41,582 bases of DNA from Ruminococcus sp. (GTDB lineage: Bacteria > Bacillota > Clostridia > Oscillospirales > Ruminococcaceae), in assembly GCA_017543595.1 (NCBI GenBank), contig JAFYFU010000003.1:1-41582 (forward strand). The letters run 5' to 3'. Numbering within the stretch: position 1 is the stretch's first letter; each line of letters begins with the position of its first letter. Below, piece after piece: positions 1 to 41,582 of this stretch. The notes beneath the pieces were generated by a model. It saw only the letters and a list, made by a program, of their open reading frames with translations. It had not been told where the DNA came from and did no database searches. The translations under genes were made by a program, and so were the position numbers.

Positions 1-1
1 G

Positions 2-216
2 ACACAGCTCGCAAATCCGAGCTTCAAGATTCCGGCAGGTGCCGATAATGTGCATATCTACGTCGAAACCGAAGGCAGCGACATTCAGGACTTCTACATC
101 GACGAAATGATTGGCGCACCGGACGGCACTGTGATCAGCGGCCCGAAGGCAGTTCCGGCGATCCTCGGCGACGTCAACTGCGACGGACAGATCTCCGCAG
201 CAGACCTTTCCGCAAT
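2..216 (+). CDS. Partial carbohydrate-binding module plus start of a type I dockerin (foreign fragment at the window edge)
   Basis: The frame is open from base 2 and has no start in the window. The first part (SFKIPAGA, IYVETEG, FYIDE, GTVISG) reads like the C-terminal end of a CBM22/CBM4_9 beta-sandwich, as found in cellulosomal xylanases and esterases. A short spacer follows, then GDVNCDGQISAADLSAM, the first calcium-binding loop and helix of a type I dockerin, which anchors an enzyme to a scaffoldin cohesin. The second dockerin repeat is absent: the frame runs straight into phosphofructokinase near base 217-235. Hand-counted GC over the first 215 bases is about 57 percent, against the low-to-mid 40s just after, and Pro and Gly codons change too. 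I infer that this piece comes from another gene or genome and is joined to pfkA artificially. The domain call is fairly sure; the biological continuity is not. Confidence 0.6.
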
Positions 217-832
217 GGGTATGCTTTGTATAGGAATCCCCGGAACTATCGACAATGATATTGCCTGTACAGATTATACAATAGGTTTCGATACAGCTAT
301 GAACACGGCTATGGAACTCATTGACAAGCTCCGTGACACTTCACAGTCTCATGACCGTATTTCCGTTGTTGAGGTAATGGGCAGAGGCGCAGGTCATATT
401 GCCGTAAATGTAGGTATTGCCTGCGGTGCTACCGATATCATCACAAGAGAAGTACCCTATGACATAGACGCTATTGCAAATACCATGCTTGAAAAGAAAG
501 CAAAGGGCAAGCAGAATTTCGTTGTTATCGTTTCCGAAGGCGTTGGTCATTCTCAGGAAATTGCCGTTCAGCTTCAAGAAAAGACAGGCATAGAGTCAAG
601 AGCAACTATCCTCGGACACGTTCAGAGAGGCGGTTCTCCCACGGTAAGAGACAGAGTTACCGCTACAAAAATGGGCTACTATGCGGTTGAACTTCTTGAA
701 CAGGGCATAGGTAACCGTGTTGTAGGTATCAAGGACAGCCAGATTGTTGACTTTGATATACAGGACGCACTCTCAATGCATAAGGAATATGACATAAAGC
801 TCCATAAGATAGCAGAGGAGATTGCATTCTGA
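217..832 (+). CDS. pfkA: ATP-dependent 6-phosphofructokinase, C-terminal part only
   Basis: This encodes the C-terminal two thirds of 6-phosphofructokinase, the committed glycolytic step from fructose 6-phosphate to fructose 1,6-bisphosphate. The PGTIDND motif carries the catalytic aspartate. It is followed by TDYTIGFDTA, the substrate-contacting SHDRISVVEVMGR segment, and GHVQRGGSP near the end. About 205 residues are present of a usual 320 or so. The N-terminal nucleotide-binding glycine-rich segment (GGDAPGMN-like) is missing, because the frame upstream belongs to a dockerin protein. There is no start codon or SD site for this segment. The gene ends with TGA and is followed by a strong hairpin terminator. 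Identity is sure. The truncation is most simply a misassembly, though a real recombination at this site cannot be excluded from one sequence. Confidence 0.88.
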
Positions 833-856
833 TTTGATAATTTAACCCAATGAAAA

Positions 857-880
857 ACTGCCTTTCGGGGCAGTTTTTTT
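857..880. terminator. Bidirectional rho-independent terminator between pfkA and the S1 gene
   Basis: AACTGCC and GGCAGTT form a 7-bp stem around TTTCGG. Seven Ts follow on the plus strand and an A-run precedes it, so it can end both pfkA (plus) and the converging S1-domain gene, whose stop is at 883-885. Confidence 0.85.
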
Positions 881-882
881 GT

Positions 883-1800
883 TCAAAAGACAGTTTCCGC
901 AAATTTATCCGAATTTTCGGGAGTATATACCCACCTGTCCATATGTCCGCCTGTGAAATAATATTCAAATTCACGGCTCGGCTCGGAATCGGGGCAGGTA
1001 TCGACAATTATAAGTTTTATCTTCATTTTTTCGGGGATTATTGCCTTTATGTAAACGCTGACCCCAAGCCCTGCATGAACGCCCTCTCTGAGTTCGGCAA
1101 GCCCTGCGAGATTCGGAGCAAGCTCAACAAATATTCCGTAATCCTCAACGGAGCGCACTATTCCCGAAACGGTTTCCCCTGCATGGAAAAGACTTGCATT
1201 TTGTTCCCAGTTTCCGAGTAATTCCTTATGCGTAAGGCAGATTCTTGAATTTTCATTTGAAAGCACGACAGCCCTGATAAACTGACACGTAGAAAATCTG
1301 TCGGACGGGTGAGAAATTCTTGAAACGGAAATTGCATCTATCGGAATAAGTGACGGCATACCGCACCCTATATCGACAAAAGCCCCGAACTGTTCAAGAT
1401 GAGTTACTCTTGCGTCAATGACATCTCCCGAAGAAAGACCGTTTATATAATTTTTTATGCATTCTTCCTGAGCGGATTTTCTTGAAAGGTATGCAGTTAA
1501 AGTGCCGTCTTTTTCGGAGGAAAGTTTCATTACCTTAAAGCAGACGATTTTGTTCACACGGGAGATAATCGCAATATCACGGGTTTTCCCCTCAGCTATT
1601 CCGACAGCACCTTCCTCACGTTTTATAATTCCCTCTGCGCAGGGGAGGTCGATAATAAGGTCATGTTCCCCCGTGCAGACAGAGGCTCTTGCTTCGAGGA
1701 TAATTCCTTTTTCCATAGCCTCCGCAAGACCTTCGGGAGTTGAGATATACTTTTGATTTTCTGCTGTTTTGAAAAGACAGCCTTCGGGTTTGTAATTCAT
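883..1800 (-). CDS. S1 RNA-binding domain protein (ribosomal protein S1 homologue of Clostridia)
   Basis: This 305-residue cytoplasmic protein has two clear S1 OB-fold domains. One spans about residues 124-195 (GDVIDARVTHLEQFGAFVDI) and one about 208-268 (GETVSGIVRSVEDYGIFVEL). A more degenerate S1-like segment lies near 30-108. S1 domains bind single-stranded RNA. Clostridial proteins of this layout are often annotated as S1-like and may help mRNA reach the ribosome, but the exact role here is inference. The start has an excellent SD (AGGAGG, 6 nt before ATG) that is part of the repeated hairpin element at 1801-1899. The 114-residue gene upstream on the same strand has no visible terminator after it, so the two may be cotranscribed. 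A shared terminator separates it from pfkA. Confidence 0.85.
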   Translation of the reverse strand: MNYKPEGCLFKTAENQKYISTPEGLAEAMEKGIILEARASVCTGEHDLIIDLPCAEGIIKREEGAVGIAEGKTRDIAIISRVNKIVCFKVMKLSSEKDGTLTAYLSRKSAQEECIKNYINGLSSGDVIDARVTHLEQFGAFVDIGCGMPSLIPIDAISVSRISHPSDRFSTCQFIRAVVLSNENSRICLTHKELLGNWEQNASLFHAGETVSGIVRSVEDYGIFVELAPNLAGLAELREGVHAGLGVSVYIKAIIPEKMKIKLIIVDTCPDSEPSREFEYYFTGGHMDRWVYTPENSDKFAETVF

Positions 1801-1899
1801 AAATCCTCCTATTTGAAGTCGTCAGATTTGCGCTTTTGAGGCTTGCGCTTTCGTTCACTTCACTGCGTTCCGTTCACTTTCAGCGCAAGGCGCAAATCT
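1801..1899 (-). repeat. Structured SD-bearing element, full unit (B type) before the S1 gene
   Basis: Read on the minus strand, the outer helix AGATTTGCGC/GCGCAAATCT (1890-1899 with 1824-1833) and the inner helix CTTGCGCT/AGCGCAAG (1882-1889 with 1842-1849) enclose a 32-nt loop (1850-1881). An unpaired CCTCAAAA lies on the 3' side (1834-1841). The tail GACGACTTCAAATAGGAGG leads directly to the S1 start codon and supplies its SD. The inner helix differs from the copy at 2733-2781 by a compensated change (T-A to C-G). Confidence 0.85.
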
Positions 1900-1944
1900 T
1901 CCTCCTATTTAAAATCGTCAATTTTGCCTTTTGTGGCTTGACAT
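1900..1944 (-). repeat. Structured element, 3' half only (A type), in tandem with the full unit
   Basis: On the minus strand, the 3' inner arm ATGTCAAG (1937-1944), the bulge CCACAAAA and the outer arm GGCAAAATT are followed by the tail TGACGATTTTAAATAGGAGG, which joins the full unit at 1899. The matching 5' arms and loop are missing; the sequence beyond 1944 is unrelated. The tandem order A then B is the same as at 2626-2819, so this looks like a decayed copy of that arrangement. Confidence 0.75.
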
Positions 1945-1995
1945 TTATTGATAGTCAATAATATTCATGAAGAATATAAAATATGATAATTATTT

Positions 1996-2340
1996 TTATG
2001 AGATATTCAGCGCACCCATTGAATTTAGTACAGCACTGACATTTGGAACGCTTGCGGATTCGCAGACAACATAGACGGAAGTTTTCCTGCTCCTCTGGGG
2101 TTCGGGGATAACGTCACGGGAAGCAGGCGATTCCATTACGGCAGTCATATAATTATGGGTAGTGACGGCAGTCGGAATAATCGTATAAAGAGTGCCGTGC
2201 TTTAATTTTTCGGCTTTGTCGGCAGAGCGGTTATAAATCATGCTTGTTGAGTACACACCCTTTATATTTTCTCTTATGCGTTTCATAGCGATTTCTGCGA
2301 GTTCGGGTTCTTCAAACTCTGCGCTTACTCTGGTAACCAT
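1996..2340 (-). CDS. Hypothetical 114-residue protein
   Basis: I do not recognise a family with confidence. The chosen start (MVTRVSAEF) follows AAGGAGAAATTTTT, a good SD with 8-nt spacing; an in-frame ATG 14 codons earlier has no SD. The N-terminal half (EFEEPELAEIAMKRIRENI) looks like an alpha/beta fold with an amphipathic helix, the middle contains a Ser/Arg-rich stretch (PEPQRSRKTS), and the C-terminus is VCESASVPNVSAVLNSMGA. There is no signal peptide or membrane segment, so it is probably cytoplasmic. The alternation of a short strand and EPELAEIAM-type helix recalls small ferredoxin-like or HMA-like folds, but this is only an impression. It lies upstream of the S1-domain gene on the same strand. 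Three copies of an AGGTAGAGTAT motif flank its leader. Confidence 0.65.
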   Translation of the reverse strand: MVTRVSAEFEEPELAEIAMKRIRENIKGVYSTSMIYNRSADKAEKLKHGTLYTIIPTAVTTHNYMTAVMESPASRDVIPEPQRSRKTSVYVVCESASVPNVSAVLNSMGALNIS

Positions 2341-2362
2341 AAAAATTTCTCCTTTTCGTTTT

Positions 2363-2470
2363 GGTAGAGTATAGGTGAGCATAAATCCATTTTTATACTT
2401 CTATATTTTTTTTTTCTTTTTTTTTATAAAGGTTATAAAATAGCGAATATACTCTACCTATCCTCTACCT
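2363..2470 (-). promoter_or_regulatory. Leader of the 114-residue gene with three GGTAGAG motifs and a T/A tract
   Basis: GGTAGAGTATA at 2363-2373 is matched by its reverse complement TATACTCTACC at 2448-2458, and a second, tandem copy (ATCCTCTACCT) lies at 2460-2470. Between them is a long T-rich tract (2404-2425). The spacing suggests a regulator-binding arrangement around the promoter of the minus-strand gene, but I cannot place a convincing -35/-10 pair. The remaining stretch to 2561 is AT-rich and shows me nothing else. Confidence 0.35.
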
Positions 2471-2561
2471 GAAATTTTCTATAATTTGTAAGACTTGAAT
2501 ATGAATCCAATGATGTTTTTATTATTTTTACACAAACTCAAAAAAATATGCAGATAAAATA

Positions 2562-2590
2562 TTGATTTAATATTCTTTTTGGAGTATAAT
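2562..2590 (+). promoter_or_regulatory. Promoter of the DUF951-prfA-sua5-coaE run
   Basis: TTGATT (2562-2567), a 17-nt spacer and TATAAT (2585-2590). The transcript would start near 2597 and carry a leader of roughly 225 nt that contains both tandem structured elements. Confidence 0.75.
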
Positions 2591-2625
2591 AAAATGTGCG
2601 TTTCAGAATTAATCAGGAGTGAGGA

Positions 2626-2721
2626 AGATTTTGCCCTTGACATGGGAATGAACGGAGCGACAGCGGAGTGAATGAAATGTCAAGCCTTAAAAGGCAAAAT
2701 CTGACGATTTTAAATAAGAGG
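2626..2721 (+). repeat. Structured SD-bearing element, full unit (A type)
   Basis: The outer helix is AGATTTTGCC (2626-2635) with GGCAAAATCT (2693-2702). The inner helix is CTTGACAT (2636-2643) with ATGTCAAG (2677-2684). The loop of 33 nt (2644-2676) contains the mirror core GCGACAGCG, and the one-sided bulge CCTTAAAA is at 2685-2692. The tail GACGATTTTAAATAAGAGG at 2703-2721 runs directly into the next unit. An SD-like AGGAGTGAGG also lies just before the 5' arm. Confidence 0.9.
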
Positions 2722-2722
2722 A

Positions 2723-2819
2723 AGATTTGCGCCTTGTGCTGAAAGTGAACGTAGCGACAGCGTAGTGAACGAAAGCACAAGCCTCAAAAGCGCAAATCTG
2801 ACGATTTTAAATAAGGAGA
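2723..2819 (+). repeat. Structured SD-bearing element, full unit (B type) before DUF951
   Basis: The outer helix is AGATTTGCGC (2723-2732) with GCGCAAATCT (2790-2799). The inner helix is CTTGTGCT (2733-2740) with AGCACAAG (2774-2781). The loop of 33 nt (2741-2773) holds GTGAACG twice and GCGACAGCG. The bulge CCTCAAAA is at 2782-2789, and the tail GACGATTTTAAATAAGGAG ends in the SD used by the gene at 2824. Compared with the A unit, about six helix positions differ and all are compensated, while loop, bulge and tail are nearly constant. Confidence 0.9.
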
Positions 2820-2823
2820 AAAT

Positions 2824-3024
2824 ATGGACGTAAGACAGGGAGATGTACTTGTTATGAAAAAGCCCCACCCCTGCGGTGCAAATGAAATGCTTGTACTGCG
2901 TTCGGGCATGGATTTCAGGCTCAGATGCGTTAAATGCTCCCGTGAGTTTATGATTCCCAGAAACAAGGCAGAAAAAAATATTAAAAAGATTAAGCGTGAA
3001 AGCGAAGGAGATAACAATGTTTGA
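2824..3024 (+). CDS. DUF951 family small protein (YyzM-like)
   Basis: This 66-residue basic protein starts [18 protein letters not shown] and continues [13 protein letters not shown], the typical layout of the DUF951 family, which is widespread in Bacillota and has no established function. The cysteine in HPCG and the CVKC pair suggest a small metal-binding or nucleic-acid-binding fold. The start follows AAGGAG, supplied by the tail of the structured element. Its 3' end overlaps prfA by 8 nt: the SD for prfA (AAGGAG) lies inside this gene, and the TGA stop comes after the prfA ATG, so the two are translationally coupled. It is the first gene after the promoter at 2562. Confidence 0.88.
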
Positions 3025-4090
3025 AAAACTTGCCGAAATGGAAAGCAAGTATGAAGAAATAAACGAAAAGCTTTCCGACCCGTCTGTGGTAAGCGACAAC
3101 AAGCTTTATGCACAGCTTATGAAAGATTTCAAGAATATGACCCCCATAATCGAAAAATTCCGTGAATATAAAAAGGCTGAGGAAAGCTTTAAAGAAGCTA
3201 AGGAAATTCTTGATTCGGGAAGTGATGACAGGGATTTCAGGGAAATGGCTCAGGCTGAATTTGAGGAAAACAAACAGGCTATGGAAGATATAACGCAGGA
3301 ACTTAAAATTCTCCTGCTCCCGAAAGACCCCAATGACGATAAAAGCGTTATAATCGAAATAAGAGGCGGTGCAGGCGGTGAGGAAGCCTCTCTCTTTGCA
3401 AATTCCCTCTATCGTATGTATACCATGTATGCCGAATCAAAAGGCTGGAAACAGGAAGTCCTGAACGCAAATCCAACCGAACTCGGAGGATTCAAGGAAA
3501 TAAGCTTTTCAATCGAGGGCGAGGGCGCATATTCAAGGCTTAAATATGAAAGCGGTGTCCACCGTGTACAGAGAGTCCCTGAAACAGAATCCCAAGGGCG
3601 TATCCATACTTCTACCGTCACAGTCGCTGTCCTTGCCGAGGCTGATGAGGTCGAACTGAATATAAATCCCACGGATTTGAAAATAGATTATTTCCGTGCA
3701 AGCGGTGCGGGCGGTCAGCATATAAATAAAACCGAATCCGCCGTCAGAATTACTTATCTCCCCACAAATGTTGTCGTTGAATGTCAGGACGAAAGAAGTC
3801 AGCATAAAAATAAAGACAAGGCTATGAAAATTCTCCGTTCAAGAATATATGAGGCTATGCAGGAAGAACAATCCGCAAAAATCGCCTCCGAAAGAAAATT
3901 ACAGGTAGGTACGGGCGACCGCTCCGAAAGAATAAGAACTTATAATTTTCCGCAGGGCAGACTTACAGACCACAGAATCGGTCTTACCATTTACCGCCTT
4001 GAAGATATGCTCAACGGAAATTTAGATGAAGTTTTTGATGCCCTTGCAACCGCAGACACGGCTGCAAAACTCGCAGGTCAGGAAATTTAA
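3017..4090 (+). CDS. prfA: Peptide chain release factor 1
   Basis: RF1 recognises UAA and UAG in the ribosomal A site and triggers release of the finished peptide. The 357-residue protein has normal family length. The catalytic GGQ loop ([16 protein letters not shown]) is at about residues 232-234. The codon-reading PxT loop is in the [14 protein letters not shown] segment near 188-190, which marks RF1 rather than RF2 (SPF). I chose ATG at 3017 because AAGGAG lies 7 nt before it; an earlier in-frame ATG inside the DUF951 gene has no SD. Being an RF1, it is the factor expected to act at the premature TAG in the GH5 gene at 26886. The next gene starts 2 nt after the stop, which argues for one operon. 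Confidence 0.98.
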
Positions 4091-4092
4091 CT

Positions 4093-5106
4093 ATGAATAC
4101 AGTATTGCTTAAAAATAATGAAGAAGATTTAATAAAAGCCTCTGATATGATTCGTTCGGGGCAGATTGTCGGAATACCCACCGAAACAGTCTACGGACTC
4201 GGTGCGGACGCTTCAAACGAAAATGCCGTGAGGGGAATATTTTCCGCAAAAGGCAGACCCGCAGACAATCCGCTTATAGTTCACCTTGCGGATTTCTCCC
4301 ATGCATCTGAATATACATCTTATATCCCCGAAATTGCCGAAAAACTTGCGGAGAAATTCTGCCCAGGACCTCTTACCATGGTTCTCCCCAAAAACGAAAA
4401 AATCCCTATGGTGACATCAGGCGGACTTGACACAGTGGGAATAAGAGTACCTTCCCACCCCGTAATGCACCGCATAATAGAACTTTCAGGCTGTCCGATA
4501 GCTGCCCCGTCTGCGAATACTTCGGGATATCCAAGCCCCACTTCCGCAAGCCATGTCATGAACGACATGAACGGGAAAATTTCAGCAGTCGTTGACGGCG
4601 GTGATTCAAAATACGGCGTTGAGTCAACAGTTATTTCATTTGACAATGAAAATACCGCAAGAATACTCCGCCCAGGCTGTATAACAAGAGAAATGCTCCT
4701 TGAAGTCTGCGAAAATGTCATAATAGACAGGGCTATACTCAATGAAGTTTCCGCAGGGGAAAAAGTTTCTTCCCCCGGAATGAAATACAAGCATTATTCG
4801 CCGAAAGCCGATATAATAATGGCGGAGGCTTCCGCAGAAAAACTCGCCGAATATGTAAAACTTCATGACGGTGAAAACGTCTATTCCCTCGTCTATACGG
4901 GCGATGAGAAATATTTTCCGCACAGGTGTCTTTCATATGGGGCTGACAGCGTTCAGCAGGCGCATATGCTCTTTGCAAAGCTCAGGGAACTTGACGAATC
5001 GGGTGCGGAAAAAGTCTATGTCCGTGCGCCTTCCGCCGAGGGTGTCGGACTTGCAGTATATAACCGCCTTATAAGGGCAGCAGGATTTGAGGTAATAAAA
5101 TTATGA
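4093..5106 (+). CDS. Threonylcarbamoyl-AMP synthase, Sua5 type
   Basis: This enzyme makes L-threonylcarbamoyladenylate from Thr, bicarbonate and ATP, the first step of the universal t6A37 tRNA modification. The YrdC/TsaC domain fills roughly the first 200 residues (GIPTETVYGLGADA, KGRPADNPLIVH, CPGPLTMVL, IAAPSANTSG). A linker with SSPGMKYKHYSPKADI leads into the C-terminal Sua5 domain. At 337 residues this is the long Sua5 form rather than the short TsaC form. It begins 2 nt after the prfA stop and overlaps coaE by 4 nt (ATGA). Release factor 1 and t6A synthesis side by side make this a translation-quality cluster, as in several other Bacillota. Confidence 0.96.
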   Translation: MNTVLLKNNEEDLIKASDMIRSGQIVGIPTETVYGLGADASNENAVRGIFSAKGRPADNPLIVHLADFSHASEYTSYIPEIAEKLAEKFCPGPLTMVLPKNEKIPMVTSGGLDTVGIRVPSHPVMHRIIELSGCPIAAPSANTSGYPSPTSASHVMNDMNGKISAVVDGGDSKYGVESTVISFDNENTARILRPGCITREMLLEVCENVIIDRAILNEVSAGEKVSSPGMKYKHYSPKADIIMAEASAEKLAEYVKLHDGENVYSLVYTGDEKYFPHRCLSYGADSVQQAHMLFAKLRELDESGAEKVYVRAPSAEGVGLAVYNRLIRAAGFEVIKL

Positions 5107-5735
5107 ACAGCCTTGACGGACTTATGATAGTCGGACTTACGGGACAGACAGGTGCGGGCAAAAGCACAGTTTCAAGAATATTTTCCGAAAACGGTTTCAA
5201 AGTAATAAATGCCGATATTATCGCAAGAAAAGTCGTTGAAAAAGGTACTCCGTGCCTTGCGGAAATTTCGGATTATTTCGGACTTTCCATACTCAATGCG
5301 GACGGCACTCTCAACAGAAAGGCTCTCGCAGAAACAGTTTTCACCGACAGGGCAAAGCTTGAAACACTTGATACTATTATATATCCCTACATAACAGGCG
5401 AAATTTTAAGGCTTATAAGAAAATATTCCGCAGAAGGCGAAAAATTTATACTTCTCGATGCACCCACACTCTTTGAAAGCCGTGCGGACGATTTCTGCGA
5501 CATAATAATATCGGTGCTTGCAGATGCGGATATACGCCTTAAAAGAATAACCGCAAGGGACAATATTTCCGAGGAACAGGCAAGACAGAGAATGAACTCC
5601 CAGCTTTCGGAGGATTTCTTTATAAGCCATTCCGATTACATAATCAAAAATAACGGTCTTATTGATGTTGTCGCAGAAATATCAAAGGAAGTTTCCGACA
5701 AAATCAGGGACTATTATAATAATACAGTCGCATGA
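5103..5735 (+). CDS. coaE: Dephospho-CoA kinase
   Basis: CoaE phosphorylates the 3' hydroxyl of dephospho-CoA, the last step of coenzyme A synthesis. The Walker A motif GQTGAGKS is at residues 14-21. It is followed by NADIIARKVVEKGTP, LFESRADDFCD and a lid-like segment with KRITARDNISEEQARQRM, all typical of the family. The length of 210 residues is normal. ATG at 5103 overlaps the Sua5 stop and has GAGG ten bases upstream; a second in-frame ATG at 5124 (MIVGLTG) is possible and matches many homologues at the N-terminus. The TGA stop is followed after 15 nt by the aminopeptidase gene, which has its own strong SD. Confidence 0.96.
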   Translation: MNSLDGLMIVGLTGQTGAGKSTVSRIFSENGFKVINADIIARKVVEKGTPCLAEISDYFGLSILNADGTLNRKALAETVFTDRAKLETLDTIIYPYITGEILRLIRKYSAEGEKFILLDAPTLFESRADDFCDIIISVLADADIRLKRITARDNISEEQARQRMNSQLSEDFFISHSDYIIKNNGLIDVVAEISKEVSDKIRDYYNNTVA

Positions 5736-5750
5736 AAGGAGAAAACCACA

Positions 5751-7154
5751 ATGGCTAAAAAATCAAACCCGACAAAGGAACTCAGGGAAAAACTTTTCCT
5801 CCAAAGAAAAAACTGCTATTTCAGAATGGACAAAGAGGAAATAAAGGCAAGTACAAAATTTGCCGACAAGTATAAGAAATTCCTCGACAGCGCAAAAACA
5901 GAACGTGAGGCTGTCAACGAGGCTGTAAAACTCCTTGAAGAAAAAGGTTTCAAAGAGTATAAAAAAGGCGCAAAACTCAAAGCAGGCGACAAAATATACC
6001 GCAACAACAGAGGAAAAGCCATAATTATGGCTGTTATAGGCAGCGCACCCATAAGCGAGGGCGTGAGACTTTGTGCGGCACATATCGACTCTCCCAGACT
6101 TGACCTCAAACAGAATCCGCTTTATGAGGACAGTGAACTTGCACTTTTCAAAACCCATTACTACGGCGGAATAAAAAAATATCAGTGGACAACTATTCCG
6201 CTTGCACTCCACGGCGTTATAGTAAAGGCTGACGGTTCAAAAATTGATTTCAGAATAGGCGAGGACGAAAAAGACCCCGTATTCTGCGTTACAGACCTCC
6301 TTCCGCACCTTGCAACCGAACAGATGTCAAGACCCGCAGGAAAACTCATAAAGGGTGAGGATTTAAACCTCCTTATCGGTTCGATTCCTTTCCGTGATGA
6401 TGAAACAAGCGGTGCTGTAAAGCTTGGTATTCTGAATATATTATTTGAAAAATACGGCATTACAGAGGCTGATTTCATTTCCTCCGAACTTGAAGCAGTA
6501 CCCGCTTTCAAGGCAAGGGATATCGGCTTTGACAGAAGTCTCATAGGCGGTTACGGTCATGACGACAGATGTTGTTCGTTCCCTGCGCTTATGGCAACTC
6601 TTGACTGCGAAAATCCCGTACATACCGCAGTTACAGTCCTCACCGACAAGGAAGAAACAGGAAGTGACGGAAATACAGGTCTTTGTTCTTCATATCTTGA
6701 ATACTTTATATATGATATTGCAGAGGAACTCGGTTCAAACGGCAGAGATGTGCTTTCAGCGTCCGAGTGCCTTTCCGCAGACGTAAACGCAGCCTTTGAC
6801 CCCACATTCCCCGAAGTAAACGAAAGAAACAACTGCGCTTATGTTAATAAGGGCGTTTGCATTACAAAATACACGGGCGCAAGAGGAAAATCAGGCACTT
6901 CCGATGCCTCCGCAGAATTTGCGGGCAGAATCCGCAGACTTATGGACAGCCAAGATGTTATCTGGCAGACAGGCGAACTCGGCAAGGTTGATATGGGCGG
7001 CGGCGGCACTGTTGCGGCTTATATCGCAAACCTCAACGTTGATACAATAGATATGGGTGTGCCTGTGCTTTCAATGCACGCTCCCTATGAAATAATTTCA
7101 AAAACAGACCTTTACATGGCTTATAAAGCATTTGCGGTATTTATAGCCGATTAA
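5751..7154 (+). CDS. M18 family zinc aminopeptidase
   Basis: This cytoplasmic metallo-aminopeptidase removes N-terminal residues from peptides. The 467-residue protein has the M18 pattern: AAHIDSPRLDLK with metal ligand His111 and Asp113, GGYGHDDRCC in the middle, DKEETGSDGNTG with the catalytic Glu pair, and a C-terminal SMHAPYEI with ligand His443. M18 enzymes usually form dodecameric tetrahedral shells and prefer acidic or neutral residues, but the specificity here is unknown. The start has AAAGGAG 8 nt upstream. The gene ends the prfA-sua5-coaE run, followed by a hairpin terminator shared with the convergent rubredoxin gene. No signal peptide is seen. Confidence 0.95.
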   Translation: MAKKSNPTKELREKLFLQRKNCYFRMDKEEIKASTKFADKYKKFLDSAKTEREAVNEAVKLLEEKGFKEYKKGAKLKAGDKIYRNNRGKAIIMAVIGSAPISEGVRLCAAHIDSPRLDLKQNPLYEDSELALFKTHYYGGIKKYQWTTIPLALHGVIVKADGSKIDFRIGEDEKDPVFCVTDLLPHLATEQMSRPAGKLIKGEDLNLLIGSIPFRDDETSGAVKLGILNILFEKYGITEADFISSELEAVPAFKARDIGFDRSLIGGYGHDDRCCSFPALMATLDCENPVHTAVTVLTDKEETGSDGNTGLCSSYLEYFIYDIAEELGSNGRDVLSASECLSADVNAAFDPTFPEVNERNNCAYVNKGVCITKYTGARGKSGTSDASAEFAGRIRRLMDSQDVIWQTGELGKVDMGGGGTVAAYIANLNVDTIDMGVPVLSMHAPYEIISKTDLYMAYKAFAVFIAD

Positions 7155-7161
7155 ACAAAAG

Positions 7162-7184
7162 GGCGGTCTTGCGACCGCCTTTTT
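7162..7184. terminator. Bidirectional terminator between the M18 gene and rubredoxin
   Basis: GGCGGTC and GACCGCC form the stem around TTGC, flanked by AAAA upstream and TTTTT downstream, so it can serve both convergent genes. Confidence 0.85.
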
Positions 7185-7191
7185 AACAGAA

Positions 7192-7350
7192 TTATTCTGC
7201 TGCTGAGAAAGAGTCTTTTCCGACAGAGCAGAGAGGACATTCAAAATCATCGGGGAGTTCCTCGAATTTTGTACCCGGAGCAATACCGTATTCGGGTGCG
7301 CCTTTTTCCTCGTCATATTCCCAGCCGCATACATCGCAGACATACTTCAT
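7192..7350 (-). CDS. Rubredoxin
   Basis: This is a complete 52-residue gene. It translates from [17 protein letters not shown] to [15 protein letters not shown]. The two iron-binding CxxC pairs (CDVC and CPLC) and the intervening [13 protein letters not shown] loop are diagnostic of rubredoxin, a one-iron electron carrier of anaerobes. It often works with oxygen- or peroxide-reducing enzymes such as rubrerythrin or flavodiiron proteins; none of these is next to it here. CAGGAGGTG lies 7-8 nt before the ATG, and a near-perfect promoter is at 7388-7416 on the same strand, so it is a single-gene unit that converges with the M18 gene on a shared terminator. Confidence 0.97.
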
Positions 7351-7387
7351 ATTTTTCACCTCCTGATTTTCAAGACTTATATAAAAT

Positions 7388-7416
7388 ATTATACAATGTT
7401 ATCTTAAAAATGTCAA
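7388..7416 (-). promoter_or_regulatory. Promoter of the rubredoxin gene
   Basis: On the minus strand TTGACA (7411-7416), a 17-nt spacer and TATAAT (7388-7393): a consensus vegetative promoter, suggesting strong constitutive expression. Confidence 0.9.
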
Positions 7417-7507
7417 TGGAAATCAATAATATTTTAAAAAATGTTCATAACTTTTTGTGAATATGCAACAGTAAGAATTTATTAAATAAAAAATATATTA
7501 TTAGGTC

Positions 7508-7543
7508 TTTTCAAGACGTTTCAAATGTGGTATAATTATACCA
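7508..7543 (+). promoter_or_regulatory. Promoter of pcrA with the -10 box inside a 16-bp palindrome
   Basis: TTTTCA (7508-7513), a 17-nt spacer and TATAAT (7531-7536). The -10 box sits in the perfect palindrome TGGTATAATTATACCA (7528-7543), which could be an operator. Confidence 0.6.
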
Positions 7544-7624
7544 ATGAGATGTGACACAGTAAATAATATTTTTTATTAAAGGTAATTACTGCAACGATTT
7601 ATAACGTATAGGAGAAGAGATTTT

Positions 7625-9982
7625 ATGTACACAGATTTTAATGAAGCGAAGCAGGCGGCATTGAAAAAATATTTCAGCCGTATGAACCCAATGCAGCAGA
7701 AAGCAGTTTTTGCTGTGAATGGTCCTGTCCTTGTACTTGCAGGTGCAGGAAGCGGAAAAACTACCGTTATTGTCAACCGTATCGCAAATATGATAAGTTT
7801 CGGAAATGCCTTTCACGACAAAACCAAAAGGGGCAGCACTTCGGAAATTGACTTCCTCAATCAGTATGCCGAAGGAAAAACAGACGATTACGAAACTTTA
7901 AGAGACATAGTTGCCGTAAGTCCCGTAAAGCCCTATAACATACTCGCCATAACTTTTACAAACAAGGCGGCAGGCGAACTCAAAGAAAGACTTTCAGCCA
8001 TGCTCGGACAAGATGCCGCAGGCATACAGGCATCAACTTTCCATTCCGCCTGCGTCAGAATATTAAGGGCTGAAATCGGAAAACTCGGCTACGGAAGCGA
8101 TTTTACAATTTATGATTCCGATGACAGCCAGAGAATGATTAAAAACTGCATGGTTGAGGCGGACGTTTCGGAAAAGCAGTTCGCACCGAAAACTGTCCTC
8201 AGCGAAATAAGCTCCGCAAAGGATAAGATGATATCTCCTTCCAAGATGCGTAAGGATTCGGGAACGGATTACAGAAAGAAAATTATATCAAAGCTTTATT
8301 CCGTATATCAGGAGCGCATGAAATCGGCAAATGCCCTTGATTTTGACGATATACTTGTTCTTACCGTTGAGCTTTTCGAGAAATTCCCCGAAGTCCTTGA
8401 AAAATATCAGAACAGATTCAGATACATAATGGTTGACGAATATCAGGACACAAACCATGTACAGTTCAGGCTTGTACAGCTCCTTGCGGATAAGTATAAA
8501 AATATCTGCGTTGTCGGCGATGATGACCAGAGCATATACAGATTCAGAGGTGCGGACATAGAAAATATTCTCGGCTTTGAAAAGCAGTTCTCAGGTGCGG
8601 AAGTTATCCGCCTTGAACAGAATTACCGTTCAACACAGACTATTCTTGATGCCGCAAATTCAGTCATACGCAACAACAGCGGTCGAAAGGAAAAAACTCT
8701 CTGGACATCGGGTGACAAGGGCGATAAAATCTACTGGTACAAGGCCGTTGACGAGAATGACGAATCCAAATTTATTGTTTCAAAAATAAAAGAGGACTAC
8801 AACAAGACAGGAAGCTATTCGGGCAGCGCAGTCCTTTACAGAATGAATGCACAGTCAAATTCCATTGAGCGTGAACTCGTAAAGGCAGGCATACCTTACA
8901 GAATTTACGGCGGTATGAGATTCTATGACCGCAAGGAAGTAAAGGACGTTATTGCTTATCTGAGTTTCCTCAACAACAATAACGATATGCTCCGTTTCAG
9001 GAGAATAATCAATGAACCCAAAAGGGGAATAGGCGATTCAACACTTCTTCTCATTGACGAGATATGCCGTGATTTGGGAATTTCTCCCCTTGAAGTAATG
9101 AAAAACTGCGAGGAATATCCGCCCCTTGCCAAGAAAACAACCGCACTCAAAAGTGCGGGGGCTATGTTTGATGACCTTATCGAAAAACTTGATTCCATGC
9201 CTCTGCATATATTTTTCGATTATCTCATAGACAAGACAGGATATCTCGACTCACTTAAACTTCTCGAAAATGCCGACAGCAGAATTGAAAACGTTGAGGA
9301 ACTGCGTTCTTCAATAGTTCTCTACATGAACAGCGCAGACGAACCCACACTCGGAGGATTCCTTGAAGAAACTGCGCTTTATACGGAGGCTGACAGAGAT
9401 GACGGTCACGAGGATAAAGTTTCCCTTATGACGATACATTCCGCAAAAGGTCTTGAATACGAGAACATATTCATAATCGGTCTTGAAGAAGGAATATTCC
9501 CCGCATCACGTTCCCTTGACAATGATGATGATATGGAAGAAGAAAGACGACTCGCATATGTTGCCGTTACAAGGGCAAAGAAACAGGTTTACGTCACAAG
9601 CGCAAGCCAGAGAATGTTGTTCGGTCAGACGCAGAGAAACGTCACATCAAGATTTATCCGTGAAATCGGAAACGAATATATCGAAAAGAAAGACAATGCA
9701 GCCGCTATGAAAAACAGGGTTTCGGGTTCGGACAATGCCGTTACGGAAGTACAGTCAATGTCCCTTCAACAGCAGCTTGCAAGAAACAAAATGCACGCAA
9801 ATTCCGCATCTTCCGCAAATGCAAACTACAAAGAGGGCGAAAGAGTTTCCCACAGCATTTTCGGAGCAGGCACTATAATCTCCGTAACCCCCGCAGGCAA
9901 TGACGCAATGCTCGAAATAGCCTTTGACAAGGTGGGTACAAAGAAAATCATGGCGAATTACGCAAAGCTTAAAAAAATATAA
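7625..9982 (+). CDS. pcrA: ATP-dependent DNA helicase PcrA (UvrD/Rep family)
   Basis: This superfamily 1A 3'-5' helicase acts in repair, rolling-circle replication and clearing of proteins or RNA polymerase from DNA. Helicase motifs appear in order: Walker A GAGSGKT (40-46), ITFTNKAAGELKERL (Ia), DEYQDTN (II), VGDDDQSIYRFRGAD (III), TIHSAKGLEYENIFI (V) and EEERRLAYVAVTRAKK (VI). The end (GERVSHSIFGAGTI) is the small Tudor-like domain through which PcrA contacts RNA polymerase. The length, 785 residues, is slightly above usual because about 40 extra residues (60-99) lie between motifs I and Ia. The SD is ATAGGAGAAGAG before ATG. A promoter lies at 7508, and pyk follows 15 nt after the stop with its own SD. 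Confidence 0.97.
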   Translation: MYTDFNEAKQAALKKYFSRMNPMQQKAVFAVNGPVLVLAGAGSGKTTVIVNRIANMISFGNAFHDKTKRGSTSEIDFLNQYAEGKTDDYETLRDIVAVSPVKPYNILAITFTNKAAGELKERLSAMLGQDAAGIQASTFHSACVRILRAEIGKLGYGSDFTIYDSDDSQRMIKNCMVEADVSEKQFAPKTVLSEISSAKDKMISPSKMRKDSGTDYRKKIISKLYSVYQERMKSANALDFDDILVLTVELFEKFPEVLEKYQNRFRYIMVDEYQDTNHVQFRLVQLLADKYKNICVVGDDDQSIYRFRGADIENILGFEKQFSGAEVIRLEQNYRSTQTILDAANSVIRNNSGRKEKTLWTSGDKGDKIYWYKAVDENDESKFIVSKIKEDYNKTGSYSGSAVLYRMNAQSNSIERELVKAGIPYRIYGGMRFYDRKEVKDVIAYLSFLNNNNDMLRFRRIINEPKRGIGDSTLLLIDEICRDLGISPLEVMKNCEEYPPLAKKTTALKSAGAMFDDLIEKLDSMPLHIFFDYLIDKTGYLDSLKLLENADSRIENVEELRSSIVLYMNSADEPTLGGFLEETALYTEADRDDGHEDKVSLMTIHSAKGLEYENIFIIGLEEGIFPASRSLDNDDDMEEERRLAYVAVTRAKKQVYVTSASQRMLFGQTQRNVTSRFIREIGNEYIEKKDNAAAMKNRVSGSDNAVTEVQSMSLQQQLARNKMHANSASSANANYKEGERVSHSIFGAGTIISVTPAGNDAMLEIAFDKVGTKKIMANYAKLKKI

Positions 9983-9997
9983 GGAGAGCAGTTTCAT

Positions 9998-11425
9998 ATG
10001 AGAAAAACAAAAATAGTATGTACAATAGGTCCTGCCACAGATGACGAAAATATTATGCGTGAACTCATGCAGGCGGGAATGAATGTCGCAAGATTCAATT
10101 TCTCCCACGGAGAATATGAAACGCATGAAAAAAGATTCAGACAGATTGAAAAACTCAGAAAAGAACTTGACCTCCCGATTGCTACTCTCCTCGATACAAA
10201 AGGTCCTGAAATAAGACTCGGAAAATTTGTTGACAACAAGCCCGTTGAAATATTTGACGGCGACAAATACACTCTCACAACGGAAGATATCCCCTGTACA
10301 AACGAGACAGGAAGCGTAAGTTTCAAGAAACTCCCCAGAGATGTAAGCATAGGAACAAGAATACTCATCAATGACGGAGTTATTGAACTTATTGCCGAAA
10401 AAGTCACAACAACGGAAATTGTCTGCCGTGTAATCCACGGCGGAACACTCTCAAACAACAAGGGAATAAATGTTCCGGGAGTAAAGCTTTCAATGCCTTA
10501 TCTCAGCGACAACGATATGAATGACCTTGAATTTGGCGCAAAAATGGGCTTTGATTTCATAGCCGCAAGTTTTGTGCGCTCGGCAGCGGATATTAATTAT
10601 CTCAGAAAATTCACCCAGAGCCTTGGCTGGTTTGATGTCCGCATAATCGCAAAAATAGAGAATAATGACGGCGTTGAAAATATTGACGAAATTCTCGAAG
10701 CCGCTGACGGAATCATGGTTGCAAGAGGAGATATGGGTGTCGAGATTCCCTTTGAACAGATTCCCGCAATTCAGAAAGAACTTATCCACAAGGGCTACAA
10801 TGCAGGAAAACAGGTTGTTACGGCTACGCAGATGCTTGAATCCATGATAACAAATCCAAGACCTACCCGTGCGGAAATTACGGACGTTGCAAATGCTATC
10901 TATGACGGAACAAGCGCAATTATGCTTTCGGGAGAAACAGCCGCAGGTGCATACCCCGTTGAAACCGTAAAGACTATGGCTTTAATCGCTGAAACCACAG
11001 AAAAAAATATAGACTATAAGGGAGAATTTTCCGAAAGACGTTCAAATCCTGACGGGAACGTTGCAGAGGCAATTGCCCATGCCACAGTTACGACTGCCCA
11101 TGACCTTGACGCAAGGGCTATAATAACAGTATCCCTCGGAGGACAGACCGCAAGGCTTATCTCGAAATATCGCCCCTGCTGTCCGATAATAAGCTGTACA
11201 ATGAGTGATGTTGTATGCAGGCAGATGAATATGAGCTGGGGAGTTATTCCCTTTATCATAGACGAAAAGAACAGCACTGACGAGCTTTTTGATGCGGCTG
11301 TTGAGGCTGCTGAATCTCATAGGCTTGTTCAGGACGGCGACCTTGTTGCAATAACCGCAGGCGTACCGCTCGGTGTTTCGGGTACTACAAACCTTATGAA
11401 AGTCGAAAAAATAGGAGGAAAATAA
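9998..11425 (+). CDS. pyk: Pyruvate kinase
   Basis: Pyruvate kinase converts phosphoenolpyruvate and ADP to pyruvate and ATP, the last ATP-yielding step of glycolysis. The N-terminal KTKIVCTIGPATDDE and NVARFNFSHGEYETH, LLDTKGPEIR, the active-site segment MVARGDMGVEIPFEQIP, and TATQMLESMITNPRPTRAE are all canonical. The 475 residues end at the regulatory C domain (DLVAITAGVPLGVSGTTN). There is no extra PEP-utilizer domain, which some Bacillus pyruvate kinases carry. SD AAGGAGAG is upstream, 15 nt after the pcrA stop, and the DUF1292 gene starts 1 nt after its own stop. pfkA lies in the same window, but 9 kb away and with its left part missing. Confidence 0.98.
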   Translation: MRKTKIVCTIGPATDDENIMRELMQAGMNVARFNFSHGEYETHEKRFRQIEKLRKELDLPIATLLDTKGPEIRLGKFVDNKPVEIFDGDKYTLTTEDIPCTNETGSVSFKKLPRDVSIGTRILINDGVIELIAEKVTTTEIVCRVIHGGTLSNNKGINVPGVKLSMPYLSDNDMNDLEFGAKMGFDFIAASFVRSAADINYLRKFTQSLGWFDVRIIAKIENNDGVENIDEILEAADGIMVARGDMGVEIPFEQIPAIQKELIHKGYNAGKQVVTATQMLESMITNPRPTRAEITDVANAIYDGTSAIMLSGETAAGAYPVETVKTMALIAETTEKNIDYKGEFSERRSNPDGNVAEAIAHATVTTAHDLDARAIITVSLGGQTARLISKYRPCCPIISCTMSDVVCRQMNMSWGVIPFIIDEKNSTDELFDAAVEAAESHRLVQDGDLVAITAGVPLGVSGTTNLMKVEKIGGK

Positions 11426-11426
11426 T

Positions 11427-11732
11427 ATGGCTGACAAAAATTCAAAGCCCCTTGACGAACTCAAAGAGGATAACGAAAATTATATAACTCTCACAGATGA
11501 GGAAGGAAATGACGTTTCATTTGAGATAATCGACACTGTTGAGTATGATGACAGGCTTTTTGCCGTTATGATACCATTTGACGAAGATGATGACGGTGTT
11601 GTTATTCTTGAAATAATCCCCGCAGAAGAACCTGAATTTGATGATTTTGTGTCTGTTGACGATGATGAACTCCTTGAAGCTGTCTTTGAGAAATTCAAGG
11701 AAAACTATGACGGACCTTACGAATTTGAATAA
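11427..11732 (+). CDS. DUF1292 family acidic protein
   Basis: This 101-residue, very acidic cytoplasmic protein contains the DUF1292 core ITLTDEEGNDVSFEIIDTVEY followed by RLFAVMIPF and VVILEIIPAEE. Family members are common in Bacillota and often sit near yqgF and ureP/mreB-type housekeeping genes; their function is not established. Here the gene starts 1 nt after pyk with AGGAGG 7 nt before the ATG, so it is cotranscribed with pyk. A strong terminator follows. The run of Asp and Glu in the centre and the C-terminal EFKEN-type tail give it a low isoelectric point. Confidence 0.9.
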   Translation: MADKNSKPLDELKEDNENYITLTDEEGNDVSFEIIDTVEYDDRLFAVMIPFDEDDDGVVILEIIPAEEPEFDDFVSVDDDELLEAVFEKFKENYDGPYEFE

Positions 11733-11740
11733 TATTTTTA

Positions 11741-11768
11741 AAGGGTATCGGTTTCGATACCCTTTTTG
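11741..11768 (+). terminator. Terminator after pyk-DUF1292
   Basis: AAGGGTATCG and CGATACCCTT form a 10-bp stem around GTTT, followed by a short T-run. Confidence 0.9.
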
Positions 11769-11843
11769 TTTAACAAATTTTAAATATTAATTTTTAAGAC
11801 AGCAATTTATGAACATTGTTTTAATAATCAGACAATAATTGAC

Positions 11844-11872
11844 TTGAATTATGATAAATTACTGGTTATAAT
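11844..11872 (+). promoter_or_regulatory. Promoter of the dockerin esterase
   Basis: TTGAAT (11844-11849), a 17-nt spacer and TATAAT (11867-11872), about 60 nt before the start codon. Confidence 0.65.
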
Positions 11873-11935
11873 TTTAAATGAGATGAAAGAAAGTGTTGAA
11901 GTTGTAAGATATCATTATATTAAGGGGTTTTTATC

Positions 11936-13657
11936 ATGAATAAGAAATTTTTAAAAAAGCTGAAAGCAAGTGCTGTTTCGGCATTAACGGTTGTGTCGTG
12001 CATTTCAACGGTATTTACCGCAAACGCAGGAAATACATATCTTTCCTCTGATTTTGACAGCGGCAGTGACGGCTGGTCTGCAAGGGGAGTGGCTGTACTT
12101 TCGGGAAACAATGAAAATTATTATGACGGTGGCGGTTCGCTCTTTGTATCAAACCGTTTGGAAAACTGGCACGGTGCGGAAATTCCGCTTTCAGAAAATA
12201 TGTTCAGGGCAGGGGAAACTTACAGTTTCAGTGCGGCTGTACTCCAAAAAAGCGGTTCTTCGCTAAATATGAAAATGACCTTGCAGTATACAAGCAACGG
12301 CATGGAACAGTTTGACAGTATTGCCCTTGTAACAGCAGACAGCGATGTATGGACGGATATTTCAAACACCGAATATACAATTCCTTTCGGTGCGGCAAAT
12401 ATGAAACTCTATATAGAGTCTCCCGAAAGCCTTACGGATTTCTATATCGACAAGTTCACGGCTGCCGAAAAGTATACGGAATCATATGTTGTTACGGGAA
12501 AAGGAACTGTTGACGGCAAGGGAACTGAAAATCCCCAGCCGCAGGGAAATTCCTCAAAGGGCGATTTGAACGGTGACGGCATTATTGACGTTTTCGATAT
12601 GATAATCGCAAGGGATTTGGTCGTTAAGATGTTCAGCGGAAGCTCAGGCGGAATTGACCTGTCTGTTGCGGATATGGACGGAAACGGTTCATTTGCCGTA
12701 AATGATGTTGTTCTTTTGTCAAAATATATTCTCGGCGAGACAGATTCTTTCCCGCAGGCTGAAATCTTAACAACAACGACTGCACCGCCTGACATAACAC
12801 CTGCCACCACAACGACAATTGCCGAAGTTCCGCACGGTGACGGCAATTATATGAGTGAAGCTGAGGGAAAACTTGAAATAAATGCTCCGTCATCGTTTGC
12901 TCAGGCGAGGTCAGGCGTTGACTACGGCAAAATGGAATTAGTGACGTATTATTCCAAGGACGGCGGAATAGATAAAAAGATGAATGTTCTCCTTCCTGCC
13001 GGATATAATACGAATGAAAAATACCCTGTCCTCTATGTTCTCCACGGAATATTCGGTAATGAGACATCAATGCCGGGAATGGGTATACAGACAATGGTTG
13101 GAAATCTTATCGCTGACGGAGAAGCTGAAAAGATGATAGTCGTATTCCCTGCAATGTTCACAGGTTCGGGTGCGCCCGGATTTAATGCAGAATCCTCACG
13201 CAAATATGACCTCATAAGAGAAGATATCGAAAACAGCATTATGCCTTACCTTGAAGAACATTATTCAATAAAGACAGGTAGAGAGAATACTGCTGTAACA
13301 GGATTCTCAATGGGCGGACGTGAGGCTCTCTATACAGGCATTACACGTTCGGAAGTTTACGGATATGTAGGTGCTGCCTGCCCTGCCCCCGGAATATTTG
13401 AAACAACAGACAACTATATGCATCATGAGGGCTGTCTGACGCAGGGCGAGTTCAAGCCTTCTGTTTCGCCTGAATTGTTGCTTATTTCTGCGGCTGCATT
13501 TGACGGAACGGTTGGAAATTATCCCGAATCTTATCACAATGCCCTCGCACAGAACGGTGTACAGCATTTGTGGCAGATTATCCCCAACGGTGACCACGGC
13601 GGTGCAACAGTTACACCTCATATGTACAATTTCCTCAGACTTATATTCAAAGCGTAA
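11936..13657 (+). CDS. Secreted CBM22-like / dockerin / CE1-type esterase (acetylxylan or feruloyl esterase)
   Basis: This 573-residue extracellular enzyme probably removes acetyl or feruloyl side groups from xylan while bound to a cellulosome. Order of parts: signal peptide (1-31), CBM22-like beta-sandwich (about 34-177, from DFDSGSDGWSARG to LTDFYIDKF), type I dockerin (about 208-268, GDLNGDGIIDVFDMIIARD and ADMDGNGSFAVNDVVLLSKY), Thr/Pro linker (278-297), then an alpha/beta hydrolase. In the hydrolase, GFSMGG places the nucleophile at Ser458, His554 lies in NGDHGG, and Asp523 is a likely acid. The dockerin sits in the middle of the chain instead of at an end. The start is preceded by AAGGGG. 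It is a monocistronic unit with its own promoter and terminator. Whether the ester is acetate or ferulate cannot be told from the motifs. Confidence 0.92.
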   Translation: MNKKFLKKLKASAVSALTVVSCISTVFTANAGNTYLSSDFDSGSDGWSARGVAVLSGNNENYYDGGGSLFVSNRLENWHGAEIPLSENMFRAGETYSFSAAVLQKSGSSLNMKMTLQYTSNGMEQFDSIALVTADSDVWTDISNTEYTIPFGAANMKLYIESPESLTDFYIDKFTAAEKYTESYVVTGKGTVDGKGTENPQPQGNSSKGDLNGDGIIDVFDMIIARDLVVKMFSGSSGGIDLSVADMDGNGSFAVNDVVLLSKYILGETDSFPQAEILTTTTAPPDITPATTTTIAEVPHGDGNYMSEAEGKLEINAPSSFAQARSGVDYGKMELVTYYSKDGGIDKKMNVLLPAGYNTNEKYPVLYVLHGIFGNETSMPGMGIQTMVGNLIADGEAEKMIVVFPAMFTGSGAPGFNAESSRKYDLIREDIENSIMPYLEEHYSIKTGRENTAVTGFSMGGREALYTGITRSEVYGYVGAACPAPGIFETTDNYMHHEGCLTQGEFKPSVSPELLLISAAAFDGTVGNYPESYHNALAQNGVQHLWQIIPNGDHGGATVTPHMYNFLRLIFKA

Positions 13658-13685
13658 TCTTCAAAATCTCATCTCCTTAAATATG

Positions 13686-13714
13686 TTTCCCCTGTTTCGG
13701 CAGGGGAAATTTTT
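13686..13714 (+). terminator. Terminator after the esterase gene
   Basis: TTTCCCCTG and CAGGGGAAA form a 9-bp stem around TTTCGG, followed by five Ts. Confidence 0.9.
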
Positions 13715-13763
13715 ATGTATTTTTTAAAATATATCGGTTATAATATTTTCGGGAGATGATAAC

Positions 13764-13937
13764 ATGAAAAGAAGAAAAGAAATTCCCGTCCCCGAAAAGA
13801 AAAGGGAAGAATATATCTGTCCGTCCGCATCGTGGGGAGATATGACAGGGCTTATTCCGAACAATCCCGAAAAAAAGGATTCGGAGGAATCATACAGGGA
13901 CGTATACCCCTATATGCCCGAATACAGGGGAGAATAA
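13764..13937 (+). CDS. Hypothetical 57-residue protein
   Basis: This small gene has a good SD (GGGAG, 9 nt before ATG) and a TATAAT at 13738-13743 upstream. It is followed 5 nt after its stop by a hairpin with a seven-T run. The product is hydrophilic: a Lys/Arg/Glu-rich start (MKRRKEIPVPEKKREEY), a central CPSASWGDMTGLIPNNP, and an acidic, Tyr-rich end (VYPYMPEYRGE). There is no membrane segment or signal peptide. The single Cys and the Trp-Gly-Asp motif in the middle look like a conserved core, but I do not recognise the family. The promoter, SD and terminator together make it likely that this is a real gene rather than a chance frame. Confidence 0.6.
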   Translation: MKRRKEIPVPEKKREEYICPSASWGDMTGLIPNNPEKKDSEESYRDVYPYMPEYRGE

Positions 13938-13942
13938 GAAAA

Positions 13943-13969
13943 CAGCCGCATAATGCGGCTGCTTTTTTT
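13943..13969. terminator. Terminator shared by the 57-residue gene and GH25 gene
   Basis: CAGCCGCA and TGCGGCTG form an 8-bp stem around TAA, followed by C and seven Ts. It overlaps the last codons of the convergent GH25 gene. Confidence 0.85.
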
Positions 13970-15188
13970 ACCATTGATATTCGTTTTCGGGATAATATTC
14001 TTCAACGGGCTGATAATATTCTCCTGCGTTGTCCTGATAATAATTTTCCTGATAGTTTTCAACGGGTTCCTGATAGTAATTTTCCTGATAATTGACATCG
14101 GGGTTTTCATATCCTGCATTGTCCTGAATTTCAGGAGTTTCGTAATTTTCAGCGGGCGGAACGTCAACAGGTGTTTCCGCAGGGACTTCAACGGGGGTTT
14201 CTGCTATCGGTGCTTCCGTGGGAGTTTCGGCAGGAGTTGTGCTTCTCACTTCGGGGAGGGGGTCGCCGTAGTCACGGAAAGCTATATTCATATCCACATC
14301 GCCGTCAATTCCGGGGACGTAGCCGTTCTGACCAAACTGCCAGATATCGAAATAATAACGGTATGTAGGCTTGTCATTGTATTCCGCAAGCCAGAAATCA
14401 TAGTCTTTAAGGCGTGGAAGGTCAAGTTTTCTGAGGGCTGTATCCTTGTTCTGATATATCATGGGGGTGTAGCCTGCTTCTTTTACACGGTCACAGAAAG
14501 CTATGCAACATTCCGCAAGGGTATCGACAGTCACATCATTTGTGCGTGCGGATTTTGCGGAAACGGTCTCCCAGTCAAATACAACGGGATATGAGATATT
14601 GAAATCCTTTATTGATTTCAGTACAAGTTCGGCTTCTTCGAGGGCTTCCTCCTTGTTTACAGCCTGAGAGAAGAAATAAACGCCTGTTTTGATTCCTGCC
14701 TCATAAGCACCTTGGAGATTTTCGGCAAGTTTCGTATCCATGATAATTTCGCCTGATTCATAAAGCATATAGCCGACACGTATCATAGCGAAGTCAATGC
14801 CTGAATTTTTAACTGCGTACCAGTCGATATCGCCGTTGAAGTCCGAAACGTCAATTCCGAGGAAAGAAGTGATATTTCCGTCAACCGTGTAGAAAGCTTT
14901 TCCGTTTCTGACTGTGAGATTCTTGTTGTCAATTTCATTTTTGGGAACGTCTTTGAAAACGTGGATTTCTCCGCCGTCATCGAGGAAAATTTTACTTCCG
15001 TCAACGGTATATCCTTCCTCCTCCTGATTATTTTCCTCCTCCGAGGTGGAAGCGGTTACTGTTTCGGTATCGGGGGATTTTTTCTTTGTGATGAAAACGA
15101 CAAACACAACCGCTACAATCAGAAGTATAATTGCCTCTGCCGCAGCGATTAGTTTCGGCACGGATATTTTGTTATTGTTATTTTCCAT
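13968..15188 (-). CDS. Membrane-anchored GH25 (lysozyme-like) muramidase
   Basis: GH25 enzymes cut the beta-1,4 bond between N-acetylmuramic acid and N-acetylglucosamine in peptidoglycan. The 406-residue protein begins with a short cytoplasmic segment, one hydrophobic helix (about residues 11-34) that makes it a type II membrane protein or uncleaved lipid-independent anchor, and an acidic stalk. The GH25 barrel spans about 112-318, with LGIDVSDFNGDIDWY (Asp114) and YPVVFDWE (Asp205, Glu207) as the acidic active-site residues. The last 90 residues are a Pro/Thr/Glu tail that turns into Tyr/Asn/Gln-rich repeats (NYQENYYQ twice). I chose the second ATG (MENNNN) because GGAGG lies 6 nt before it; the first ATG lies inside that SD. 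Role in wall turnover is inferred. Confidence 0.9.
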   Translation of the reverse strand: MENNNNKISVPKLIAAAEAIILLIVAVVFVVFITKKKSPDTETVTASTSEEENNQEEEGYTVDGSKIFLDDGGEIHVFKDVPKNEIDNKNLTVRNGKAFYTVDGNITSFLGIDVSDFNGDIDWYAVKNSGIDFAMIRVGYMLYESGEIIMDTKLAENLQGAYEAGIKTGVYFFSQAVNKEEALEEAELVLKSIKDFNISYPVVFDWETVSAKSARTNDVTVDTLAECCIAFCDRVKEAGYTPMIYQNKDTALRKLDLPRLKDYDFWLAEYNDKPTYRYYFDIWQFGQNGYVPGIDGDVDMNIAFRDYGDPLPEVRSTTPAETPTEAPIAETPVEVPAETPVDVPPAENYETPEIQDNAGYENPDVNYQENYYQEPVENYQENYYQDNAGEYYQPVEEYYPENEYQW

Positions 15189-15226
15189 TTTTACCTCCAT
15201 GATAATAATTTAAAATCGGTAACTAT

Positions 15227-15255
15227 ATAATAACACAAAATTCGTTAAATGTAAA
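15227..15255 (-). promoter_or_regulatory. Promoter of the GH25 gene
   Basis: On the minus strand TTTACA (15250-15255), a 17-nt spacer and TATTAT (15227-15232), about 40 nt before the start codon. Confidence 0.7.
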
Positions 15256-15300
15256 CCCCGATAAAAAATTTTTTATAAAAATCTCAAATTCGACAAAAGT

Positions 15301-15343
15301 AAGTGTACAGACACTTGAAAAAACTGTATTTTCGGAATATAAT
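15301..15343 (+). promoter_or_regulatory. Orphan plus-strand promoter with an overlapping dyad
   Basis: TTGAAA (15315-15320), a 17-nt spacer and TATAAT (15338-15343). The dyad AAGTGT-ACAG-ACACTT (15301-15316) overlaps the -35 box. No convincing gene follows on this strand; a hairpin with a T-run lies at 15382-15407, so the product would be a transcript of roughly 55-60 nt. Confidence 0.5.
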
Positions 15344-15349
15344 AAAATA

Positions 15350-15407
15350 TGTATTTCCTGTTGCGGATTGTTAAAGTAAAAACCGCAGGATATACCTGCG
15401 GTCTTTT
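15350..15407 (+). ncRNA. Candidate short RNA between orphan promoter and terminator
   Basis: The stretch begins about 7 nt after the TATAAT at 15338 and ends in the hairpin ACCGCAGG/CCTGCGGT plus CTTTT. It contains an ATG-started frame without an SD that would run on into the antisense of the NYN gene, so I favour a noncoding RNA or a regulatory transcript that meets the 3' end of the NYN mRNA. Confidence 0.3.
15382..15407. terminator. Terminator of the NYN gene (also faces the orphan promoter)
   Basis: ACCGCAGG pairs with CCTGCGGT around ATATA. On the minus strand, just after the NYN stop, it is followed by TTTTTAC; on the plus strand by CTTTT. Confidence 0.85.
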
Positions 15408-15410
15408 GAA

Positions 15411-16739
15411 TTATCTGTTGAGTATTACTTTGAAATTTCCGTCATGGTCGCATTTGAGGGTGAGAGTCTTGATATATTTGTTAAAAAATACTTCTTTTTC
15501 GTTATCGGAGGCAATAATCCTTGCCTCCTCATATATCTGCTGAACGAGGTCTTTTCCGTTGAGATATACAATATCGGGGAGGTATTTTTCAAGAATATCA
15601 AAAAGCACGGTACGCTTAAATTCATCTACATTTGCCGAGCAGAAATCATCTATTGAACAATAGTATATATCATGTTCGGAGAGGGCATTTTTAATGGCAA
15701 GTCCGCATTTTGCATATTCGTACATTACAAGGAATTTAGCCATAGGGAGCGAGGATATAAGACCCCAGTAATCGGAATCGCTTGAAACAAGAATAAATGA
15801 ATCTATGCCGTCATCGTAATAATTTCTGCATATTCCCGCCGTCATCATAATATCAACGAGGGATTTTCTGTCGGTAACACGCTGAACCTGAATATGTTCA
15901 ACGGGAATATTTGTAAAGTTATAAAGCCAGTTCCAAGCCCTTGTTGTATGGTAATCGTCATAAAGATATATTTTTTCAATTTTCGACATATTGTCGCTGT
16001 CAAGACCTTTAAGAACTGCATATAATTTATATACATCGGAATTTTCGCAGTCAACGGCAATAACTGCTCTGTTGCTCTGTTCAACGAAATCATAGATATT
16101 ATTTTTTGTTTCGATATGGGCATCACGGTATTTGGTATAGTCATCAAAATGGTCGTCATGCTGATGATAGAGAACACCGAGGAATTTTCCGTCAGTATAG
16201 AGAATACTTCCGCTGTCAACGGGCTGCCAGTGAATATACATCTGGAAAGGGTACTTGTCGATATTTGACATATACTTTTCAAATTCCTGTTTCATAACGC
16301 CCTTTTTGTTGTATCTCGGAATACAGAACAAATCTCTTATATAGGACCAGTTCACCCAGTCATAGAAAAGGTCGGAGCATTTGTCGATATTTTCTGTTAT
16401 AAGCTTTGCAATGTCAATCATATACTTTTCCGAGCGGTAGTTTACCTGAATGAGATTTATTCCCCATTTTTCGAGCTGTCTTATATTGTCTCTGTCATAC
16501 CAGTCGAGTTTGTCAAGATTTTTGAGGTTGAACCTCATTTCGTCATCGGTTTTCTTGAATTTCTGCAAAAGGGTTGTTCTTATTTTGCAGAGATATCTTA
16601 TAATCGTAGCAGGCTGATGAGCATAGAGTTTCTGTAAAGTATCGTGACATTCTTCATCATAACACTGTTCGATTATATGTTTTTTTACGCCTATCATGTA
16701 GGCAATTGTTGCAACAAGGTCTTTTTTGTCAACCGTCAT
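15411..16739 (-). CDS. NYN-domain (PIN-like) putative ribonuclease with a large unknown N-terminal region
   Basis: The 442-residue protein has a NYN domain at about residues 222-370. Acidic positions are Asp230 and Asn233 in AVIAVDCENSD, Asp296 in KSLVDIMMT and Asp321/Asp323 in ILVSSDSDYW. This is the PIN/FLAP-type arrangement that binds metal and cuts RNA. NYN proteins act in RNA processing and decay in other organisms. The first 220 residues are mostly helical and Tyr/Trp/Asp-rich with no family I recognise; the last 70 are also helical. No membrane or secretion signal is seen. SD GGAGGTG lies 5 nt before the ATG and a promoter is at 16794-16822. The gene stands alone and ends at a strong hairpin. 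The nuclease activity is inferred from the motif; substrate is unknown. Confidence 0.82.
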   Translation of the reverse strand: MTVDKKDLVATIAYMIGVKKHIIEQCYDEECHDTLQKLYAHQPATIIRYLCKIRTTLLQKFKKTDDEMRFNLKNLDKLDWYDRDNIRQLEKWGINLIQVNYRSEKYMIDIAKLITENIDKCSDLFYDWVNWSYIRDLFCIPRYNKKGVMKQEFEKYMSNIDKYPFQMYIHWQPVDSGSILYTDGKFLGVLYHQHDDHFDDYTKYRDAHIETKNNIYDFVEQSNRAVIAVDCENSDVYKLYAVLKGLDSDNMSKIEKIYLYDDYHTTRAWNWLYNFTNIPVEHIQVQRVTDRKSLVDIMMTAGICRNYYDDGIDSFILVSSDSDYWGLISSLPMAKFLVMYEYAKCGLAIKNALSEHDIYYCSIDDFCSANVDEFKRTVLFDILEKYLPDIVYLNGKDLVQQIYEEARIIASDNEKEVFFNKYIKTLTLKCDHDGNFKVILNR

Positions 16740-16793
16740 AATTGCACCTCCGTAAAATATTGATACTATGAAAAATCATAGATACCTGTAAAT

Positions 16794-16822
16794 ATTATAT
16801 CACATAATTAAATGATATTCAA
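16794..16822 (-). promoter_or_regulatory. Promoter of the NYN gene
   Basis: On the minus strand TTGAAT (16817-16822), a 17-nt spacer and TATAAT (16794-16799). A small hairpin CTATGA-AAAA-TCATAG (16766-16781) lies in the leader. Confidence 0.75.
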
Positions 16823-16935
16823 CTATATTTTATGTGTAAATTTGATGAAATTTATTAATTCTTGTGATTTTTATTTTATTTTTGCTCCAAAAGTTAAAAA
16901 GAGTGATGAAAAAGCAGAAAAATTTATCCTTTCTC

Positions 16936-16964
16936 TTGACAGACCGATACAAATATGTTATAAT
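16936..16964 (+). promoter_or_regulatory. Upstream promoter of the V-ATPase region
   Basis: TTGACA (16936-16941), a 17-nt spacer and TATAAT (16959-16964). It drives a transcript that meets a terminator-like hairpin about 50 nt later. From 16823 to 16935 I see only AT-rich sequence. Confidence 0.8.
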
Positions 16965-16970
16965 TGTCAT

Positions 16971-17022
16971 ATCGGTATACAAATCCGGCAAGGGAGCTGT
17001 CTGTAGGAGTAGCTCTTTTTTT
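16971..17022 (+). ncRNA. Candidate small RNA or attenuated leader upstream of the V-ATPase operon
   Basis: From the likely start near 16971 the sequence runs 52 nt to GGGAGCT (16992-16998) pairing with AGCTCTT (17011-17017) around a 12-nt loop, followed by a seven-T run (17016-17022). It carries no SD-started frame. Either it is a free small RNA or an attenuator that lets some transcripts read into ntpF. I could not assign it to a known RNA family. Confidence 0.4.
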
Positions 17023-17045
17023 GTATATCCGTATATTTTTGCTTT

Positions 17046-17136
17046 GGTCATTTAAAGCGGAGGTGAGATTATACGGCTTGACATTTCATGAAAAGCGTGA
17101 TATAATCAATATAAAACAAATGACCATAAGTCATTT
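17046..17136 (+). promoter_or_regulatory. Main V-ATPase promoter flanked by GGTCATTT repeats
   Basis: TTGACA (17078-17083), a 17-nt spacer and TATAAT (17101-17106). GGTCATTT at 17046-17053 is the exact inverse of AAATGACC at 17118-17125, and a third arm AGTCATTT (17129-17136) makes a short hairpin with the latter in the leader. The first two arms bracket the promoter, as expected for an operator or looped regulator. Confidence 0.7.
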
Positions 17137-17154
17137 TTGAGAAGGAGGTATATG

Positions 17155-17466
17155 ATGTCGTCTGAAACCGTTAAAAAAATTCTTCTCGCAGAGGCGCAGT
17201 CCGACAAGAAAAATGCCGAGGCAAGACGCAAAAGTGAGGAGATAATAAGCGATGCAGAAAGATATTCGTCAATAGCCGTTCAGAAAAAACTCGGCGAGGC
17301 TAATACCGAACTCAGTCGGAAACGTTCGGAAAATGCAAAAAAGCTTGAGGAATATACCCGAAAAGCCGATGACGAATGTTCAAAGCTTATATCGGAAATC
17401 GAGATAAGTGCCGTCAAAAATTCCGATAAAGCCGTTGATGCCGTTATAAACGGCTTTTTTACATGA
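17155..17466 (+). CDS. ntpF: V-type ATPase stalk subunit (NtpF, G/H-type)
   Basis: This is a small (103 residues), almost entirely helical, charged protein (KKNAEARRKSEEIISDAERY and onwards). It matches the peripheral-stalk subunit that pairs with subunit E to hold the V1 head against the membrane part. The coiled-coil heptads run through most of the length. I chose the second of two adjacent ATGs (17155) because it is 6 nt from GGAGG, while the first is only 3 nt away; either is possible. It is the first gene of the operon, followed after 23 nt by ntpI, matching the Enterococcus order F-I-K-E-C-G-A-B-D. Sequence motifs alone are weak in this family; the position makes the call safe. Confidence 0.9.
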   Translation: MSSETVKKILLAEAQSDKKNAEARRKSEEIISDAERYSSIAVQKKLGEANTELSRKRSENAKKLEEYTRKADDECSKLISEIEISAVKNSDKAVDAVINGFFT

Positions 17467-17470
17467 AAAG

Positions 17471-17486
17471 GAGGAGAGTGATGTAA
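17471..17486 (+). promoter_or_regulatory. SD followed by a minimal start-stop (ATGTAA) before ntpI
   Basis: GGAGGAGAGTG is followed at optimal distance by ATG-TAA (17481-17486), and the ntpI ATG lies 4 nt after that stop at 17490. Ribosomes may initiate on the two-codon frame and then reinitiate at ntpI, which could set the low subunit I level. See findings. Confidence 0.5.
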
Positions 17487-17489
17487 CAA

Positions 17490-19929
<2,440 letters not shown>

Positions 19930-19940
19930 GGAGGTACAAA

Positions 19941-20534
19941 ATGGCAGGAATAGACGATATCCTGAATATCATTGAAACCCAGCAGAAACAGACTGAACAG
20001 AGCATAATTTCCGCTGCCGAAAGAAAAGCCGCCGCCATTAAAAAAGACGGTGACGAAAAAGCCCTCAGAGCCTATGAGGAATATATGAAAAGGGCAGGCG
20101 AACAGGCTGACAGGGATTTTGAAAATGCCTGCAAATCGGCAGATGCGGAAATGAAAAGGCGTATTCTTGCGTGTAAGGTCAGATGCATAGATTCCGTTAT
20201 CGACAAAACGGTTGAAAAACTCAGGAATCTCCCCGATGAAGAATATTTCGCACTTCTTGAAAAGCTTGCGGTAAAGCTTATCCGCAAGGGTGACGGAGTT
20301 ATATCTCTCAGCGGAAAAGATTTGAAACGTGTCACAAAGGATTTTGAAAAAAATCTTAACGAATCCGCAAAGAAGAAAAACGGCAGTATAAAGCTTTCCG
20401 ATGTTCCTGCGGATATAGATGACGGATTTGTGCTTTCTTACGGTCTTATCTCCGAAAATTGCAGTTTCCGTGCAGTAATGGAGGCTGACAAGGACAGTGT
20501 AAGAGATACCGCCGCAAAAGTTTTGTTCGGGTAG
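19941..20534 (+). CDS. ntpE: V-type ATPase peripheral stalk subunit E
   Basis: Subunit E pairs with the small stalk protein to connect the A/B head with subunit I. The 197-residue protein has a long N-terminal helix (IDDILNIIETQQKQTEQSII onwards, residues 1-110, strongly charged), and a compact alpha/beta C-terminal part ending in SLSGKD, DIDDGFVLSYG and FRAVME. This split of helix and globular head is the family layout. GAGG lies 8-9 nt before the ATG, and it starts 11 nt after ntpK. It ends with TAG, immediately followed by GTAGGTG that leads into ntpC. This is a natural UAG stop inside a functional operon, which matters for judging the TAG in the GH5 gene. Confidence 0.94.
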   Translation: MAGIDDILNIIETQQKQTEQSIISAAERKAAAIKKDGDEKALRAYEEYMKRAGEQADRDFENACKSADAEMKRRILACKVRCIDSVIDKTVEKLRNLPDEEYFALLEKLAVKLIRKGDGVISLSGKDLKRVTKDFEKNLNESAKKKNGSIKLSDVPADIDDGFVLSYGLISENCSFRAVMEADKDSVRDTAAKVLFG

Positions 20535-20544
20535 GTGAATATCT

Positions 20545-21489
20545 ATGGGCGGAACAAAATATGCAAAGGCAGTCGCCGCAATAAAGGCTATGGAGAATTT
20601 TTTCCTGACTCACAGCGATATTGAACAGCTTATAAATGCATCGGGAAAGGCTGAAATGAACTCGATTCTTGCATCGAAAAAATCAGGCGGTGCGGAAACG
20701 GATTCCCTTGAATCGGTCTGGAATACCCTTATGGACTATGCACCCGAATGTCAGGAACTTAAAATTCTGCTGTACAAAAATGATTTTCATAACCTTAAAG
20801 CGGCTCTCAAATCAATGATATCAGGCAGAGAACCCGATAAATATTATATAAAGCCGTCAAATCTGAACCTTGAAAGCCTCAAAGAAATACTCTCGTCAAA
20901 AGAGTACGAAAGACTTCCCGAATATATGAGGAAAACCGCAGAGGAGGCTTATAAGCTCATAACAAAGACCCTTGACGGACAGCTTGCGGATTCGCTTATA
21001 GACTGCGATACCCTGAAAGCTTTGCAGACGGCTGCCGAAAAAACCAAAAGCAGTTTCATGATTGAATATGCACTTCTGAATACTGTCTGTGCGGATATAA
21101 AAACCGCTTACCGCTGCTGTAAAATGAAAAAATCCATGAGTTTCACGGAAACCGCATTGTGCGGCAGCAGGGAACTTGAAAAGGACGGTCTTGTCCGTGC
21201 GGTCATGGGGGGCATGGAAACGCTTACATCTTTCCTTGAAAATTCCTCATACGGAGATGCGGCAAGACTTCTCGAAAAATCCACGGCACAGTTTGAAAAA
21301 TGGTGCGATGATGTCATAACGGAACTTGCGGAGCAGGCACGTATGCAGTCATTCGGCTTTGAACCGCTTGCGGCTTACTATATAGCGGCGGAAGCCGAAA
21401 TAAAAAATCTGCGTATACTTTCGGTATGCAAGGAATTTGGCGCAGACAGGGAAACAGTCACGGAAAGGATGAGAAAGCTTTATGTCTGA
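20545..21489 (+). CDS. ntpC: V-type ATPase subunit C (d-type, ring-capping)
   Basis: Subunit C (d in eukaryotes) sits like a funnel on top of the K-ring and connects it to the central shaft made of D and F. The 314-residue, mainly helical and soluble protein has no membrane segment. Family-type segments include ELKILLYKNDFHNLKAALK and, near the C-terminus, FGFEPLAAYYIAAEAEIKN and LRILSVCKEFG, which are the most conserved in this family. SD is weak (GTAGGTG), and the ATG lies 11 nt after the ntpE TAG. The stop overlaps the ntpG start by 8 nt. Identity rests on these motifs and on the operon position between E and F-type subunits. Confidence 0.93.
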   Translation: MGGTKYAKAVAAIKAMENFFLTHSDIEQLINASGKAEMNSILASKKSGGAETDSLESVWNTLMDYAPECQELKILLYKNDFHNLKAALKSMISGREPDKYYIKPSNLNLESLKEILSSKEYERLPEYMRKTAEEAYKLITKTLDGQLADSLIDCDTLKALQTAAEKTKSSFMIEYALLNTVCADIKTAYRCCKMKKSMSFTETALCGSRELEKDGLVRAVMGGMETLTSFLENSSYGDAARLLEKSTAQFEKWCDDVITELAEQARMQSFGFEPLAAYYIAAEAEIKNLRILSVCKEFGADRETVTERMRKLYV

Positions 21490-21802
21490 ACCTTACAAAA
21501 CAGCCGTTATCGGCGATACGGCAAGCGTTTCGGGATTTGCGGCACTTGGTCTTTCGGTATTCCGTGAAACAGAACCCGAAAGAATTTCAAAGCTGATAAA
21601 CAGGCTTGCGGCAAATAATTTTGCGGTTATTTACATCACAGAACCCGCCGCAGCCCTTGTCGGCGATACAATAAAAAAATACAGGAGCAGTCCTCTGCCG
21701 TCAATTGTGCTTATTCCTGCGATTGAGGGCAACACGGGGGACGGAATGAGAGCCTTGCACGAAGCTGTCGAAAAGGCAGTAGGCTCGGATATTCTCAACT
21801 AA
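21482..21802 (+). CDS. ntpG: V-type ATPase central shaft subunit F (NtpG)
   Basis: This 106-residue soluble protein is the small shaft subunit that accompanies D. It begins [20 protein letters not shown], the conserved strand-loop of the F family, followed by [11 protein letters not shown] and PSIVLIPA, typical of the CheY-like Rossmann fold. It starts inside the last codons of ntpC (8-nt overlap). ntpA follows 14 nt after the stop, with AAAGGGGTG as SD. In Enterococcus nomenclature this gene is ntpG; in archaeal and Thermus nomenclature it is atpF. Nothing unusual is seen in the sequence. Confidence 0.93.
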
Positions 21803-21816
21803 AAGGGGTGTATATA

Positions 21817-23586
21817 TTGAGCAGTAAAGGAACAATCGTTAAAATCTCCGGTCCTCTTGTTGTTGCGGAGGGCATGAGAGATGCAAATATGTTTGACGTT
21901 GTTCGTGTAAGCGAAAAGCGTCTTATAGGCGAAATAATCGAAATGCACGGTGACCGTGCGTCTGTACAGGTATATGAGGAAACGGCAGGTCTCGGCACAG
22001 GCGAAGGCGTTGAATCCACGGGTGAACCCATGAGTGCGGAACTCGGTCCGGGTCTTATAGGAAGTATCTATGACGGAATACAGCGTCCGCTTGACGATAT
22101 AAGAAGAATCAGCGGAAACAACCTTGCAAGAGGCGTTGAAGTACCGTCACTTAAAAGAGATAAAAAATGGAATTTCACTCCCACGGTCAAAGAGGGCGAT
22201 ATTGTCGAGGGCGGAGATGTTATCGGCACTGTCCCCGAAACGGATATAGTTCTCCATAAAATAATGATTCCCAACGGAATAAAAGGCACTGTAAAGAGCA
22301 TTAAAGAGGGAGAATTTACCATTGATGAAGCTGTCTGCACAGTCGATACGGGCAAGGAAACAAAGGAAATAAAAATGTTCCAGAAATGGGCAGTAAGAAA
22401 GGGCAGACCCTATAAAAAGAAACTTTCTCCCGATATGCCTCTTGTAACAGGTCAGAGAGTTGTTGACTGTCTTTTCCCGATTGCAAAGGGAGGCGTTGCA
22501 GCTATTCCCGGACCTTTCGGAAGCGGTAAGACCGTTACCCAGCACCAGCTTGCAAAATGGGCTGAGGCTGATATCATAGTATATATCGGCTGCGGAGAGC
22601 GTGGAAACGAAATGACGGACGTTCTCAACGAGTTCCCCGAACTTATTGACCCGAAAACAGGCAAATCCCTTATGGAAAGAACCGTTCTTATTGCAAATAC
22701 TTCTGATATGCCCGTTGCAGCCCGTGAAGCCTCTGTCTATACGGGTATCACGATAGCGGAATATTACCGTGATATGGGCTATTCTGTTGCACTTATGGCA
22801 GATTCAACATCACGCTGGGCGGAGGCTCTGCGTGAGATGTCGGGACGACTTGAAGAAATGCCCGGTGATGAGGGCTATCCCGCATATCTCGGAAGCCGAC
22901 TTGCACAGTTCTATGAAAGGGCAGGTCGTGTAATATCCACAGGTTCAAAGGGCAGAGAGGGCGCATTGTCGGTAATCGGTGCGGTATCTCCTCCGGGCGG
23001 TGATATATCCGAACCCGTGTCGCAGGCTACTCTCCGAATAGTAAAAGTTTTCTGGGGACTTGATGCGAACCTTGCTTATCAGAGGCATTTCCCTGCAATA
23101 AACTGGCTTACGAGCTATTCACTGTATGCCGATTCGCTTTCAAACTGGTATGACAACAATGTCTCAAAAGACTGGGTAAAATCAAGGGCGAGATTTATGA
23201 GTATCCTCCATGACGAAGCCGAACTCAAAGAAATTGTAAAGCTTATCGGTATGGACGCACTTTCCGCAAATGACAGGCTTAAAATGGAAACGGCACGTTC
23301 TATCCGTGAGGACTTCCTGCACCAGCTTGCTTTCCATGAAGTCGATACCTATACAAGCCTTAAAAAACAGCTTTACATGATGAAATTAATACTCGGTTTC
23401 AATGACGAGGCACTTGACGCACTTGCAAAGGGTGCGGACATAGAAGAAGTCGCAGAACTCCCTGTTCGTGAAAAAATAGGACGTTTCAAGTACGTTGAGG
23501 AAAAAAATACAGATTCCGAATACGATAAGCTTTACGTTGAAATATCCGAAGAACTTCACAGACTTCTTGAAAAGGAGGCAGACTGA
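21817..23586 (+). CDS. ntpA: V-type ATPase catalytic subunit A
   Basis: Subunit A binds and hydrolyses ATP at the A/B interfaces of the V1 head. The 589-residue length is normal and includes the bulge or non-homologous region (about residues 110-195, [18 protein letters not shown]) that separates A from F-type beta. Walker A GPFGSGKT is near 232-239, with the catalytic glutamate in [13 protein letters not shown] and the [32 protein letters not shown] and [15 protein letters not shown] segments. I chose TTG at 21817 ([11 protein letters not shown]) over the GTG at 21808, because the latter lies inside the SD (AAAAGGGGTG). Its TGA stop overlaps the ntpB start by 1 nt. Confidence 0.97.
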
Positions 23587-24959
23587 TGCCAAGAGAATAC
23601 AGAACTATTGAAGAAGCCGCAGGTCCTCTTTTGCTTGTAAAGGACGTTGAAAATGTAACTTACGGCGAACTTGCGGAAATAAGACTTAAAAACGGCGAAA
23701 AAAGAAGATGCCGTGTCCTCGAAATCAACGGCACGGACGCACTCGTTCAGCTTTTTGAAAATGCCGCAGGAATAAATTTACAGGACAGTGCGGTAGTATT
23801 TTCGGGACACCAGATGGAACTCGGCGTTTCGGAAGATATGCTCGGCAGAGTTTTTGACGGTCTCGGCAGACCTATTGATGACGGTCCCGAAATAATCCCC
23901 GATATGCGAATGGACGTAAACGGCTTGCCCATGAATCCCGTTGCAAGAAAATATCCGCAGGAATTTATACAGACAGGTGTTTCGGCAATAGACGGACTCA
24001 ATACCCTTGTAAGAGGTCAGAAGCTCCCGATATTCTCGGCGAGCGGACTTCCTCACGCACAGCTTGCCGCACAGATTGCAAGACAGGCAAGGGTTCTCGG
24101 CGACAACAAACAGTTTGCCGTTGTGTTTGCGGCTATGGGTATAACTTTTGAGGAATCCGAATATTTCGTGCAGTCATTCAAGGAGACAGGCGCACTTGAC
24201 AGAACGGTACTTTTTGTAAACCTTGCGAACGATTCGGCTATTGAACGTCTTGCAACTCCGAAAATGGCACTTACCGCTGCGGAATATCTTGCATTTCAGA
24301 AGGGTATGCACGTTCTCGTAATATTGACCGATATAACCAACTATGCGGACGCTCTGCGTGAAGTATCAGCCGCAAGAAAAGAAGTCCCCGGCAGACGAGG
24401 CTATCCCGGCTATATGTATACCGACCTTGCGTCACTTTATGAGCGTGCAGGCAGACTTGACGGCTGTAACGGAAGTATAACAATGATACCTATTCTCACC
24501 ATGCCCGAAGACGACAAGACCCACCCGATTCCCGACCTTACGGGATATATCACAGAGGGACAGATAATTCTCTCCCGTGAGCTTTACAGAAAGGGTATAA
24601 ATCCGCCTGTTGACGTTCTCCCGTCACTTTCAAGACTTAAAGATAAAGGTATAGGCAAGGGAAAAACCCGTGCAGACCATTCCGATACCATGAACCAGCT
24701 TTTCTCGGCATATGCAAGAGGAAAAGACGCAAAGGAACTCATGGTTGTACTCGGTGAGGCTGCGCTTACCCCGACAGATTTGATTTATGCAAAGTTTGCG
24801 GACGAATTTGAGAAAAAATATGTTTCTCAGGGCTTTGACAACAACAGGAGCATTGAAGAAACTCTTTCAATCGGCTGGGAACTCCTCAGACTTCTCCCAA
24901 GGAGCGAATTAAGACGTATCAGAGAGGAATATCTCGTAAAATACTATGACGGACAGTGA
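23586..24959 (+). CDS. ntpB: V-type ATPase regulatory subunit B
   Basis: Subunit B alternates with A in the hexameric head; it binds nucleotide poorly and has lost the Walker A lysine pattern. In its place stands the sequence [17 protein letters not shown] (about residues 148-164), which is the hallmark of B subunits. Further marks are [14 protein letters not shown], the arginine-containing [21 protein letters not shown] and [22 protein letters not shown]. The 457-residue length is standard. AGGAGG lies 8 nt before the ATG, inside the end of ntpA. ntpD follows after 10 nt. The gene looks complete with nothing odd. Confidence 0.97.
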
Positions 24960-24969
24960 GGTGTGAACA

Positions 24970-25620
24970 TTGGCAAGACTTAATGTTAATCCCACACGAA
25001 TGGAACTGAGCAAGCTGAAAAAAAAATTGCAGTCCGCAAGGCGAGGTCACAAGCTCCTTAAAGACAAGCGTGATGAGCTTATGAGACAGTTTATGATACT
25101 CATAAAGGAAAACCGTCAGCTTCGTTCCGAAGTCGAAAAAGCCATAGGCGAATCAAATCGTTATATGGCTGTTGCAGGTTCAGTCATGCAGAGGGAAGTC
25201 CTTGAAACGGCTTTAATGCTCCCGAAGCAGGAAGTTGAACTCGAAGTAAGCGAAAAGAACGTCATGAGCGTTTATATTCCCGTTTTCAGTCCGAAGTACC
25301 GCACAGACGATACGAATGACATTTATTCATACGGTACGGCATTTACTTCAATAGACCTTGACGGTGCGGTAAGTTCTTTAAGCGAGGTCTTTCCGAAAAT
25401 GATAAGGCTTGCCGAAATAGAAAAGGCTTGTCAGCTTATGGCGGACGAAATAGAAAAAACCCGCAGGCGTGTAAATGCCCTTGAACATATCATGATTCCC
25501 GACTATGAAGAAACGATAAAATATATAACTATGAAACTCTCCGAAAATGAGAGAAGTACAACAACTTCTCTCATGAAAGTAAAAGATATGGTTTTAAAAC
25601 AAAGCCACGACTTTAATTAA
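24970..25620 (+). CDS. ntpD: V-type ATPase central shaft subunit D
   Basis: Subunit D forms the long coiled-coil axle that turns within the A3B3 head. The 216-residue sequence begins ARLNVNPTRMELSKLKKKL, the typical start, and goes on with ARRGHKLLKDKRDELMRQF. The C-terminal arm contains EIEKTRRRVNALEHIMIPDY, the best conserved segment. It ends with a helical tail rich in Lys and Ser. The start is TTG, with GAGGTG 7 nt upstream. As last gene of the operon it is followed by a hairpin terminator at 25627. The ntpH and ntpJ genes that follow in E. hirae are not present, so no potassium transporter is linked here. Confidence 0.96.
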   Translation: MARLNVNPTRMELSKLKKKLQSARRGHKLLKDKRDELMRQFMILIKENRQLRSEVEKAIGESNRYMAVAGSVMQREVLETALMLPKQEVELEVSEKNVMSVYIPVFSPKYRTDDTNDIYSYGTAFTSIDLDGAVSSLSEVFPKMIRLAEIEKACQLMADEIEKTRRRVNALEHIMIPDYEETIKYITMKLSENERSTTTSLMKVKDMVLKQSHDFN

Positions 25621-25626
25621 TATTTT

Positions 25627-25655
25627 TCCCCTGTCATTAGGGCAGGGGATTTTTT
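25627..25655 (+). terminator. Terminator of the V-ATPase operon
   Basis: TCCCCTG and CAGGGGA form the stem around TCATTAGGG, followed by six Ts. Confidence 0.88.
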
Positions 25656-25669
25656 AATCTAAAAAACTA

Positions 25670-25698
25670 TTGACATTCCTAAAATAAAATGATACAAT
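25670..25698 (+). promoter_or_regulatory. Promoter of the GH5 gene
   Basis: TTGACA (25670-25675), a 17-nt spacer and TACAAT (25693-25698). The leader to 25760 contains the small hairpin CAATAT-TTGCGG-ATATTG. This shows that the gene starts at 25761, not at the in-frame ATG at 25689, which lies between the two boxes. Confidence 0.82.
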
Positions 25699-25760
25699 AT
25701 ATATACAATATTTGCGGATATTGCACGGCACAGCAATACTGCATGAGAGGGGAACTTAAT

Positions 25761-27698
25761 ATGAAGAAATTATCAAAAAAATTAACGGCAGCAGTTTCCG
25801 CTGCGGCAGTTGCCCTGACGGGTGCGGCTTCACTGCTTTCACCGCTTGCAAATGCTCCTGCGGCTTATGCCGTTGACACAAACAATGATGACTGGCTTCA
25901 CGCAGAGGGCAGCCGTCTTTATGACATGAACGGAAATGAAGTATGGCTCACCGGTGCGAACTGGTTCGGATTCAACTGCTCGGAGAGGTGCGCTCATTAT
26001 CTTTGGAATGCGGACTGTGATGACCTTCTGAGAGAATGTGCGGACAGAGGCATAAATATTATCCGTTTTCCGTTCTCGACAGAGCTTATCTATGAATGGA
26101 TGAACGGTCTTGACAAGCCCGTTTCGGGCGGAGGACTTCAAGCAGCATATAATCCTCCCGTTGACCAGGACGACGGAAACGGCGGTATCATCAAGGCAGG
26201 TACTTACGGCAGTATAAACAAGGAATTTGTCGAGGCTGACGGCAAAACTTCCGTAAAGTCACAGAAAGCATTTGAGATAATTCTCAGCAAGTGCAAGAAG
26301 TACGGTATAAAATGTTTCGTTGACATTCACAGCCCCCATGCCGACAACTCAGGACACGTTTATAACCTCTGGTACGGCAAGGAAATGAATGACCACCCCG
26401 AAGTTACAGTTACTACAGATATGTGGATTGAAACAACTGCATGGCTCGCAGAACAGTATAAAAATGATGATACGCTCCTCGGCTTTGACCTCAAAAACGA
26501 ACCTCACGGAAAAGGTCAGGAAGGCGAACTCGCCGCTAAATGGGACGGCTCAAAAGATGAAAACAACTGGGCTTATGCCGCTACACGCTGCGCTGACGCA
26601 GTTCTCGATGCAAATCCCAACGCTCTTATTATGATAGAAGGTGTTGAACAGTCTCTCAGCGGTGCTATGGCAGGCGATTACTGGGGCATAGGCGACAGAC
26701 GTGACAACTCCCCCTATATCGGTGCATGGTGGGGCGGAAACTTCCGTGGCGCAAGGGAATATCCCATAAAGCCCGAACACGGCACAAGCCAGATTATTTA
26801 TTCACCCCATGACTACGGTCCTTCGGTTTATGCACAGAACTGGTTCTATCTTGATAAAGACCCGAAAGGCGGTCTGTTCGATACATAGACATTGCTTGAC
26901 GATTACTGGTACGATACATGGGCATATATCAATGCAGAGGACATCGCTCCCGAATTAATCGGTGAATGGGGCGGACATATGAACGACCCCGCAAACCTCA
27001 AATGGATGACACTTCTCCGTGACTATATGATTAACAACCATATCAACCATACTTTCTGGTGTCTTAATACAAACTCAGGCGATACAGGCGGACTCTGGAA
27101 GAGTTTCTCTTACAGCATAAATGATGTTTCCGACAAATCAAACGGAACTACTATCGTATGGGAAGAAGATAAATATGCACTCTTTGAAGAATCTCTCTGG
27201 CAGACACAGAAAACAGGTAAATATATCGGTCTTGACCACCAGATACCTCTCGGCATAAACGGCACAGGTCTTTCACTCAATGAATTTTATGAGAAATATT
27301 CTTCAACAGAGGGAAGCAACATTGACGGCGGTACGGTAATAGGCGGTAAGCCCGTAGATTCCGATACTCCCGCTGTAACAACCACAACCGCTCCGAAAGA
27401 GGACAAGCAGACAACTACCACAACTGTCACAACCGCTGATGTAAACCCCGAACAGACAACTGCTTCCGATTCGGACGGAAAATATCTCGCAGGTGACGCA
27501 AACCTTGACGGAAACGTAACTATTTCCGATGCCGTAGCTATTCTCCAATATCTCGCAAACAGCGACAAGTACGGTCTTGATGAGCAGGCAAGGAAAAATG
27601 CGGACGTTGACGGAAAGCCGGGTGTTACAGGTACGGACGCAGGCTCAATCCAGAAATTTGATGCGGGAATTATAAAATCTCTCCCCGAAAAAGCATAA
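25761..27698 (+). pseudogene. GH5 cellulase (subfamily 1-like) with dockerin, interrupted by in-frame TAG
   Basis: If read through, this is a 645-codon secreted endoglucanase: signal peptide (1-37), GH5 barrel (about 42-460), Thr/Lys linker and a C-terminal type I dockerin (about 574-645, GDANLDGNVTISDAVAILQ and NADVDGKPGVTGTDAG). Acid/base Glu247 is in LKNEPHG; VEGV-like IMIEGVEQ, YSPHDYGPSVY and the nucleophile Glu402 in LIGEWGG follow. The order and motifs match Acidothermus E1-like GH5_1 enzymes. Codon 376 (26886-26888) is TAG, in the same frame on both sides. The truncated product (375 residues) lacks the nucleophile, linker and dockerin and should be inactive and unattached. The sequence after the TAG is undamaged. 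A single-base change from GAG or CAG, a sequence error, or readthrough are the options. Confidence 0.88.
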
Positions 27699-27734
27699 TT
27701 TGTCAGCCTTTCAGAAAAAATTTTCAAAAAACCC

Positions 27735-27763
27735 TTTACAAAACTTCAATGATGTGATATAAT
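27735..27763 (+). promoter_or_regulatory. Promoter of rpsO
   Basis: TTTACA (27735-27740), a 17-nt spacer and TATAAT (27758-27763). The transcript starts near 27770, giving a leader of about 83 nt. Confidence 0.82.
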
Positions 27764-27769
27764 AGTTTT

Positions 27770-27852
27770 ACCGTCCACTCGGATATGGGTCAGACCTCGT
27801 TTTTCACCCTGTCTGTGTCAGCGGAATATAATTATATCAAGAGGTGCTTTCA
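27770..27852 (+). promoter_or_regulatory. rpsO leader with a possible pseudoknot
   Basis: GGGT (27787-27790) can pair with ACCC (27806-27809), and CAGAC (27791-27795) with GTCTG (27811-27815). These pairs interleave, so they form an H-type pseudoknot. S15 leaders in several bacteria bind S15 and shut off their own translation; E. coli does so through a pseudoknot. This makes S15 autoregulation a fair hypothesis. A competing short hairpin GGT-CAG-ACC is also possible. Confidence 0.4.
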
Positions 27853-28119
27853 ATGTTACTGAAAGAAGAAAAAACAGCCGTTATTGAGGCTAACAGAACA
27901 CACGAAAACGACACGGGTTCTCCCGAAGTTCAGGTTGCTATTCTCACAAAGAGAATAAATGACCTCACTGCTCACCTTAAAGAGCATAAGAACGACCACC
28001 ATTCCAGAAGAGGACTCCTCAAAATGGTTGGTCACAGACGTAACCTTCTTGCTTATCTCAAAAAGAAGGATATCAACAGATACCGTGCTATCGTTGAAAA
28101 GCTCGGTCTCCGTAAGTAA
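27853..28119 (+). CDS. rpsO: 30S ribosomal protein S15
   Basis: S15 is a primary binder of the central domain of 16S rRNA and helps platform assembly. The 88-residue product has the family core: [35 protein letters not shown] and [17 protein letters not shown] at 27853 has GAGGTG 7 nt before it; the GTG three codons earlier lies in that SD and is not used. rpsO followed by pnp is a widely conserved pair. Between them lie two large RNA hairpins (28136-28167 and 28178-28262) that probably set how much message reaches pnp. Confidence 0.97.
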
Positions 28120-28135
28120 TAATAATACGCATAAC

Positions 28136-28167
28136 AAGGCAGACGGGGTTCATGCCCCTCTGCCTTT
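28136..28167 (+). terminator. Hairpin after rpsO (weak terminator or processing site)
   Basis: AAGGCAGA and GGGG pair with CCCC and TCTGCCTT around TTCATG, a 12-bp stem with one bulged C. Only three Ts follow, so termination should be partial and some transcription can continue into pnp. Confidence 0.7.
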
Positions 28168-28177
28168 ACGTCTATGC

Positions 28178-28262
28178 GGAGATTTCGATGTTGGAAGTCA
28201 AAGGCAAGCGATAAAATTAAATACGTTTACCTTTTGCCCTTAACTTCTTAACTGAAATCTCC
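28178..28262 (+). promoter_or_regulatory. Long hairpin in the pnp leader (candidate RNase III site)
   Basis: GGAGATTTC (28178-28186) pairs perfectly with GAAATCTCC (28254-28262). After an internal loop, a second imperfect helix of about 16 bp joins GAAGTCAAAGGCAAG to CTTTTGCCCTTAACTTC. The 85-nt hairpin ends 38 nt before the pnp start. In E. coli a similar long hairpin between rpsO and pnp is cut by RNase III and lets PNPase repress itself; the same role here is inference. Confidence 0.6.
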
Positions 28263-28300
28263 TGTAGACATCAGAATATTTCCAATGGAGGCATTATCAG

Positions 28301-30415
28301 ATGTTTGAAAATTACAGAACTTTTGAAACCACATACGCAGGCAGACCCCTTATCGTTGAAACAGGCAAGACCTGCGGTCTTTCCAACGGTTCATGCTGGG
28401 TAAGATACGGCGAAACAGTCGTTATGGCTAATGTTACCGCAAGCGCAAAGCCCAGAGAGGGCGTTGACTTTTTCCCGCTTTCGGTTGACTATGAAGAAAG
28501 AATGTACGCAGTAGGCAAAATCCCCGGTTCTTTCACCAAGAGAGAGGGCAAGCCTTCCGAAAAAGCTATCCTCACTTCAAGATGTGTTGACAGACCTATC
28601 AGACCTCTTTTCCCCAAGGATATGAGAAATGATGTTTCAGTAGTTATGACGGTTCTTGCGGTTGAACCCGACAACTCCCCCGAAATCGCAGGAATGATTG
28701 CAACTTCAATAGCCATTTCCATTTCCGATATTCCGTGGAACGGTCCTGTTGCAGGTATAAACGTTGGTCTTGTTGACGGCGAAATAATACTCAACCCCAC
28801 ACTTGAACAGAGAGCAAAGACAGATTTGGTTCTCACGGTTGCGGGTACTGCCGAAAAGATAGTAATGATTGAGGCAGGCGCAAACGAAGTTCCCGAAGAC
28901 ACCATGCTCAATGCAATTCTCACGGGTCACGAGGAAATCAAGAAAATGGTTGCTTTCATAAGCGGTATTCAGAAGGAAATCGGCAAGCCCAAATTTGAAT
29001 TTGAATCTCAGGAAGTTGACCACGATATGTTTGATGCAATTGAAGAATTTGCGTCCGAACGTGTAAAGGTTGCACTTGACACAAATGACAAGACTGTCCG
29101 TGATTCAAGACTTGCTCCTATTATAGAAGATATTCACGCTAAGTTCGATGAAGCTTATCCCGAAAAAATCGCTATGATAGATGAATGTATATACAAGCTC
29201 CAGAAAAAAATCGTCCGTGCATGGCTCTATGAGGGCAAGCGTGTTGACGGCAGAGGCATTGACGAAATCCGTCCCCTTGCCGCAGAAGCAGGCGTTCTCC
29301 CCAGAGTTCACGGTTCGGGACTTTTCACAAGAGGACAGACACAGGTTCTCACAATTGCTACTCTCGGACCTGTAAGCGATTCCCAGAAAATTGACGGTCT
29401 TGACGAGGAAGAATCCAAGAGATATATGCACCAGTACAATTTCCCAAGTTATTCTGTCGGCGAAACAAAGCCCAGCAGAGGTCCGGGAAGACGTGAAATA
29501 GGTCACGGTGCGCTTGCCGAACGTGCGCTTGCACCTGTTATTCCGCCTGTTGAGGAGTTCCCCTACACACTCAGACTTGTATCGGAAGTTCTTTCTTCAA
29601 ACGGTTCAACTTCACAGGGAAGTATCTGCGGTTCGACACTTGCACTTATGGACGCAGGCGTTCCGATAAAAGCACCTGTTGCGGGTATTTCTTGCGGACT
29701 TATCACACTCCCCGACAGCGATGACTTCATGACAATGGTTGATATTCAGGGTCTTGAAGATTTCTTCGGCGATATGGATTTCAAGGTAGGCGGTACTCAT
29801 AAAGGAATTACTGCAATTCAGGTTGATATAAAGGTTGACGGTCTCACACCCGCTATCATCAAGGAAGCCTTTGAAAAGACCAGAAAAGCACGTATTTATA
29901 TTCTCGATGAGATTATGCTCAAAGCTATTCCCGAACCCAGAAAGACGGTAAATAAATACGCTCCCAAAATGCTCCAAACAAAAATCCCCGTTGACAAGAT
30001 AAGAGAAGTTATCGGTCAGGGCGGTAAGGTTATCCAGAAAATCTCCGCTGACTGCGATGTTAAAATAGATATCAGCGATGACGGAAACGTATTTATCAGC
30101 GGTATTGACGGTGACAACACAGGAAAAGCCCTTCAAATAGTTGAGACTATTGCAAACGGTCCTGAGGTCGGCGCAATTTACAGAGGTAAAGTTGTACGCA
30201 TTATGGAATTTGGCGCATTCGTTGAAATCGTTCCCGGAATGGACGGACTTGTACACATTTCAAAGCTTGACAAGTCAAGAGTTGAAAAAGTTGAGGATAT
30301 CGTTTCGGTAGGCGATGAAATCGTTGTAAAAGTTACTGAAATTGACCGTCAGGGAAGAATAAATCTTTCACGCAAGGACGCACTTGCCGAAATTGAGGCT
30401 AAAAAGAGAAAATAA
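28301..30415 (+). CDS. pnp: Polyribonucleotide nucleotidyltransferase (PNPase)
   Basis: PNPase degrades RNA 3' to 5' by phosphorolysis and can add tails; it forms a ring-shaped trimer. The 704-residue protein has two RNase PH domains: the first starts RPLIVETGKTCGLSNGSCW, and the second carries the catalytic segments SNGSTSQGSICGS and EDFFGDMDFKVGGT. A helical linker separates them. Near the C-terminus come a KH domain (KIPVDKIREVIGQGGKVIQ) and an S1 domain (GAIYRGKVVRIMEFGAFVEI). It is full length. SD AATGGAGG is 9 nt before the ATG. It is the second gene after rpsO, and a perfect terminator follows. It is the main RNA-decay enzyme seen in this window. Confidence 0.98.
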   Translation: MFENYRTFETTYAGRPLIVETGKTCGLSNGSCWVRYGETVVMANVTASAKPREGVDFFPLSVDYEERMYAVGKIPGSFTKREGKPSEKAILTSRCVDRPIRPLFPKDMRNDVSVVMTVLAVEPDNSPEIAGMIATSIAISISDIPWNGPVAGINVGLVDGEIILNPTLEQRAKTDLVLTVAGTAEKIVMIEAGANEVPEDTMLNAILTGHEEIKKMVAFISGIQKEIGKPKFEFESQEVDHDMFDAIEEFASERVKVALDTNDKTVRDSRLAPIIEDIHAKFDEAYPEKIAMIDECIYKLQKKIVRAWLYEGKRVDGRGIDEIRPLAAEAGVLPRVHGSGLFTRGQTQVLTIATLGPVSDSQKIDGLDEEESKRYMHQYNFPSYSVGETKPSRGPGRREIGHGALAERALAPVIPPVEEFPYTLRLVSEVLSSNGSTSQGSICGSTLALMDAGVPIKAPVAGISCGLITLPDSDDFMTMVDIQGLEDFFGDMDFKVGGTHKGITAIQVDIKVDGLTPAIIKEAFEKTRKARIYILDEIMLKAIPEPRKTVNKYAPKMLQTKIPVDKIREVIGQGGKVIQKISADCDVKIDISDDGNVFISGIDGDNTGKALQIVETIANGPEVGAIYRGKVVRIMEFGAFVEIVPGMDGLVHISKLDKSRVEKVEDIVSVGDEIVVKVTEIDRQGRINLSRKDALAEIEAKKRK

Positions 30416-30420
30416 TTTGA

Positions 30421-30448
30421 ATCCCCTGCGAAAGCGGGGGATTTTTTT
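30421..30448 (+). terminator. Terminator after pnp
   Basis: ATCCCCTGC and GCGGGGGAT form a 9-bp stem closed by a GAAA tetraloop, followed by a T-run to 30448. Confidence 0.93.
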
Positions 30449-30484
30449 GATATGTTATTTAAATGTAAACTTTTTCTGCTATGC

Positions 30485-30513
30485 TTGACTTTTTTTGTGC
30501 AATATGTTATAAT
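30485..30513 (+). promoter_or_regulatory. Promoter of the leucine-rich-repeat gene
   Basis: TTGACT (30485-30490), a 17-nt spacer and TATAAT (30508-30513). Confidence 0.82.
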
Positions 30514-30543
30514 GAATATATATTAACATAAAGGGGGATTTCT

Positions 30544-31539
30544 ATGAGCTTTTTAGTAAATAACGGTCTATTTGTAATGTATCACGAACAAGGAGGAGAA
30601 ACAGAATTTGTTATCCCCACGGGCGTATCAAAAATAGGTGCAGAGGCTTTCCGAAACTGTAACAACCTTGAATCCGTAACTGTCCCCAAAGGCGTGACGG
30701 AAGTGGGCGACAGAGCCTTTTATTACTGTTCAAACCTTACATCAATTAAAATTCCATATACAGTTGAGAAAATAGGTGCAGAGGCTTTCTGCGGCTGCAA
30801 AAAGCTTAAATCAGTGGATATTTCGGATAATACCAATGAAATAGGCGACAGGGCTTTTTATTACTGTTCGGGTCTTACGTCAGTCAAAATTCCGCAGAAT
30901 GTCGGAACGATAGGCTTTGAGACCTTTTATTACTGCACAAGCCTTAAAACAGTGACAATTGCACAGAATGTCACAAAAATAGACAGTGAGGCGTTTTACC
31001 GCTGCGAAAGCCTTGAAGAAATAGTTATTCCCGACAGTGTTACGGAAATAGGCGACAGGGCTTTTTATTACTGCACAAACCTGAAAACCGTGACAATAGG
31101 AGAAAACGTCAAGAAAATGGGGTCATGGGTTTTCCGCAACTGCACAAACCTTGAAACGATAATTTACAAGGGCATTAAATTGTCATGGGAAAAAATTTCG
31201 CTTACCAAAATTCAGGTTGAAGACGTTTTCAAAATTATAGACAGAGAGGATTTTTCCTCAAAAATTCCTGCCTCCATGAAATATGACATTGTGCGTCAGC
31301 TTTTTATGCGTGGCGGTACAAGCGACAAGTTCAATAACTATTTCAGAAAAAATTTTATCAAAATATTTAAGATGATAATTGACATGAAAGATATTGAGTT
31401 TGCCGAGAAAATTTCCAATGACACGAAATATCTGACGGCAAAGAATATAGACAGTCTTATATCATATGCCCACGAAAAAAGGGGCTTTGAGATTTCCGTT
31501 ATTTTAATGGACTACAAAGACACGATATTAAAAATCTAA
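30544..31539 (+). CDS. Leucine-rich-repeat (LRR_5 / BspA-like) protein without signal peptide
   Basis: The 331-residue protein holds about eight BspA-type repeats of 23 residues (IGDRAFYYCSGLTSVKIPQN pattern, residues 20-205), which build a curved right-handed solenoid for protein binding. The last 120 residues are helical and charged (SMKYDIVRQLFMRGG, FRKNFIKIFKMIIDMKD), similar to ankyrin-like or helical caps, with no family I recognise. Most BspA-type proteins are secreted; this one has no signal peptide or anchor (MSFLVNNGLFVMYHEQGG), so it is probably cytoplasmic. AAAGGGGGA is the SD. It is monocistronic with its own promoter and a shared terminator. The repeat DNA is nearly identical between several units, which points to recent internal duplication or gene conversion. 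Confidence 0.85.
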   Translation: MSFLVNNGLFVMYHEQGGETEFVIPTGVSKIGAEAFRNCNNLESVTVPKGVTEVGDRAFYYCSNLTSIKIPYTVEKIGAEAFCGCKKLKSVDISDNTNEIGDRAFYYCSGLTSVKIPQNVGTIGFETFYYCTSLKTVTIAQNVTKIDSEAFYRCESLEEIVIPDSVTEIGDRAFYYCTNLKTVTIGENVKKMGSWVFRNCTNLETIIYKGIKLSWEKISLTKIQVEDVFKIIDREDFSSKIPASMKYDIVRQLFMRGGTSDKFNNYFRKNFIKIFKMIIDMKDIEFAEKISNDTKYLTAKNIDSLISYAHEKRGFEISVILMDYKDTILKI

Positions 31540-31544
31540 TCAAA

Positions 31545-31568
31545 AAAGGGCATTTTTCAATGCCCTTT
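31545..31568. terminator. Bidirectional terminator between the LRR gene and the ABC permease gene
   Basis: AAAGGGCATT and AATGCCCTTT form a 10-bp stem around TTTC, with an A-run on the left that becomes a T-run for the minus strand. Confidence 0.88.
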
Positions 31569-31573
31569 GTCTT

Positions 31574-33778
31574 TTATTTGTATAATTCTTTCAGTGCCTT
31601 TTCAAGAATTTCCTTGTTGTTTCCGTGGTCTGTAACATAATACCAGCCTCCGCTTTTTGAGTGTATTACTGCGAGAGGATATTCGCCCAGAATAACGGGA
31701 GTCGAGATACTTAATATATCCGCCATAGCTTCTGTTGAATTTATGGGATACTGTTCAATGTAATCCTGAAAATTTGTTGTTGTATACCGCCATACGGAAG
31801 AAGAAATTTTTTCGGGGAGTGTGAAGTCATGACCTGAAATATGACCGTAGTATCTACCTGATGAAGTGCTGTAAATATTTATTTCTGAGGAATAGAAAAC
31901 GGGCTTTGATATTACGGCAAAACTATATTTCAGTTCGGCAAAGTTCTCATCTGAGTCTGCCTTTGAGATTTCAAAGCCGTATTCGTTCATTTTTTCTATT
32001 GTGTCATCAAAGCAGTCAAGGACGAAATATCCGAATATTTCAGCGACTTCATGGGAGGCTTTCAAATCTTCCGCATTGAGTTCCTTTAAATCTTTCTCAT
32101 AGGCACTTGCAAGGTCAAAGAGTTGTTCTCTTGAAATTTTTTTCTGCTGAGTATTTACACCGCCTGTGAGAGAATATCCTATCTGTAAGGTATCGCTTGT
32201 GTTTTGTGCAATTGCATCTTCAAGACGGCTGTAATAAGCGTGTTCAATAGTATTATTGAAAGCTATGAGCTGAATTTCATCGGAGATAAATTCTGCATAT
32301 TCGTCCGAGAGGATAACCGCCTGAATGAGATTTCCGAGGACTCCCGAAGTGCAGGCATATTCTCTTATGACGGTTGAACCTGTTCTTGTTTTGTAAGTTA
32401 ATTTAACTCTCTGAATGTCCTCAGTATTTTCAAGGGAACTGTTTGACGAATCAAAATTTGCGGCTATTTTGTACTGATAATTTTCGGGGTGGTAGTGTCT
32501 GTCGATTATATCCTTGTTTAATGCTGTTGCGGCTTCTATGACATCTCTGTCCCTGAAATTTTCGTATATAAGAAACGGGGAGTTATCACAATCAATGGAA
32601 ACGCTTGAAACATTCATATTTGCGGGGACATATTTAGATGCACCGAATCCGTCCGTAGCGTTGCATATTCCGCACACGGCAAAAACCGCACCGACTGCCG
32701 CAGCAAATCCGAGACCTGCCGTCCAGAAACGCTTGAAACCACGTCTTGTTATGACTTCCATTATGAACCAGCCTATCGCACAAAGTAGTATTCCGCCGAA
32801 TATATTATCCTCATCATTCATTATGAAAAGGGAAAGTATGCAGAATACAGCCGATACCATTATGAAATAGAAATATGCCTTGTAAACGTAGGGCTTTGAA
32901 ACGTCCTCGGCTTTTCTGTATTTATAGAGAAAATATGCGCCGAAGAAATATATTGCTATTGTTATGAATGCTGTTATTACCCATCTCCAATAGGTAAAGG
33001 GTATAAATTCCTCATCAAAAACATCATCAAGATATACGAAAAGGAAAGAAGCCGACCCTGCCGGACTTGTTGTATTGAAAATAGGGCTGTAAAGAATTGA
33101 TTCTTCATCAAGACCGAATGCAGATGTTGAAACTATTGCAAACCAGAGGCAGGCAATAGTTGCGGGTATTAATACATTTACGGCTATTATGCCGAAAACC
33201 GCCTCAAATTTTCCTCCGCAGAGCGTAATTGACAGAACGGAAAGCGTATAATATAATATCATCGCAATAATGACCAAAAATGCGGCTTTTAAAAGTTCGG
33301 GGAATACTTTCAGCACGTCATTGCTGCCTGTACCTACTGCGGATTCACCAGCCAAAAGAATTATTATACTTAAAACTATCGCACACAATGCAGGAACGAT
33401 ATACACAAACAATCCCGAAAGATAATCCGCTGTGAATCTCTCACGGGTATTAAGTGGCAGGGAATAAGTCATATCAACGATTGATTTTGAGTACAGATAT
33501 TTGAAGTGGTAGAGGGCGATTATCATTCCCATGAAAATGCTTATGGCTATTGCGATAACGCCAACTACCAGATAAACATCAAGGTCAGGGTGGAATTTTA
33601 TATGTTTTGCAGACCAGTAGTCATCAAGCACTGCACAGAGAGCAAGCAGCGGCAGACCGATTATTTCAAGAACAATGCTTACGATGAACAGTCTTTTGTT
33701 TTCGGATATTCCGTTGAAAAAGCGTTTTTTCACAAAGCTTTTCGGCTTATTCTTCTGAGTTAATGTCTCTGCTGTCAT
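31574..33778 (-). CDS. ABC transporter permease, large ABC-2-like
   Basis: This 734-residue integral membrane protein has six or seven hydrophobic helices in the first 320 residues (for example LFIVSIVLEIIGLPLLALCA and YLVVGVIAIAISIFMGMII), then one more (TAGLGFAAAVGAVFAVCGI), and a 350-residue, probably extracytoplasmic C-terminal part with IRE-type Glu/Asp stretches. Together with the ATPase downstream of GntR it forms an exporter of the type seen in the YtrA-B-C and bacitracin-like systems; the substrate is unknown. I chose the MTAET start because GGAGGTG lies 7 nt before it, inside the end of the ATPase gene (32-nt overlap). A terminator follows at 31545. Confidence 0.82.
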   Translation of the reverse strand: MTAETLTQKNKPKSFVKKRFFNGISENKRLFIVSIVLEIIGLPLLALCAVLDDYWSAKHIKFHPDLDVYLVVGVIAIAISIFMGMIIALYHFKYLYSKSIVDMTYSLPLNTRERFTADYLSGLFVYIVPALCAIVLSIIILLAGESAVGTGSNDVLKVFPELLKAAFLVIIAMILYYTLSVLSITLCGGKFEAVFGIIAVNVLIPATIACLWFAIVSTSAFGLDEESILYSPIFNTTSPAGSASFLFVYLDDVFDEEFIPFTYWRWVITAFITIAIYFFGAYFLYKYRKAEDVSKPYVYKAYFYFIMVSAVFCILSLFIMNDEDNIFGGILLCAIGWFIMEVITRRGFKRFWTAGLGFAAAVGAVFAVCGICNATDGFGASKYVPANMNVSSVSIDCDNSPFLIYENFRDRDVIEAATALNKDIIDRHYHPENYQYKIAANFDSSNSSLENTEDIQRVKLTYKTRTGSTVIREYACTSGVLGNLIQAVILSDEYAEFISDEIQLIAFNNTIEHAYYSRLEDAIAQNTSDTLQIGYSLTGGVNTQQKKISREQLFDLASAYEKDLKELNAEDLKASHEVAEIFGYFVLDCFDDTIEKMNEYGFEISKADSDENFAELKYSFAVISKPVFYSSEINIYSTSSGRYYGHISGHDFTLPEKISSSVWRYTTTNFQDYIEQYPINSTEAMADILSISTPVILGEYPLAVIHSKSGGWYYVTDHGNNKEILEKALKELYK

Positions 33779-34673
33779 AGCCAAGCACCTCCAATTCATA
33801 GATAAATATTTCTTCGAGAGTAAGCGGAATTATTTCAAGGAGCAGGGGATTTTTCGGAGCGAAATAAGCCTTTATTGTTTCCTCATCATTTTTTATGATA
33901 ATATAGTAAATACTCTGGCTTCTTTCAAAGTGGAGAATTTCAAGCCCCTGAAATTCTTCTTTTTTATAATCGACAGGGTTTCCGTGTTCATCTTTCGGGA
34001 ATACAACCTGAACCTTGTGGATATTGCCCTTAATGCTGTCGATATCACGGGAGAAAATAATTTTCCCCTGATGAAGAAGTGCTGCGGTGTCGCAGAGTTC
34101 GTTAATTTCTTTTAGATTGTGAGAGGAAATTATAGTAGTCAGTTGTCTGTCAAGCATGGCATCAACAAGCATTTTCTTAACTATAATTCTCATAGTCGGG
34201 TCAAGACCGTCAAAAGCCTCGTCAAGCAGTAAATAATCAGTCTGGCAGGCAAGCCCTGTTATAACTATTGCCTGACGCTTCATACCCTTTGAAAAAGTAT
34301 TTAACTTTTTATCGAGCGGGAGGTTTACTTTTTTCCTGAGAGTTTCAAAGATTTCATCGGAAAAATTCATATAATAGCCCTTATAAAATTTTCTTAATTT
34401 GTCAAGAGTGAAATTTCCGAACTGTACGGTTTCGTCATTGATGAAAAAAACTTTCTGTTTTGCGTTCACGTTGTCGTAGACATTTTCGCCGTCAATGAGG
34501 ATTTCACCGCCTTCGGGCTTGTAAATTCCCGATAAAAGGCGGAGAATAGTGGATTTTCCTGCACCGTTCGAGCCGAGAAGTCCGAAAGCTGTTCCTTTTT
34601 CAATTTCAAGATTAACCCCGTCAAGAGCGGTATAGCTGTCGAATTTTTTAACAGTATTTTTCAGCTCAATCAT
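33747..34673 (-). CDS. ABC transporter ATP-binding protein
   Basis: The 308-residue ATPase belongs to the BcrA/YtrB-like export group. It has Walker A GLLGSNGAGKST (about residues 33-44), a signature that reads FSKGMKRQ rather than LSGGQ, and Walker B YLLLDEAFDGLDP followed by SSHNLKEINELCD. The C-terminal 80 residues are a family-specific tail. The start MIELKNTVKKFD follows AAAGGGG that lies in the last codons of the GntR gene, with a 4-nt gap from its stop. The order GntR-ATPase-permease, all minus, is one operon controlled by the regulator. In Bacillus subtilis ytr genes of this type respond to cell-wall antibiotics; a similar stimulus here is inference. Confidence 0.93.
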   Translation of the reverse strand: MIELKNTVKKFDSYTALDGVNLEIEKGTAFGLLGSNGAGKSTILRLLSGIYKPEGGEILIDGENVYDNVNAKQKVFFINDETVQFGNFTLDKLRKFYKGYYMNFSDEIFETLRKKVNLPLDKKLNTFSKGMKRQAIVITGLACQTDYLLLDEAFDGLDPTMRIIVKKMLVDAMLDRQLTTIISSHNLKEINELCDTAALLHQGKIIFSRDIDSIKGNIHKVQVVFPKDEHGNPVDYKKEEFQGLEILHFERSQSIYYIIIKNDEETIKAYFAPKNPLLLEIIPLTLEEIFIYELEVLGYDSRDINSEE

Positions 34674-34677
34674 AATA

Positions 34678-35040
34678 TTACCCCTTTTCATCATGAATTT
34701 TGTCGATACGTTTTTTGAGTTCGTTCGGCGGTATTCCCATATCGAGTGCAGAAACGGTTACTTTGTCGAAATCCGCAAGGGCGGAATCCCTGAACTGTTC
34801 CATTTTCTGTTTTGAGATAAAACTGCCACGCCCCGGAACGGAATAAATTATCCCGTTTCTTTCGAGTTCCTGATAGGCTTTTGCGACAGTATTGGGATTG
34901 ACACCTGAATTTTTCGCAAAACTCCTCACGCTTGGAAGCTGTTCGTTTTCGCTCAGTGTACCGTTGAGAACGAGTTCTATGATTTTTTTGCAAATCTGCT
35001 CATAGATAGGCACACGGCTTGTAAGGTCGATAGAAAACAT
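34678..35040 (-). CDS. GntR family regulator, YtrA subfamily
   Basis: The 120-residue protein is a short GntR regulator of the YtrA type: a winged helix-turn-helix (VPIYEQICKKIIELVLNG, LPSVRSFAKNSGVNPNTVAKAYQEL, IIYSVPGRGSFIS) followed by only a small dimerising helix region (about residues 75-118). YtrA-type proteins repress their own ABC-transporter operon, and the site of action is likely the 39-bp palindrome at 35054-35092, directly in the leader. The start MFSIDLTSRVP follows AAAGGAG; an in-frame ATG 23 codons earlier would start inside the palindrome and has no SD. It is the first gene of the operon. Confidence 0.94.
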   Translation of the reverse strand: MFSIDLTSRVPIYEQICKKIIELVLNGTLSENEQLPSVRSFAKNSGVNPNTVAKAYQELERNGIIYSVPGRGSFISKQKMEQFRDSALADFDKVTVSALDMGIPPNELKKRIDKIHDEKG

Positions 35041-35053
35041 AGGCACTCCTTTC

Positions 35054-35092
35054 TGTAATATGTGTACTGTATTGTGTAGTACGGTTATTACA
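35054..35092 (-). promoter_or_regulatory. 39-bp nested palindrome, probable GntR operator
   Basis: On the plus strand TGTAATA-tgt-GTACT-(9 nt)-AGTAC-ggt-TATTACA: two inverted arms on each side with equal 3-nt gaps around a 9-nt centre. It begins 5 nt downstream of the -10 box of the GntR promoter and covers the likely start of transcription, the usual place for a repressor. Confidence 0.75.
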
Positions 35093-35097
35093 CTTAT

Positions 35098-35126
35098 ATC
35101 ATAGCACATAATTTTTTATTTGTCAA
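35098..35126 (-). promoter_or_regulatory. Promoter of the GntR-ABC operon
   Basis: On the minus strand TTGACA (35121-35126), a 17-nt spacer and TATGAT (35098-35103), directly before the palindrome. Confidence 0.85.
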
Positions 35127-35146
35127 TAGGATTTTGAAATTTTCAT

Positions 35147-35172
35147 AAAAAAAATCTCCCCTTTGCGGGGAG
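35147..35172 (-). terminator. Terminator of the coiled-coil membrane protein gene
   Basis: On the minus strand CTCCCC and GGGGAG form the stem around GCAAA, followed by A and an eight-T run. It lies directly after the stop at 35179. Confidence 0.88.
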
Positions 35173-35178
35173 GAAAAA

Positions 35179-36072
35179 TTATTTGCTTAAATCATTTATT
35201 ATATCATCAAAGACCTGAAAATCCCTGTCATAAGTTTCCTGCATTTTGTCGGCACTTGAATACATTAATTTTCTCGGTTTGCGTATTGCGAGGAAAATCC
35301 CGTCTTTTATATATTTCTTTTCAACGCCTGATTTTTCTGCTATATCGGTGTTTTCAAGCATGAACTTATAGCCTTTTACATTGGGGTTGTCGGGGTAGAT
35401 TTCGCTTAAATCCACGAAAACGTCATCGGGATTCAGGACGCTTTCGATTTTATCGTTTCCGAAAACTATAACGGAATCTGCGGACTGCAATTCTGCGGTT
35501 AATTTTGTATCAACGCCGTTTGCGTAGTTTTTCTGCGGATTGTCCGTATAGGGGATATAATAGAGAGAAACGAGAATTTCGCCGTTTTTGTTATTGTCTC
35601 CGCAGAATGATTCAATATATTTGTCAAGGTCTGATTCTTCGCAGAGGGTCTGATTTTCTGCGATAAACAAAACCGTCATATCGGGACGGGGCTTGTTGAT
35701 AAGGCTTGTTATGAGGAAAAATACAAATAAAGCCGTTACGATTCCCATGCCGAGCCACCATTTGCTGTGATAGAAGAAATTGCCTATTTTCTGGAAAAAA
35801 CTTAATTTAATTTCTTCGGGCTGTTCTTCGTGGATAATTTCGCTTTCCGAGATTATACCCTGTTTAAGGCGGAGCAATTCTTTTCTTTCTTCTTCGAGCC
35901 GTCTGTCATGTTCTTCCTGTTTTTTTCTTTGTCTTTCGGCGATTTTTCTTTGGAGTTCCTCTTGTTTCAGTCTTTCTTCTTCGAGTTTTTTCTCCTGCAT
36001 TTCCCTTGCATTTTCAAAGACACTTTTTGAAATATGCAGTTTTTCGTCATCTGTATTTTTATTTTTATCCAT
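35179..36072 (-). CDS. Coiled-coil, single-pass membrane protein of unknown function
   Basis: No family is recognised. The 297-residue protein starts MDKNKNTDDEKLHISKSVF, followed by a highly charged Glu/Lys/Arg coiled coil (about residues 23-70), a short acidic linker, and one membrane helix (WWLGMGIVTALFVFFLITSL, about 106-125). After it comes an extracytoplasmic domain of about 165 residues with a mixed alpha/beta pattern (MTVLFIAENQTLCEESDLDK, SADSVIVFGNDKIES, FVDLSEIYPDNPNVKG). This last part resembles a periplasmic-binding-like or von Willebrand-like sensor fold only in outline. I chose the second ATG, 8 nt after ACGGAGG. The gene is divergent from moxR, sharing an intergenic region with back-to-back promoters. 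Confidence 0.75.
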   Translation of the reverse strand: MDKNKNTDDEKLHISKSVFENAREMQEKKLEEERLKQEELQRKIAERQRKKQEEHDRRLEEERKELLRLKQGIISESEIIHEEQPEEIKLSFFQKIGNFFYHSKWWLGMGIVTALFVFFLITSLINKPRPDMTVLFIAENQTLCEESDLDKYIESFCGDNNKNGEILVSLYYIPYTDNPQKNYANGVDTKLTAELQSADSVIVFGNDKIESVLNPDDVFVDLSEIYPDNPNVKGYKFMLENTDIAEKSGVEKKYIKDGIFLAIRKPRKLMYSSADKMQETYDRDFQVFDDIINDLSK

Positions 36073-36101
36073 AAAATCCTCCGTAAATTTATTCACGGTA
36101 T

Positions 36102-36130
36102 ATTATAACATATTTTAAAACCTTATGCAA
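36102..36130 (-). promoter_or_regulatory. Promoter of the coiled-coil membrane protein gene
   Basis: On the minus strand TTGCAT (36125-36130), a 17-nt spacer and TATAAT (36102-36107). Confidence 0.8.
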
Positions 36131-36150
36131 GAGCGATTTTCAAATTATAC

Positions 36151-36179
36151 TTGCAATAGTTTCTTTAAAGTGATATAAT
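36151..36179 (+). promoter_or_regulatory. Promoter of the moxR operon
   Basis: TTGCAA (36151-36156), a 17-nt spacer and TATAAT (36174-36179). It lies back to back with the divergent promoter at 36102-36130, 20 nt apart. Confidence 0.82.
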
Positions 36180-36207
36180 ATACTTAACAGGTAAAAATTA
36201 AAGACTA

Positions 36208-36240
36208 TTAAAGTGCAAAATCTGACGATTTTAAATAGGA
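36208..36240 (+). repeat. Structured element, 3' tail only, before moxR
   Basis: TTAAAGTGCAAAATCT is followed by GACGATTTTAAATAGGAG, identical to the A-type tail at 2696-2716 and to the minus-strand copy at 1900-1918. The 5' arms and loop are gone. The SD AGGAG at its end is 7 nt before the moxR start codon. Confidence 0.75.
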
Positions 36241-36247
36241 GTTATTT

Positions 36248-37198
36248 ATGAATAGTTATCAGCAGCAAATAAACAGTATCGTAAGTGAAGTAAAAAAAGC
36301 CGTTATCGGCAAAGACCAGATTATTATAAAAGTATTGCTTGCCATTTTATGCAAGGGTCATATTCTCATTGAGGATATCCCGGGAGTGGGAAAAACTACT
36401 CTTGCACTTGCATTTTCAAAGGCTTTGTCTCTTGAACACAACAGAATGCAGTTTACTCCCGATGTACTGCCCTCAGATGTTACGGGCTTTTCGGTGTACA
36501 ACAAGCAGACAAATAATTTTGAGTTCCGAAAAGGCGTTGCTTTCTGCAATCTTTTTCTTGCGGACGAAATAAACCGTACATCAAGCAAAACCCAGTCGGC
36601 TTTACTTGAATTAATGGAGGAAAAAAGCATAACCGTTGACGGAACAACATACAGACTTCCTCAGCCCTATACCGTAATTGCCACACAGAATCCCATAGGT
36701 TCGGCAGGAACGCATAATCTCCCCGATTCACAGCTTGACAGGTTCATGATAAAATTAAGTATGGGCTATCCCGATTTTCAGGGAGAAGTTTCTATTTTAA
36801 AATCAAAATTCAATGCAAATCCTCTTTCAGCAGTTGAGGCAGTCGCAAATGCTGACACTATTCTTGAATTGCAGGAATATATATCGAATATATATATAGA
36901 TGACAGGATTTATGAATATATAGTTTCTCTTTCGTCAGCGACAAGAAATCACCCAATGTTAAAACTCGGAATAAGTCCCAGAGGTACTCTTGCGCTTATG
37001 CAGATTTCAAAGGGAATAGCCGTTGCAATGGGCAGGGATTATGTAATTCCCGATGATGTCACATATATATGTGCAGATGTATTTTCCCACAGGCTTATGC
37101 TGAGTTCAAAGGCTAAACTTTCCGAAACGACTGCCGAAAGCATAGTGGCGGATATAATAAGAAAAGTTCCTGCTCCGGGAATATCTTCAAAAGGGTAA
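36248..37198 (+). CDS. MoxR family AAA+ ATPase
   Basis: MoxR ATPases act as chaperones for the maturation of partner proteins and are typically encoded beside DUF58 and transglutaminase genes, as here. The 316-residue protein has Walker A EDIPGVGKTTLA (about residues 37-48), Walker B NLFLADEINRTSSKTQSALLE with MEEKSITVDG, sensor 1 VIATQNPIGSAGTHNLPDSQ and sensor 2 ISPRGTLALMQISKG. The lid domain follows, rich in helices. The SD belongs to the repeated element tail. It is the first gene of a four-gene operon; DUF58 follows 5 nt after the stop. A role in envelope maturation is inferred from the context. Confidence 0.95.
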   Translation: MNSYQQQINSIVSEVKKAVIGKDQIIIKVLLAILCKGHILIEDIPGVGKTTLALAFSKALSLEHNRMQFTPDVLPSDVTGFSVYNKQTNNFEFRKGVAFCNLFLADEINRTSSKTQSALLELMEEKSITVDGTTYRLPQPYTVIATQNPIGSAGTHNLPDSQLDRFMIKLSMGYPDFQGEVSILKSKFNANPLSAVEAVANADTILELQEYISNIYIDDRIYEYIVSLSSATRNHPMLKLGISPRGTLALMQISKGIAVAMGRDYVIPDDVTYICADVFSHRLMLSSKAKLSETTAESIVADIIRKVPAPGISSKG

Positions 37199-37203
37199 GA
37201 ATT

Positions 37204-38397
37204 ATGCTTATAATGAAAATACTTTTCGCCCTGCTGATAATAATAAGCGGAATATTCTATGTCATGTACCTTTGGGATTTTGCGCTTGTTTTGTTTGTCA
37301 TAATGCTTGTAATGCCTGTTTTCATGTTTGTTTTCGGATATTTCGCAAAGAAGAAAATAAAAATCGGATTTTACATAAAAGACGAATCCGTCATGAAAAA
37401 TCAGGAATTTCCCATAAAATTAAATATAGAAAACGGCAGTATTTTTCCTGTCGGAAAGGCAGAGGCAGTTATTGAGTATTACAATGTATTCAATAACCAG
37501 ATACATTCTTTCAAGCTTTTAATGCCCGTTCAGGACAGAAACGAACAAAGCGTTTCATTTAATTTAAGTTCGCAGTTCTGCGGAATAGTCAAGATAAGAT
37601 GTGCATATGTCAAAATATTTGACCCTTTAAGGCTTTTCAAATTCAAAGTCGGAAAGAATACAAACGCTCAGATAGCCGTTATTCCCGAAGGTCAGGAAAT
37701 AGACGGAATTGCAAGCAGTACGGACAGAGTAAACGAAGAAAGCAATAATTTTTCAGATATAAAATCGGGAGATGACCCCTCGGAAGTTTTTGACCTGAGA
37801 AATTATATTGCAGGTGACAAGCCGAACAGAATACACTGGAAATTAAGCTCCAAAAAAGATGAATTTATCGTAAAGGAATACAGCCTGCCGATTGATGTGC
37901 CGTCAGTTATATTTTTGAATCTTATGTGCTATGAGGATTCCGAATATACCCTCCCCGTTTTTGATACCCTTATGGAAACTTTTATTTCCCTGTCAAAATT
38001 CATGCTTGAAAACGAAAGAACGCATACCGTAATATATTTTGACGAAACAAGAGGAGTATTCACCGAAAAAATCATAAGCAGTATGAATAAACTGTCCGAG
38101 ACAGTTTCGGAACTTATATTCTCAATAAGCGATAATCTGTACTGCGAACCGCCTGAACTTTATTTCAGCGAAAACCCGAATCTTTCATTTTCGTCATTTA
38201 ATTTTGTGACATCTGCGCCGAATACCAATATTCTCTCATATATAGACGAAAATACGGACGCTGATTTTAAAAATGCAATGGTTGTCGTAAAGGATTACAA
38301 TGAAGCTCTCGGAGCAGAGAACAAATATTCCGAACTGAGGGAAATCCCCGTTGCAATCGGCAAAGTAAGCACTTCAATAAAGGATATAGAGCTGTAA
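37204..38397 (+). CDS. DUF58 family membrane protein
   Basis: This 397-residue protein starts with two membrane helices (FALLIIISGIFYVMYLWDF and VLFVIMLVMPVFMFVFGYF, together residues 6-48), followed by a beta-rich domain and the DUF58 signature: SGDDPSEVFDLRNYIAGD, NRIHWKLSSKKDEFIVKEY (about residues 192-230). The C-terminal part has a von Willebrand A-like fold with a degenerate metal site, as in this family. DUF58 proteins are the partners of MoxR ATPases. The start MLIMKIL follows AAAAGGGTAAG; a second ATG three codons on is possible. The stop overlaps the next ATG by 4 nt (ATGA). Confidence 0.92.
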   Translation: MLIMKILFALLIIISGIFYVMYLWDFALVLFVIMLVMPVFMFVFGYFAKKKIKIGFYIKDESVMKNQEFPIKLNIENGSIFPVGKAEAVIEYYNVFNNQIHSFKLLMPVQDRNEQSVSFNLSSQFCGIVKIRCAYVKIFDPLRLFKFKVGKNTNAQIAVIPEGQEIDGIASSTDRVNEESNNFSDIKSGDDPSEVFDLRNYIAGDKPNRIHWKLSSKKDEFIVKEYSLPIDVPSVIFLNLMCYEDSEYTLPVFDTLMETFISLSKFMLENERTHTVIYFDETRGVFTEKIISSMNKLSETVSELIFSISDNLYCEPPELYFSENPNLSFSSFNFVTSAPNTNILSYIDENTDADFKNAMVVVKDYNEALGAENKYSELREIPVAIGKVSTSIKDIEL

Positions 38398-41102
38398 TGA
38401 AAAAAAATAAAAAGGATAAAAATATTAACAGTAACGGCATTACCATAAGCGACAGCATTGTAATGTCAGTAAGAAAAAAGAAACTCAACCTCAGAAAGCC
38501 CGAAGCACTTATTATAGCCTTTATCGGTTATTTTTCGGTTGCAATGGCGTTTCTTGAAATGTTCCCCCTGAAATACAATAAAAGTGCGGTTTTATTCGCA
38601 GGTATTGCATTTTCGCTGTTTTACGGAATTTCTTCCGCAGTCGGAAAGAATCTTATCCTGATAAACAGTGTTTCCTCCGTGGGAGCGATATTTATTGCAT
38701 ATAAAAGTGCCGAAAGAATAACGGACGGCTATAAATTCATGTATAATACAATATACAAGACCGCATATCTGACGGAGATAGAATATTATAAATTTCTTGA
38801 ACCGTCACAGGAAAGAGTTTCCGTCACGGCATTTATTATATTATACCTGTGGCTTATGGCACTGATAATATATTTCTTTACGGTACACCACCCGAATACG
38901 ATACTTCCCCTGCTGATTACTTTTCCGCCGATAGAAATAGGGCTTTATCATGGAATAAAAATGCCGATAATATATGGAGTCCTCACAATTGCTTACTGGC
39001 TTGCGCTTTTGTCAATGACCAATACCGACCTCGGAGAATATTCAGGCGGTACGGGCGGTTTCGTCAGAAAAGAAAATATATTTTTCCCGAAAAGGCAAAT
39101 GCGCCTTAAAGTTACCGAAAAATGCGGACTTTATATAATGGTTCTTATAGTTATGATATCGCTTGCGGCTGTCGGTGTCATAAAAATTACGGGCTATGAA
39201 AGAAGTGAATCAATAAACCGCAAGAGAATTGAAGTCAGGGACGCTGTTGAATCTTTTACCATGGAGGATTTTGCGAACAGTATTTCAGCCATAACAAAGG
39301 CTTTCGGCTTTGATTTCAAGTATGAAAGCCATAAGCTCGGAAATATCGACCATATGAGATACAAGAACGTAACTGATATGATTGTCACTTTTGACCATGA
39401 ATATGACGGGGCGGTTTATCTGAAAGAGTTTACCTGTGCGGACTATGCGGACAACGAATGGTTTGACCTTACATCAGATATATATAAAAATAAAATATTT
39501 GACGATTTCAGGAAATATAATATATATCCGCAGGATTTCCCGTCACTTTTCAATTTTGCCATGCAGAACGACAACAGATATAAGATTACAATAAATTCAA
39601 ATCTGAAAAAAGACAAGGTATTTTTCCCGTGCGGAACAATAAATACGGGCGATGTCACATATGAAAATTCGGGAGATGTTTCACTCAGTCAGGACAATAA
39701 AAAAACTTATGACTGCAATTTCAGCCGTGCGGATATTTCCGAGACAGCTTCAATGCTCGGCGAAACAATGAGGTCATTGTATTATCTCTATGATTTCGAC
39801 AACAGTCTGGGCTGGCAGGATATTCTTTCCGATTACTGCAACGAAAATGACCTTCTTGACTATTATGACTGCTTTGCCGTCAATTCCGAATTTTATCCCT
39901 ATGCGGACGTATATTCCTATCCGCAGATAGTATTGGGACAGCTTTTGCAGTCGGAATATAAAAATTTTGTCTATGCCAATTATTTGAAAGTTCCCGATAA
40001 TTCAAATATGAAAGAAGTAAAGAACGAATATTACGATATAATTGACTATTCGCTGAAATATGCCGAAACGGCTCAGGAAAAAATTAAAGTTCTCGAAGAA
40101 ATAAGAGAAAAAATGGCTCATGATGTTAAGTATTCCCTTGACGCAGGGCGCACTCCTTCAAACCGAGATTTCGTCAATTATTTTCTTCTCGAAAATAAAA
40201 AAGGCTACTGCACCCATTACGCAACTTCGGGAGTTATTCTCGCAAGAATGGCAGGAATCCCCGCAAGATATGCTTCGGGATATATAATAGTCGGAGAGGA
40301 TTTCAATGACGACAGCAGGAACGGTGACGGTTCGTATACCATTGAACTCAAAGATAACCGAAGTCATGCATGGGCTGAAATATATCTTGACGGTTACGGC
40401 TGGCTTCCCTTTGAGTTTACCGCAGGATATTCAAATCAGAAAATAGATACTTCCCCCGAAACGACTACCGCTGTACCGCAGGAAACTACCGAATCGGTCA
40501 CGACTGCCGCAGAGGAGAAACCCGAAAAGAAATCTGAAACCCCTGCAACCACTACCCAAAAGCATGAGCAGAATATTCCGCAGACTACTACCAAAGCCGT
40601 TCAGAATCAGACGGAAGTTACTGATTCAAATGAAGAAAATAATAAGCCCATGGAAATTAAGCCCCTCCCCGAATCCGCAAAGAATATAATTTCCGTGACG
40701 GTTATAATTATCCTTGCGGTAATCCTCGTATGGATAAGGAGAAATCTTATGATTCAGCTCAGGGAAAGACATTTCACGGAGGGCAAAAATTCCGCAAGAA
40801 TGGCTTATATGTATGAATATGCCGAAAAACTTATCAAAGAACTCGGAATATCAAGGGAGAATATGCAGTATATTGAATATGCGGGAATTACGGAAGAAAA
40901 ACTCGGCGGAGAATATTTTGAAAAGGGCAGATTTGAGAAATTCGTAAATTCGGCACTTCATTCGCAGTTCAGTCCGCATGACCCGACAGATGAGGAATTG
41001 CAGGAACAGCTTGAATTTATCGGGATTCTGACGGCTAATATATCCGAAAAGTTATCTGAAAAAGATAAGCTGATACTTAAATATGTAAAAGCATTAATAT
41101 AA
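38397..41102 (+). CDS. TgpA-like transglutaminase membrane protein
   Basis: The 901-residue protein has a DUF3488/TgpA-type N-terminal part with six to seven membrane helices (residues 33-265), a large outer domain with a transglutaminase-like fold, then a T-rich linker (about 685-750), one membrane helix (about 765-782, ISVTVIIILAVILVWIRR) and a helical cytoplasmic tail of about 115 residues (DUF4129-like). Catalytic Cys605 is in GYCTHYATSGVILARMAGIPA and His657 in RSHAWAEI; the third position lies in WLPFEFTAG. The linker with TTTAVPQETTESVTTAAEE resembles those of the dockerin enzymes in this window. It overlaps DUF58 by 4 nt. Proteins of this kind are needed for envelope integrity in other bacteria; the substrate is unknown. 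Confidence 0.92.
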   Translation: MKKNKKDKNINSNGITISDSIVMSVRKKKLNLRKPEALIIAFIGYFSVAMAFLEMFPLKYNKSAVLFAGIAFSLFYGISSAVGKNLILINSVSSVGAIFIAYKSAERITDGYKFMYNTIYKTAYLTEIEYYKFLEPSQERVSVTAFIILYLWLMALIIYFFTVHHPNTILPLLITFPPIEIGLYHGIKMPIIYGVLTIAYWLALLSMTNTDLGEYSGGTGGFVRKENIFFPKRQMRLKVTEKCGLYIMVLIVMISLAAVGVIKITGYERSESINRKRIEVRDAVESFTMEDFANSISAITKAFGFDFKYESHKLGNIDHMRYKNVTDMIVTFDHEYDGAVYLKEFTCADYADNEWFDLTSDIYKNKIFDDFRKYNIYPQDFPSLFNFAMQNDNRYKITINSNLKKDKVFFPCGTINTGDVTYENSGDVSLSQDNKKTYDCNFSRADISETASMLGETMRSLYYLYDFDNSLGWQDILSDYCNENDLLDYYDCFAVNSEFYPYADVYSYPQIVLGQLLQSEYKNFVYANYLKVPDNSNMKEVKNEYYDIIDYSLKYAETAQEKIKVLEEIREKMAHDVKYSLDAGRTPSNRDFVNYFLLENKKGYCTHYATSGVILARMAGIPARYASGYIIVGEDFNDDSRNGDGSYTIELKDNRSHAWAEIYLDGYGWLPFEFTAGYSNQKIDTSPETTTAVPQETTESVTTAAEEKPEKKSETPATTTQKHEQNIPQTTTKAVQNQTEVTDSNEENNKPMEIKPLPESAKNIISVTVIIILAVILVWIRRNLMIQLRERHFTEGKNSARMAYMYEYAEKLIKELGISRENMQYIEYAGITEEKLGGEYFEKGRFEKFVNSALHSQFSPHDPTDEELQEQLEFIGILTANISEKLSEKDKLILKYVKALI

Positions 41103-41112
41103 GGAGGTTTCT

Positions 41113-41582
41113 ATGTTAAGCATAAACAAAGACAAACTCACAAAGGCAATAATAATGATAGCCTCGGGACTGCTTATAGCTTTCTTTCCGGGAGTGATAA
41201 ACAAGCTTTTCTATATAACGGGAGTGCTTGTAATAGCAGTAAGCGTTATAACCCTTGCCATAAAACTCATAACGGGAAACGGAATACTTTCATCTGTAAA
41301 TAATATAGTCGGAATAATCGCAGGTGCTTTGATAATATGGTTTCCCTCACTGATAACTGTCGGTATACCGCTTATCGCAGGAATAATGATAGGCTTTTCG
41401 GGAATAGACAGAATATTCAGGTCAATAGAAAACGGTCTTGACAAGAAAAGTCTGATAATGGGAATAATATGCGTCATAGCAGGCGGAATACTTGTCTTTT
41501 ATAATAATGACGTTTCAAATACCATGAGAATAATAATCGGTCTTGTCCTTGTCGGAATGGGAGTATTCAATCTTTTCATAAA
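41113..41582 (+). CDS. DUF308/HdeD-like membrane protein, 3' end outside the window
   Basis: The frame starts at ATG 41113 with AAGGAGG 6 nt upstream and stays open to the last base (156 codons). It is very hydrophobic, with paired helices IMIASGLLIAFFPGVINKLF, FYITGVLVIAVSVITLAI and VGIIAGALIIWFPSLITVG, GIPLIAGIMIGFSGIDRIF, then a third pair from LIMGIICVIAGGILVF. The repeated pattern of two helices with a small loop containing FPG or FPS is that of DUF308/HdeD membrane proteins, often linked to acid or envelope stress. It is the fourth gene of the moxR operon, 10 nt after the TgpA stop. Family call is likely; function is not known. Confidence 0.78.
   Translation, partial: MLSINKDKLTKAIIMIASGLLIAFFPGVINKLFYITGVLVIAVSVITLAIKLITGNGILSSVNNIVGIIAGALIIWFPSLITVGIPLIAGIMIGFSGIDRIFRSIENGLDKKSLIMGIICVIAGGILVFYNNDVSNTMRIIIGLVLVGMGVFNLFI

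Follow-up and report, generated by a model that had tools for sequence, protein, structure and literature searches.

A lineage-restricted, structure-conserved and apparently mobile hairpin element adjoins ribosome-binding sites in Ruminococcus

The window analyzed here, a 41,582-nucleotide stretch of a Ruminococcus sp. draft genome, carries full and truncated copies of a short hairpin element. On the minus strand, a full copy (1808-1903) lies directly upstream of the Shine-Dalgarno sequence (SD; 1804-1809) and ATG (1800) of an S1-domain gene (883-1800), and a 5'-truncated copy (1904-1946; model positions 53-96) lies head-to-tail upstream of it. On the plus strand, two full copies form a tandem pair, the upstream partner at 2622-2718 and the downstream partner, copy 3, at 2719-2815; they are followed by a DUF951 gene (2824-3024) and then by prfA (3020-4090). 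The tail of copy 3, GACGATTTTAAATA (2800-2813), merges into the SD AGGAG (2814-2818), and the ATG follows at 2824. The sequence TTGATT-17-TATAAT (2562-2590, plus strand) resembles a promoter; it also occurs in two other genomes that carry the element, and a similar form occurs in six printed congeners that do not. Because both plus-strand copies lie between this promoter-like sequence and the SD, they probably belong to the 5' leader. A further 5'-truncated plus-strand copy (36208-36239), consisting of the tail and part of the right arm, stands directly before an SD and ATG, and no element was found at the orthologous leader of the genome RGIG4914.

The two truncated copies were absent from an earlier note on this DNA, which had described the three full ones. 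Its helices and 8-nt one-sided bulge were borne out, with ends agreeing within a few bases, and so was its tail GACGATTTTAAATA, with the exception of one copy that reads GACGACTTCAAATA instead. Its guess that the element belongs to no known RNA class agrees with a search of the whole window against Rfam 15, in which no family reached its gathering cut-off; the single subthreshold match between 1750 and 2850 (18 bits versus a cut-off of 40) fell at 1751-1781, outside the elements. Elsewhere in the window, a plus-strand ORF (50-829) appears by eye to join a dockerin-like stretch to the C-terminal part of a phosphofructokinase. Its Pfam PFK match is limited to model positions 107 to 277, and the fusion probably arose by misassembly, close to where the contig begins. 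Direct repeats of 69 nt at 30631-31160 lie in what seems, again by eye, to be a BspA-like leucine-rich-repeat gene.

The element is ∼94 to 97 nt long and consists of AGGA, an outer helix, an inner helix, a GA-rich rod, the one-sided bulge, and GACGATTTTAAATA. Folded as RNA, copy 3 reaches −33.6 kcal/mol (z = −4.28), a stability matched by 0 of 200 shuffles; folded as DNA, it has a z score of −3.63. In an alignment of 61 full copies from the window's own genome, with 24 pairs named by the analyst (1464 cells), 95.6% of pair cells were paired, compared with 79.3% in shuffled alignments and 17 to 40% in slid-partner controls. Both sides had changed in 242 cells (shuffled, 74.2 ± 9.4; reached by 0 of 500), and such changes were present in 17 of the 24 pairs; the number of further pair types, 38, showed no excess over shuffles, 132 of 500 of which reached it. 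A second set, 97 copies aligned by fitting to the model and drawn from 32 fetched stretches that make up part of RGIG4914, was 95.9% paired, with both-side changes in 20 of 24 pairs and 425 doubly changed cells versus 128.5 ± 8.1 after shuffling. The helices covary, then, in a second species as well as in the first, and the loss of pairing in further copies that the earlier note had named as counterevidence did not appear. What had been described as a constant 32-nt loop was not upheld: the region is itself paired, and its pairs covary. It forms a rod, GU-GA-AC-GNA-GC-NNN-GC-GNA-GU-GA-AC, in which 2-bp steps (GU/AC, AC/GU, and GC/GC) are set apart by GA/GA and GNA/GNA internal loops, mismatch runs that would presumably suit sheared G-A pairs. 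Columns 30 and 55, which pair with each other in the rod, hold GC in 34 and AU in 27 of the 61 copies, and rod helices 3 and 4 are paired at 99.6% and 99.2% in the first set and at 95.8% and 99.0% in the second.

Copies are abundant in three genomes. With 150 candidates scored in each, the covariance model matched at least 149 in the window's own genome (G000), at least 150 in RGIG4914 (G085), a metagenome-assembled genome from roe deer rumen, and 118 in UBA4383 (G069), of which 105 had E values below 0.001 and 13 lay above. BLAST gave at least 73 matches in the own genome among the 40 of 149 candidates scored. The model search thus revealed the further copies whose absence would have spoken against a family. 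These three genomes, all drafts (73 to 93% complete; own genome, 93%), were the only carriers among 125 genomes of the genus, own genome included, in a search with strict filters that scored no more than 33 candidates in each genome. Within the genus, the window's PrfA is most similar to the PrfA proteins of the two other carriers (94% for UBA4383 and 92% for RGIG4914; next, 90%). Counts of a 15-nt tail pattern were 107, 45, and 63 in the three carriers and 0 in seven other congeners, and its reverse was found 0 times in all ten. An exact 20-mer recovered 26 stretches from genome contigs of 84,980 species, 21 of them from Ruminococcus, with both RGIG4914 and UBA4383 among the carriers of the exact pattern. 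The other five, from Bacteroidota, were judged to be chance: four matched in the tail only (E values of 0.15 to 0.41) and the fifth gave no match. Copy 3 had no match among named phages (50,697 records) or plasmids (72,556), and, going by titles or the starts of abstracts, no description of the element was found in the open-licence PMC literature.

We examined where the element lies relative to genes in 217 arrays from the own genome and RGIG4914, with fragments and the G-rich type described below counted in and ORFs called mechanically. An ORF starts within 90 nt downstream in 186 of them, with a sharp peak at 8 to 10 nt. Setting aside 15 arrays with less than 150 nt downstream or with a last match lacking its 3' end left 202, of which 155 have a start codon 5 to 16 nt past the element (90 of 109 in the own genome and 65 of 93 in RGIG4914), compared with 99 of 2394 random intergenic controls (4.1%). 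In 6 more the ATG is fused to the element end, and 41 lack an adjacent start codon under the rule used. In UBA4383, a start lies 7 to 14 nt downstream in 12 of 15 printed arrays. Accordingly, 161 of the 202 arrays are sense to the gene that starts right after, and the random orientation that had been put forward as counterevidence was not seen. A location so nearly constant, just ahead of the ribosome-binding site, is unusual. The special association with the S1 and prfA operons suggested previously was not found; those genes account for two of the 217 arrays and the downstream genes are mixed, so the element is not an S1 or prfA regulator, and an association with S1, or with ribosome genes in general, was rejected on the same ground.

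Such a position could mean that the copies are a cis-regulatory family of leader RNAs selected for the host gene, with single or tandem hairpins tuning translation or mRNA stability. Helix covariation and the sense-strand place before start codons both fit this explanation, as does an excess of G-T over A-C in the distinct stem arms (27 versus 11 in the outer and inner helices, beside 56 other mismatches) in a combined set of 204 of 297 full copies, chosen because their anchors were found and no fewer than 7 of the 10 outer pairs were present, a choice that biases the paired fraction; the excess hints only weakly at sense-strand selection. Against it, the predicted accessibility of the SD is independent of the hairpin: across 111 leaders, SD openness was the same with an intact as with a shuffled hairpin (0.446 versus 0.452). 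The tail in the same predictions was unpaired at 0.671 with the intact and 0.519 with the shuffled hairpin. The absence of any match in 122 of the 125 genus genomes, among the candidates scored, also argues against a regulatory family.

Besides the element described so far (A-type), we observed a sister G-rich type that shares the inner rod and a ATTTTAAATA end and has outer arms GGGGGGCTTGGGGGGA...TCCCCCC. Examples lie at C91:63170-63264, C101:7114-7202, and C68:43885-44066 of the own genome and near position 18381 of contig C183 of UBA4383. The G-rich type also occurs before genes and hosts nested copies. Right-arm remnants of the A-type, starting at model positions 54 to 57, directly follow G-rich copies at C101:7205, C3:6150, C64:35374, C68:34901, C68:73247, and C32:4545 of the own genome, as if G-rich copies had inserted into A-type copies whose left part was then lost.

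Comparison of orthologous leaders shows turnover. At the DUF951-prfA leader, the three carrier species share a similar promoter-like sequence yet hold different elements: two A-type copies in the own genome, truncated A-type pieces and a G-rich type in UBA4383, and two others in RGIG4914. The same leader is short and element free in the six printed noncarrier congeners. An orthologous leader was available for 66 of the 186 gene-adjacent arrays; 44 were occupied, which corresponds to 22 genes counted from both sides, and 22 were element free, although in at least one of these, pair 117, the start seems to be misplaced. Another pair is near precise, with the empty leader reading AATTTAAAATA|AGGAGG and the filled one TTAATAAATAAG[three copies]GAGG. 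The 22 genes occupied in both the own genome and RGIG4914, out of 102 and 84, exceed the 5 to 6 or so expected from 102 × 84 over a pool assumed to hold 1400 to 1800 eligible genes, a smaller pool weakening the excess; shared genes were taken from the fetched stretches around elements only. This overlap would favor a regulatory role, and it could reflect a function that was kept, common ancestry, or a limited number of suitable leaders. Judged by eye, however, the shared genes look unrelated (e.g., ftsY-, purM-, argH-, and rpiB-like), and the copies differ between the species at most of them: in 16 of the 21 shared genes scored, the copies were no more alike than random pairs, and in 5 they were more alike (0.05 level).

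Viral contigs carry the element too. The element or its tail was found in nine IMG/VR contigs, two of which are identical over 7122 bases. At one viral leader, L250 is empty, L249 and L252 hold ∼20 nt of tail, L253 holds the tail and a full copy, and L251 holds at least two copies; L249 is identical to part of L252, and the contigs of this series are 88.8 to 97.5% identical in longer aligned pieces. The protein encoded after this leader had no PHROG match, and our guess by eye is a capsid-region gene. A truncated copy occupies a second viral leader, before the terminase small subunit. In another contig, L254, four element matches were observed at 3296-5053: a tandem of two A-type copies and two matches whose outer arms differ. 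They seem to precede different genes. One exact rod pattern and one tail variant each returned 0 matches in the viral contigs. Copies that precede viral genes are a further argument against regulation of host genes, and we regard a regulatory leader family as unlikely.

The arrangement of copies relative to one another bears on how they spread. In the fetched stretches, neighbors within 200 nt lie on the same strand in 152 cases and on opposite strands in 0. Seven A-type copies begin directly past model position 36-39, the hairpin tip, of another element, with the junction YATG|AGG in six of the seven; the right half of the host follows in five and is missing in two. One G-rich copy likewise lies within the tip of another element. 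The host tips at nested copies are short of a few bases, so that insertion was not clean. An old repeat family with no present transposition, in which homologous recombination, unequal exchange, and gene conversion would now be the sole sources of change, could explain why neighbors within arrays of the own genome resemble each other (median identity of 0.926 [n = 41] versus 0.771 for random pairs within the genome), and the failure to find a mobilizer in the Y1 and RVT_1 searches described below is also consistent with it. For tandem neighbors in RGIG4914, in contrast, the median is 0.783 (n = 52), near that of random pairs there (0.755), and the nested copies in different hosts, the near-precise empty and filled leaders, and the presence in viral contigs also speak against such a family. 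We consider this explanation very improbable.

Most fragments are 3' pieces, with 36 missing the 5' part and 11 the 3' part. This bias, together with insertion in the sense of the next gene, is what a bacterial SINE-like retroelement might leave, its RNA copies being reverse transcribed into SD regions. Of the 38 matches that begin at position 15 or later, however, 28 begin at 54 to 76, in the right arm, an uneven spread that later loss of the hairpin, with the tail and SD kept, fits as well. Right halves of hosts with nested copies account for some of the 36, and selection would favor deletions that keep the SD in any case. Among the 11 fragments lacking a 3' part, five are left halves of elements that host a nested A-type copy, a sixth hosts a G-rich one, three are cut off where a contig ends, and two have an internal deletion. 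The reverse transcriptase model RVT_1 (PF00078) had 0 matches in the three carrier drafts, and a retroelement seems to us very improbable.

The turnover at orthologous leaders, the nested insertions, and the viral copies instead support a mobile element. The earlier note had offered a choice between a selected RNA and a hairpin-processed DNA element; selection on the hairpin is evident from the covariation, and the mobile alternative is supported. The left flanks of first copies tend to TTAA(A/T)YA(R)G ahead of the element's AGGA. A YA step occupies positions −4 and −3 in 91 of 131 first copies and is lacking in 40, so that it is a preference and not a rule; it persists in 65 of the 98 first copies whose flank has no tail-like remnant, and it precedes 21 of 173 native SDs under a looser SD definition. 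Among 92 arrays used for junction analysis, left and right junction dinucleotides were not correlated in the 75 that entered the test (p = 0.29), and no target duplication was detected. The right end of the element, TTTTAAATA, resembles the left flank, a likeness that would explain the head-to-tail arrays.

A search for the Y1 transposase (PF01797) gave 0 matches in the own genome and in UBA4383, drafts in which absence is not final, and in RGIG4914 only a 53-position fragment (model positions 69 to 121). With the own genome and the genus searched and no intact gene in the three carriers, a Y1/RAYT mobilizer was rejected. The lack of a mobilizer in the Y1 and RVT_1 searches counts against mobility, as do the 5 of 21 shared genes whose copies are more alike than random pairs. 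The unchanged SD openness, the between-species gene overlap, the arrays that lack an adjacent start codon, the first copies that lack YA, and the bases lost at nested tips weigh on the same side. On balance, we think it likely that the element is a nonautonomous mobile hairpin that inserts before SDs by the following route. The element would insert in one orientation, favoring a YA step directly 5' of an SD; other intergenic sites and the hairpin tips of existing copies would be used less frequently. Once inserted, the element would be transcribed within the 5' leader, where the hairpin would fold on itself and the A/U-rich tail would stay more open beside the retained SD, so that the gene tolerates the element. 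The right end would recreate the target (TTTTAAATA before the SD), and later copies could dock beside earlier ones, giving same-strand arrays. Mobilization in trans by a single-strand (HUH-type) nuclease would fit, because of the left-flank site, the lack of detected duplication, the subterminal hairpin, and the target-repeating right end. We claim mobility with fair confidence and infer the chemistry only; tolerance through the tail, as the folding predictions suggest, and a mainly selfish character are likewise proposed.

The kind of element is known, that of small REP-like repeats, and the variant is new. REPs and REPINs are high-copy extragenic imperfect palindromes, some bulged, without coding capacity (PMC8266576, PMC3116915); their clusters grow when a copy inserts into, or beside, one already present, and their proposed movement is in trans, through single strands (PMC8266576, PMC3116915). 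REPs have a length of 20 to 50 nt, a tetranucleotide in front (mostly GTAG, or CGTC), and a frequent arrangement in inverted pairs (PMC8266576, PMC3733652). The Ruminococcus element resembles the REP/REPIN system with its TnpA_REP (RAYT) in being a high-copy, extragenic imperfect palindrome with a bulge that clusters and lacks coding capacity. Unlike REPs, it is ∼96 nt long, starts with AGGA, ends in GACGATTTTAAATA, and has no conserved GTAG or CGTC tetranucleotide in the 61-copy alignment; unlike REPINs and BIMEs, it forms no inverted pairs (152 same-strand and 0 opposite-strand neighbors). It also departs from REP/RAYT in adjoining SDs and in the lack of an intact Y1/RAYT transposase in the three drafts. 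Some of the single-strand features of IS200/IS605 are described in PMC8266576. The subterminal hairpin, the left-flank preference, the right end resembling the left-flank site, and the lack of detected target duplication suggest a likeness to that family. What sets the element apart from IS200/IS605 is that one hairpin is the whole of it and that no intact Y1 transposase occurs in the three carriers. Classical MITEs, which depend on a DDE transposase and have terminal inverted repeats and target-site duplications, differ as well, since the arms of the element are flanked by the 5' AGGA and the 3' 14-nt tail and its junctions are uncorrelated, and group II-type retroelements differ in that PF00078 was found in 0 of 3 carrier drafts. 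BOX, RUP, Correia/nemis, and ERIC repeats are short, hairpin forming, and intergenic, and they are reported to alter the expression of neighbors in some cases; many have terminal inverted repeats or varied intergenic places. The arms of the present element, in contrast, are subterminal, and the start codon follows it at an almost constant distance. BOX and RUP are covered in PMC3049150.

Small bacterial repeats are generally expected where harm is least. This element sits instead at a sensitive spot, before the SD, in 161 of 202 arrays of two genomes, and yet it is tolerated. A tentative idea, which we hold to be possible but somewhat doubtful, is that the ribosome-binding site is itself the target: a trans-acting single-strand nuclease might read AAYA with the SD after it, or the single-stranded DNA or RNA state of translated leaders, and leave a self-folding hairpin there. 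Under the same idea, and no more firmly, the element would rebuild the pre-SD sequence, so that genes survive and the site can be used again, in viruses included. Targeting, if that is what the position reflects, would point to an integration chemistry able to recognize ribosome-binding sites. Should selection be the cause instead, the genomes offer a natural set of leaders in which similar hairpins, from one to several per leader, stand at almost the same distance from the start codon. The viral copies provide a series in which gain and loss may be watched.
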